DNA of 44,393 nucleotides, from the NCBI RefSeq assembly GCF_000564855.1, contig NZ_AYXG01000033.1, positions 1 to 44,393 of the forward strand, given 5' to 3'. The number at the start of each line of letters is the position of its first letter. Within the stretch, counting starts at the first letter, position 1. The translations under genes and the position numbers were made by a program. Under the pieces are notes generated by a model that saw nothing but the letters and a program-made list of their open reading frames with translations, did not search any database and had not been told where the DNA came from. This DNA comes from Actinokineospora spheciospongiae (GTDB lineage Bacteria > Actinomycetota > Actinomycetes > Mycobacteriales > Pseudonocardiaceae). Below are positions 1 to 44,393 of the stretch, in pieces.

Positions 1-651
1 ACCGGGATTGACCACACCGGTCAACGCCAGAACCTCCAGCCGATCGCGGGAGGAGTTGAGCCTGCGGGTCCACGAGGTGGCGAGGGCGGCGATCTCGGCG
101 GCGTCGAGGTAGGCGGCGGTGTCCAGGCGCCAGCCCGCGGCGGCCAGGGCGGGGCCCAGGTCCTCCACGGCCGACTCCGGGGTGGGCTCGGGGTGTTCCC
201 CCACCTCCGGCACCGGTGGCTGCCAGGCGTGCAGGTTGAGGGTGACCAGGAACTCCGCGCCGGGCTCGCAGGCCGCGGCGAGGCCGCGCAGCATCGTCGG
301 GTCGGAGCCGAGGACCCCGCGCAGCAGGCTGCCCCAGGGCATGAGGACGTGCAGCTCGGTGAAGCCGGTCAGGCCCTCGGGCAGGTGCTCGGCAGCGGAC
401 CAGACGTAGAGCAGGTTCGGCAGGCCGCCGCGGGCCGGTTTGGCCGCGGCCCTGGTGGCGGCCTTGCGCATGTTGTCCTTGGCCGCGTCCAGGCCGACGA
501 CGAGGGTGTCGGGGCGTTCCCTGGCCAGGTGCTGGGGGTGCTTGCCGTCGCCGGTGCCGACGTCGAGGACGGCCCGGGGGTACCGGGCGCGGTGGGCGGC
601 GAAGCCCGCCGCGTCCAGGTCGACCACCTGTTTTCCGGTGACGCGGCGCAT
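1..651 (-). CDS. kamB: 16S rRNA (adenine1408-N1)-methyltransferase, KamB/NpmA type (3' end cut by window edge)
   Basis: Reading from the ATG at 651, 217 codons are open up to base 1, so only the last codons and stop are missing. The protein opens MRRVTGKQVVDLD, has the SAM-binding VLDVGTGDGKHP (residues 28-39) and acidic VVGLDA (51-56), the A-A-K-P-A-R-G-G-L-P-N-L block (69-80), MPWGSLLRGVLG (104-115) and TSWTRRLNSSRDR (192-204). Trp106 and Trp194 match the two tryptophans that KamB/NpmA use to hold the flipped A1408 base (family knowledge). These enzymes methylate N1 of A1408 in the 30S decoding site and give kanamycin/apramycin resistance, typically as self-protection in aminoglycoside producers. 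The length fits the roughly 215-residue family. No Shine-Dalgarno is visible; a TATCCT box 7 bases before ATG suggests a leaderless transcript. Family assignment is strong; activity and link to a biosynthetic cluster are inference. Confidence 0.9.
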   Translation of the reverse strand, partial: MRRVTGKQVVDLDAAGFAAHRARYPRAVLDVGTGDGKHPQHLARERPDTLVVGLDAAKDNMRKAATRAAAKPARGGLPNLLYVWSAAEHLPEGLTGFTELHVLMPWGSLLRGVLGSDPTMLRGLAAACEPGAEFLVTLNLHAWQPPVPEVGEHPEPTPESAVEDLGPALAAAGWRLDTAAYLDAAEIAALATSWTRRLNSSRDRLEVLALTGVVNPG

Positions 652-658
652 GGCGCAG

Positions 659-664
659 AGGATA
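659..664 (-). promoter_or_regulatory. Candidate -10 box of the kamB-like gene
   Basis: TATCCT on the minus strand lies 7 bases before the ATG at 651, the spacing expected when the transcript begins at the start codon. The corresponding -35 zone falls inside the perfect hairpin at 673-708, and no good -35 hexamer is seen. Confidence 0.4.
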
Positions 665-672
665 GTGCCGCC

Positions 673-708
673 ACGGACCCCGGCGCCCCGGTGGGCGCCG
701 GGGTCCGT
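673..708. terminator. Perfect 16-bp hairpin upstream of the kamB-like gene
   Basis: ACGGACCCCGGCGCCC (673-688), loop CGGT, and the exact reverse complement at 693-708. No T-run follows on either strand. It lies 22 bp upstream of the methyltransferase start, so it is either a terminator insulating that gene from upstream transcription or a regulatory structure. No obvious gene feeds into it. Confidence 0.5.
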
Positions 709-1406
709 CGTCACCGGGCCGTGCGGCGGCGGCGGGTTTCCCCGGCCCGGTGACCGAGCCGCCTGCCGGGCAGGGCGGGCAGCGGCGGAGGCGGCGATCC
801 CACCGGCGCCTGCGGGCCGGTGGGGGGAACAGCTCGGATCGGCGTCGGGGTGCGGTGGTGCGGCCCTCGGGTCGATCGGTGGACAGGAGAGCGGGCGCGG
901 TGGTGCGGCCCCCCGGATCGATCGGTGGACAGGAGAGCGGGCGCGGTGGTGCGGTCCCCCGGGTCGATCGGTGGTCGGGAGAGCGGGTGCGGTGGTGGCG
1001 GGTCGGGGGCGGGCAGTCGCGCGGTTCGCGATCGTCGACGGGTTCGGGGCGATCGACCGCGTGTGGTGGCGGTTCATCTGCGGTCCTCCGAGGATCGAGC
1101 GGATCGGCCCCTGCTCCACCAACGGCTACCAGCGGGGACGGCGGGCGACCACTGGATCACTTCGCCGCACCGGCGGTGCGGGTCGCGCAGGGCCACCGGC
1201 TCGCCGGATCGGGGAACCGCCGCCCGTGGGCCACCGGGTGGTGCCTTCGGGCGGGCGTCACCCGGGGCAGGACCCGTACCGATGAGGTGGGGATGGCGTG
1301 GCTCCATCGCCCGATCGGGGGATTCGTGATGCGGTGATGCACCCGGCGCCGGTCGATGCACGGTGGGGCGCATCATGCGGTGCGCCAGCGGGGATCGGTG
1401 CTCGCG
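709..1406. other. About 700 bp without a convincing gene
   Basis: Open frames exist in several phases, but their translations are Arg/Gly/Pro-rich and match no family. The stretch holds a 9-bp hairpin (CCCACCGGC at 799-807 with GCCGGTGGG at 816-824), the tandem repeat described separately, and thirteen GATC tetramers between 837 and 1396. Confidence 0.6.
852..1000. repeat. 45/46-bp imperfect tandem repeat, three copies plus a partial fourth
   Basis: Copies start at 852, 897 and 943, with a truncated start at 989. Each opens with GCGGTGGTGCGG, continues through a GATCGGTGG core and ends with GGAGAGCGGG. The periods (45, 46, 46) are not a multiple of three overall, which argues against a coding repeat. 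Copy 2 differs by a doubled GATC, copy 3 by GGTCGG in place of GGACAG. Confidence 0.85.
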
Positions 1407-1799
1407 CTACCAGGGGGAGCGGGTTTCGCTCTGCAATGCGGACGGGAGGTCGCGGTAGACCGCGACGACGTCCCGCACGCCGGTGAGCTGCAACGTGTGC
1501 AGGGCGGGCCCGGGTGGGACGGCGACGCGGAGCAGCCTGCCGCGGTGCAGGCAGTGGTAGTGCGCGCGCAGGAACAGCGGGGCCGAACCGACGCTGAGGA
1601 AGGTGACGCCGGTGAGGTCGACCACGACGAACCGCTTGACGGTGTCCTCTTCGCAGGCGTCGAGGACCTGCTCCCGCAGCGGGGCCTCGCTGATCAGGTC
1701 GACCCGCCCGACGGCGGCGACGACCACCGCGGACCTGGTGGTCCGAGTGGTGACCTCGAGTGGCGCGCCCGGACGCACGGCGGTCTCCTGTGGGGTCAT
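1407..1799 (-). CDS. STAS-domain protein (anti-sigma factor antagonist-like)
   Basis: This is a 130-residue single-domain protein. The STAS core is visible as VEGRVD-like AVGRVDLISEAPLREQV (29-45), VVVDLTGVTFLSVGSAP (58-74) and a C-terminal GRLLRVAVPP strand. STAS proteins bind anti-sigma factors of the SpoIIAB/RsbW kind and release sigma factors when unphosphorylated (family knowledge). The residue aligning with the phosphorylated serine of SpoIIAA appears to be Val70, so phospho-control may be lost; alignment here is by eye. No anti-sigma or sigma gene is adjacent. The ATG at 1799 was chosen because the STAS fold begins soon after it; the longer upstream extension is Pro/Arg-rich and not protein-like. 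No clear ribosome site is seen, so the start is moderately uncertain. Confidence 0.75.
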   Translation of the reverse strand: MTPQETAVRPGAPLEVTTRTTRSAVVVAAVGRVDLISEAPLREQVLDACEEDTVKRFVVVDLTGVTFLSVGSAPLFLRAHYHCLHRGRLLRVAVPPGPALHTLQLTGVRDVVAVYRDLPSALQSETRSPW

Positions 1800-1835
1800 C
1801 CCACCGGGCGGCGGCCTGCCGACCGGATTCGACGG

Positions 1836-1841
1836 ACTATA
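1836..1841 (-). promoter_or_regulatory. Candidate -10 box of the STAS gene
   Basis: TATAGT on the minus strand, about 37 bp before the chosen ATG at 1799, in an otherwise GC-rich stretch. It supports a transcript starting downstream of 1836 and hence the short protein start. No convincing -35 hexamer was seen. Confidence 0.4.
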
Positions 1842-2042
1842 ACCGCCCGCGCGCCGGGCGCCGGGGCGTCGACACAGGCGCGGTGGCGGATGCCACTGAA
1901 ATGGGTCTGTTCCGGTGACACCCGCGGTCGGTCGGAGTCCGTTTCCCGCGCGAGCGCACCGGGTGGGCGGGTTCCCGGCCCGGCGCACAGCGGCACCGCG
2001 ATCGGCCCGGAATTGTCGGGGGTCGTTGTTAGCGTCGTCGAC

Positions 2043-2195
2043 ATGGGGAATCGCAGCACAGCAAGGAGTTCACACACGTCGGGTTCGCACGCGGCGGGGG
2101 GATCGGGCGCGTCGGCGGCACCGGGGGCGGGGGTCCGCGGTGGTGTCGGGCGGGGCGGCCCGGCCGACCGGGAATGGGGGTGCTCAGCCTGCTAG
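2043..2195 (+). CDS. Possible 50-residue Gly/Ser-rich peptide ending in WGCSAC
   Basis: ATG at 2043 opens 50 codons ending at TAG 2193-2195. A TAGCGT box lies 7 bases upstream, as in leaderless starts elsewhere in this window. The first dozen codons are unusually AT-containing for the region; the middle is Gly/Ala/Ser-rich; the tail is DREWGCSAC with the only two cysteines at the very end. No homologue is recognised, and no maturation enzyme lies nearby. It overlaps the 3' end of the convergent PPOX gene by 12 bp. The rest of 1800-2183 shows nothing else gene-like. It may be chance; a secreted or modified peptide is only a guess. Confidence 0.25.
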   Translation: MGNRSTARSSHTSGSHAAGGSGASAAPGAGVRGGVGRGGPADREWGCSAC

Positions 2196-2645
2196 GCGGG
2201 GCGGGAAGCCACCGGTGGCGATGGGGCCCCAGCGGGTGATGGTGACCCGGATGAGGCACTTGCCCTGGCGGGTCATCGCGGCGCGGTACTCGGCCCAGTC
2301 GGGGTGTTCACCGGAGATGGACCGGAAGTAGTCGACCAGCGGTTCCAGCGCCTCGGGGAGGTCGAGGACCTCGGCGGTGCCGTCGACCTGCACGTAGGGG
2401 CCGTCCCAGCCGTCGGAGAGGGCGCAGAGGGAGGCGGTGGGGGTGCGGCGGGCGTTGCGGGCCTTGACGCGTTCCGGGTAGGTCGAGACCACGATGCGCC
2501 CCTCGGCGTCGACGCCGTAGGTCACCGGGGACAGTTGCGGTCTGCCGTCGGCGCGGGTGGTGGCGAGGACGCACTTGGTGCGCCTGCGCAGGAAGTCGAT
2601 CAGTTCCGATCGGTCGGGCTTGTGCGCGCTGGCGGTCCTGGGCAT
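2184..2645 (-). CDS. PPOX-class F420-dependent oxidoreductase (pyridoxamine-phosphate-oxidase fold)
   Basis: This 153-residue protein has the split-barrel pattern of the F420-binding PPOX family: FLRRRTKCVLATTRADGRPQLSPV (19-42), VVSTYPERVKARNARRTP (52-69) and GPYVQVDGTAEVLD (81-94), then a helix with SGEHPDWAEYRAAM and closing IRVTITRWGP. Family members of the Rv1155 type use deazaflavin F420 or flavin to reduce small substrates; the substrate here is unknown. The length is typical. The gene lies beyond the terminator of the upstream operon and has its own TAGCAT box 6 bases before ATG, so it is probably transcribed alone and leaderless. Cofactor assignment is by family similarity, not proof. 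Confidence 0.85.
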   Translation of the reverse strand: MPRTASAHKPDRSELIDFLRRRTKCVLATTRADGRPQLSPVTYGVDAEGRIVVSTYPERVKARNARRTPTASLCALSDGWDGPYVQVDGTAEVLDLPEALEPLVDYFRSISGEHPDWAEYRAAMTRQGKCLIRVTITRWGPIATGGFPPRLAG

Positions 2646-2651
2646 GGTCCG

Positions 2652-2657
2652 ATGCTA
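2652..2657 (-). promoter_or_regulatory. -10 box for a leaderless PPOX transcript
   Basis: TAGCAT on the minus strand ends 6 bases before the ATG at 2645 and no Shine-Dalgarno is present between them. The spacing fits transcription starting at or next to the start codon. Confidence 0.45.
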
Positions 2658-2702
2658 ACCAGTGGGCGTTCTCAGCGCCGTTCCGCGGATTCGGGCCGGG
2701 TG

Positions 2703-2737
2703 GGGCCACCCGGGGTGACCGTCACCCCGGGTGGCCC
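2703..2737 (-). terminator. Strong hairpin terminator of the ACAD operon
   Basis: GGGCCACCCGGGGTG (2703-2717) pairs perfectly with 2723-2737, and the pairing can extend inward almost to the centre. It lies about 40 bp after the stop of the SMP-30-like gene. No T-tract follows, as is usual in high-GC actinobacteria. Confidence 0.7.
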
Positions 2738-2778
2738 GGACCCCGGCGCGGTCGGGCGACCCCGCCGGGGTCCGACTG

Positions 2779-3765
2779 TCACTTCGGAACGGTGAAGGCG
2801 GCGACGGCGGGTTCCTGGAGGCTGCCCAGCCACACCGTGCCGCCGCTCTCCCGGACGCCGGTGGCCATGTGGAAGTCCGGTGGGCTGCCGTGGAAGTCGT
2901 GCACGGTGGCGCCGGTGGCCGGGTCGAGCGCGCGGACCCACACCGTGCGCCGCGGGGCGGGTTGCAGCTTCTGCGGCAGGCGCCACAGGAACTGCCGGAA
3001 CACGGGCGGCTTGCCCAGCAGCGCGTCCAGCACCGGGTCGCGGGGGCTGGCGAAGGCGAGCCACAGCAGGCCGTCGGTGCCCAGGGAGAGGTTGTCGGCG
3101 AAGCCGGGGAGGTCGTCGACGAACACCGTGGTGTCGGAGGCGGCGGCGGTGGGGCCGGTCACCGGGACCTTGTGCAGCCGGTAGGCGGCCATGTCGGAGA
3201 CGATCACCGCGGACCGGTCCGGGGTGAGGGCCACGCCGTTGGCGAAGTTCAGGCCGGTGAGCAGCACGTCGAGCGCGCCGTCGGGGGTGCGGCGCAGGAG
3301 CCTGCCGGTGCTGGAGTGCTCGATGAGGTCGGCGCGGTAGTGCTCCAGGTCGAAGCGGCTGGTGGAGTCGGTGAAGTACACCGTGCCGTCCTCGGCCACC
3401 GCGGCGTTGTTGCACAGGTTGAGGTCCGGTCCGCGCGGGACGAGGACCGCCACGTCGGAGCCGGTGACCAGCAGCAGGCCGCGGTGCGCGTCGCACACCA
3501 GCAGGCCGTCGGGGTGGTGCTCCAGCCCGAGCGGGCGGCCACCGGTCGCGGCGACCACCTCGATCCGGCTGCCGTCCGGCGCCAGCCGCACGATCCGGCC
3601 GTCGGACAGTCCGGTGAGGACAGTCCCGTCGGAATCGACCAGCACGTCCTCCGCGCCGAACCCGTTGACCGGGTGCACGGTCAGCGGCGGCAGCGCGGTG
3701 GGCGACGGTTTCGGTCCGGGCGCGGGTGCCCGCCACACGACCGGTTCGATCTTCGGACGACCCAT
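2779..3765 (-). CDS. SMP-30/strictosidine-synthase-like beta-propeller protein
   Basis: This is a 328-residue soluble protein with no signal peptide. The repeated blades are readable as EDVLVDSDGTVLTGLSDGRIVRL, GLEHHPDGLLVCDAHRGLL, NNAAVAEDGTVYFTDSTSRF, LNFANGVALTPDRSAVIVSD and LPGFADNLSLGTDGLLWLAF, the pattern of the strictosidine synthase/APMAP branch of the SMP-30/gluconolactonase superfamily. Such proteins usually hydrolyse lactones or esters at a metal site; the true substrate is unknown. GAGGAG sits 6 bases before ATG. It is the last gene of the six-gene operon, 10 bp after the histidine phosphatase. A role in opening a lactone made during hydroxy-acid or ketone breakdown would fit the context but is inference. 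Confidence 0.85.
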   Translation of the reverse strand: MGRPKIEPVVWRAPAPGPKPSPTALPPLTVHPVNGFGAEDVLVDSDGTVLTGLSDGRIVRLAPDGSRIEVVAATGGRPLGLEHHPDGLLVCDAHRGLLLVTGSDVAVLVPRGPDLNLCNNAAVAEDGTVYFTDSTSRFDLEHYRADLIEHSSTGRLLRRTPDGALDVLLTGLNFANGVALTPDRSAVIVSDMAAYRLHKVPVTGPTAAASDTTVFVDDLPGFADNLSLGTDGLLWLAFASPRDPVLDALLGKPPVFRQFLWRLPQKLQPAPRRTVWVRALDPATGATVHDFHGSPPDFHMATGVRESGGTVWLGSLQEPAVAAFTVPK

Positions 3766-3775
3766 GCCGGACTCC

Positions 3776-4441
3776 TCAGCGATACGTCAGCAACTCCCGG
3801 TTCGGGCCCTCGAAGTGCCCGTGTTCGTTGAACGACACCAGCGACGCCCCCGCGCGCCCGTGCACGACCTTGGTGACCGCCGCGTTGACCACGACCCGGT
3901 TCAGCGCGACCAGCGCGGCCCCCGGCAGCCCGAGCAGCCGCGAGCACAGCGTGGCGATCACCCCGCCCGAGGTGAACACCACCGCCGTGCCGCCGGACCC
4001 GAGACCCGCCGCCAGCTCGGTCAGCGCGGCCGCGGCGGCGGCGTCGAAGTCCGCGTAGGTCCCGGCGGGCCCGGCTGACTCGCCATCGGTGATCCAGCCG
4101 TGCAGCGCCCGGTCCAGCACGGCCTGGAACTCGCGCGGCGAGGCGGGCGCGCCCACGTTCTCCCGCGCCAGCAGGTGCTGCACCAGCCCCAGGTGGTCGT
4201 ACTCGTTCCACCTCGGGTCCTCCCGCACCGGCAGGTCGAGGCCCGCCGCGGCCAGCGCGATGGACGCGGTGGCGCGCTGCCGCGACAGGGTGCCGGACCA
4301 CGCCTGGACGGGGGTGATGCCGCGCGTGCGCAGCTCCTCCCCCAGCACCTTGGCCTGCAACTCCCCCTGCGGCGACAGGACGTCGTAGTCCGCCGCGCCG
4401 AAGGACGCCTGGCCGTGGCGCAGCAGGTAGACGACGCTCAT
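3776..4441 (-). CDS. Histidine phosphatase family protein (phosphoglycerate-mutase-like)
   Basis: The protein is 221 residues. It opens MSVVYLLRHGQASFG, giving the catalytic RHG at 9-11, followed by a mid-protein WNEYDH acidic region and a C-terminal VVFTSGGVIATL segment where the second catalytic His of the family normally sits in a G-H-G/S-H-G context; here the text reads TSGG, so that His may be missing or shifted. The family hydrolyses small phosphate esters through phosphohistidine. ATG at 4441 was preferred to an in-frame ATG six codons upstream because GAGGTC is well spaced before it and the beta-strand to RHG starts at once. It lies 7 bp after the APH-fold kinase gene. A phosphatase beside a kinase suggests removal of a phosphate placed by it (inference). 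Confidence 0.85.
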   Translation of the reverse strand: MSVVYLLRHGQASFGAADYDVLSPQGELQAKVLGEELRTRGITPVQAWSGTLSRQRATASIALAAAGLDLPVREDPRWNEYDHLGLVQHLLARENVGAPASPREFQAVLDRALHGWITDGESAGPAGTYADFDAAAAAALTELAAGLGSGGTAVVFTSGGVIATLCSRLLGLPGAALVALNRVVVNAAVTKVVHGRAGASLVSFNEHGHFEGPNRELLTYR

Positions 4442-4448
4442 GCCGACC

Positions 4449-5504
4449 TCACGCCCCACCGATGACTTCGCGGCAGCGCCACTCCAGGTACCCGACGAAC
4501 ATCCAGAAGTCCTTGAAGCGCGGGTTCGTGGTCTGCCCGTGGTGGAACCGGTAGTAGATCTGCTGCATGATCACGGCCAGCCGGAACAGCCCGAACGCCT
4601 CGTAGAACGCCCAGTTCGCGGTGCTCAGGCCCATCCGCGCGCAGTAGTGGTCGACCAGCTCGGCGCGGGTGAGCATCCCGGGCAGGTGCGTGGGCTGGCG
4701 CCGGGCCTGCTGGTACACCATGTCGTCGTCGGCCTGAATCCAGTAGGCGACCGCGCCGCCGAGGTCCATCAGCGGGTCGCCGAGGGTGGACATCTCCCAG
4801 TCGAGCACCCCGACGACGTCGAGGGAGTCGTCCAGCACGACGTTGTCGAAGCGCCAGTCGTTGTGGATGACCACGGTGGCGACGTCGTCGGGCTGGTGCG
4901 CCGCGAGCCAGTCCATGACGGCGGCGAAGTCCGGCACGTTCTCCGTGCGCGCGGCCGTGTAGCGCTTGGACCAGCCGCCGACCTGGCGGGCGACGTACCC
5001 GCTGCCCTTGCCCAGGTCGGTGAGCCCGGCGGCCTCCGGGTCGACGCGGTGCAGGTCGACCAGCCGGTCGACCAGCGCCGTCGACAGCGCCCGCGCCTGC
5101 CCGGCGCCCAGTTCCATGCCCTCGGGCAGATTGTTGCGCAGGATCGTGCCCTCGATCCGCTCCATGACGTAGAAGTCGGACCCGAGGACCGACTCGTCCT
5201 GGCACAGCCCGAGCACCGTCGGCACGTACGGGTAGACCGGCTTGAGCCCCTTCTGCACCCGGTACTCGCGCCGCATGTCGTGCGCGGACGCGGCCTTCTT
5301 GCCCACCGGCGGGCGGCGCAGGATCAGCTCCCGGTCGGGGTAGGTGAGCAGGTAGGTCAGGTTCGAGGCGCCGCCGGGGAACTGGCGCACGACCGGTTCT
5401 GCGTCCAGGCCGTCCACGACGGTCCGGAGCCAGGCGTGCACGGCGGCGGTGTCGAAGCTGTCCTCCGCCCGGACCTCGGACGCCTCGTCACGGGGTGCGC
5501 TCAT
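4449..5504 (-). CDS. APH-fold phosphotransferase, ACAD10/11 kinase-domain type
   Basis: The 351-residue protein shows the aminoglycoside-phosphotransferase/choline-kinase fold: nucleotide-loop FPGGASNLTYLL (42-53), RREYRVQKGL, the catalytic HNDWRFDN (214-221; His214, Asp216, Asn221) and metal-binding GVLDWEMSTLGDPLMDLG (232-249; Asp235). It is not a resistance enzyme: in this subfamily the kinase is found next to, or in mammals fused to, an acyl-CoA dehydrogenase (ACAD10/ACAD11), where it phosphorylates 4-hydroxyacyl groups before elimination. That matches this operon, which also has an ACAD. The start ATG at 5504 overlaps the SDR stop (ATGA), indicating translational coupling. Substrate is inferred from family and context, not seen. 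Confidence 0.88.
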   Translation of the reverse strand: MSAPRDEASEVRAEDSFDTAAVHAWLRTVVDGLDAEPVVRQFPGGASNLTYLLTYPDRELILRRPPVGKKAASAHDMRREYRVQKGLKPVYPYVPTVLGLCQDESVLGSDFYVMERIEGTILRNNLPEGMELGAGQARALSTALVDRLVDLHRVDPEAAGLTDLGKGSGYVARQVGGWSKRYTAARTENVPDFAAVMDWLAAHQPDDVATVVIHNDWRFDNVVLDDSLDVVGVLDWEMSTLGDPLMDLGGAVAYWIQADDDMVYQQARRQPTHLPGMLTRAELVDHYCARMGLSTANWAFYEAFGLFRLAVIMQQIYYRFHHGQTTNPRFKDFWMFVGYLEWRCREVIGGA

Positions 5505-6250
5505 GACATCTTCGCGACGATCGGCAGTGGCAGGTTGCGCATGGCGAAGCCGAGCAGGGTCCACGGCCACGACGGGGCGCACGCCTCGGCCACCTCGCGC
5601 TCGATGGCCTTCACCATCGCCCGCACCCCGGGCACGGTGTCGACCATCAGCGGGGTCTTCTTGACCTTGTCGTTCATCTCCGAGCGGATGTAGCCCGGGT
5701 AGATCGTGCTGACCTTGATCGGCGTCTTGAGCGTGTCGACGCGGATGCCCTCGGCCAGCGCGGCGATCCCGGCCTTGGTGGCGGCGTAGGTGGACAGGTT
5801 GCCGCGCATCCCGCGCATCGCGCTCATCGAGGAGATGACGACCAGGTGGCCGGAGTCCTGCTCGCGGAACGCCTCCATCGCGGCCTCGCACTGGGCGAGC
5901 GCGGCGACGAAGTTGGTCTCCGCGGTCTGCTTGTTGGCGTAGAAGTAGCCGGTGCCGATCGGCTGCCCCTTGCCCAAGCCCGCGTTGACGACCACGCGGT
6001 CGAGCGTGCCCAGTTCCTCGCGGAACTCGCCGAACACCTTGAACACGGCGTCGTGGTCGTTGACGTCGAGCGCCCGGACGGCGACGGTGATGCCCGGGTA
6101 GGTCGCGGTCAGCTCCGCGCGCAGCTCGTCGAGCCGGTCGGTGCGGCGCGCGGCCAGCGCCAGGTTTCGGCCCAGCGCGGCGAACTGCCTGGCCATCTCC
6201 TCGCCCAGGCCGGAGCTGGCCCCGGTGATGAGGATGTTCTTGCGGCTCAC
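5501..6250 (-). CDS. Short-chain dehydrogenase/reductase (SDR), operon copy 2
   Basis: The 249-residue classical SDR has the glycine motif GASSGLG (10-16), VVNAGLG (88-93), catalytic region VVISSMSAM (137-145) and YAATK (Tyr155, Lys159). The C-terminal IEREVAEACAPSWPWTLLGFAMRN tail has a hydrophobic amphipathic end, as in several membrane-associated lipid SDRs. The start is GTG at 6250, overlapping the preceding stop (GTGA). The position between SDR1 and the kinase suggests it acts on a hydroxy- or keto-acyl intermediate of the same pathway. The exact substrate and whether NAD or NADP is used cannot be told from sequence alone. Confidence 0.9.
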   Translation of the reverse strand: MSRKNILITGASSGLGEEMARQFAALGRNLALAARRTDRLDELRAELTATYPGITVAVRALDVNDHDAVFKVFGEFREELGTLDRVVVNAGLGKGQPIGTGYFYANKQTAETNFVAALAQCEAAMEAFREQDSGHLVVISSMSAMRGMRGNLSTYAATKAGIAALAEGIRVDTLKTPIKVSTIYPGYIRSEMNDKVKKTPLMVDTVPGVRAMVKAIEREVAEACAPSWPWTLLGFAMRNLPLPIVAKMS

Positions 6251-7046
6251 GGGTTCTCCCCTTCGATCTTCGACCGCATCCGGTCCCAGAACGAGACGAC
6301 CTGCGCCTCGTAGGCCTCGGGTTGCAGGCGCTTGAACTCGTGCGACTGCCTGCCGTCCTCGTGGGTCAGCACCAGGAACCGGTTCTCGGCCACGCCCTGC
6401 ACGACCTGCTCGGCGACGTCGTCGGCGGTGACGGTGGCCCGCTCCATCAGCTTGCGGGTGACGTTGACCCCGGGGTGGTCGGCGTTGCGCGCGGCGTCGG
6501 GCAGGTTGGTCTTGAAGAAGCCGGGGCAGACCACGGTTGTGCCGATGCCGTAGGGCGCCAGTTCGAACCGCAGCGTCTCCGACAGTGACAGCACCCCGGC
6601 TTTGACCACGTTGTACGGGGCCATGGCGGGCAGGTTCATGATCGCGGCCATCGAGGCGACGTTGACGATGTGGCCGCTGCCCTGCGCCTTGAACAGGGGC
6701 GTGAAGGTCCGGCAGCCGCGCACCGGACCCTTGAGGTTGATGTCGATGATCCAGTCCCAGTCGGCCATCGGGACGACCTCGATCCGCCCGCCCGCGCCGA
6801 CGCCCGCGTTGTTGACCAGCACGTCGAGGCCGTCCCATTCGGTGGCGCACCACTGCCGGGCCGCCTCCCAGGACTCCTCGGAGGTGACGTCGAGGGCGAG
6901 GGACCGGGTGTCCAGCTCCGCGGCCACCGCCTCCGCCGCGGCCGGGTTCACGTCGGTGACCAGCACCCGCGCTCCGGACCGCGCCCACCTGGTGGCGAGC
7001 GCCTTGCCGAGACCGGACCCCGCTCCGGTGACCAGGACGCGGGGGC

Positions 7047-7050
<4 letters not shown>
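6247..7050 (-). CDS. Short-chain dehydrogenase/reductase (SDR), operon copy 1
   Basis: The 267-residue SDR has GAGSGLG (9-15), an acidic TDVNP after the second strand (Asp33, favouring NAD), VLVNNAGVG (77-85), Ser133 and the YNVVK motif (Tyr146, Lys150). The segment VVCPGFFKTNL and the C-terminal QSHEFKRLQPEAYEAQVVSFWDRM resemble SDRs found next to fatty-acid and sterol catabolism genes in actinobacteria. The start is GTG at 7050, sharing GTGA with the ACAD stop, so it is translated in step with the dehydrogenase. It probably oxidises a hydroxyacyl substrate; that step is inferred from context. Confidence 0.9.
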
Positions 7051-8255
<1,205 letters not shown>

Positions 8256-8288
8256 GGGGAAACCTCCGGATTGCGGATGAGCACTGGT

Positions 8289-8308
8289 TACTAAGCTACC
8301 GCTTAGTA
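8289..8308. promoter_or_regulatory. Perfect inverted repeat, probable TetR-type operator of the ACAD operon
   Basis: TACTAAGCTACCGCTTAGTA: two perfect 8-base arms around TACC. It lies 34 bp upstream of the ACAD GTG, in an AT-richer patch where the promoter should be. Size and symmetry fit a TetR-family dimer. No regulator gene is adjacent. Confidence 0.7.
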
Positions 8309-8390
8309 GTGGCCGGTTCAACAGGCTCGCCCCGATCGGCGGCGCCGTGACCGGGGCCCGCGGTGCCCGGCTCACCCCTGCCCGGAACGG

Positions 8391-8426
8391 GAGCTGCCCC
8401 CGCCACGAGGGTGGCGGGGGCAGCTC
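8391..8426 (-). terminator. Terminator of the subtilase gene
   Basis: GAGCTGCCCCCGCCAC (8391-8406), loop GAGG, and its exact complement 8411-8426: a perfect 16-bp stem 11 bp after the subtilase stop at 8438. No T-run. Confidence 0.8.
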
Positions 8427-8437
8427 CGGCGCGGTTC

Positions 8438-9625
8438 TCAGCCCACGTTGAGCAGCAGGTTGGGGGTGCCCGCCGTGGCGTTGGTGATCTTGTCCGGAGT
8501 GGCCGCGCCGGTGAGGCCGTCGGCCACCTCCGCCGGGCTCGAACCCGGGTTCTGCGCCAGGTACAGCGCCGCCGCGCCGGTCACGTGCGGGGTGGCCATC
8601 GAGGTGCCGCTGATGGTGTTCGTGGCGGTGGAGCCGCCGATCCAGGACGAGGTGATGTCCACGCCCGGGGCGTAGATGTCCACGACGTCGCCGTGGTTGG
8701 AGAAGTCCGCCTGGGCGTCGTCGATGTCCGAGGCGGCCACGGTGATGGCCTCGCCGACCCGGGCGGGCGAGTAGGACGCCGCGTCGTCGCCGGAGTTGCC
8801 CGCCGCGACGGCGAACACGACACCGGAGGAGATCGCGCCGCGCACGGCGCTGTCGAGGGCCTCGTCGACGCCGCCGCCGAGGCTCATGTTGGCCACCGAC
8901 GGGCCGGAGTGGTTCTCGGTCACCCAGTCGATGCCCGCGACCACGCCCTCGGTGGTGCCGGAGCCGTCGGCGTCGAGGACGCGGACGCCGACGAGGTCGA
9001 CCCCCGGGGCCACGCCGTACTCGGCGCCGCCGACGGTGCCCGCCACGTGCGTGCCGTGGCCGTTCTCGTCGTCGGGGTCGGAGTCGTCGTCCACGGCGTC
9101 GAAGCCGCTCTTGACCCGGTCGCCGAAGGCCTCGTGCGCGGCGTTGATGCCGGTGTCGACGATGTAGGCGGTGACGCCCGCGCCGTCGGAGGGGGCGCGG
9201 TAGGTGTCGTCCAGCGGCAGGTCCGCCTGGTCGATCCGGTCCAGGCCCCAGGACGCGGTGGCGTCCACGTGGAACCGCTGGTTCGCCTGCACGTAGGCGA
9301 CCGAGCTGTCCGCGGCGAGCTTCTTGGCCTGCGCCTCGCCCATGTGGACGGAGAACCCGTCCAACGCCGAGTCGTAGGTCTTGCCGACCCGACCGCCGAA
9401 GCGACCGGCGAGCGTGTTCGCCTGGCTGCTGACCTCAGCGGCCCGCAGGGAGTCCTTGAGGACCACGATGTAGCTGTCGGCCACCGCGTTCGCGGTGCCC
9501 GCCAACCGGATCTGGCCCTCGGCCGCCTGGGCGGGGGTGGCCAGTGCGGCCACCGCAGCCGCCGCGCCGACGAGACCGAAGCCGACTGCGAATCGGCCCC
9601 GACGACCTTCGCGCCTCGTGTTCAT
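8438..9625 (-). CDS. Secreted subtilisin-like serine protease (S8) with I9 propeptide
   Basis: The 395-residue precursor has a signal peptide (about 1-34, positive MNTRREGRRGR, hydrophobic core, ATPAQA cleavage site), an inhibitor-I9 prodomain (about 50-120, SYIVVLKDSL to YVQANQRFHVD) and a catalytic domain with Asp157 (YIVDTGI), His190 (NGHGTHVAGT), oxyanion Asn277 (AAGNSG) and Ser342 (SGTSMATPH). This is the proteinase-K/aqualysin-like secreted type common in actinomycetes; it is an extracellular scavenging protease. ATG at 9625 was chosen over an in-frame ATG nine codons upstream because GGAAGG is correctly spaced and the twin-basic signal start follows. A strong terminator follows the gene. 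Confidence 0.95.
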   Translation of the reverse strand: MNTRREGRRGRFAVGFGLVGAAAAVAALATPAQAAEGQIRLAGTANAVADSYIVVLKDSLRAAEVSSQANTLAGRFGGRVGKTYDSALDGFSVHMGEAQAKKLAADSSVAYVQANQRFHVDATASWGLDRIDQADLPLDDTYRAPSDGAGVTAYIVDTGINAAHEAFGDRVKSGFDAVDDDSDPDDENGHGTHVAGTVGGAEYGVAPGVDLVGVRVLDADGSGTTEGVVAGIDWVTENHSGPSVANMSLGGGVDEALDSAVRGAISSGVVFAVAAGNSGDDAASYSPARVGEAITVAASDIDDAQADFSNHGDVVDIYAPGVDITSSWIGGSTATNTISGTSMATPHVTGAAALYLAQNPGSSPAEVADGLTGAATPDKITNATAGTPNLLLNVG

Positions 9626-10045
9626 GGGATTGCCTTCCGTTTGCCCCGACAAGAACCGCTCCGACGCTGGAGGGGTTCACCGTGGTCACTCTCCGCGTCG
9701 TTGCTTGATGGTTATGCAACGCGGGAAGCGGACATCGGGGCAACGGTTCACACTTGCCACAACTGAGCCGTGCGGCGGAATGCAGATGCGCCGCACAGCC
9801 CAGCGGCGGACAAGCGCGACCATCGGGAGATGATCCTTGAGGTGACGTGGGTTCAGTTGGTTTCAGCAGGTCAAAGCCCCGATATCGGAGAACTTCCCCG
9901 TTTCGCGGTGATTAACCACCAGAGTGCACCGATTGCGTGAAACTTGTTTGGACCGGGTCGGCAAATGGCCCAATCAGCACCATTGTGGACCGGCATCCCC
10001 GACTCCCGGAGCTTGTGCCGGTTCAACGCAGCGTGATAATGCCGC
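9626..10045. other. 420-bp intergenic region between subtilase promoter and FadD 3' end
   Basis: Base composition is visibly less GC-rich than the surrounding genes. It should hold the subtilase promoter on its left side. CCGATATCGG occurs near 9880. No ORF with protein-like composition or recognisable RNA was found, and no clear hairpin terminator for the acyl-CoA synthetase gene was seen. Confidence 0.5.
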
Positions 10046-11680
10046 TCAGCCGAATTCGGGCAGCCGCTTGCGCATCAGCTTCCCGGTGGCGTTGCGCGGC
10101 AGCTCGTCGAGGAACACCACGTCGCGCGGGACCTTGAACCGGGCGAGGTTGCTCTTCACGTGCTCGCGCAGGTCGTCCTCGGCCACCGAGGCGCCCTCCT
10201 CGACCACGACGTAGGCCTTGAGCCGCTGGCCGAACTTCTCGTCCTCGACGCCGAGCACCGCCGCCTCGACCACGCCGGGGAACTCCACCAGCAGGTTCTC
10301 GATCTCGGCCGGGAACACGTTCTCCCCACCGGAGACGATCATGTCGTCGTCGCGGCCGTCGATGAACAGCCTGCCCTCGGCGTCGAAGTGGCCCAGGTCG
10401 CCGGTGGACAGCAGCCCGTCGATGACCTCCTTGTTGCGGCCGTCGGTGTAGCCCTCGAAGGCCAGGCCGCTGCCCGCGAAGATGCGGCCGGTGACGCCGG
10501 GCTCGGTGATCGCGGTGCCGCGGTCGTCGTAGAGCACGACCTTGCAGCCCACCGGCGGCTTGCCCACGGTGCCCGGCGCGGCGCGCCAGTCCGCCGGGGT
10601 CGCCACGGTCGCCACCGACACCTCGGTCGAGCCGTAGAGGTTGTGGATGACGTCGCCGAACACCTTGCTGGCGCGGTTGCCCAGCTCGGGCGACAACGCG
10701 GAACCCGCGGTGAACACGACGCGCAGGCTGGACGTGTCGTACCTGCCCAGCACCTCCGGCCCCAGGTCCATGATCCGCTGGAGCATGGTCGGCACCAGCA
10801 CCAGCGCGGTGGCCCTGTTCGCCTGGATCATCCGCAGCGTGGCCTCGGGGTCGAACCTGCGGCGCAGCACGACCGCGGAGTGCAGGGCGAAGCTGATGAT
10901 GAACTGCGAGATGCCGGTCGCGTGGAACAGCGGCGCGGCCAGCACGGTCGCCTCCCCCGCGCGCAGCGGGATGCGGTCGAGGAACTGCGCGGCGGCCAGC
11001 GGCGAGCGCACCTGCCGCGGCGCGCCCTTGGGGGTGCCGGTGGTGCCGCTGGTCAGCAGCACCATCCCGCCGGGCCTGCTCGGCGCGGGCAGCGGCGCGT
11101 CGTCGGTGGCGGCGATCAACTGCTCCAGCGTGCGCTCCGCCGTCGGGGTGGTGTCGACCCACGCCAGGAACCGGGGCAGGGTGTCCGGCAGCGTGTCCAC
11201 CAGCTCGGTGAACTCCTGGTCGTGCACGAACACCGTGACGCCCTCGCGCTTGGTGACGTCGATGAGCTGCGGCTTGGCGAAGCCGGTGTTCATCAGCAGC
11301 AGCCGGGCGCCCAGCTTGCCGGTGGCCAGCATGGTCTCGACGGCGCCGCGGTGGTCGCGGGCCAGCAGCGCCACCACGGAGTGCTCGGTCACGCCCTGCG
11401 CGGCGAGCGCCCTGGCCAGCGCGTTCGACCGGAGGTCGAGCTGGCTGAAGGTCAGCGATCCCAGCTCGTCGACGAGCCCGACGGCCTTGCTGTCCCTGGT
11501 CGCGGCCACGCGGGCGGCTCCGGCGATGGGCCCGTACTTGCGCACGGCCATCGCCGACTTGAGCACGTGGTCGGGCCTGCTCAGCGGGACCAGTCCCGCC
11601 TTGCGCATCACGTCCACGCTGCGCACCGCCGTGGGGACCATGGCCGCGAGATCACGCACACGGGTCAGGTACTCGGTCAC
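10046..11680 (-). CDS. Fatty-acyl-CoA synthetase (FadD, AMP-forming)
   Basis: The 544-residue ANL-superfamily enzyme has the P-loop MVLLTSGTTGTPKGAPR, the NLYGSTEVSVATVA adenylate motif, STGDLGHFDAEGRLFIDGRDDDMIVSGGENVFPAEIE hinge region and the C-terminal PRNATGKLMRKRL with catalytic Lys. It activates fatty acids to acyl-AMP and then acyl-CoA. The long N-terminal part (about 60 residues before GLVDELGSLTF) and the GARLLLMNTGFAKPQL segment resemble mycobacterial FadD12-type proteins, but I give no symbol. GTG at 11680 is preferred because AGGAGG lies 6 bases upstream. Inverted repeats sit in its promoter. Divergent from the polymerase gene. Confidence 0.92.
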   Translation of the reverse strand: MTEYLTRVRDLAAMVPTAVRSVDVMRKAGLVPLSRPDHVLKSAMAVRKYGPIAGAARVAATRDSKAVGLVDELGSLTFSQLDLRSNALARALAAQGVTEHSVVALLARDHRGAVETMLATGKLGARLLLMNTGFAKPQLIDVTKREGVTVFVHDQEFTELVDTLPDTLPRFLAWVDTTPTAERTLEQLIAATDDAPLPAPSRPGGMVLLTSGTTGTPKGAPRQVRSPLAAAQFLDRIPLRAGEATVLAAPLFHATGISQFIISFALHSAVVLRRRFDPEATLRMIQANRATALVLVPTMLQRIMDLGPEVLGRYDTSSLRVVFTAGSALSPELGNRASKVFGDVIHNLYGSTEVSVATVATPADWRAAPGTVGKPPVGCKVVLYDDRGTAITEPGVTGRIFAGSGLAFEGYTDGRNKEVIDGLLSTGDLGHFDAEGRLFIDGRDDDMIVSGGENVFPAEIENLLVEFPGVVEAAVLGVEDEKFGQRLKAYVVVEEGASVAEDDLREHVKSNLARFKVPRDVVFLDELPRNATGKLMRKRLPEFG

Positions 11681-11695
11681 CGATAGCCTCCTGGG

Positions 11696-11740
11696 GTTAC
11701 CCTTCGGTAACACCGTGCCGTAGAACCTACTAGTGAGTCA
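11696..11740. promoter_or_regulatory. Candidate operators upstream of fadD-like gene
   Basis: A 6-bp inverted repeat GTTACC-CTTC-GGTAAC (11696-11711) lies just upstream of the ribosome site, and CTACTAGTGAGTC follows around 11727-11740, resembling the TACT/AGTA repeats near the other lipid genes. Binding is unproven. Confidence 0.45.
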
Positions 11741-11858
11741 ACCAGTGGCCCTACCGCCGGTACGGAGCGCTCACTTCCCCCTGGCCACCAGCCGGAATTC
11801 TTGTCGTGCCCGCGCAAGCCGCGCGCTTTTTGTCGGTGCCGGACCGGACAATGCGGGT

Positions 11859-13550
11859 ATGCGGGTCGTGGTCGTGCCGGGGGAGGACGGGGGTGGGCGG
11901 GCGGTCGTGTCCGGGGACGCCGCTCCCGGGGGTGGCGGGGGCGGTGAGGTCGGTGAAGTCGGTGAAGTCACCGAGGTGGCCGACCTGGCCGGGTGGATGG
12001 GCGAGCTGGAGCGGCGGGTCGGGCCGCGGTGGGTGGTGCCGTCGCTGGCGGAGGTGTACCCGGCGCTGCTGCGGGCGGGGGTGCGGTTGGGGCGGTGCCA
12101 CGACCTGGGGCTGGCGGAGGCGATCCTGCTGGCCTTCGAGGAGCGGGCGGGTCGGCCGCGGAACGTGGCCGCGGCGTGGGCGCGGCCGCGCGGGCTGCCC
12201 GAGCCGGAGGACGCGAAGCCGCAGGCGCGCGGGGAGCAGCCCGCGCTGTTCGAGGCCGACCGGCGGACCACGCCCGCGGGCGCGGACCCGGTGGCGCAGG
12301 CGGTGGACGTGCTGGCCGACCAGGAGCGGCGGATCGCCGGGACCGCCCGGCCCGACCTGCTGCGGCTGCTGGTGGCGGCGGAGTCCGCGGGCGGGCTGGC
12401 CGCGGCGGAGATGACGCACTTCGGGCTGCCGTGGCGGGTCGACGTGCACCTGGACCTGCTGGTGTCGTCCCTGGGGCCGCGGCCCGCGCCGGGCGCCCGA
12501 CCCGCCCGGCTCGCCGAACTGGCGGCGCGGATCTCGGCGGCGTTCTCCGGGCGGCCGATCAACCCCGACCACCCGCCGAGCATCGTCAAGGCGTTCGCCA
12601 GGGAGGGGATCGAGGTCGACTCGGCGCGGGCCTGGGTGCTCAAGGGCGTCGAGCACCCGGCGGTGGAGCCGCTGCTGGCCTACAAGGAACTGGCGCGGCT
12701 GTGGGCGGCGCACGGGTGGTCGTGGTTGGACAGTTGGGTCGAGGGCGGGCGGTTCCGGCCGGACTACGTGGTCGGCGGGGTGGTGTCCGGGCGGTGGGCG
12801 ACCCGGGGCGGGGCCGCGTTGCAGTTGCCGAAGGTGCTGCGGACCGCGGTCCGGGCCGACCCGGGGTGGGCACTGGTGGTGGCCGACGCCGCGCAACTGG
12901 AGCCCCGGGTGCTGGGGGCGCTGTCCGGGGACCCGCGGTTCGCCGAGGTGGCCGCCGGGGACGACCTGTACGCGGGGGTGGCGGCGGACGCGTTCGACGG
13001 GGACCGGGACCGGGCGAAGACCGCGATGCTCTCGGCCATGTACGGCGGCACCTCCGGGCCCGCCGGGGCGCTGCTCGCCGTGCTGCGCAAGCGGTTCCCG
13101 GTGGCGGTGGAGTACGTGGAGCAGGCGGCCCGGGCCGGGGAGGCCGGGCGGGTGGTGCGGTCGCGGCTCGGGCGGACCTCGCCGCCGCCGAGCGAGGCGT
13201 GGCAGGAGCGGGTCTCCGCGTCCGGCGACGAGGAGGTGGAGCGGCGGGCCCGGCTGGCGGCGCGGGACTGGGGGCGGTTCACCAGGAACTTCGTGGTGCA
13301 GGCCTCGGCGGCGGACTGGGCGCTGGCGATGCTGGCGTCGCTGCGGCGGCGGCTGCTGGGGGAAACCGCCGAGATCGTGTTCTTCCAGCACGACGAGGTG
13401 ATCGTGCACTGCCCGGCCGAGGTCGCCCCGCTGGTGGCGGCCGAGGTCGAGGCGGCGGCGCTGGAGGCCTCCCGGCTGGTCTTCGCCGGGGCGGTCGTGC
13501 AGTTCCCGCTTGCCGCGTCCATTGTGGACTCGTATGCGGATGCCAAGTAG
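11859..13550 (+). CDS. Family A DNA polymerase-like protein (bifunctional 3'-5' exonuclease/DNA polymerase type)
   Basis: The 563-residue protein resembles the actinobacterial PolA-like proteins that lack the 5'-nuclease domain. Polymerase signatures are readable: VVADAAQLEPRVLG (motif A-like), RDRAKTAMLSAMYGGTSG (motif B-like) and FFQHDEVIVHCP (motif C, with the HDE triad). The N-terminal third is in the position of the exonuclease domain but its acidic residues are not obvious by eye. The role is presumably repair or accessory synthesis. ATG at 11859 starts at MRVVVVPGED, with GACAAT 6 bases before it, suggesting a leaderless start; upstream extension is Arg/Ala-rich and unlikely. Confidence 0.85.
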   Translation: MRVVVVPGEDGGGRAVVSGDAAPGGGGGGEVGEVGEVTEVADLAGWMGELERRVGPRWVVPSLAEVYPALLRAGVRLGRCHDLGLAEAILLAFEERAGRPRNVAAAWARPRGLPEPEDAKPQARGEQPALFEADRRTTPAGADPVAQAVDVLADQERRIAGTARPDLLRLLVAAESAGGLAAAEMTHFGLPWRVDVHLDLLVSSLGPRPAPGARPARLAELAARISAAFSGRPINPDHPPSIVKAFAREGIEVDSARAWVLKGVEHPAVEPLLAYKELARLWAAHGWSWLDSWVEGGRFRPDYVVGGVVSGRWATRGGAALQLPKVLRTAVRADPGWALVVADAAQLEPRVLGALSGDPRFAEVAAGDDLYAGVAADAFDGDRDRAKTAMLSAMYGGTSGPAGALLAVLRKRFPVAVEYVEQAARAGEAGRVVRSRLGRTSPPPSEAWQERVSASGDEEVERRARLAARDWGRFTRNFVVQASAADWALAMLASLRRRLLGETAEIVFFQHDEVIVHCPAEVAPLVAAEVEAAALEASRLVFAGAVVQFPLAASIVDSYADAK

Positions 13551-13571
13551 CGCACCGGGTTCCGTCGCGGC

Positions 13572-13757
13572 GGGGGGGGTATCCGGTGAGAGGTCGCCGA
13601 GGGTTCGGCCGCCGGTGAGGGCCATCGTGAGGTCCGAGTCCACCAGGAGGGTGCGGACCGCGTGGCGGACGCCGACGGCGGTGGCGATCTCCGGCAGCAC
13701 GTCCGGGGACGTCCCCGCCCCGTCGACCCGGCGGCCACCGTGATCGGACAGGACCAC
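13572..13757 (-). pseudogene. Relic of an FMN-dependent alpha-hydroxy-acid dehydrogenase (LldD type), internally deleted
   Basis: The 62 codons read VVLSDHGGRRVDGAG, TSPDVLPEIATAVG, then directly VRHAVRTLLVD and TMALTGGRTLGDLSPD. The first part matches the SNHGGRQxDGA active-site block of lactate/glycolate oxidases; the last part matches the C-terminal helix (GVxxxLxxLxxELxxTMALTGxxxLxDL) of the same family. The roughly 45-50 residues between them, including the LxDGGIRRGxD and GRP FMN-phosphate motifs, are absent, and nothing homologous precedes it. No credible start codon context exists. It is a decayed gene, just after the polymerase stop on the opposite strand. Confidence 0.75.
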
Positions 13758-13799
13758 CGGGGACCTCGTGCGCCGCGGCGGGGCCGGGGCGACCGGCCA

Positions 13800-14570
13800 T
13801 CAGCCCCGGGGGCCGAACGGCTGGGGCGGTGGGTACCCGCCCGGCTGCGGGTGGCTCGCCTGCGGCTGACCGGACCCCTGCGGCGGGTGCTGCTGCTGCG
13901 CGCCGCCCTGTGCCGGGAACGGCTGCCCGAAGCCCCACGGCGCCGACCCGGGCACGCCCGGCTGCGCGAAACCTTGCGGCGGCGACACCGGCATGCCCGG
14001 GTGGGTGGAGCCCTGCGGTGGGGACAGCGGCGCACCGGCCGCCTGAGCGAAGCTCGGGACGGGCGCCTGGGGGAAGCCCTGCGGCGGGGACAGGGGGACG
14101 CCTGGCTGGTGGTGGCCCTGCGGCGGGGTCAGCGGCGCGCCCGACAGGCCGTGGCCCGACAGGCCGTGGCCCGGCTGGGTGGAGCCTCCGGGCGGCACCG
14201 GGCCGCCGGGGCCCGCCGCCGGGTGCGGCCGCGCGGGGGTGTCCTTGCCGAACCTGCTCGTGAGCACCAGCAGCAGCGCGCCGAGTGCGCCGAGGATCAG
14301 GCCCGCGCTGGGTTGCCACGGGTTGCTCCAGCTCATCAGCGGGAACTGGATTCCGGTGAAGCCCAGCGCGGCCGAGCCGAAGCCGAACACGATCAGGACG
14401 GCGAAGAATCGGCGCGCGGTGATCCCCCGGCCCGCGAAAGGTCGAACGGGGTACTGACGCGGTCCGCCGACCCGCGATTCCCCCGTTCGAGTGATTGATC
14501 TGTCCGGGCGAGCCGGGTGTTCGTCGCGGGAGGTCAGCGCATCCGCATCCGGGCCAGGCCCACCCAGCAC
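13800..14570 (-). CDS. Membrane protein with Pro/Gln-rich repetitive tail, unknown function
   Basis: The frame is open for about 256 codons from a GTG at 14570. Two hydrophobic segments are visible (ARRFFAVLIVFGFGSAALGF and SAGLILGALGALLLVLTSRF), followed by a disordered tail of some 140 residues with a degenerate repeat around PLSPPQGF/PVSPPQGF/PLTPPQGH, ending PQPFGPRG. No enzymatic motif is seen. Low-complexity Pro/Gly/Gln tails of this kind are common on actinobacterial envelope proteins. The start is uncertain: no ATG or good ribosome site lies close before the first membrane segment, and the GTG used here overlaps the TPR gene's end by 37 bp. Same strand and likely same transcript as the TPR protein. 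Confidence 0.65.
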   Translation of the reverse strand: MLGGPGPDADALTSRDEHPARPDRSITRTGESRVGGPRQYPVRPFAGRGITARRFFAVLIVFGFGSAALGFTGIQFPLMSWSNPWQPSAGLILGALGALLLVLTSRFGKDTPARPHPAAGPGGPVPPGGSTQPGHGLSGHGLSGAPLTPPQGHHQPGVPLSPPQGFPQAPVPSFAQAAGAPLSPPQGSTHPGMPVSPPQGFAQPGVPGSAPWGFGQPFPAQGGAQQQHPPQGSGQPQASHPQPGGYPPPQPFGPRG

Positions 14571-15529
14571 ACCGCGCCGGACAGCGCCGCCGCCACCAGC
14601 GCCGGGACCAGCGGCTGCGTCCCGGTCGCGCCGAAGGCCAGTGCGACGGTCCACACCGCCAGCGACGCCAGCCCCACCCCGAGCAGTCCGGCGCCGACGC
14701 AGAACAGCGGCACCCGGCTCCACAGTTGCGCGAGCGGCAGGCGGGCGGTCCGCGGCAGGCCCAGCAGCCCGTGCAGCCCCGTCCCGGCGACGGCGAGCAG
14801 CAGCGCCAGCGCGAACCACACCAGCAGGCGACTCGGCCGCGGCGACCCGGCGAGCAGCAGCAGGAACCCGCCCAGCAGCAGCCAGCCCGCGCAGCGGCGC
14901 AGCAGCAGCCACAGCGCGATCCGCTGGGCGCGGCCGAACGGGACCTGCGGGCCGGGGTCGGCGCGGGCGGCGCGGACGTCGGCCAGCCTGCCCAGTGCGG
15001 CGCGGGTGTCGGTGTTGGCGGGGTCCAGGCGCAGCGCGTCGGTGAAGGCGCGCTTGGCCAGCGGGCGCTCGTCGGCCCAGAGGGCGGCGGCGCCGAGGAC
15101 CTCGTGCGGGCGGGCCTCGTCCGGGGCGACCTCGACCGCGCGGCGGGCGGCGGCGAGGGCGTCCAGCGGGGAGCGCGGGCCGTGCGCCTCGGCCAGCGCC
15201 ACGTGCGCGCGCCAGTCGTCGGGGTCGCGGCGGGCGGCCTCCCCGGCGGAGGTGGCGGCCTCCTCGAACCGGCCCAGCTCGCCGAGGGCGAGGCTGGCCA
15301 GCCGGTGCGCCCAGGACCGCTCACCGAGGGTGATCGCCCGCTTGGCGGCGGTGAGGCAGTGCTCGGGCTGCCCGGCGTCGAACAGGGCGGCGGCGAGCCT
15401 GCACCAGGCGGCGGGGTTGTCCGGGTGCACCACCAGCACCGGGCGCAGCAGGGAGATGGCGGCCTCGGGCTGCCCGGCCGCGGTGAGCTGGGCGGCCTCG
15501 GTCAGCACCGCATCGATCGGCTCGGCCAT
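14534..15529 (-). CDS. TPR-repeat membrane protein
   Basis: The 331-residue protein has an N-terminal half of tetratricopeptide helices (AISLLRPVLVVHPDNPAAWCRLAAALFDAGQ; AAKRAITLGERSWAHRLASLALGELGRFEEA; ARRDPDDWRAHVALAEAHG; AKRAFTDALRLDPANTDTRAALGRL) and a C-terminal half with about four or five hydrophobic segments from WLLLRRCAGWLLLGGFLLLLAG onward. TPRs bind partner proteins; here they would lie in the cytoplasm on a membrane anchor. GGGAGGG before ATG at 15529 supports the start. It is followed directly by the Pro/Gln-rich membrane protein gene, a likely partner. Function unknown. Confidence 0.85.
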   Translation of the reverse strand: MAEPIDAVLTEAAQLTAAGQPEAAISLLRPVLVVHPDNPAAWCRLAAALFDAGQPEHCLTAAKRAITLGERSWAHRLASLALGELGRFEEAATSAGEAARRDPDDWRAHVALAEAHGPRSPLDALAAARRAVEVAPDEARPHEVLGAAALWADERPLAKRAFTDALRLDPANTDTRAALGRLADVRAARADPGPQVPFGRAQRIALWLLLRRCAGWLLLGGFLLLLAGSPRPSRLLVWFALALLLAVAGTGLHGLLGLPRTARLPLAQLWSRVPLFCVGAGLLGVGLASLAVWTVALAFGATGTQPLVPALVAAALSGAVCWVGLARMRMR

Positions 15530-15766
15530 GGCACCCTCCCGCCCCTCGGGCGCCCAGTGTGTCAAGCCGCCGATCAGGTCGGGGAACGACCCGCCCGGCC
15601 GGGGGTGACTGTCCGTGTCGACTCCCCTCCGAAGCGGGCTCGACCTGGCGACCGCCAAACAGGTAATCCACTGTGCCCGAACCCCATCCTGACCCGAATG
15701 CGTGGCCGCTACCAGGGCATTACCCCAGGTGGCGCAGGCGACAGGGGCAGCTCGCACGTTCTTACC

Positions 15767-15772
15767 TAGACT
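15767..15772 (+). promoter_or_regulatory. -10 box for a leaderless exporter transcript
   Basis: TAGACT lies 6 bases before the GTG at 15779, with no ribosome site between. TTACC just upstream is not a good -35. Confidence 0.45.
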
Positions 15773-15778
15773 GATCGG

Positions 15779-17194
15779 GTGAATCCGGCGTCAAGGGCGC
15801 AGAAGCCTCGGCTCGCGCTCATCCTGGGCGGGTTGGCGGCGTTCGGGCCGCTGTCGATCGACATGTACCTGCCCGCGTTCCCGGAGCTGGCGCGCACCCT
15901 GGGCGCGGGCGAGTCGCAGGTCCAACTGACGCTGACCGCGTTCATGGTCGGCCTGGCCGCAGGGCAGGTGGTGGCCGGGCCGCTGTCGGACTCCCTCGGC
16001 AGGCGCAAACCGCTGCTGGTGGGGCTGGTGCTCTACACCGTCAGCTCGCTGGTGTGCGCGGTGGCGCCGACGGTGTACGCGCTGGTCGGGCTGCGGTTCG
16101 CCCAGGGCGTCAGCGCGGCGGCGGGGGTGGTGATCGCCCGCGCCGCGGTGCGCGACCTGTACTCCGGGACCGAGATGGCCCGGTTCTTCTCGATGCTGAT
16201 GCTGGTCAACGGGCTGGCCCCGATGCTGGCCCCGGTCGTCGGCGGGCAGGTGCTGCGCTGGGTGTCGTGGCCGGGCATCTTCGTGGTGCTGGCCGGGTTC
16301 GGCGTGCTGCTGCTCCTCGCCTCCGCGGTCGGCCTGCCGGAGACGCTGCCGCCGCAGCGGCGCAAACCCCCGCACCTGCGCGCCACCGTGCGGTCCTACG
16401 TGCGCATCGGCACCGACCGCACGTTCATCGCCTACGCGCTCGCGGCCGGGTTCACCCTGGGCGCGATGTTCGCCTACATCTCCGGTTCCTCGTTCGTGCT
16501 CCAGGACCTGCACGGGCTGTCCCCGCAGCAGTTCAGCGTGGTCTTCGGGGTGAACGCGCTGGGCATCGTGCTGCTCTCGCAGCTCAACAACCTGCTGCTG
16601 CGCTGGTTCACCCCGCGCAGGCTGCTGACCGCCGGGCTGGTCAGCTCCACCGTCGGCGGGGCCGCGGTGCTGGCCGCCGTGCTCGGCGGGCTGGGCCTGC
16701 CGTTCCTGCTGCCGGGGCTGTTCGTGGTGGTGGCCAGCGTGGGCATGGTGACGCCGAACTCGACCGCGCTGGCGCTGGCCGACCACGCGGGCCGGGCCGG
16801 GACCGCGGCGGCGCTGCTGGGCGTGCTCCAGTTCGTCATCGGCGGGCTGGCCGCGCCGCTGGTCGGCATCGGGCACGGGTCCGCGCTGCCGATGGCCCTG
16901 GTGATCGCCGCGCTGTCGGTGGGCGGGCTGGCGGCGTTCGCGCTGACCAGACCGACCCGGCGCAGGCCGGGCCGGTACGCGGCCTTCCGCGAGGCGCGCA
17001 CGATGGAGATCGAGATCCCGCTCGGCGCGCTCGTGCCCTCAGCGCAGGGCGCGCCACAGCGGCCGGAGGAGGGTCGAGGTGAGGACGGCCAGCGGCGGCT
17101 CGGCCCGGCGCCGGGCTTCCGGGGCCGATTCCGGGGAGAGTCGGTACGCGACGCCGAGAAGCTGCCGGGCCAGGCCGGGGGCGACGACGCGTAG
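15779..17194 (+). CDS. Bcr/CflA-family MFS drug exporter
   Basis: The 471-residue protein has 12 hydrophobic segments in residues 10-400. Family signs are GPLSIDMYLPAFPELARTL in helix 1, QVVAGPLSDSLGRRKPLL (motif A, about 63-80) and RFAQGVSAAAGVVIARAAVRDLY (the Bcr/CflA helix-4 signature). It is a proton-driven efflux pump of the inner membrane; the substrate is unknown. The last 50 or so residues (from about PSAQGAPQRPEEG) are hydrophilic, unlike the family, and lie antisense to the 3' end of the neighbouring reductase gene; the normal end would be near 17040. A lost stop or a local sequence error may explain it. Confidence 0.9.
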   Translation: MNPASRAQKPRLALILGGLAAFGPLSIDMYLPAFPELARTLGAGESQVQLTLTAFMVGLAAGQVVAGPLSDSLGRRKPLLVGLVLYTVSSLVCAVAPTVYALVGLRFAQGVSAAAGVVIARAAVRDLYSGTEMARFFSMLMLVNGLAPMLAPVVGGQVLRWVSWPGIFVVLAGFGVLLLLASAVGLPETLPPQRRKPPHLRATVRSYVRIGTDRTFIAYALAAGFTLGAMFAYISGSSFVLQDLHGLSPQQFSVVFGVNALGIVLLSQLNNLLLRWFTPRRLLTAGLVSSTVGGAAVLAAVLGGLGLPFLLPGLFVVVASVGMVTPNSTALALADHAGRAGTAAALLGVLQFVIGGLAAPLVGIGHGSALPMALVIAALSVGGLAAFALTRPTRRRPGRYAAFREARTMEIEIPLGALVPSAQGAPQRPEEGRGEDGQRRLGPAPGFRGRFRGESVRDAEKLPGQAGGDDA

Positions 17195-18958
17195 CAGCTC
17201 CAGCGCGAACCCCTCCGGCCGCTGGACCACGTCGCCGCCTCGGGTGAGCGCGCGCAGGACCATCGCCGCGCCCTTCTCCGGGGTGGCCGCGGGCACGCCG
17301 CGGTAGACGCCGGTGGCGCCGATCATCGGGGTGCGCACCAGCGGCATCCGCACCGAGGTGACGGTGACCCCGTCGGCGACCAGCTCGCGCCCGGCCGCCC
17401 GGCCGAACGCCTCCAGCGCCCCCTTCGACGCCAGGTACGCGGAGAAGCGCGGCGTGTCCGACTGCAGGCCCATGGTGGTGACGTTGACGATCCGGCCGAA
17501 GCCGCGGGCCCGCATCCCGGGCAGCAGCCCGAGGGTCAGCCGCAGCGGGGCGAAGTAGTTCAGCGACATGGTGCGCTCGAAGTCGTGCAGCCGGTCGACC
17601 GACAGGTGCACCGCGCGGCGGATCGACCGGCCCGCGTTGTTGACCAGCACGTCGACCACGCCCAGCTCCTTGACCAGGGCGTCGACCGCGTCGCCGTCGG
17701 TCAGGTCGCACGGGTGCACCGAGGCCCGGCCGCCCAGCGCCTCGACCTCCCCGCGCACCTCCTCCAGCTCCGCGCGCCTGCGCGCGACCAGCAGCACGGT
17801 CGCCCCGCGCCGCCCGGCGGCGAGCGCGGTGGCCCGGCCGATGCCGGAGGACGCGCCGGTGACCACGACCCGGCGCCCGCGCAGCGACCCGGAGTCGACC
17901 CAGGCCCGGTCCGGGTCCAGGTGCTCGGCCCAGTACTCGACCAGGACCCTGGCGTAGTCGGCGAACCGGGGCAGGTCCACGCCGCTGCCCGCCAGTGCCA
18001 CGGCGGTGGCGCCGGTCTCGAACTCGGTCGGCAGGTCCAGGTGCGGCAGCACCTCGGCCGGGATGCCCAGCTCGGTGAGCACCGCGGCGGCCGGGGCGGG
18101 CACGGTGCGCACCGCGGGCAGCCGCACCGGCAGGGTGGCCGCGATCCGGGGGGCGTCGACGACCGCGGCCAGGGCGTTGTAGACCTCGCGCACGGGCTGC
18201 CCGCCCGGTTCGGTGAGGTGGTAGGTGGTGCCGGTGGGCGCTTCGAGGTGCATCAGGTGCGCCATGGCGTCGACCACGTAGTCGACCGGGACGACGTTGG
18301 TGCGGCCCAGCTCGGGCAGCACCAGCGGCAGCGCCCGGGGCAGCCGGGCGAGGCGGACCAGCGCGGGCAGGAAGAAGTAGGGGCCGTCGACCTTGTCCAT
18401 CTCGCCGGTGGTGGAGTCGCCGACCACGGCGGCCGGGCGGTAGACCCGGAACGGGACCTCGTCCTGGTCGCGGACCAGCTCCTCGGCGGCGAACTTGGTC
18501 GCGTGGTACGGGCTGTGGTGGCGCTGGCCGAGGTCGAAGTCGGACTCGGCGAAGCGGCCCCGGTGGTCACCCGCGACCGCGATGGACGACACGTGGTGCA
18601 GCAGGCCCGCGCCGGTGGCGGCGGCGAACGCGAGCACGTTCGCGGTGCCGGTCACGTTCGCGGCGTGGTTGGCCTCGGCGGGGGCGGTGAAGTCGTAGAC
18701 CGCGGCCAGGTGCACGACGTGGTCGACCGGTCCGGGCAGCGCGGCGGGGTCCACGCCCAGGCCGGGCTCGGTGAGGTCACCGGCGACCGGGACGACCAGG
18801 TCGGGCCGGGACCAGTGCGCCGAGGCGGCGGTGAAGCGGGCGGTCGACTCGGGGCGGACCAGGGCGTACACCCGGTCGCAGTCCGGACGGGCGACCAGCC
18901 GCTCGACGAGCCTGCGCCCCAGGAACCCGGTCGCGCCGGTGATGAAGTAGGTGGCCAT
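17039..18958 (-). CDS. Double-SDR fatty acyl-CoA reductase-like protein (FcrA/AcrA1 type)
   Basis: The 639-residue protein is two SDR domains in one chain. The N-terminal extended SDR has GATGFLG (8-14) and YHATK (Tyr151, Lys155) with VYRPAAVVGDS, as in NAD-dependent epimerase-like acyl reductases. The C-terminal classical SDR begins near 360 with VVVTGASSGIG, then VLVNNAGRS, NVTTMGLQS and YLASK. The same layout is found in mycobacterial Rv3391 (AcrA1/FcrA), linked to fatty acyl-CoA reduction to alcohols for wax esters (family knowledge). GGAGG lies 6 bases before ATG, and a TACT/AGTA inverted repeat sits just upstream. Alcohol or aldehyde as final product cannot be told. No wax ester synthase gene is in the window. 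Confidence 0.85.
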   Translation of the reverse strand: MATYFITGATGFLGRRLVERLVARPDCDRVYALVRPESTARFTAASAHWSRPDLVVPVAGDLTEPGLGVDPAALPGPVDHVVHLAAVYDFTAPAEANHAANVTGTANVLAFAAATGAGLLHHVSSIAVAGDHRGRFAESDFDLGQRHHSPYHATKFAAEELVRDQDEVPFRVYRPAAVVGDSTTGEMDKVDGPYFFLPALVRLARLPRALPLVLPELGRTNVVPVDYVVDAMAHLMHLEAPTGTTYHLTEPGGQPVREVYNALAAVVDAPRIAATLPVRLPAVRTVPAPAAAVLTELGIPAEVLPHLDLPTEFETGATAVALAGSGVDLPRFADYARVLVEYWAEHLDPDRAWVDSGSLRGRRVVVTGASSGIGRATALAAGRRGATVLLVARRRAELEEVRGEVEALGGRASVHPCDLTDGDAVDALVKELGVVDVLVNNAGRSIRRAVHLSVDRLHDFERTMSLNYFAPLRLTLGLLPGMRARGFGRIVNVTTMGLQSDTPRFSAYLASKGALEAFGRAAGRELVADGVTVTSVRMPLVRTPMIGATGVYRGVPAATPEKGAAMVLRALTRGGDVVQRPEGFALELLRVVAPGLARQLLGVAYRLSPESAPEARRRAEPPLAVLTSTLLRPLWRALR

Positions 18959-18988
18959 GCCGTGCCTCCGTGCGGATTCCGCCAGTAT

Positions 18989-19002
18989 CTACTCCACAGT
19001 AG
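18989..19002. promoter_or_regulatory. Inverted repeat, probable operator of the double-SDR gene
   Basis: CTACT-CCAC-AGTAG, flanked by GTA and TAC that extend the symmetry. It lies about 30 bp before the ATG at 18958, at the expected promoter. A TAGATACT box on the minus strand overlaps it, so binding would block transcription. Confidence 0.6.
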
Positions 19003-19011
19003 TACCGTCGG

Positions 19012-19215
19012 TCAGTTCTCGGGCTCGATCGACGCGTCCACCACCGCGTCCCGCAGCGCCGCCCGCAGCCTGCCCACGTCCAGCGGGGTGAAGATGGCCG
19101 TCTCCCCCGGCGGGGACACCAGCACCACCCGCCCCGCCCGCACGAACACGGTCACCTCGCGCTTGCGCCCCGCCAGGTCACGACAGCTCACACTCCACTC
19201 CCTGTGGCTGGTCAC
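19012..19215 (-). CDS. Small conserved-looking hypothetical protein (67 aa)
   Basis: The frame from GTG 19215 reads VTSHREWSVSCRDLAGRKREVTVFVRAGRVVLVSPPGETAIFTP and ends in a helix LDVGRLRAALRDAVVDA. It looks like one small beta-sheet plus helix, without cysteine pairs or membrane segments (a single Cys). GAGAGGTGG is well placed before the GTG. The frame stays open upstream but that part is Pro/Gly/Arg-rich and not protein-like. It lies just upstream of the double-SDR operator on the same strand. No function is assigned. Confidence 0.65.
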   Translation of the reverse strand: MTSHREWSVSCRDLAGRKREVTVFVRAGRVVLVSPPGETAIFTPLDVGRLRAALRDAVVDASIEPEN

Positions 19216-19400
19216 TGCGGCCCACCTCTCATCCCCCGACTGTCCCCTCACCACTTCCGACGCGTGCCGCAACGAGACGTGACGCCGCAAGTCACGAGAT
19301 AACGGAACTTCCCCGGGAGGGGTCCCGGGAGGGGAACCCCGACCACCCCGTCCGACCCCGGGATGACGCCCGGTGACCTGCGAACCGGCAGACTGACCCG

Positions 19401-19910
19401 GTGAGTGAGACCACCAGCGGCGCGGGCCCCCGGCTGCGCGCACCCGTGAACCTGGTCAGCCGCCGCGCCATCGGCCACTGGGCGCTGCGCGCCGGTCTCG
19501 GCTGGCTGGTGGTCCTGCTGGCGCAGGCCGTCCCGGTCGTGCTCGCCGCGGGCGCGCCGACCTGGTTGCGGGTGACGCTGCTGGTGAGCGCGCTGGTCGC
19601 GGTGGCGCACGTGGTGGTCATGCCGCGGTGGCGCTACCGGGTGCACCGCTGGGAGACCACCCCGGACGCCGTGTTCACCCGCGGCGGCTGGGTCAACCAG
19701 GAGTGGCGGCTGGCCCCGGTCTCGCGAATCCAGACCGTCGACACCGCCCGCGGCCCGTTGCAGCAGCTACTGGGGCTGGCGACCGTCACCGTCACCACCG
19801 CCTCGGCGCAGGGGCCGGTGACCATCGAGGGCCTCGACGCGGAGGTGGCCGCCCGGATCGTCGACGAGCTGACCGCCACCACCCAGGCCACCCCCGGGGA
19901 CGCCACGTGA
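19401..19910 (+). CDS. bPH2 (bacterial PH) domain membrane protein, YdbS-like
   Basis: The 169-residue protein has two hydrophobic helices (LRAGLGWLVVLLAQAVPVVLAA and LRVTLLVSALVAVAHVVVM) followed by a bacterial PH domain (about 78-150) with YRVHRWETTPDAVFTRGGWVNQEWRLAPVSRIQTVDTARGPLQQLLGLATVTVTTAS, the DUF304/bPH2 pattern. A CAGACT box lies 6 bases before the GTG at 19401 and no Shine-Dalgarno is seen, suggesting a leaderless start. The stop overlaps the start of the next bPH2 gene (GTGA), as in the B. subtilis ydbS-ydbT pair. Exact role unknown; envelope stress or peptide resistance has been proposed for relatives. Confidence 0.88.
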   Translation: MSETTSGAGPRLRAPVNLVSRRAIGHWALRAGLGWLVVLLAQAVPVVLAAGAPTWLRVTLLVSALVAVAHVVVMPRWRYRVHRWETTPDAVFTRGGWVNQEWRLAPVSRIQTVDTARGPLQQLLGLATVTVTTASAQGPVTIEGLDAEVAARIVDELTATTQATPGDAT

Positions 19911-21436
19911 CCCCGCCCCTGCCCGCCGCCCCGGAGTACGTCGAACCCGCCCCGGAGTGGGGTCGGCTGGACCCCAGGATGATCGTGGTGCGGCCGCTCA
20001 ACGAGCTGGTCGGGCTGCTGCTGCCGCTGTTCGCGCTGGTCTTCGTCGGTGACGTCAACCTGGTGCGCACGCTGTTCGGCGCGGGCACGGTGGCCTTCGT
20101 GGTGCTCTACGGCCTGCTGTCCTGGCTGACCACCAAGTACCGGATCACCGACACCCAGGTGGAGCTGCACAAGGGCGTGCTGTTCCGCCAGCGGCTGGCC
20201 ATCCCGCGCGACCGGATTCGCACCGTCGACCTGACCGCCAAGCTCGGGCACCGGCTGTTCGGCCTGACCGCGGTCCGGGTCGGCACCGGCAAGCAGGAGC
20301 GCGGCGGCGGCGAGGGCGTGGCGCTCGACGCGGTCACCGCCGCGGAGGCCGACCGGCTGCGCCAGGTGTTCCTGCACCGCCGCGCGGGCGCCCCCGAGGA
20401 CGGTGCGGGCGGGACCGCCGAGAACACCGCCGACGACGGTGCGCCGATCGCGGCGCTGTCGGGCTCCTGGTACCGGTACGCGCCGCTGTCGCTGTCCGGG
20501 TTGATCGGTGTCGGCGCCTCGGTCGGTTTCCTGATGAACCTGGCCAACGAGCTGGACCTGGAGTTCTCCGAGTTCGGCGTGCTGCGGTCGGTCTACACGT
20601 GGTTCGCCGAGTCCGGCCCGGGAACGATCGTGCCGGTGACCGCGGTGGCCACCGTGGTGCTCGCGGCCCTGGCCTCGCTGCTGGGTTACCTGCTGCAGAA
20701 CCACCGCTACCGGTTGACCCGCCAGGCCGACCGGACCCTGCGGGTGCGCCGCGGGCTGCTGACGACCCGGTCGGTGTCCATCGAGGAGGACCGGCTGCGC
20801 GGGGTGGACGTGCACGAACCGCTGCTGCTGCGCGCGGGCCGGGGCGCGCGGCTCAGCGCGGTGACGACCGGTCTGGGCCGGATGAGCGGCAGCGCGCTGC
20901 TGCTGCCGCCCGCGCCCCGCGCGGAGGCGCACCGGGTGGCGGTGGAGGTCCTGGGCGAGCGGGTCGACGTGCCGCTGCGCCCGCACCCGCCCCGCGCGCT
21001 GGTGCGGCGACTGGTCCGGGCGGTGGCGCCCGCGGTGGCGGTCGCGGTGGTGCTGCTGGGGTTGGCGCTGCTCGTCGACTGGCCGCACTGGCCGTGGGTC
21101 GTGGCGGTGTTCCTGGTGCCGGTGGCCGCGCTGGTCGGGTACGACCGCTACCGGGGGTTGGGGCACGCGCTGACCGAGCGGTACCTGGTGAGCCGGTCGG
21201 GTTCGCTGGACCGGTCGACGGTGGCGTTGCGGCGCACCGGGATCGTGGGGTGGAAGATCAGCCGCACCCTGTTCCAGCGGCGCGCGGGCGTGTTGACGAT
21301 CACCGCCGTCACCGCGGCCGGGTCCGGCGGCTACCGGGTCCTCGACGTCGGCGAGGCGCAGGGCCTCGCCCTCGCCGACGCGGCCGTGCCGGACCTGCTG
21401 GCCCAGTTCCTGGAGCACCGGGCACCCGAAAGTTGA
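19907..21436 (+). CDS. Multi-bPH2-domain membrane protein, YdbT-like
   Basis: The 509-residue protein begins at GTG 19907, sharing GTGA with the upstream stop. It alternates membrane hairpins with bPH2 domains: first KYRITDTQVELHKGVLFRQRLAIPRDRIRTVDLTAKLGHRLFGLTAVRVGT, second HRYRLTRQADRTLRVRRGLLTTRSVSIEEDRLRGVDVHEPLLLR, and a third, more diverged TERYLVSRSGSLDRSTVALRRTGIVGWKIS. Each pair of helices precedes a domain. The YdbS/YdbT-type pair probably forms one membrane complex. A loop of Gly/Ala/Asp-rich sequence separates domains one and two. Function is not defined by sequence. Confidence 0.88.
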   Translation: MTPPLPAAPEYVEPAPEWGRLDPRMIVVRPLNELVGLLLPLFALVFVGDVNLVRTLFGAGTVAFVVLYGLLSWLTTKYRITDTQVELHKGVLFRQRLAIPRDRIRTVDLTAKLGHRLFGLTAVRVGTGKQERGGGEGVALDAVTAAEADRLRQVFLHRRAGAPEDGAGGTAENTADDGAPIAALSGSWYRYAPLSLSGLIGVGASVGFLMNLANELDLEFSEFGVLRSVYTWFAESGPGTIVPVTAVATVVLAALASLLGYLLQNHRYRLTRQADRTLRVRRGLLTTRSVSIEEDRLRGVDVHEPLLLRAGRGARLSAVTTGLGRMSGSALLLPPAPRAEAHRVAVEVLGERVDVPLRPHPPRALVRRLVRAVAPAVAVAVVLLGLALLVDWPHWPWVVAVFLVPVAALVGYDRYRGLGHALTERYLVSRSGSLDRSTVALRRTGIVGWKISRTLFQRRAGVLTITAVTAAGSGGYRVLDVGEAQGLALADAAVPDLLAQFLEHRAPES

Positions 21437-21514
21437 TCTTGGTCATGTGCGCCGACGCGCGCGCTGTGACAACATCCGGCGTCGTCGACCGGAACGATCA
21501 CTGGGGGACCGAGG

Positions 21515-22252
21515 ATGCTGGACGAGACCGTACGACCCGATGAGACCGTGGTGCCGCTGCTGCACTGCACGGCACCGGAGGAGACGCTGGAGTTCTGGCG
21601 GGCGCTGGGGTTCACCGTCACCTACGAGCAGAAGAAGCCCTACCTGTACCTGGCGTTCCAGTGGAGCGGCTTCGCCCTGCACTACGGGCGCGCGGCGGCG
21701 TCGGTGGACCCTGCGCGGGAGGAGACCGGCGGCTGCCTGGTGATGGTCGGCTCCGTCGCCGCCTACCACGCGGCGTTCACCGAGGGGATGCGCCGCGCGT
21801 ACGGCAAGGTGCTGTCCACGGGACTGCCCAGGATCACCCGCCACCGTCCCGGCGCCTCGCGGTTCACGGTCATGGACCCCTCCGGCAACTCGATCATCTT
21901 CATCAACCGCGAGGAGCCGGAGGAGGTCGAGTACGGGGGCTCGAAGAAGCTGGACGGCCTCGCCAGGGTCCTGGACAACGCCCGCATCCTCCGCGACTTC
22001 AAGAACGACGACCGGGCCGCCTACCGCGCCCTCGACTCGGGCCTGCGCCGCCACGGCGAAGCGGCCCCGGCCGTGGAGCGGGCCGTCGCGCTGGCGGGCC
22101 TCGTCGAACTCGCGACGGCTCTGGGCAAGAACGACCAGGTGCCGGTCTGGGGTGCCCGCCTCCGCGAACTCGTCCTGACCCCTGAGGACCACCACCGCGT
22201 CGAGGAGTCGGTCGCCGACCCGGACCTCCTGGCCCCCTGGTTGCGCCCCTAG
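21515..22252 (+). CDS. VOC/glyoxalase-fold protein with helical C-terminal extension
   Basis: The 245-residue protein has one VOC module (about 12-130): VVPLLHCTAPEETLEFWRALGFTVTYEQKKPYLYLAF, CLVMVGSVAAYHAAFTEGM and RFTVMDPSGNSIIFINRE, typical of bleomycin-binding-protein/glyoxalase-like folds. A second part of about 100 residues is helical and Asp/Arg/Leu-rich, unusual for a single-module VOC protein. Metal ligands cannot be assigned surely. GGGGGACCGAGG precedes ATG. Ligand or substrate unknown. A perfect palindromic terminator follows. Confidence 0.8.
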   Translation: MLDETVRPDETVVPLLHCTAPEETLEFWRALGFTVTYEQKKPYLYLAFQWSGFALHYGRAAASVDPAREETGGCLVMVGSVAAYHAAFTEGMRRAYGKVLSTGLPRITRHRPGASRFTVMDPSGNSIIFINREEPEEVEYGGSKKLDGLARVLDNARILRDFKNDDRAAYRALDSGLRRHGEAAPAVERAVALAGLVELATALGKNDQVPVWGARLRELVLTPEDHHRVEESVADPDLLAPWLRP

Positions 22253-22266
22253 ACCGCGTCCCGGGT

Positions 22267-22294
22267 TCGCGGCGGCCCCCGGGGGCCGCCGCGA
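22267..22294. terminator. Bidirectional terminator between convergent VOC and GCS2 genes
   Basis: TCGCGGCGGCCCCC (22267-22280) is followed at once by its exact complement (22281-22294). It lies between the stops at 22252 (+) and 22306 (-). Confidence 0.7.
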
Positions 22295-22305
22295 TCCCGA
22301 CCGGG

Positions 22306-23784
22306 TCAGTCGACCGGCCAGGTGTGCACGGGTTCGTTGCTGTGCATGAACTCCGCGTACCGGCGCACCATCTCCCGCAGCGCCTGCTCCCGGCTCACCG
22401 ACCCCGCCGCCTCCAGCGACTTCACCGTCTCCACCTGCCAGGTGGCGCCGTTGCGCCCGGTGATGCAGCGCTGTTCGATGACGCCGAGCAACCGGTCCCG
22501 GTCGGCCGGGTCCACCCCCCACGCGTCCAGGCCCCGGTGGGCCATCGGCAGCAGGCGGCGCAGCACCAGCTCGGTGACCGGGACCTCGCCGACGTTGGGC
22601 CAGTACACCCGGGCGTCGATGCCGTTGCGGGCCGCGGCGTGGAAGTTGTCCTCGGCGGCGGCGAAGCTCATCTGCGTCCACACCGGACGGTCCTGGTCGG
22701 CCAGCGCGCGCACCAGGCCGAAGTACAGCGCGCCGTTGGCCATGGTGTCCACCACGGACGGTCCGGCGGGCAGCACCCGGTTCTCCACCCGCAGGTGCGG
22801 GCGGCCGTGCACCACGTCGTAGATCGGGCGGTTCCAGCGGTAGACCGTGCCGTTGTGCAGGCGCAGCTCGTGCAGCTCCGGGGTGTCGCCACGGGCGAGG
22901 ACCTCCACCGGGTCCTCCTCGTCGGTCAGCGGCAGCAGGGCGGGGAAGTACTGCGCGTTCTCCTCGAACAGGTCGAAGATCGAGGTGATCCACCGGTCGC
23001 CGAACCACACCCTGGGGCGCACGCCCTGGGCCTTGAGCTCGTCCGGGCGGGTGTCGGTGGCCTGCTCGAACAGCGCGATCCTGGTCTCGGCCCAGAGCTG
23101 CTTGCCGAACAGGTACGGCGCGTTCGCCCCGAGCGCCACCTGGATGCCCGCGGCGACCTGGCTGGCGTTCCAGTACTTGGCGAAGTCCTCCGGCGCGGTC
23201 TGCAGGTGGTACTGCACGCTGGTGCACGCGCTCTCCGGGGCGATCGAGTCGGCGTGCGCGACCAGCCGCTCCCGCCCACCGATGTTGATCTCCAGGTCCT
23301 CGCCGCGGGCGGCGAACACCTGCTCGTTGAGCAGCTTGTAGCGCGGGTTCGTGCTGAGCACGTCGAGGCTGATGTGCTTTCGCTGCAACGTGGGCAGGAT
23401 GCCCACCATCACGATCCGCGAACCGGCCCTGCGCGCCTTCTGCTCGGCCTCGTTGAGGTCGTCGCGCACCAGCTCCTCGAACGCGCGCAGGCCGTGCGGG
23501 CCCAGCGGCTGCGGCGGCAGGTTGATCTCGATGTTGAACCGCCCCAGCTCGGTCTGGAAGGCCGGGTCCGAGATCGCCGCCAGCACCTCGGCGTTGCGCA
23601 TCGACGGGTCCCCGTCCCCGTCGACCAGGTTCAGCTCGATCTCCAACCCCGCCATGGGGCGGCCCGCGTCGAACCGGGACTCGGCCAGCATCTGCGCGAA
23701 CACGTCCAGGCAGCGCCGCACCTTCTGCCGGAACCGCTGGCGATCGGCCCGGGTGAACTCCGTCGACTCGACATCCTTGCCCAT
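22306..23784 (-). CDS. Glutamate-cysteine ligase family 2 (GCS2) protein
   Basis: The 492-residue protein shows the GCS2/YbdK-type pattern: MAGLEIELNLVDGDGDPSMRNAEVL (metal/glutamate site, about 44-68), FNIEINLPPQPL, ILPTLQRKHISLDVLSTNPRY, ACTSVQYHLQTAPEDFAKYWNASQ, and RVENRVLPAGPSVVDTMANG. Family members join an amino group to the gamma-carboxyl of glutamate using ATP. Mycothiol-making actinobacteria do not normally need glutathione, so the product is unclear; it does not resemble the ergothioneine enzyme EgtA closely by eye. ATG at 23784 is chosen where the protein-like sequence begins. It is divergent from orn. Confidence 0.82.
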   Translation of the reverse strand: MGKDVESTEFTRADRQRFRQKVRRCLDVFAQMLAESRFDAGRPMAGLEIELNLVDGDGDPSMRNAEVLAAISDPAFQTELGRFNIEINLPPQPLGPHGLRAFEELVRDDLNEAEQKARRAGSRIVMVGILPTLQRKHISLDVLSTNPRYKLLNEQVFAARGEDLEINIGGRERLVAHADSIAPESACTSVQYHLQTAPEDFAKYWNASQVAAGIQVALGANAPYLFGKQLWAETRIALFEQATDTRPDELKAQGVRPRVWFGDRWITSIFDLFEENAQYFPALLPLTDEEDPVEVLARGDTPELHELRLHNGTVYRWNRPIYDVVHGRPHLRVENRVLPAGPSVVDTMANGALYFGLVRALADQDRPVWTQMSFAAAEDNFHAAARNGIDARVYWPNVGEVPVTELVLRRLLPMAHRGLDAWGVDPADRDRLLGVIEQRCITGRNGATWQVETVKSLEAAGSVSREQALREMVRRYAEFMHSNEPVHTWPVD

Positions 23785-23896
23785 GCCCCCAAGCGTGATC
23801 CATCGCGGCGCCCGCCGCCACACGCTGGGCCATCCGGACGCGCCCACCGGAGCCCGACACGGGCGCGCGGCGCTCGGGCGCGGCGGCGGCCCCGGC

Positions 23897-23902
23897 TAAG
23901 CT
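23897..23902 (+). promoter_or_regulatory. -10 box for leaderless orn transcript
   Basis: TAAGCT lies exactly 7 bases before the GTG at 23910; no ribosome site lies between. Confidence 0.5.
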
Positions 23903-23909
23903 GCCACGC

Positions 23910-24515
23910 GTGACGGACCGCCTGGTATGGATCGACTGCGAGATGACAGGGCTCGACCTGGGCAAGGACGCCCTGATCGAGATCGCCGCCCTGGTCACCG
24001 ACTCCGAGCTGAACGTCCTCGGGGACGGCGTGGACCTGGTGATCCACACCGATGACGACACCCTGGCGGGCATGCCCGACGTGGTGCGGGAGATGCACGC
24101 CCGCTCCGGGCTCACCGAGGAGGTCCGCGCCTCCACGCTGACCCTGGCCGAGGCCGAGCGGCAGGTGCTCGACTACGTCCGCGAGTGGGTCCCCGAGGTC
24201 CGCACGGCCCCGCTGTGCGGCAACTCCATCGCCACCGACCGCGGCTACATCACCCGCGACATGCCCGCCCTCGACGCGCACCTGCACTACCGGATGGTCG
24301 ACGTGTCCTCCATCAAGGAGCTGTGCAGGCGCTGGTACCCGCGCATCTACTACGCGCAGCCGGACAAGGGCCTGGCGCACCGGGCGCTGGCCGACATCCG
24401 GGAGTCGATCCGCGAGCTGCGCTACTACCGCGGCACCGCCTTCGTCGCCCAGCCCGGCCCCTCCACCGAGGAGGCCAAGGCGGTCGCCGAAGCCGTCCTC
24501 GCCGCGGATGCCTAA
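23910..24515 (+). CDS. orn: Oligoribonuclease
   Basis: The 201-residue DEDDh exoribonuclease has [10 protein letters not shown] (Asp9 and Glu11), [28 protein letters not shown] and [18 protein letters not shown] with the final His/Asp pair. It degrades 2-5-nt RNA and pGpG to mononucleotides in the cytoplasm, completing RNA turnover and c-di-GMP breakdown; a diguanylate cyclase gene is present at 30238-31476. The GTG start has a -10-like TAAGCT 7 bases before it, so the transcript is probably leaderless. It is followed by tRNA-His, a common actinobacterial order. Confidence 0.97.
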
Positions 24516-24581
24516 CCCGGTATGAAGCCCGCGCACGGGCACGCTATGCTGTGCGCGCACGGTGCTGAAAAGCGCCGCTGT

Positions 24582-24655
24582 GGTGGGTGTAGCTCAGTTG
24601 GTAGAGCACCTGGTTGTGGTCCAGGAAGTCGCGGGTTCAAGTCCCGTCACTCACC
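24582..24655 (+). tRNA. tRNA-His (GTG anticodon)
   Basis: Acceptor GTGGGTG (24583-24589) pairs with CACTCAC (24648-24654) allowing one G-T; the extra G-1 at 24582 faces C73 at 24655, the identity feature of tRNA-His. D-arm GCTCAGTTGGTAGAGC, anticodon stem-loop CTGGTTGTGGTCCAG with anticodon GTG, T-arm GCGGGTTCAAGTCCCGT. CCA is not encoded (CCG follows). A TATGCT box at 24545-24550 may be the promoter. Confidence 0.96.
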
Positions 24656-24661
24656 CGTACG

Positions 24662-24697
24662 AAGGCCGATCCCCGCTCCGCGGGGGTCGGCCTTTTC
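24662..24697 (+). terminator. Intrinsic terminator after tRNA-His
   Basis: AAGGCCGATCCCCGC (24662-24676), loop TCC, and GCGGGGGTCGGCCTT (24680-24694) with one G-T pair, running into TTTT. It lies only 6 bp after the tRNA. Confidence 0.88.
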
Positions 24698-24718
24698 GGT
24701 TGCCACGGGAGGCGTGCG

Positions 24719-24934
24719 GTGCGCGAGGTCGAGATCCGGGACGACATGATCCGGCTGGGTCAGTTGCTCAAGCTGGCGGGCGCCGCCGAGGACGGCGCGC
24801 ACGCCAAGGACCTCATCGACGGCGACGAGGTCACGGTGAACGGCGAGGTCGAGATCCGCCGGGGCAGGCAGGTGCGCCCCGGCGACGTGGTCGGGGTGGG
24901 CGGCGAGTCCTTCCGGGTCACCGCCCGCCCCTGA
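24719..24934 (+). CDS. S4-domain RNA-binding protein
   Basis: The 71-residue protein is essentially one S4 domain: IRLGQLLKLAGAAEDGAHAKDLIDGDEVTVNGEVEIRRGRQVRPGDVVGVGGESFRV, with the alpha-L turn then V-N-G beta hairpin typical of YaaA/RlbA-type small S4 proteins. It likely binds structured RNA or the ribosome. GGGAGG is 6 bases before GTG 24719. It has no visible partner domain. Convergent with the L,D-transpeptidase gene, only 6 bp apart. Confidence 0.88.
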   Translation: MREVEIRDDMIRLGQLLKLAGAAEDGAHAKDLIDGDEVTVNGEVEIRRGRQVRPGDVVGVGGESFRVTARP

Positions 24935-24940
24935 GCGCGG

Positions 24941-26140
24941 TCAGCGCTTGCCGCCCGCCTTCCACGTCTCCCACGGGATCTGCCAGTCGCTCTGGCCGTC
25001 CCAGGCTTCGAGCACCGGGCCGCCGGAGTTCTGCACCACGATCACGTCGCCCTTGTTGGAGATGCTCTGCAACCAGGCGGCGTTCTCGGTCGACATGTTG
25101 ATGCACCCGTGGCTGACGTTGCGCACCCCCTGGTCGCGCACCGACCACGGCGCGGAGTGGAAGAAGATGCCGCTGTTGGACATGCGGCTCGCCACCTCCA
25201 CCTCCGTCCGGTAGCCCGCCGCCGAGTCCGTGGGCACGCCGTAGGTGGAGGAGTCCATCGTGTAGTCGGTGTGCTCGCTCATCACCGTGTAGGTGCCGAC
25301 CGGGGTCTCGTGGGCCTTCTTGCCCAGGGAGATCGGGATGGTGCGGGCGGGGGTCCCGTTGACGGTCACCGTCATCTGGTGGGTGGTCCCGTCGGCGACG
25401 GCGATCACCGAGTCGCCCACCGTGACGGTGGCGGTGCGGTCGGCGCGGCCGTAGACGCCGTTGCCCAGGTCCTTGCCGTAGATGGCGGCGTTGATCGTGA
25501 CGGTGCTGTGCGCCTTCAGGTACTCCTTGGGCCGCCAGTGCACCTCTTTGTCGCTGAACCAGTAGAAGGCCCCCTCGGCGGCGGGGGTCGGGGTGACCGT
25601 GATCGCCTTCTCGGCGGCGGCCTTGTCGGCCACGGCGGCGTCGAAGTAGAACGCGAACGGCTGGCCCACGCCCACGACCTGCCCGTCGAGCGGGTTCATC
25701 GACAGCGCGGTCTGGCGGGCGGGCTTGACGGTGGTGAACGTCGAGGTCGACGTGGCCGTCCTGCCCGCGGGGTCGGCGGCGGTGGCCGTGGCGGTGTAGG
25801 TCTTGCCGTAGCCCAGCGCCTCGGTGGTCGTCCAGCTCGTGCCGTCGGCCGACAGCGCGCCCGCGACGACCTTGCCGTCGGCACCGGTGACCGCGGCCTC
25901 GGTGATCTTCCCGCCCGCGGCCGTGACCGTCACCGGGGCGCCCGGCGCGACCCCGGCGGCCTGGTCGGCCGGGGCGAGCGCCAGTGCCAGCGGAACGGGC
26001 GGCGCGGTGGACCGCGCACCGGCCGCCACCGCCTCCGGCGGCGTCCCACCCGGTGTGGCCGACCCCTCGGCGGTGCACGCCGCCACCGCGACCACCCCGA
26101 CACAGGCGAGCACCGCCCGCGCCCACCGACCCCTCGTCAT
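24941..26140 (-). CDS. L,D-transpeptidase lipoprotein (Ldt, YkuD domain with Ig-like domains)
   Basis: The 399-residue precursor has a lipoprotein signal with lipobox VAAC (Cys22), two Ig-like domains (about 50-250, starting LALALAPADQAAGVAPGAPVTV and ending VTVNGTPARTIPI), and a YkuD catalytic domain with SNSGIFFHSAPWSV and SHGCINMS (His344, Cys346). It forms 3-3 crosslinks in peptidoglycan outside the membrane, like mycobacterial LdtMt2. Length and domain order match. The C-terminal DWQIPWETWKAGGKR tail matches the family's extension. A 14-bp palindrome lies upstream of the start. Divergent tRNA-Lys follows on the other side. Confidence 0.95.
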   Translation of the reverse strand: MTRGRWARAVLACVGVVAVAACTAEGSATPGGTPPEAVAAGARSTAPPVPLALALAPADQAAGVAPGAPVTVTAAGGKITEAAVTGADGKVVAGALSADGTSWTTTEALGYGKTYTATATAADPAGRTATSTSTFTTVKPARQTALSMNPLDGQVVGVGQPFAFYFDAAVADKAAAEKAITVTPTPAAEGAFYWFSDKEVHWRPKEYLKAHSTVTINAAIYGKDLGNGVYGRADRTATVTVGDSVIAVADGTTHQMTVTVNGTPARTIPISLGKKAHETPVGTYTVMSEHTDYTMDSSTYGVPTDSAAGYRTEVEVASRMSNSGIFFHSAPWSVRDQGVRNVSHGCINMSTENAAWLQSISNKGDVIVVQNSGGPVLEAWDGQSDWQIPWETWKAGGKR

Positions 26141-26163
26141 GTCCTACCCCCAAAAGCTTGACC

Positions 26164-26177
26164 GTCACCCGGGTGAC
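26164..26177. promoter_or_regulatory. 14-bp perfect palindrome upstream of the L,D-transpeptidase gene
   Basis: GTCACCCGGGTGAC lies 24 bp before the ATG at 26140. It could be an operator or a hairpin in the 5' leader. No regulator can be named. Confidence 0.45.
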
Positions 26178-26308
26178 CAGTGTGCCCGACAATCACCCGA
26201 AAGGGTGGGGGACCTCCGAAAACAGACAGGGGTACCCCCCGATTTTGGGCCTCCCGGGGGCCTGTGCTAACTTTTTCCCTGTCAGCGGGAGAGACACCCT
26301 CCCGGCGA

Positions 26309-26384
26309 GCGCCGCTAGCTCAACTGGCAGAGCAGCTGGCTCTTAACCAGCGGGTTCGGGGTTCGAGTCCCTGGCGGCGCACCA
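26309..26384 (+). tRNA. tRNA-Lys (CTT anticodon)
   Basis: Acceptor GCGCCGC (26309-26315) pairs with GCGGCGC (26374-26380) and ACCA follows, so CCA is encoded. D-arm GCTCAACTGGCAGAGC, anticodon stem GCTGG/CCAGC around CTCTTAA with anticodon CTT, T-arm GGGGTTCGAGTCCC. Confidence 0.97.
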
Positions 26385-26390
26385 CAAGAC

Positions 26391-26430
26391 AGCGGAAGAC
26401 CCGTCCACACCGGACGGGTCTTCCGCTTTT
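26391..26430 (+). terminator. Intrinsic terminator after tRNA-Lys
   Basis: AGCGGAAGACCCGTCC (26391-26406), loop ACACC, perfect complement 26412-26427, then TTT. It also separates the tRNA from the convergent GH3 gene. Confidence 0.9.
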
Positions 26431-26452
26431 CACCGTCCTTTCGCGAGCGGGT

Positions 26453-27655
26453 TCAGCAGGCCGCCTTGGCGCGCAGCACGCGGCCCAGCGCCTCGGTCAC
26501 CCGCGCGGGGTCGAGTTCCCCGGTGCCCAGCGCCGCCGTGAGCCGGTCGAGCACCTGGGGCAGGCGGGCGCCGGAGGACCAGAACGGGACGTCGGCCCCG
26601 GCCCGGAGCGCGGCGAGGACCGCCTCGGGCAGGTCGTAGCGGTCGGAGACGGCGCGCATGGAGCCCAGGTCGTCGGTCACCGTGAGGCCGGTGAACCCCA
26701 GTTCCCCGCGCAGCAACCGGTAGGCGGCGGGTGAGAGCGAGGCGGGGACGCCGTCGGTGAGGCCGGGGACGGTGAGGTGGCCGAGCATCACCGCGACCCG
26801 TCCTTCCCGGGGCAGGTCGCGGTAGGGGGCGAGGTCGACGGCGCGCAACTGCTCCAGCGGCGGCGTGGTGACGGCGGTGACGTGGGAGTCGCCGGTGGCG
26901 CGGCCGTGCCCGGGGAAGTGCTTGAGCACCGGCAGCAGGCCCGCGTCCCGCAGCCCGGCGGCGAAGGCGCCGGCGTACCGGGTGGCGACGGCGGGGTCCG
27001 GGCTGAACGACCGGTCCCCGATCACCGCCGCGTCCGGCTGGTCGCCCACGTCGACCACCGGGGCGAAGTCCAGCGTCACACCGCGCGCCCGCAGCCGGTC
27101 CCCCCGGGTGCGGGCGAGGTCGCGCACCCGCCGCTCGGAGAGGGTCGCGGCCATCGTCCGCGCGCTGGGCAGGTCCCCGTCGAGCGCGTCGACCCGCTGG
27201 ACCCGCCCGCCCTCGTCGTCGACGGCCACGGTCAGCGGGAGCGCGGACGCGTCCCGCACCGGGGCCAGTCCCCCGTCCACCAGCAACGCGGTGGCCTTCC
27301 CGCCGAGGAAGATCCCCCCGACCTGCTCCTGCCCGACGGCCGCCAACGCGGCGGCCGGGCCCTTCGGGTCGACGCCGACGATCAGCAACTGGGCGAGCTG
27401 CCGCCGGGGAGGCAGGCTCGCGATCACCCCCGCGCACGGGTCGGTGGGGACCGCACCGCTCGCGGGCGACGGCCCGCTCCGGTCGCTCCGCGCCACCGGT
27501 GTGCCGGAGATCACCTGGTCGGGGACCAGCAGGGACGCGCCCAGCATGCCGCCGACGCCGATGGCGGCCAGCAACCCGCGCGCCCGACGCCGCCCGCGCA
27601 CCACTCGGCGCGCCCGCGCGCGGCACGTCGACCCGCGCGCACCCTGCACCGGCAA
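26453..27655 (-). CDS. GH3 beta-N-acetylhexosaminidase-like protein (NagZ family), exported
   Basis: The 400-residue protein has a basic N-terminus and a hydrophobic segment ARGLLAAIGVGGMLGASLLV (about 25-44), so it is exported or membrane-anchored. The GH3 domain shows VDDEGGRVQRV (145-155), LDFAPVVDV, KHFPGHG (245-251) with GDSH (His257), and the nucleophile region TVTDDLGSM (Asp328/329). The KHFPGHG plus D-x-H layout is typical of NagZ-type N-acetyl-beta-glucosaminidases, which act on peptidoglycan fragments. The start is TTG at 27655 (GGGAGGGG 6 bases upstream); GTG two codons later is the alternative. The N-terminal Cys11 is not in a lipobox. Confidence 0.88.
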   Translation of the reverse strand: MPVQGARGSTCRARARRVVRGRRRARGLLAAIGVGGMLGASLLVPDQVISGTPVARSDRSGPSPASGAVPTDPCAGVIASLPPRRQLAQLLIVGVDPKGPAAALAAVGQEQVGGIFLGGKATALLVDGGLAPVRDASALPLTVAVDDEGGRVQRVDALDGDLPSARTMAATLSERRVRDLARTRGDRLRARGVTLDFAPVVDVGDQPDAAVIGDRSFSPDPAVATRYAGAFAAGLRDAGLLPVLKHFPGHGRATGDSHVTAVTTPPLEQLRAVDLAPYRDLPREGRVAVMLGHLTVPGLTDGVPASLSPAAYRLLRGELGFTGLTVTDDLGSMRAVSDRYDLPEAVLAALRAGADVPFWSSGARLPQVLDRLTAALGTGELDPARVTEALGRVLRAKAAC

Positions 27656-27869
27656 GCCCGTCCCCTCCCGCTCGGAGGTGGGGTGCCCAACCGAGCAGCC
27701 CCCGAATCAATCCTCCTCGCCCGCACCGACACTTCCCGCCGACGAACGGGCATCCCTGTGGACAACCACCACGCGGGCGAACCGGGGCAAATCGGGTGGC
27801 GGTGGGATGGCCGTGCGGACGGCGCGCGCGGTGGGTGCGAGGATCGGGAACCCCAGGCGAGGAGTGCGG

Positions 27870-28067
27870 ATGAACGAGGGCGAGGAGTCGGAGCTGGAGG
27901 TTCCGGCCGAGGTGCACACGGTGTGCCAGTACTGCGGTGGCGGCGGCATGATCGCCGACCCGAAGCTGGCGATCATCGGGGGCACCCCCCGGACCGTCGA
28001 CAACGGGCGGCCGTGCGCGCACTGCGAGACGGTGGGGCACTTCGCGGGCATCGTGCCGCCGGTCTGA
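27870..28067 (+). CDS. Small zinc-ribbon-like protein (65 aa)
   Basis: ATG 27870 has GAGGAG 5 bases upstream. The protein starts MNEGEESELEVPAEVHTV and carries two CxxC knuckles, CQYC and CAHC, about 29 residues apart, each followed by Gly-rich turns, consistent with one structural zinc site. The N-terminus is acidic. No catalytic motif is seen. It lies divergently from the GH3 gene and 80 bp before the broken DUF4184 gene. Confidence 0.75.
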   Translation: MNEGEESELEVPAEVHTVCQYCGGGGMIADPKLAIIGGTPRTVDNGRPCAHCETVGHFAGIVPPV

Positions 28068-28147
28068 CCCCGCCGCGGGCCCGATCTCCACCAGGGCTTC
28101 ACCCGTCGGGCGCGCGCGGTCCACACCGCGCGGGGACCGTCGGGGGC

Positions 28148-28779
28148 ATGCCGTTCACGCTCGCGCACCCCGCCGCTGTGCTGCCGCAGGCCAGGACGCC
28201 GCTGGTGGCCTCGGGGCTGGTGGTGGGGTCCCTGTCGCCGGACCTGACGTACTTCGTGGCGCTGCGACCGCTCGGCGGGGACTTCACGCACAGCCCGCTC
28301 GGGTCGGTGGTCGTCGACCTGCGCCGGCGCAGGCGCTGCTCGCGCTGGTCCACGGGTTCGCCGCCCCCGCGCTGGTGTCGCAGGCGCCGCGGTGGGTCCG
28401 GGAGCGGGTCGTCGCGGTCGCCCGGCCGCCGCGGCCGGGCCCGCTGCCGGTGGTGTCGGTCCTCGTCGGCGAGGCGCCGCACCTGGTGTGGGACGCGTTC
28501 ACCCACCACGACGGGTTCGCCGTGACGCGGTTGCCGTGGCCTGCCGGTTCGCTGTGGACGGACATGCCGGTCCACCAGTTCCTGCAACCGGGCAGCAGCG
28601 TCGTCGGGCCGGCCGTCGTGCCCTGGTGGTGCGCCCACTACCCGCGCGGCGCCGAGCCCACGCCGGCGCCCGCCCGCTTCGCGCCTGCCCGCCGCCCGTG
28701 GCTGCCGGTGACCGGGGCTTTCCTCGGGCTGCTCGCCCACGGCGTGGTCCGCCGCCGCAGGCTCACTTCGCCACGATGA
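28148..28779 (+). pseudogene. DUF4184 family membrane protein gene with a frameshift
   Basis: The first frame gives MPFTLAHPAAVLPQARTPLVASGLVVGSLSPDL and THSPLGSVVVDL, the hallmark start of DUF4184 proteins. It then turns Arg-rich and would stop at 28525. The missing rest is in the -1 frame: APAQALLALVHGFAAPALVSQAPRWVRERV onward, HLVWDAFTHHDGF, and a final membrane segment to the stop at 28779. The switch falls at about 28320, where CTGCGCCGG would read CTGGCGCCGG with one more G. A single-base loss or a sequencing error explains it; total length 632 is one short of 211 codons. The intact protein would be a membrane protein of unknown function. Confidence 0.8.
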
Positions 28780-28981
28780 CCCAGATGCCGACGCCGACCA
28801 GGGCCACGCACAACGCGAAGCTCACCACCGCCAGGCCCAGCCCCATCGCGCTGGCGCCACCCGCCTGCCGGGCGTCGGCGTGGTCGGACCAGCCGCGCAC
28901 CCCCAGCGCGAACAGCACCACGGCACCGATCCCGGTGCTCAGCGCGGCGACGACAACCTCGCCGAGAGATCCCCAGTTCAC
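28763..28981 (-). CDS. Small two-helix membrane protein coupled to the phosphate transporter
   Basis: The 72-residue protein has two hydrophobic helices (VVVAALSTGIGAVVLFALGV and LGLAVVSFALCVALVGVGIWVIV) joined by GWSDHADARQAGGAS. The GTG start at 28981 overlaps the PiT stop (GTGA), so the two are translated together; it may be an accessory subunit, but no such function is known to me from sequence. Its 3' end overlaps the convergent DUF4184 gene by 17 bp. Confidence 0.75.
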   Translation of the reverse strand: MNWGSLGEVVVAALSTGIGAVVLFALGVRGWSDHADARQAGGASAMGLGLAVVSFALCVALVGVGIWVIVAK

Positions 28982-30126
28982 CGGTGGCCCCCCGCGACGG
29001 GGGCGGCGGATTCGGTGACCGGTTCCACCGGGATGTCGTTGACGTTGTGCGCGCTGACCGCGTTGCGGCGCGACAGCAGGAAGACCGCGCCGCCGAACAC
29101 CGCCCCCAGCACGGCGACCGCGATCGTGCCGACCGTCCCGGACTCCGCGACCGCGCCCGCGAGCGCGCCCGCGACCCCGGCGGCGGGCAGGGTGATCAGC
29201 CAGGCCAGCACCATCCGCCCGGCCGTGCCCCACCGCACCACCGCCTGCGGGGTGCCCAGCCCGGCGCCGAGGATGCCGCCGGAGCAGACGTGCGTGGTCG
29301 ACAGCGCGATCCCCAGGTGCGAGGAGGTCAGGATCACCGCGGTCGCGCTGGTCTGCGCGGCGAAGCCCTGCGGGGCGCCGATGTCGGTGATGCCGCGGCC
29401 CAGGGTGCGGATGATCCGCCACCCGCCCAGGTAGGTGCCCGCGGCGATGGCGAGCCCGGCGCTGACGATCACCCAGGTGGGCGGTCCGGAGCCGGTCGGC
29501 AGGCTGCCCGCGCTGATCAGCGTCAGCGTGATGATCCCCATGGTCTTCTGCGCGTCGTTCGTGCCGTGCGCCAGCGACAGCAGGGAGGCCGAGGCGATCT
29601 GCCCGATCCGGAACCCCCTGGGCGTGCGGCTCGCGGTGGCCCGGCGGGTGATCCGGAAGGCCAGGTAGGTGGCGATGCCGCCCGCGACCCCGGCGACCAC
29701 CGGCGCCGCCACGGCGGGCACCAGCACCTTCTCCACCAGCTTGGCGAAGTGCACCGCGTCGCTGCCCGCCGCCACCCACGTCGCCCCGACCAACCCGCCG
29801 AACAGGGCGTGCGAAGAACTCGACGGCAGGCCGACGTACCAGGTCAGCAGGTTCCACACGATGGCGCCGATCAGGCCGCCGAACACCACCTCGGGGGTGA
29901 TCGCGGCGTCATCGACCAACCCCCCGGAGATCGTCTTGGCCACCTCGACCGACAGGAACGCCCCCACCAGGTTGAGGACCGCGGACAGCGCCACCGCCAC
30001 CTTCGGCCGCAGCGCCCCGGTGGCGATGGACGTGGCCATGGCGTTCGCGGTGTCGTGGAAGCCGTTGGTGAAGTCGAAGACGAGGGCCGTGACGACGACG
30101 AGCGGGACCAGCACGGTCAGGTCCAC
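28978..30126 (-). CDS. pit: Low-affinity inorganic phosphate transporter, PiT family
   Basis: The 382-residue protein has about ten hydrophobic segments and both PiT signatures: FDFTNGFHDTANAMATSIATGAL (17-39) near the N-terminus and SLAHGTNDAQKTMGIITLTL in the second half. It moves metal-phosphate with protons across the membrane. Start is GTG at 30126 with GGGAGGGAG just upstream. A PHO-box-like direct repeat lies about 50 bp upstream. It is coupled to the small membrane protein downstream. Confidence 0.94.
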   Translation of the reverse strand: MDLTVLVPLVVVTALVFDFTNGFHDTANAMATSIATGALRPKVAVALSAVLNLVGAFLSVEVAKTISGGLVDDAAITPEVVFGGLIGAIVWNLLTWYVGLPSSSSHALFGGLVGATWVAAGSDAVHFAKLVEKVLVPAVAAPVVAGVAGGIATYLAFRITRRATASRTPRGFRIGQIASASLLSLAHGTNDAQKTMGIITLTLISAGSLPTGSGPPTWVIVSAGLAIAAGTYLGGWRIIRTLGRGITDIGAPQGFAAQTSATAVILTSSHLGIALSTTHVCSGGILGAGLGTPQAVVRWGTAGRMVLAWLITLPAAGVAGALAGAVAESGTVGTIAVAVLGAVFGGAVFLLSRRNAVSAHNVNDIPVEPVTESAAPVAGGHR

Positions 30127-30175
30127 CGAGAGACTCCCTCCCCGAAGGGTGCTCCATTCGGAAACCGGAAAAGCA

Positions 30176-30193
30176 GGTGACGCCTACGTTAAC
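30176..30193 (-). promoter_or_regulatory. PHO-box-like element upstream of pit
   Basis: On the minus strand GTTAACG-TAGG-CGTCACC: two 7-base units spaced 4 apart, each about 5 of 7 matching the actinomycete PhoP unit GTTCACC. It sits about 50 bp before the GTG. The match is partial and could be chance. Confidence 0.35.
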
Positions 30194-30237
30194 GTCCGAT
30201 GACCGCGACCCGCCCGCGCGGCGGTGTGCCGGGCCGG

Positions 30238-31476
30238 TCAGGGGGCGACGCGGATCTGGTTGCGGCCGGTGCTCTTCGCTTCGTAGACCGCCGCGTCGGC
30301 CTGGCGGAGCAGCGCTTCCAGGGTGGCGGTGGGGGCGGGGGCCGCCGCCACGCCGATCGAGGTCGTGCGGGCGGTGATGGTGACCGGGTTGCCGCGCTTG
30401 TCCTTGGCCGGGACGTGCATGGCGGCCACCCCCCGGCGGACGCGTTCGGCCACGTGGACGGCCTGGGCGGCGTCGGTGTCGGGCAGGAGCAGGACGAACT
30501 CCTCGCCGCCGAAGCGGCCGACGACGTCGCCCTGGCGGGTGGTCTCGTGCAGGACCGCGCCGACCGCGCGCAGGACCGCGTCGCCCGCCGGGTGGCCCCA
30601 CGTGTCGTTCACCTGCTTGAAGTGGTCCAGGTCGAGGACCGCCACCGCCACGGGGGTGCCCCGGCGGCGGGCCCGGACGAGTTCGCGGTCGACCTGCTCG
30701 TGCCAGCCCCGCGAGTTCAGCAGGTCCGTCTTGTCGTCGGTGCGGGAGTCGCCGCGCAGGTTCTCCAACTGCAACGCCCCCCAGTCGAGGGCGCAGAGGA
30801 GGGGGACGACCAGCAGGGGCGCCACCCAGGCGTGCGCCACCGCCAGGGCGACGAGGACGCCCAGGTTGACCGCGAGGGCGGCCATGGCGTTGTCGCGGCG
30901 GGTACCGGTGACCCGGGCGCGGGTGGGGTGGGGGGTGGACAGGGCGATCACGCCCGCGATGGCGGCCGCGTTGAGTGCGAAGTAGACCGCCGCCGCGGTC
31001 AGCAGGACCAGGAACCCGCCCGGGGAGAAGCGGTGCAGCACGTCCAGGCCGGACACCCGGACCACAGACAGCGCCGCCAGCGCGGGCAGCAGGGTGCCCG
31101 CGCTGCCGAAGGTGAACCGGTGGAGGGGGCGGCGGGCGACCGGGTAGAGCTGCAGGCGCAGCAGCAGCATCGACAGCACCGCCATCCACGCGGGCAGCAG
31201 GACCGCGGCGGGCAGAATCCACACGACCGAGGTGTCGACGTGCGGGCCGCCGCGGTTGTCCCGGCGGGCCTCCTCGGTGCGCCGGGACAGCCACAGGTGC
31301 GCCGCCCCGGCGAGCACCAGCGCGCCGAAGCGGCGCCAGTCCGCCGCGGCCGCCGACCGGTCGGCGAGCAGCGCCGCCACCAGCGCCGCCGCGGTGAGGA
31401 GTTCGAACAGCAGGATGTAGGCGATCGCGGGCCGCGGCAGCGACCACAACCCGGTCGGCGGTTCGACGCCGGTCAC
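30238..31476 (-). CDS. Membrane diguanylate cyclase (GGDEF)
   Basis: The protein (412 residues from GTG 31476) has about six to seven hydrophobic segments in residues 10-240, then a GGDEF domain with LLNSRGWHEQVDRELVRARRRGTPVAVAVLDLDHFKQVNDTWGH and GGEEF at 323-327. The product-inhibition site RQGD (314-317) is five residues before GGEEF, so feedback control should be intact. It makes c-di-GMP at the membrane; no EAL or HD-GYP domain is fused. GTG 31476 was chosen because the first helix follows within ten residues as in relatives; an in-frame TTG at 31635 behind AAGGGGGG would add a 53-residue Pro-rich tail. Confidence 0.9.
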   Translation of the reverse strand: MTGVEPPTGLWSLPRPAIAYILLFELLTAAALVAALLADRSAAAADWRRFGALVLAGAAHLWLSRRTEEARRDNRGGPHVDTSVVWILPAAVLLPAWMAVLSMLLLRLQLYPVARRPLHRFTFGSAGTLLPALAALSVVRVSGLDVLHRFSPGGFLVLLTAAAVYFALNAAAIAGVIALSTPHPTRARVTGTRRDNAMAALAVNLGVLVALAVAHAWVAPLLVVPLLCALDWGALQLENLRGDSRTDDKTDLLNSRGWHEQVDRELVRARRRGTPVAVAVLDLDHFKQVNDTWGHPAGDAVLRAVGAVLHETTRQGDVVGRFGGEEFVLLLPDTDAAQAVHVAERVRRGVAAMHVPAKDKRGNPVTITARTTSIGVAAAPAPTATLEALLRQADAAVYEAKSTGRNQIRVAP

Positions 31477-31724
31477 CCCGGTGCCCGGAGCCGCGGTCCG
31501 GCTCCCCGGCGCCGCCGGGGTGTGGTCGTCGACCCCCTGGGGCGCCGGGCCCGGTGGGTGACCCGCGGGAGGTGGGGCCGATGCGCAGCCGTGACCGGTG
31601 ATCGGACCCCGCGGCCCGCGTGCGTGCCGGACCAACGCCGCCGCCCCCCTTCTCCCCTCGGAACGGTGTCCTCAGGGGAAGGATACGTCGCGACCGGCAA
31701 GATATTTACTCTTCAACAACTCGA
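31477..31724. other. Intergenic region with an AT-rich patch
   Basis: It holds the leader of the diguanylate cyclase gene. GATATTTACTCTTC around 31703-31717 is the most AT-rich run nearby and may be a promoter. On the minus strand TCCCCT and AGGGGA (about 31655-31680) can pair into a hairpin. No known riboswitch pattern was recognised. Confidence 0.4.
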
Positions 31725-32636
31725 TCAGGCGGGCGTGAGCCACTTGCGCAGCCTGGGCGGCAGCCGCTGCTCCAGCCCGTAGGGCTCCAGGTGGCCGCCG
31801 AGCACCTCGGTGAACGCCCGGTCGACGCTGTCGAGGTCCCACTCGTCGCGGCGCAGGATCGGGGCCTTGAAGTGCGGCCTGCCCACCACGTGCAGCTCCG
31901 TGCCGGTGCAGCGCACCACCTGCCCGGTGATGCCCGCGGAGCGGTCGTCGAGCAGGAAGTGGACCAGCGGCGCGACCAGGTCCGGTGTGCTGTCCGGACC
32001 GGTCACCCGCGAGGCGCGCTCGGAGGTCCACACCATCCTGGTGTAGGCGAGCGGGCAGACCGCGTTGACCCGGATGCCGCACTCCTCCAGGTCGAGCGCC
32101 CACGAGTAGGTCAGCGAGGAGACCGCGCCCTTGCTCGCCGCGTACGCCCCCAGGGTCCGCTGGCCCAGCGAGGCGCCGGAGGAGATGTTGACGATCGCCC
32201 CGCCGCGGCCCGCGGCGCGCATCCGGCGGATGGCGGCCATGCCGGTGTAGAGCACGCCGAGGACGTTGACCTCGACCAGGGCGCGGACCCGCGCCGGGTC
32301 GTCGTCCCAGGGCAGGGCCTCGTGGTTGAGGCCCGCGTTGTTGACCAGCCCGTCGACCGCGCCGAACTCGCGGGCGCACAGGTCCACGATCGCCTCGGCC
32401 TGCTCCGGGTCGGCGACCGAGTGGCCGCTGGCCACCACCGCCCCGCCGTCCGCGCGGATGTCGGCGGCCACCCGCCGGGCCGCCTCGTGGTCGACGTCGT
32501 TGACCACGACCGCGGCGCCCGCCCCGGCCAGGTGCGCGGCGAACGCCGCCCCCAGTCCCCGGCCCGCCCCGGTCACCACGACCGCCTTGCCGTCGAGAGT
32601 GCTGCCGCCGAGAATGCCGCCGTCCAGAGTGCTCAT
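31725..32636 (-). CDS. Short-chain dehydrogenase/reductase (hydroxyacyl-CoA dehydrogenase-like)
   Basis: The 303-residue classical SDR has GAGRGLG (23-29), NDVD after strand two (Asp47, NAD type), LVNNAG (97-102), SSGAS (152-156) and YAASK (Tyr165, Lys169). Its C-terminal extension PHFKAPILRRDEWDLDSVDRAFTEVLGGHLEPYGLE is characteristic of SDRs of the multifunctional/peroxisomal hydroxyacyl-CoA type and of related actinobacterial lipid genes. ATG at 32636 is preceded by AAGGGGAG. It is transcribed alone between the regulator and the cyclase. Substrate not known. Confidence 0.9.
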   Translation of the reverse strand: MSTLDGGILGGSTLDGKAVVVTGAGRGLGAAFAAHLAGAGAAVVVNDVDHEAARRVAADIRADGGAVVASGHSVADPEQAEAIVDLCAREFGAVDGLVNNAGLNHEALPWDDDPARVRALVEVNVLGVLYTGMAAIRRMRAAGRGGAIVNISSGASLGQRTLGAYAASKGAVSSLTYSWALDLEECGIRVNAVCPLAYTRMVWTSERASRVTGPDSTPDLVAPLVHFLLDDRSAGITGQVVRCTGTELHVVGRPHFKAPILRRDEWDLDSVDRAFTEVLGGHLEPYGLEQRLPPRLRKWLTPA

Positions 32637-32851
32637 CGTCGTGCTCCCCTTCGCAGGCCCCGAATCCGCGCCGGGGGCTCCCGGCGGCCGCGGCGGTCGA
32701 GCGACCGCCACCTGCGGGGTCAGTCTCGGTGAGCGCGACCGCGGGAGCAGCCCGGTCGCGCCGAGCGGCGCGGCCGGTGCGCCGAACGCGGGGTCGGCCG
32801 TTCGGCCCAGCGGAACCACGAACTGGTCGCCCGCTCTGCGCCGAGCGGTGC

Positions 32852-32880
32852 CCGCCCGCACCCGGTCCGGGGGCGGGCGG
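32852..32880 (-). terminator. Terminator of the SARP-type regulator gene
   Basis: CCGCCCGC-A-CCCGG, one-base loop T, CCGGG-G-GCGGGCGG: 13 pairs with a single A/G mismatch. It begins 7 bp after the regulator's stop. Confidence 0.6.
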
Positions 32881-32886
32881 AGCCGG

Positions 32887-35800
32887 TCAGTCGGCGGCGA
32901 ACGCGGCCAGCAGCGCCCGGACGTGGTCGGCCTCGGGGACCGCGAGGCCCTCGAACACCGGCAGCGCCGCCCGCCAGTCGACCACCGCGCCCCGGCGGTC
33001 GCCGCCGTGCTGGCGGATCAGCGCGCGCACGTGCCTGGCCCGCGCCTCGGCCAGCCGCTGCCCGGAGCGCGCCGCCACCGACAGGCCGCGCTCGACGTGG
33101 TCGCCCGCGGAGTCCGGCTCGCCCGCGTCGAGGTGGGCGTGCGCCAGCTCGGTGAGGGCACGGGCCTCCAGCAGCCGCATCCCGGTGTCGCGCATCAGGG
33201 CCAGGGCGCCGAAGCCGTGGTGGATGGCGGCGCGGGGGTCGCCGGTGCGGCGGGCCAGCGCGCACAGGCCGGTGAGCACCGAGGCCTCGCCGTAGCCGAA
33301 GCGGATCTCCCGGGCCAGGTCCAGCGCCCTGGCGTAGTGGTCCGCCGCGGCCGACCACTCGCCGGTGCGCTGGGCGATGGTGCCCAGGATGTCCAGGCAG
33401 CTCACCTCGTGCCGCCGCTCCCCCAGTTGCCGGTTGGCCTCCATCGCGTGCCGGACCTGGGCCGCGGCCGCGGCGTGGTCGCCCGCGTCGCAGCCGGTCT
33501 CGGCCAGGCAGACCAGCATGCTGACCTCGCCGTGGCGGTAGCCGTAGCGCCTGCACACCGACAGCGCGTGCCGGTAGCGCTCGGTGGCCCTGGGCAGGTC
33601 GCCCATCGCCCAGTGCGCCAGGCCCAGCCCCTGGCAGGCGGCGGCCTGCACGTGCCGGTGCCCGACCCGGGTGCTCAGCTCCAGCGCCTCGGTGTGCCGG
33701 GCCAGGGCCTCCTCCGGCCTGCCCAGCGACAGCGCGGCGACCCCCAGGTAGTGCAGGGCGCCCGCCTCGCCGAACCGGTTGCCGATGGCCCGGTTGAGCT
33801 CCAGCGACCGCTCGTAGAACGCCGAGGCCTGCGCGGGCTGCCCGAGCTGGGAGTGCGCGCGGCCCAGGTTGTGCAGGGCGCCCGCCTCGACCACCCGGTT
33901 GCCGGTGCCCTGGCTCAGCTCCAGCGCCCACCCGTGGTGCTCGATGGCGGCGGCGTAGTCGCTGAGGTTGCAGTGGACCAGCCCGAGCAGGTCGTGCACG
34001 GAGGCCTCGGCGTCGACGTCGGCGCAGGAGCGGGCGGCGGCCAGGGCGGCGCGGCCCACGGCGAGCCCGTCGGCGCCGTGGCCGCGGTTGAAGAAGAAGG
34101 CCCGCAGCGCCTCGGCGAAGCGCCACGCGTACCGGGGCAGGCCCAGGCCGGTGGCCTCGGTGGCGGCGGCGACCAGGTTGCCCAGTTCGGCGTCGAGCCA
34201 GGCCAGGGCGGTGTCCTCGGCGCCCGCGGGGCGGGGCAGCCCGACCCGCCACAGCACGGCGCTGTGGGTCTCGACCTCGCGCAGGTAGTGGTCGAACAGC
34301 GCCACGAGGGCGGCGGTGTGCTCCCCGGCGCCCGCACCTCCTCCAGTGCCGCCTCCCGCACCGCCTTCAGTGCTGCCTGCCGCGTCGCCTTCGGCGCGGT
34401 CCTTGGCGTAGTCGCGCAGCAGGTCGTGCAGGGCGTAGCGGCCCCGGCTCTGCTCGCGGATCAGGTTGCCGTGGTGCAGCACCCGCAGCAGCCGCGCCGC
34501 CTCGGGCACCGCCAGGCCGCCCAGGGCCGCCGCGGCGGCGGGGGTCAGGTCGGCGCCGGGCACCAGCCCGAGCAGGCGGAACAGCCTGCGCGCGCCCGGG
34601 GTGAGCTTGGCGTAGGACAGGTCGAACGCGGCGCGCACGGCGGCGGAGTCGTCGCCGGTGACCGCCAGCCCGCTGAGCCTGCCGCGGTCGCGCAGCTCGC
34701 GGGTGTAGTCGGCGATGCTCACCAGCGGCCGCACGGCCAGGTTCGCGCCCGCGATGCGCAACGCCAGCGGCAGGTGCCCGCACACCCCGGCCATCTCGGC
34801 GGTCGCCTCGGGCTCGCGGCGCAGCCGGGCCGAGCCGACCATCCGCCCCAGTAGCTGCACCGCCTCGGCCGGGCCGAGCACGTCCAGCGGGAGCTGGTGC
34901 GCGCCGTCCTGGGCGGTGAGGCCGGTGAGCCGGTCGCGGCTGGTGACCAGGACCAGGCAGCCGGGCGAGCCGGGCAGCAGCGGGCGGACCTGCTCTGCGG
35001 TGGCGGCGTTGTCGAGCACGACCAGGACCCGCCTGCCGGTGAGCAGGGTGCGGTACAGGCCCGCCGCCTCGTCGGTGTCGACCGGGACCCGCTCCGGCGG
35101 CACGCCCAGCGCGTGCAGGAACCGGACGAGGACCTGGTGGGTGCTCAGCGGGGTGCCCTTGGCGTACCCGAGCAGGTTGACGCAGAGCTGCCCGTCGGGG
35201 AAGCGGCCGCGGGCGCGGTGCGCCCAGCGCAGCGCCAGCGCGGTCTTGCCGACCCCGGCGGTGCCGGACACCACGACCGGGACCACCCCGGTGTCGACCC
35301 GGCCGAGCAGGGCGTCGAGGTCGGCCAGCGGGGTGTCGCGGCCGACGAACCCCGGCGACTCGGCGGGGAGCTGCGCCGGGACCGGCGGCCCCGGCGGGGT
35401 CCGCGGGTCGGGCCGCGGCGGCTGGGCGCGCAGCACCCGCAGGTGCGCCTCCCGCACCTCCCGGCCCGGTTCGACGCCGAGGTCCTCGTCGAGGCGGGCG
35501 CGCAGGTCGGTGAACACCCGCAGCGCCTCGGCCTGCTCGCCGGTGCCCGCCAGGCCCAGCATCAGCCGGGCGTGCAGGCCCTCGTGCAGCGGCTCGTCGG
35601 GGACCAGCGCGCGCAGGGCGCCGACCACGCCCGCGTGCTCGCCCAGCGGCAGCGCCAGGTCGGCGTAGGTGAGCGCGGTCGCCTTGCGGCACACCCCGAG
35701 CGCCACCGCGGTCGGGTGCCCGCGCAGGCGCTCGGGCAGGTCGGCCAGCACCGGGCCGCGCCAGCAGGCCAGCGCCTCGGCGTGCAGTTGCGCGGCGGTG

Positions 35801-36372
35801 GCGCCGTCGGCGGTGCGGGCGCGGGCGACCAGCTCCTCGAAGCGCAGCAGGTCGAGCTGCTCGGGGGTGGCGCCGAGCCGGTAGCCGCCGGGGACCGAGG
35901 CGATCGAGCGGCCCCCGGGGTCCAGGGTGCGGCGCAGCCGGGAGACGTAGGTGTGGACCAGGCCGAGGCAGCTCGCGGGCGGGTCCTCGCCCCAGAGCAC
36001 GTCGACGACCTCCTCGTGCGAGACCCGGTGGTTGGCGTTGAGCGCCAGCAGGGCCAGCAGGGACCGCTGCTTGACCGCGCCCGGCCGCAACTGCTGCCCG
36101 CCGTGGGCGACGCTGAACGCGCCGAGCACCCCCAGCCGCAGCGGCGGGGCCGCGTCGGCGTGGGTGTCGAGGGCGTCCGGGGCGACCCCGACGGCGGCGG
36201 CGAGCCTGCGCACCGATTCCACCCTCGGCCTGCCGACGCCGCCGCGCTCGATGTAGCGCAGGGCGCGCACGCTGAGCCCGGACCGGGCGGCCAGCTCGCC
36301 CTGGGTCAGCCCGGCGCGCAGCCGGTGCGCGCGCACCGCCGCGCCGAACGAGCCGGGGGCACCGGGGTCCAT
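32887..36372 (-). CDS. Large regulator: XRE HTH + SARP (OmpR-type wHTH, BTAD) + NB-ARC + TPR
   Basis: The 1161-residue protein starts with an XRE helix-turn-helix (RLRAGLTQGELAARSGLSVRALRYIERGGVGRPR, about 17-50), then an AfsR/SARP DNA-binding domain (LRLGVLGAFSVAHGGQQLRPGAVKQRSLLALLALN, VSHEEVVDVLWG, VHTYVSRLRRTLDP, SVPGGYRL), the BTAD helices (about 175-320), an NB-ARC ATPase with P-loop VSGTAGVGKTALALRWAHR and VLVVLDNA, and about eight TPRs to the end. Such regulators switch on secondary metabolism; the ATPase/TPR part senses a signal. AAAGGA precedes ATG 36372. It is divergent from the PLA2 fusion gene, which may be a target. Two DNA-binding domains in one chain is uncommon. Confidence 0.92.
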   Translation of the reverse strand: MDPGAPGSFGAAVRAHRLRAGLTQGELAARSGLSVRALRYIERGGVGRPRVESVRRLAAAVGVAPDALDTHADAAPPLRLGVLGAFSVAHGGQQLRPGAVKQRSLLALLALNANHRVSHEEVVDVLWGEDPPASCLGLVHTYVSRLRRTLDPGGRSIASVPGGYRLGATPEQLDLLRFEELVARARTADGATAAQLHAEALACWRGPVLADLPERLRGHPTAVALGVCRKATALTYADLALPLGEHAGVVGALRALVPDEPLHEGLHARLMLGLAGTGEQAEALRVFTDLRARLDEDLGVEPGREVREAHLRVLRAQPPRPDPRTPPGPPVPAQLPAESPGFVGRDTPLADLDALLGRVDTGVVPVVVSGTAGVGKTALALRWAHRARGRFPDGQLCVNLLGYAKGTPLSTHQVLVRFLHALGVPPERVPVDTDEAAGLYRTLLTGRRVLVVLDNAATAEQVRPLLPGSPGCLVLVTSRDRLTGLTAQDGAHQLPLDVLGPAEAVQLLGRMVGSARLRREPEATAEMAGVCGHLPLALRIAGANLAVRPLVSIADYTRELRDRGRLSGLAVTGDDSAAVRAAFDLSYAKLTPGARRLFRLLGLVPGADLTPAAAAALGGLAVPEAARLLRVLHHGNLIREQSRGRYALHDLLRDYAKDRAEGDAAGSTEGGAGGGTGGGAGAGEHTAALVALFDHYLREVETHSAVLWRVGLPRPAGAEDTALAWLDAELGNLVAAATEATGLGLPRYAWRFAEALRAFFFNRGHGADGLAVGRAALAAARSCADVDAEASVHDLLGLVHCNLSDYAAAIEHHGWALELSQGTGNRVVEAGALHNLGRAHSQLGQPAQASAFYERSLELNRAIGNRFGEAGALHYLGVAALSLGRPEEALARHTEALELSTRVGHRHVQAAACQGLGLAHWAMGDLPRATERYRHALSVCRRYGYRHGEVSMLVCLAETGCDAGDHAAAAAQVRHAMEANRQLGERRHEVSCLDILGTIAQRTGEWSAAADHYARALDLAREIRFGYGEASVLTGLCALARRTGDPRAAIHHGFGALALMRDTGMRLLEARALTELAHAHLDAGEPDSAGDHVERGLSVAARSGQRLAEARARHVRALIRQHGGDRRGAVVDWRAALPVFEGLAVPEADHVRALLAAFAAD

Positions 36373-36760
36373 CGCGTCCTTTCCGCCTGCGCGGGGGCCT
36401 CTTGCCGCCACCGGCGGCCGAAGTTGCCGCCCGCACCGAAGGTAGCGCACCAAAAAACGTTGTCGTCCCAGGTGGAGGCCATGATCACAAACCGGCCCCG
36501 GTCGTCGCGGCAGTACAGATCCGTTGCCAAGTGCGAACACTAGCGTGTGTCGTCGGGTCCGGTCCGCGCTTTCGCGCGCGTGGGCGGACCCGTTTCGTGG
36601 CGCGGCGTTCTGGGGGTGCGCCGCGCCACGCGGGCCGTGGGGTTCCCGTCGGGGGTCGCCGCCCGCGGTCCGCGCGGGGGCGAACTCGGCAGGAGTCGGG
36701 AACCGGCCACCGGTAGCCTCCCGGAGGTGGGGGCGGCACTCGACACATGACCATCCGGCG
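36373..36760. other. 388-bp divergent promoter region
   Basis: It separates the SARP-type regulator (-) from the PLA2 fusion (+). A short A-rich run ACCAAAAAACG lies near 36448 and a TAGCGT box at 36541-36546 reads towards the fusion. Further right the sequence is very GC-rich and its frames do not look coding. A 5-codon mini-ORF (ATG 36747) ends in ATGA overlapping the start at 36761. Confidence 0.45.
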
Positions 36761-38953
36761 ATGAGCGGCGGCGCGCCGCCCGAGCGCGATCCGGCTGGGC
36801 GCCGGGTCCGGTCCCGGCTGGGCTGGCTGGTGCTGGTCGTGCTGGCCGCCGCCGGGTTCGCGGTGGTCGCCTCCCGCTCCCCGGCCCCGGCGGAGCACCC
36901 GCCCACCGGCGACGTGGCCCGCGCGGCGACCGCGGTGGACGCCCTGCTGCACCCCAGTTCCGGCCGCGACCCGCTGGCCGAACTGCCCGCCGACTTCACC
37001 GCCGAGGTGGGCGTGGTGCCCGACCGGCTCCCCGCCCCCGACGGCACCACCCGGTCGGTGCACGTCGACGGCGGCTGCTCGACCCCGTGGGGCGACGACG
37101 ACACCCGGTGGGACTTCTCGGTCGGCTGCAAGGCCCACGACCTGGGCTACGACCTGCTGCGCTACGCCGCGGCGAAGGGGCAGCCGCTGCCCCCGGACGC
37201 GCGCCGCGACCTCGACGCGCGGCTGTCGGCGGACATGCACCGGCAGTGCGAGCTGAACCCGCGCGGCTCCGGCGGCACCTGCCGGGTGGTCGCCTCGCTG
37301 TACTCGGCGGGCCTGGTGGCCAACTCCTGGCACCAGCGCTGGGGTCCGCCGGTGAGCGAGCCGATGGGCGGGTGGGCGATGGCGGCGCTGGTGGTGGTCG
37401 TGCTGCTGGCGGTGCGGGTGCCCGCGTTCGCCAGGCGCCGGGTGCCGCGCGAGGACGCGCACCGGTTGACCGAGGCCGAGGGCGACCGGGCCGCCTACCT
37501 GGGCCTGGTGCGGCTGCTGAGCCTGGGCGGGATCGTGCTGGCGGAGTCGGTGCTGGCGTTCGGCCCGCTGCTGTCGGTGCCGGTGGCCGACCTGTGGCCG
37601 GTGACCTGGCTGCTGCAACTGGTGCCGCTGTTCTTCTTCGCGGGCGGCAACTCCAACCTGCTGGCCTGGCGCGCGGCGCGGGCGGCGGGCACCGGCTACG
37701 GCGGGTACCTGGCGCGGCGGGTGTCCTGGCTGATCCGGCCGGTGCTGGCGTTCGTCACCGCGTGGTTGGTGGTGCCGCTGTCGCTGGACCTGCTCGACGC
37801 CCCGGACGCGGTGGTGGCCGCCTTCGGCAGGCTCGTCGCGCAGCCGCTGTGGCTGCTCGGGCTGTACCTGCTGGTGGTCGGCGCGGCCCCGGTCGCGCAG
37901 TGGGCGCACGAGCGGGCGCCGCTGCTCACCCCGGCCGCCCTGGCCGCGGGCGTGGTCGGGCTCGCGGTCGCCGGGTCCGGCTCGGTCGCCGCGCACCTCG
38001 GCGGGATCGTGCTGGCGCTGTTCTTCGGGCAGCTTTCGTTCCTCTACGCCGACGGCACGCTGTGGCGGCCGCGCAGGCGGGTGCCCGCGGTGGTCGCCGC
38101 GGGCGCGCTGCTCGGGCTGGTGCTGCTGACCACGGTCTTCGGCTCCTCCCCCGGGCTGATCGCCGAACCCGCCGAGACGGCCAGCTTCGTGCCGTCGGCG
38201 CCCGCGGTGCTGCTGCTCGGGCTGGCCCAGGTGTGCCTGGTGGTGGCGCCGGGCCCGGCCGGGGTGCGGGCGGTGGCGCGCGGGGCGGCGGTGCGGGCGG
38301 TGCGCTTCGCCCGGTCGGCGCCGATGACGGTCTACCTGGTGTACCTGTGCGCGCTGCTGCTGCTGGCCGGGGTGGTCGGCGCGCTGCGCTGGACCCGGGC
38401 CGCCGGGTGGGTGCCCTCCCCGCGCACGCTGGCCGCGATCGGGCTGCTGGCGGTGCCGACGGCGCTGGCGTTCCTGCTGTTCGAGCGGCACCGGCACACC
38501 CCGGAGCCGGTGGCGGAGCACCCGCGCCCGGGCAGCCGCTGGGAGGTGGTGGCCGCGACGCTGGGCACCGCCTACGGCGCGCTGGGCATCGTCGGGTTCG
38601 CGGTGACCGGGCTGACCGGCACCGGGCACGGCGCGGTGGTGCTGGGGATGCCGATGGACCCGATGGCGGGGGTGATCCACCTGCTGCTGGGCTGGTACCT
38701 GCTGCACTCGGTGCGGGTGGGCACCGGCGCGACGCCGTGGCCGTGGCTGCTGGCGGCGGTGGCCTGCGTGCCGCCGATGGTCACCACGGTCAGCGACACC
38801 GGCGACGTTGTGCACTCGATCACCATCGGCGTGGCGCTGCTGGCGGCCGTGGCCACCGCGTGGCCGCGGCGCGGACCGGGGCGTCCGGGCAGCTCGGAGC
38901 CGGTGTCGCGGCGACCGGCACGGGTGAACGGGGGTTCCGGGGTGCCCGGCTGA
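36761..38953 (+). CDS. Phospholipase A2-like / acyltransferase-3-like / DUF4383-like membrane fusion protein
   Basis: The 730-residue protein has three parts. First, a basic N-terminus, TM1 (about 20-37) and an extracellular prokaryotic PLA2-like domain (about 100-195): GGCSTPWGDDDTRWDFSVGCKAHDLGY with the catalytic-type His126-Asp127 and four cysteines (106, 123, 163, 174) as in Streptomyces PLA2. Second, from about 246 a multi-helix region like membrane acyltransferase family 3 (LWPVTWLLQLVPLFFFAGGNSNLLAWRAAR; RRVSWLIRP). Its conserved R-X10-H is R251-X10-Glu262, and the later YLWH position reads YLVY (Tyr528), so both usual His are absent. Third, from about 593 a DUF4383-like unit (GIVGFAVTGLTGTGHGAVVLGMPMDPMAGVIHLLLG). 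Likely hydrolyses or handles phospholipid at the outer face (inference). ATG chosen; no good ribosome site. Confidence 0.8.
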   Translation: MSGGAPPERDPAGRRVRSRLGWLVLVVLAAAGFAVVASRSPAPAEHPPTGDVARAATAVDALLHPSSGRDPLAELPADFTAEVGVVPDRLPAPDGTTRSVHVDGGCSTPWGDDDTRWDFSVGCKAHDLGYDLLRYAAAKGQPLPPDARRDLDARLSADMHRQCELNPRGSGGTCRVVASLYSAGLVANSWHQRWGPPVSEPMGGWAMAALVVVVLLAVRVPAFARRRVPREDAHRLTEAEGDRAAYLGLVRLLSLGGIVLAESVLAFGPLLSVPVADLWPVTWLLQLVPLFFFAGGNSNLLAWRAARAAGTGYGGYLARRVSWLIRPVLAFVTAWLVVPLSLDLLDAPDAVVAAFGRLVAQPLWLLGLYLLVVGAAPVAQWAHERAPLLTPAALAAGVVGLAVAGSGSVAAHLGGIVLALFFGQLSFLYADGTLWRPRRRVPAVVAAGALLGLVLLTTVFGSSPGLIAEPAETASFVPSAPAVLLLGLAQVCLVVAPGPAGVRAVARGAAVRAVRFARSAPMTVYLVYLCALLLLAGVVGALRWTRAAGWVPSPRTLAAIGLLAVPTALAFLLFERHRHTPEPVAEHPRPGSRWEVVAATLGTAYGALGIVGFAVTGLTGTGHGAVVLGMPMDPMAGVIHLLLGWYLLHSVRVGTGATPWPWLLAAVACVPPMVTTVSDTGDVVHSITIGVALLAAVATAWPRRGPGRPGSSEPVSRRPARVNGGSGVPG

Positions 38954-39112
38954 GCCCGTGCCGTGGCAAGCTCCCCGGAATCGTATGTCACAGTACGGAC
39001 AACCTGGGCGGCCCTGTTCGCGTCTGTTCCGAAGACGGGGCAGAACGGCCGCCGCTTTCGACACGACGTGCGCGACGGCGTGCCGCGCGCCGCCGACGGG
39101 GAGGAGCAGGGC

Positions 39113-40966
39113 GTGGAGTACCGGCCGCCTGGGTCAGGCAGCGCCGCGGGCCGGGAGCGGTCCGCCCAGGCACGTGCCGACCGCGGGAGAGGCGCCGAGC
39201 CCGGCGCCGCCCGGTCGGGGCGCCCGGCCGACCGCGTGCGCCAGTCCGCCGACCGCACCCGCCAGCCCGGGGACCGGGGCCGCCAGCCGGGCGAGCCCGC
39301 CGACCGCCGCCAGCCCCCGCCGGACCGCCGCGGTCGCGCCGCCGAGCCCGCCCGCGAACCCCGGGAGCGCCGCGGCGCCGCGGCGCGCGGCCGGACGCCC
39401 GAGCGCGCAGCCCGCCCCACGGCCGCCCGCGCCAACGCCGCGGCGCCCACCGAGAAGATCGCCCCGCGCGCCCGACCCGCCGCCGCCCCGGTCGCCGACC
39501 GGCGCCCCCGGTACGTCGCGGGCAAATCCCTGGTGACGCTGCTGTCGGCGGCGATGGTGGTCACCCTCGGCTACTACTGGAAGGTCACCGACGACTTCTC
39601 CGACGACCTGACCCGGGCGAACGTGATCGACGGCGCCTCGGTGGAGAAGCCGGCCGACGGCGCGATCGACATCCTGATGGTCGGCATGGACAGCCGAACC
39701 GACCCGCAGGGCAACCCGCTGTCGAAGGAGCGGCTCGCGGAGCTGCACGCGGGCGTGGCCGACGGCGAGGTCAACACCGACACGCTGATCCTGATCCGGA
39801 TTCCCAACGACGGCGGCAAGGCCACCGGCATCTCGATCCCGCGCGACTCCTACGTGGACATCCCCGGCCACGGCAAGCACAAGATCAACTCCGCCTACGG
39901 CCGGGCGAAGCTGCAGGCGTACGCGGGGTTGAAGGAGGACGGCGTCGGCGGCCGGGACCTGGAGGTGCGGTCGAACCTGGAGGGCGCCAAGAGCGTGATC
40001 GCCACGGTCAACAAGCTCACCGGCGCCACCGTCGACCACTACGCCGAGATCAACCTCTTCGGCTTCGCCGACATCACCCAGGCCATCGGTGGCGTCGAGG
40101 TCTGCCTGAACAAGGCGACCAAGGACAAGTTCTCCGGGGCGGACTTCCCCGCCGGGGTGCAGACCATCTCCGGGGTGCCCGCGCTGGCGTTCGTCCGGCA
40201 GCGGCACGGCCTGCCCAACGGCGACCTGGACCGGATCGTCCGCCAGCAGACGTTCATGGGGGCCATGGCGAAGAAGGTGTTCTCCCAGGACGTCATCGCC
40301 CCCGGCTCGGAGACCCTGCCCAAGCTGCAGGAGGCGATCTCCAAGTCGGTCGTGCTGGACGAGGACTGGAACATCATGCAGTTCGCCCAGCAGATGACCG
40401 GCATCACCGGCGGCAAGGTCGCCTTCGAGACCATCCCGCACGGCACCATCGACCTGCAGACGCCCAACGACGGCTCGGCGATCGAGATCGACCCGGACGA
40501 CGTGCGCGCCTTCGTCCGGCACCTGCTCACCCCGGACGCGCCGACCAGCAGCGCGGGCCCGAGCAGCGCCCCCGCGGGCGGCACCACGGAACCGGGGTCG
40601 ACCGAGGCGGAGTCCAAGCCGACCGTCAACGTCCTCAACGGCTCCGGCAGGACCGGCCTGGCCGCGGACGTGGTGAAGACGCTGACCGGCAAGGGGTTCA
40701 CCGAGGGCAGCACCGGCAACGCCGCGGCCCGCGCCAAGACCGTGATCCGCTACGCCACGGGCCAGCAGGACCTCGGCACGATGGTCGCCGACGCCCTCGG
40801 CGGCGACTACACCGTCGAGCAGGACTCCGACCTGGGCAAGGGCAAGGTCTCGGTGATCCTCGGCAAGGACTACACCACCGCCGACGGGTTCGGCGGCGCG
40901 CCCGCGCTCGACCTGGGCGCCCCGGCGCGCGCCGCGCTCCAGCCCGCGGTGCCCTGCATCAACTGA
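39113..40966 (+). CDS. LytR-CpsA-Psr (LCP) family protein with LytR_C domain
   Basis: The 617-residue protein has a disordered Arg/Pro/Ala-rich cytoplasmic N-terminus of about 130 residues, one TM helix (GKSLVTLLSAAMVVTLGYYW), the LCP catalytic domain (IDILMVGMDSRTD, VNTDTLILIRIPNDGGKATGISIPRDSYVDIPGHGKHKINSAYG, TGATVDHYAEINLFGFADITQAIGGVEVCLN, LAFVRQRHGLPNGDLDRIVRQQ) and a C-terminal LytR_C domain (KPTVNVLNGSGRTGLAADVVKTLTGKGF). LCP enzymes attach arabinogalactan-like or other glycopolymers to peptidoglycan. The key Asp and Arg residues (SRTD, PRDS, RQRH, DRIVRQ) are kept. GTG 39113 follows GGGGAGGAG. Confidence 0.94.
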   Translation: MEYRPPGSGSAAGRERSAQARADRGRGAEPGAARSGRPADRVRQSADRTRQPGDRGRQPGEPADRRQPPPDRRGRAAEPAREPRERRGAAARGRTPERAARPTAARANAAAPTEKIAPRARPAAAPVADRRPRYVAGKSLVTLLSAAMVVTLGYYWKVTDDFSDDLTRANVIDGASVEKPADGAIDILMVGMDSRTDPQGNPLSKERLAELHAGVADGEVNTDTLILIRIPNDGGKATGISIPRDSYVDIPGHGKHKINSAYGRAKLQAYAGLKEDGVGGRDLEVRSNLEGAKSVIATVNKLTGATVDHYAEINLFGFADITQAIGGVEVCLNKATKDKFSGADFPAGVQTISGVPALAFVRQRHGLPNGDLDRIVRQQTFMGAMAKKVFSQDVIAPGSETLPKLQEAISKSVVLDEDWNIMQFAQQMTGITGGKVAFETIPHGTIDLQTPNDGSAIEIDPDDVRAFVRHLLTPDAPTSSAGPSSAPAGGTTEPGSTEAESKPTVNVLNGSGRTGLAADVVKTLTGKGFTEGSTGNAAARAKTVIRYATGQQDLGTMVADALGGDYTVEQDSDLGKGKVSVILGKDYTTADGFGGAPALDLGAPARAALQPAVPCIN

Positions 40967-40976
40967 CCCCGCCCGG

Positions 40977-41005
40977 CTCACCCGTTCGGCGCAACTTCGG
41001 GTGAG
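40977..41005 (+). terminator. Weak hairpin after the LCP gene
   Basis: CTCACCCG (40977-40984), 13-nt loop, CGGGTGAG (40998-41005). It starts 10 bp after the stop; short stem without T-run, so it may be a terminator or a regulatory site of the next gene. Confidence 0.4.
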
Positions 41006-41033
41006 TCGCGTCAGGGTGCGGTGACCTCGCCTT

Positions 41034-41059
41034 CTCTCCAGTGGAACCCGGCTGGAGAG
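41034..41059. promoter_or_regulatory. Inverted repeat before the XRE regulator gene
   Basis: CTCTCCAG and CTGGAGAG, spaced by 10 bases, end 15 bp before the ATG at 41075. This could be the regulator's own operator or a 5' hairpin. If translation instead begins at GTG 41021 the repeat is coding. Confidence 0.35.
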
Positions 41060-41074
41060 GGGCGTGCGCGGCGC

Positions 41075-41560
41075 ATGGATGGAGCGGCGTACCAGCGGGT
41101 GCTGGGGGACGAGATCCGGAAGCTGCGCAAGAGCCGGGGCTGGACCCGCAAGGAGCTCAACGCCCGGCTGCCCAGCGGCATCTCGTTGCAGACCCTGGCG
41201 ACCTACGAGCTGGGCACCCGGCGGTGCTCGGTGCTGCGGTTCGTGGAGATCTGCCTGGCCCTGGGCGAACCGCCGCACCGGCTGCTGGCCCGGGTGCAGG
41301 CCCGCGTGGTCCCCGACGACCCGGCGGGCGGGGTCCGCCTCGACCTGCGCCGGGTCGCCCGGGAGCGGTCGCCGGAGCTGGCCCCGCTGCGCCGCTGGGC
41401 GGTCGAGCGGCTCGGCGGGCGCGACGGGGCGCGGCCGGTGCCGGTGCACCTGGACGTGGACGCGGTGGCGCGGATGGCGGAGCTGTGCGGGCTCCCGGCG
41501 CCGGACCTGCTCGCGCGGCTGCGCGACCTGTCGGACGCGCCGGAACCCCCGCACGGCTGA
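41075..41560 (+). CDS. XRE-family helix-turn-helix regulator
   Basis: The 161-residue protein opens MDGAAYQRVLGDEIRKLRKSRGWTRKELNARLPSGISLQTLATYELGTRRCSVLRFVEICLAL, a Cro/C1-type DNA-binding domain. The C-terminal half (DLRRVARERSPELAPLRRWAVERL; VPVHLDVDAVARMAELCGLPAPDLLARLRDL) is a small mixed fold of unknown ligand. ATG 41075 starts exactly at the HTH; GTG 41021 in frame would add 18 residues across the inverted repeat. Convergent with the flavin monooxygenase and sharing a large hairpin at its 3' end. Confidence 0.8.
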   Translation: MDGAAYQRVLGDEIRKLRKSRGWTRKELNARLPSGISLQTLATYELGTRRCSVLRFVEICLALGEPPHRLLARVQARVVPDDPAGGVRLDLRRVARERSPELAPLRRWAVERLGGRDGARPVPVHLDVDAVARMAELCGLPAPDLLARLRDLSDAPEPPHG

Positions 41561-41597
41561 ACCCCGCCGCCGGGTGGGGCTCAGCCGTGCGGGGTTC
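41543..41597. terminator. Large bidirectional hairpin between XRE and monooxygenase genes
   Basis: GAACCCC(C)GCACGGCTGA (41543-41560) pairs with TCAGCCGTGCGGGGTTC (41581-41597) with one bulged C, and CCCC/GGGG can pair within the loop. The left arm overlaps the last codons and stop of the XRE gene. Confidence 0.75.
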
Positions 41598-41609
41598 AGC
41601 GTCGGGGGC

Positions 41610-43109
41610 TCAGCTCGCGGTGAGCTGCGGGGTCCGGCTGCGGGTGATCAGCTCGAAGTCGGCCGCGTCGACCTTGCGGGTCTTGAGCCAGTAGCGCCAG
41701 GTGAACCCGGGCCACAGGGTGCGGTTGACGCCCTGGGCGTCGAGGTACCAGCTCTTGCAGCCGCCCTGGGTCCAGACGCCCTCGCGGAGCTTGCGCTGGA
41801 TCTCGACGTTGAACTTCTCCTGCGCCGCCGGGCGGACGTCGATGGCCTCGACGTTGTGCCGCTCGGCGAGCTTCATCGCCTCGCGGATGTGGTTGAGCTG
41901 CGACTCGATCATGAACACGACCGAGTTGTGGCCCAGGCCGGTGTTCGGGCCGAGCAGGAAGAACAGGTTCGGGAAACCGGCGACGTTGATGCCGTTGTAG
42001 GTGGTGATGCCCGCCTCGGCCCACATCTTGCCCAGCTCGACACCGTCGCGGCCGGTGATGTCGAGGTGCTCCATGGAGTCGATGACCTGGAAGCCGGTGC
42101 CGTAGATGATGGCGTCGACCTCGATCTCGCGGCCGTCGTTGGTGACGATGCTCCTCGCCTTGACCTCGGCGACGCCGGAGGTGTCGAGGGAGACGTTGTC
42201 GCGGCGGAAGGCCGGGTAGTAGTCGTTGGAGATCAGGACGCGCTTGCAGCCCATGACGTAGTCCGGGGTGAGCTTGGCGACCAGCTCCGGGTCCCGCACG
42301 GACCGCTTGATGTTCCACGCGGCCAGCCTGGACGCCGCCTTGAGCATCCCCTGGTGGCCGTTGAAGCCGATCGCGCGGGCCTCGTTGAGCCAGTACAGGA
42401 AGTTGCGGTAGCCGCGGTGGGCGCCGGGGACCTTCGCCAGCGCCGTCTTGGCCCAGCCGGGCATGGCGTGGTCGGGCTTGGGCATGACCCACGGCGGAGT
42501 GCGCTGGAACAGGGTCAGCTCGGCGACCTGCTTGGCGATGCGCGGCATGAACTGCACCGCGCTGGCACCGGTGCCGATCACGGCGACCTTCTTGCCGGTG
42601 AGGTCGTAGTCGTGGTCCCAGCGCGCGGAGTGGAAGGCGGTGCCCTCGAAGTTCTCGATGCCGTTGAGGTGCGGGACCTGCGGCAGGTGCAGCGCACCAA
42701 TGCCCGCGACGACGTACTGCGCGACGTAGGTGTCACCGCCGGTGGTGGCGATGTACCAGCGGTTCTCCTCCTCGTCCCAGCGCCCGCCCGCGACCTCGAC
42801 GCCGAAGGTGGTGTTGCGGGCGAGGTCCCACTTGGCGGCCACGTCGCGCATGTACTGGTAGATCTCCGCCTGCGGGGCGAACGCGCGCGACCAGTCGGCC
42901 TTGGGCTCGAAGGAGAACGAGTACATGTGCGACTGGATGTCGCAGGCGCAGCCCGGGTAGCTGTTGTCGCGCCAGGTGCCGCCGAAGTCGTCGGCCTTCT
43001 CCAGCACGACGAAGTCCTCGCGGCCCTCCTTGCGGAGCTGGATGGCCATGCCCATGCCGGAGAACCCGGTGCCGACGATCACCACACCGGTGTGGATGAG
43101 TTTGCCCAT
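41610..43109 (-). CDS. Flavin-containing Baeyer-Villiger-type monooxygenase
   Basis: The 499-residue protein has the FAD-binding GTGFSG (13-18), GGTWRDNSYPGCACDIQSHMYSFSF (43-67), the NADPH-binding VIGTGASAVQ (178-187) and the BVMO fingerprint FEGTAFHSARWDHD (154-167), which matches F-x-G-x-x-x-H-x-x-x-W-D. BVMOs insert oxygen next to a ketone to give an ester or lactone; the relatives include mycobacterial EthA-like proteins. GGAGG lies 8 bases before the ATG 43109. It is divergent from a TetR gene 84 bp away, with an inverted repeat between, so TetR control by a ketone-like ligand is likely (inference). Substrate unknown. Confidence 0.93.
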   Translation of the reverse strand: MGKLIHTGVVIVGTGFSGMGMAIQLRKEGREDFVVLEKADDFGGTWRDNSYPGCACDIQSHMYSFSFEPKADWSRAFAPQAEIYQYMRDVAAKWDLARNTTFGVEVAGGRWDEEENRWYIATTGGDTYVAQYVVAGIGALHLPQVPHLNGIENFEGTAFHSARWDHDYDLTGKKVAVIGTGASAVQFMPRIAKQVAELTLFQRTPPWVMPKPDHAMPGWAKTALAKVPGAHRGYRNFLYWLNEARAIGFNGHQGMLKAASRLAAWNIKRSVRDPELVAKLTPDYVMGCKRVLISNDYYPAFRRDNVSLDTSGVAEVKARSIVTNDGREIEVDAIIYGTGFQVIDSMEHLDITGRDGVELGKMWAEAGITTYNGINVAGFPNLFFLLGPNTGLGHNSVVFMIESQLNHIREAMKLAERHNVEAIDVRPAAQEKFNVEIQRKLREGVWTQGGCKSWYLDAQGVNRTLWPGFTWRYWLKTRKVDAADFELITRSRTPQLTAS

Positions 43110-43157
43110 GGGCCGCGCCTCCGTGACTAGTATGTACCTGTTACCCGGAGTCAAGCT

Positions 43158-43168
43158 TACTCTGAGTA
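43158..43168. promoter_or_regulatory. Inverted repeat between monooxygenase and tetR genes
   Basis: TACTC-T-GAGTA, in the 84-bp divergent gap and overlapping the -35 zone of the tetR gene. An ACTAGT hexamer at 43124-43129 nearer the monooxygenase may be a second site. It probably binds the adjacent TetR protein. Confidence 0.6.
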
Positions 43169-43180
43169 GGTTACTTGCGG

Positions 43181-43186
43181 TAGAGT
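43181..43186 (+). promoter_or_regulatory. -10 box for leaderless tetR transcript
   Basis: TAGAGT lies exactly 7 bases before the GTG at 43194, with no ribosome site. Confidence 0.5.
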
Positions 43187-43193
43187 CAATCCC

Positions 43194-43814
43194 GTGACAA
43201 TGACCGGTGGCAAGGTTGAGCGCAAGCGACGAATGCCCCGCGCCGAGCGCGAGCGGCAGATGATGGCCGTCGCCGAGGAGATCTTCGCCGACCGGGGCTA
43301 CCTGGCCGCCTCCATGGACGACATCGCCGAGCTGTGCGGGGTCTCCAAGCCGATGATCTACGAGTACTTCGGCTCCAAGGAGGGCCTGCTCGTCGCCTGC
43401 ATCCGCCAGGCCCGCACCGAGCTGGCCAAGGCCACCACCGAGTCGGTCGTGGGGTCCACCAGCGCGGAGGAGGCCCTGCGCCGCGGCCTGGTCGCCTTCT
43501 TCGAGTTCACCGACACCCACCGCCGCGCCTGGTCGCTCATGCTGCGCAGCGAGGCCGCCGTGGCCGGACCGGCCGCCGCCGCGGAGATCGAGGCGGGCCG
43601 CCAGGAGCAGGTGGAGATCGACCTCGCCCTGTTCAAGGCCTTCCTGCCCGACGCCCCCCACCAGGACCTGGAGGCGGCCGCCCAGATCGTCGTCGGCGCC
43701 TGCGAGCGCCTGTCGCTGTGGTACGTCAACCAGGACGAGGTCACCGCCGAGCAGGCCGCCGACCACCTGATGCGGGCACTGTGGACCGGGCTGTCCAGCA
43801 TGGTCGAGAACTGA
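43194..43814 (+). CDS. TetR-family transcriptional regulator
   Basis: The 206-residue protein has the TetR HTH at about 18-65 (ERERQMMAVAEEIFADRGYLAASMDDIAELCGVSKPMIYEYFGSKEGLLVACI) and a helical ligand-binding domain with AWSLMLRSEAAVAG. The basic stretch KVERKRRMPRAER precedes it. Divergent from the flavin monooxygenase and the most likely owner of the TACTC-GAGTA site between them. GTG 43194 is used because of the -10 spacing; ATG two codons later is an alternative. Ligand unknown. Confidence 0.93.
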   Translation: MTMTGGKVERKRRMPRAERERQMMAVAEEIFADRGYLAASMDDIAELCGVSKPMIYEYFGSKEGLLVACIRQARTELAKATTESVVGSTSAEEALRRGLVAFFEFTDTHRRAWSLMLRSEAAVAGPAAAAEIEAGRQEQVEIDLALFKAFLPDAPHQDLEAAAQIVVGACERLSLWYVNQDEVTAEQAADHLMRALWTGLSSMVEN

Positions 43815-43876
43815 ATTCCGGCACCGCGCCGACACCGGGCCTACGCTGGTCGGTGAGCAGAACAGGAGGGCCAAGG

Positions 43877-44161
43877 ATGTTCGAGCCGATCCTGGCGAAC
43901 TACACCCGCGACGGCGACGACTGGAAGGTCGAGGTCACGGGCGGGGACGAGGTCCTCACCGCGACCGCCCCCGGCCTCATCGCGGCCCGCGACCAGGCCG
44001 ACCAACTCGCCGAGCGCATCGCCCCCGGCGACCAACCCCGCACCGTCGTCCACACCCTGGACGGCGACGCCCTGGGCTTCACCACGGCCTACCTGACCGC
44101 CCGCCTGGCCACCCCACCCCCAGGCCCACCCCCCGCCACCGACGAGGCGACAACCGCCTGA
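43877..44161 (+). CDS. Small hypothetical protein (94 aa)
   Basis: ATG 43877 has AGGAGG 9 bases upstream. The core (FEPILANYTRDGDDWKVEVTGGDEVLTATAPGLIAARDQADQLAERI) reads as strand-strand-helix and recalls the HicB-like/partner fold, though no toxin gene is adjacent. A Pro/Thr-rich tail follows (TPPPGPPPATDEATTA). It lies 62 bp after the tetR gene on the same strand. Function unknown. Confidence 0.65.
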   Translation: MFEPILANYTRDGDDWKVEVTGGDEVLTATAPGLIAARDQADQLAERIAPGDQPRTVVHTLDGDALGFTTAYLTARLATPPPGPPPATDEATTA

Positions 44162-44393
44162 GCCGACACCACCGGCACCAGTCCCGAGCAGGCAGGCCAC
44201 CAGAACACCCCGAACCCCACAGGCGGGCGGGCAACCACACCGAACCCACCGAGCGCAGCAGGCGACCATCCCCCGCCAACCGCCGGTCTGGCGGCTGGCC
44301 ACCCGCAACCTCACCGGCGCAGCGAAAGCCAGCCACCCAACAAACCGCCGGCCCGGCGCCGGAATGCCCGGGTGGGTGGATGTGCTTGGGTGG
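44162..44393. other. Right-end intergenic stretch
   Basis: The last 232 bases are C/A-rich on the plus strand and show no protein-like frame, tRNA or strong hairpin. A gene could begin beyond the edge. Confidence 0.4.

Follow-up and report, generated by a model that had tools for sequence, protein, structure and literature searches.

A phospholipase A2 domain fused to an acyltransferase-3-derived membrane domain with replaced catalytic residues in Actinokineospora spheciospongiae and its relatives

The conserved residues of the TmAT superfamily, to which the acyltransferase-3 (AT3) proteins belong, have been described as an acyl-CoA site (PMC12423673). The same account calls the Arg of TMH1 essential in HGSNAT, OafB and OacB and the Asp dispensable in OacB; in OafA, the R14A and H25A substitutions gave 0.07% and 0.33% of wild type (PMC7448272). 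Acylation of inositol has been described for GWT1, a TmAT protein that has neither the DxxR Asp nor the catalytic His (PMC12423673). SGNH and alanine racemase domains are given as the two commonest fusion partners of AT3, and the terms "phospholipase" and "lipase" are absent from the main text of that source (PMC9558356). For the group of phospholipases A2 (PLA2) dealt with below, a His/Asp dyad and an Asp after the His are reported as critical (PMC11525133).

The window analysed here is a whole stretch of 44,393 nucleotides from A. spheciospongiae. An initial annotation had read one of its open frames as a PLA2 domain fused to an AT3-derived membrane domain without both conserved His residues, plus a DUF4383-like end, and this architecture was borne out by a PF09056 match, by intermediate proteins and by a profile match (Table 1). 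The encoded protein (the fusion) consisted, in order, of a TM helix, the PLA2 domain (PF09056), a second TM helix, the TmAT/AT3-derived membrane domain and the DUF4383-like end. A single Pfam match, PF09056, was obtained on the 730-aa protein, and NCBIfam gave none. Since PF01757 and PF14325 were absent from the family lists of the members, Pfam could not give the AT3 and DUF4383 labels directly; these stand via intermediates, namely stand-alone proteins and a profile comparison.

Table 1. Features of the fusion gene and its neighbours (positions in the window)
Feature	Position	Strand	Basis
PLA2-TmAT-DUF4383-like fusion, 730 aa	36761..38953	+	open frame without internal stop; start codon predicted
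TM1, residues about 18-37	36812..36871	+	helix 11-37 in model
PLA2 domain, residues 90-197 (H126, D127, D152, four Cys)	37028..37351	+	PF09056 at 104-183; 1faz alignment; invariant residues
TM helix, residues 202-225, joining PLA2 to membrane domain	37364..37435	+	helix in model
TmAT/AT3-derived membrane domain, residues 243-580, without His262, His528, Asp248, Trp419	37487..38500	+	homology, fold
Glu262 codon, replacing catalytic His of R-X10-H	37544..37546	+	aligned with stand-alone AT3s
Tyr528 codon, replacing His of YLWH-type motif	38342..38344	+	aligned with stand-alone AT3s
DUF4383-like C-terminal helices, residues 593-705	38537..38875	+	profile match 96.1%
LCP (LytR-CpsA-Psr) gene	39113..40966	+	PF03816 136.3 bits, PF13399 62.4 bits (read from 39089)
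XRE-type helix-turn-helix gene, start uncertain	41021..41560	+	PF01381 27.4 bits
Divergent SARP/AfsR-like regulator (HTH, BTAD, NB-ARC, TPR)	32887..36372	-	Pfam; start by eye

A full-chain AlphaFold2 model (25 sequences in the alignment, mean pLDDT 78.1) comprised helix 11-37, a globular part, helix 202-225, the membrane-domain helices and a helical end. An Arg-rich stretch precedes TM1, and a conserved NSWHQRWGPP stretch lies before helix 202-225. Judged from charge, the N-terminus is probably inside, and an outward position of the PLA2 domain would fit the basic residues before TM1, after 202-225 and after 575. In one genome of the same genus (G179; L092 and L113), a single open frame carried the PLA2 and TmAT matches separately, with 117 bases between the two pieces, a lineage insertion separating the domains.

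The PLA2 domain scored above the curated cut-off of PF09056 (E 2.2e-7, 31.9 bits against 29.4, residues 104-183), and this family matched 25/25 members of alignment A1 (E up to 10). C106, C123, H126, D127, C163 and C174 were invariant in 40/40 sequences and D152 was kept in 25/25, so the PLA2-like domain with an active-site motif and four Cys proposed earlier stands. H64, D65 and D85 of 1faz aligned with H126, D127 and D152 of the fusion, which correspond to the dyad (H126, D127) and to the later Asp (D152). When a profile of 15 PLA2 domains was searched against PDB sequences, the PLA2 of T. borchii (4aup) came top (E 1.2e-4), and the next sequences were 8k1w, 7ygk and 1faz (E 0.036-0.11). Foldseek with the full model gave 4aup at probability 0.98 (E 0.72) and 8k1w at 0.93 (E 1.3), the PLA2 domain being the sole high-probability part among the best 50 of 173 rows. 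The calcium-loop Asp of PF09056 PLA2 was absent: two residues before C106, Gly104 was found in 25/25 members where 4aup and 8k1w carry Asp. We take this position to be a calcium ligand, Asp43 of the S. violaceoruber enzyme; with Gly104 instead of Asp, metal binding of the fusion PLA2 may differ from that of the 4aup/8k1w type. PLA2 activity of the fusion is presumed from the family match and the dyad.

PLA2-only relatives, which have no TmAT part, were seen in a single other family of the order, where three genomes carried them (L172, L173 and L174), L173 having two copies close together (ORFs at 5830 and 8281). Partial PLA2 matches occurred in records of Nocardia farcinica and Tsukamurella tyrosinosolvens.

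A direct assignment of the membrane domain by Pfam failed, PF01757 being listed for 0/25 members at E up to 10 (HMMER filters drop most matches above ~0.1). When 101 genomes of the order were searched with just the membrane domain, stand-alone proteins appeared at E 6.1e-28 and weaker, and 7/7 of those scanned were PF01757 members with 52-103 bits (cut-off 31). Via these intermediates, the resemblance to AT3 noted in the initial annotation was upheld. The domain was also folded alone (mean pLDDT 77.9, pTM 0.81). Its three best PDB fold matches were to human HGSNAT (probability 0.96, 0.89 and 0.91), a TmAT protein that topped the fold list only when the membrane domain was folded alone; these matches were weak by E-value (E 0.07-0.15, TM-scores 0.33-0.36). 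By homology to PF01757 members, and in fold by the HGSNAT matches, weak as these are by E-value, the membrane domain is a TmAT/AT3 descendant.

Kibdelosporangium copies (L043-L046, L051) lacked a membrane-domain loop at about residues 457-484 (window-protein numbering), a region that carries a conserved N..PP stretch in stand-alone AT3s. L051 came from a record titled Rhodococcus rhodnii NRRL B-16535; its fusion was, by eye, nearly identical to that of Kibdelosporangium L046, so the record is probably mislabelled.

The catalytic positions were compared in a joint alignment of 72 distinct fusions (23 genus codes, own count) and 49 of 50 stand-alone matches, one match below 30 bits having been left out beforehand. 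R251, E262 and Y528 of the fusion aligned with R, H and H of the stand-alone AT3s, confirming the R251-X10-Glu262 and the Tyr528 described earlier in place of His; the stand-alone proteins keep Asp248, Arg251, His262, Trp419 and His528. At position 262, His was present in 47/47 stand-alones with a letter there and in 0/72 fusions. Position 528 was His in 44/45 stand-alones (Gln in the other), and in the 72 fusions was Y in 41, F in 26, H in 3 (L094, L095 and L096), S in 1 and L in 1. The window protein, with G248, R251 and E262, does not carry the DxxRx10H motif of AT3. Main-clade counts cover 69/72 fusions, without the three half-lost ones (L094-L096), against 48/49 stand-alones, without S_L100, a fragment of a fusion. 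Among these 69, position 262 was Glu in 56, Gln in 9, Asp in 3 and Thr in 1, and D248, H262, W263, W419 and H528 were absent throughout. R251 was kept in 41 and absent in 28 of them (41/72 over all fusions), while R320 and Y525 were each kept in 71/72 fusions. The loss of two His residues given in the initial annotation thus holds, but its list was incomplete, Asp248 and Trp419 being gone as well and Arg251 in part.

The absence of the DxxR Asp, His262, Trp419 and His528 in 69/69 main-clade fusions, and of the Arg in 28/69, strengthens the earlier suggestion that the membrane part no longer transfers acyl groups, and we infer such a loss. GWT1, lacking both the DxxR Asp and the catalytic His, is described as active, so missing residues alone are no proof of inactivity. 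The membrane part might still be an acyltransferase of altered chemistry, with Glu262 replacing His and the PLA2 domain trimming or supplying acyl chains for acyl remodelling on a lipid or glycan. The acidic or amide residue at 262 in 68/69, the retained R320 and Y525, R251 in 41/69 and the precedent of GWT1 (PMC12423673) agree with this, as do AT3-SGNH proteins, in which an outward hydrolase-family domain is described as cooperating with AT3 (PMC9558356). We nevertheless regard it as unlikely, with D248, W419 and H528 gone from every main-clade fusion and R251 from 28 of them, since OafA with R14A or H25A falls to less than 1% (PMC7448272) and the TMH1 Arg is regarded as indispensable in HGSNAT, OafB and OacB (PMC12423673).

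Alternatively, the TmAT part might transport a small molecule or lysolipid in connection with the PLA2 reaction: a pore can open in the TmAT fold, proton coupling through Glu262 is conceivable, and the AT3 part of VanT, with its fused alanine racemase domain, has been proposed as an L-serine transporter (PMC9558356). However, Pfam gave no sequence match to transporter families in the 25 members, and transporter entries in the Foldseek lists were weak (probability 0.2 or less); we consider this role very improbable.

Among 396 genomes surveyed across the phylum (two candidates scored per genome, so that counts are lower bounds), the matches listed included a single one outside the family that was strong over both domains, L175 from another order (from the fragmented genome G413; 960 contigs, 4% contamination). 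The fusion was present in 1/3 genomes searched from that order. L175 scored 35.9 bits with PF09056 and 105.2 bits with PF01757, and keeps D248, R251, H262, W419 and H528. Regions of L094 and L096 (L177 and L178) scored 44.2 and 42.6 bits with PF01757, and all three were above the curated cut-off. L094-L096 lacked R251, H262 and W419, had D248 in 1/3 and kept His528. The initial annotation had held that homologues with His at 262 and 528 would contradict its reading, and L175 literally is such a homologue; its position as the outermost of the fusions points instead to an ancestral state.

This position was obtained from membrane-domain trees built without six trait columns. An 87-row tree (quick search) contained 33 of the 72 fusions, L175, which lies outside the set of 72, and 53 stand-alones, comprising 44/50 (six short or weak ones left out) and nine from the phylum survey; a second tree contained 43 of the 87 rows. 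The fusions fell on one side of a branch (SH-aLRT 96 with 87 rows; 94/95 with 43 rows), L175 lay outside all other fusions (support 99 and 100/99, respectively), and L094-L096 branched next. A constrained topology pairing L175 and the stand-alone AT3 from its congener, the one alternative placement examined singly, was disfavoured (p-AU 0.034). The trees were midpoint-rooted, and the direction of change rests on the stand-alones keeping the motifs. The fusions therefore form a series, with the site intact in L175, half-lost in L094-L096 and lost in the rest, and this order has moderate support. The simplest reading is one fusion event, after which the acyltransferase site was probably lost in two steps; we write "lost" rather than "never had" because the earliest-branching fusion has every motif intact.

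Outside the catalytic site the membrane domain was conserved. W283, Q286, G296, L363, P377 and L526 were kept in 69/69 main-clade fusions and W364 in 68/69; Q286, E575 and W303 were invariant in 69/69. Sixteen positions (including N299, R326, A419, P521 and E575) reached at least 95% in fusions and less than 60% in stand-alones. For seven close pairs, dN/dS values, which are rough (simple Nei-Gojobori method, GC-rich DNA), were 0.11-0.48 in the TmAT part, 0.05-0.34 in the PLA2 domain (the lowest of the parts in 7/7) and 0.16-0.72 in the C-terminal part (above TmAT in 4/7). Mean column identity was 78% for the PLA2 domain (15 sequences) versus 56% and 53% (25 sequences). Decay of the TmAT part as a relic was disfavoured by the near-fixed positions and by dN/dS below 1. 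A TmAT part that merely anchors an outward PLA2 domain would agree with the PLA2 being the most constrained part and with the hydrophobic N-terminal stretch of the PLA2-only relatives (L172-L174), but a mere anchor has no need of the invariant Q286, E575 and W303, or of the 16 near-fixed fusion-specific positions, and we think it decidedly unlikely. Replaced catalytic residues together with a conserved remainder suggest that the membrane part is kept for a new job, probably envelope upkeep.

The DUF4383-like unit of the initial annotation found support in a profile comparison. A profile of 25 C-terminal parts matched a DUF4383 profile (20 rows from the genus, 19 loci plus a seed from one of them) at 96.1% probability; the E-value was 3.2e-9 over 72 of 138 columns, and two control pairs reached 0.2% and 2.0%. 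PF14325 itself was listed for 0/25 members at E up to 10 (with the same HMMER filtering above ~0.1), and L175 (26.7 bits) and G045 (23.1 bits) stayed below its 27-bit cut-off. The C-terminal part would thus be a distant relative of DUF4383 only.

Full-length relatives were found at 24 named-genome loci, and 72 distinct fusions in all. In a family survey with three candidates scored per genome, full-protein matches occurred in at least 198/297 genomes and at least 32/46 genera; part of the 198 were stand-alone AT3s only (e.g. G004, G012 and G016), and matches at E 1e-60 or better, where the fusions lie, were present in at least 159/297 genomes (hand count).

From the fusion stop to the likely LCP start (GTG, picked from the GGAGGAG stretch preceding it) was 159 bases. 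An LCP gene lay downstream on the same strand in 24/24 named-genome loci (some near-copies) and an XRE-type gene in 23/24. Over all fusions, an LCP match was downstream in 56/72, a convergent AT3-like gene took its place in 10/72, and neither was seen in 6/72 (L094-L096, L097, L125 and L130); L097 had no room in its locus, and L114 of the same genome shows LCP. The 11-kb contig of L175 contained no LCP match. Directly upstream of the 24 loci were SARP genes in 15, a GGDEF gene in 8 and a contig end in 1. Thus, of the two neighbours named in the initial annotation, LCP is widespread but SARP only lineage-specific.

The ten loci with an AT3-like gene were L026, L029, L030, L063, L122, L127, L129, L134, L138 and L139, and a full DxxRx10H was read in five of the adjoining genes (L030, L063, L127, L134 and L139); the retired AT3 and its intact neighbour may act as partners in such loci. 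A flavin monooxygenase gene was near the fusion in 24/24 loci (41610-43814 in the window, and L031-L054) and a TetR-type gene in 22/24, both sometimes moved or inverted. In PADLOC neither the fusion nor the LCP protein was matched, and the XRE-type protein had only weak matches to RmrA (E 0.0015 and 0.0082), so a defence system was set aside. A plasmid-borne element was likewise rejected, with 2 partial PLA2 matches among 72,556 plasmid records.

From the computed domains, residue changes, constraint and gene linkage we propose, with our confidence evenly divided, that the fusion is a membrane-anchored PLA2 with a retired and repurposed TmAT module, engaged in envelope maintenance with an LCP partner in most of the family. 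The PLA2 domain, held outward between two TM helices, would cleave phospholipid in the outer leaflet or, alternatively, a lipid-linked envelope intermediate. The TmAT module would descend from an active AT3 fused to PLA2, would have lost stepwise the residues for acyl-CoA contact and catalysis, and may now bind, hold or pass lipid next to the PLA2 domain, residue 262 (Glu/Gln/Asp) being its new key residue; this lipid-handling role is conjectural, as is the holding, flipping or presenting of phospholipid put forward in the initial annotation. In most of the family the fusion would work with the LCP ligase of the neighbouring gene in cell-envelope upkeep, a partnership suggested by the gene linkage. 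It is a more doubtful extension that the emptied acyltransferase pore forms a lipid-handling gate for the outward PLA2 domain via the Glu262 site, one chain thereby recycling membrane lipid in step with glycopolymer attachment; the lipid passed or presented would then be a lysophospholipid, or the lipid carrier left by LCP-type glycopolymer transfer.

The intact, half-lost and fully lost forms make a natural series in which a membrane acyltransferase changes its role with a lipase fused to it, at a locus conserved in a large family of soil actinomycetes. The questions that become testable are what a TmAT fold can do once acyl transfer is gone, and whether the attachment of cell-wall glycopolymers is coupled to phospholipid turnover nearby. 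Searches for PLA2 with acyltransferase 3, PLA2 with Pseudonocardiaceae and pseudoenzyme with acyltransferase-3 returned nothing in the literature covered, which held few subscription journals, and titles and abstract openings of a wider set did not contain the architecture. Within that literature the PLA2-TmAT-DUF4383-like architecture is apparently undescribed, its component families being known.

Several known systems resemble its parts. The prokaryotic/group XIV secreted PLA2s (PF09056; 4aup, 8k1w and 1faz) share with the fusion the family, the dyad, the Asp after the His and two predicted disulfides, but they are secreted, whereas the fusion PLA2 is held between TM helices, and 4aup and 8k1w have Asp in place of its Gly104. 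The stand-alone AT3s of Actinomycetota (PF01757, TmAT superfamily CL0316) are homologous over the membrane domain (E down to 6.1e-28) and have W283, Q286, L363-W364, P377 and Q424 in common with it; unlike 25/25 fusion members they match PF01757 and are not joined to PLA2, and they keep the DxxR Asp, both His and the Trp419 that are replaced in 69/69 main-clade fusions. DUF4383 (PF14325) aligns by profile with the first part of the C-terminal region, which, in contrast to DUF4383, is part of a larger chain and is under the Pfam cut-off in the two scored relatives. AT3-SGNH proteins (OafB, OatA) likewise combine an outward hydrolase-family domain with an AT3-type membrane domain (PMC9558356), but their SGNH domain is C-terminal, while the PLA2 of the fusion is N-terminal and the catalytic His is absent. 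VanT, in which an AT3 of unproven role is joined to another enzyme, an alanine racemase (PMC9558356), resembles the fusion in this respect and differs in its partner and domain order.
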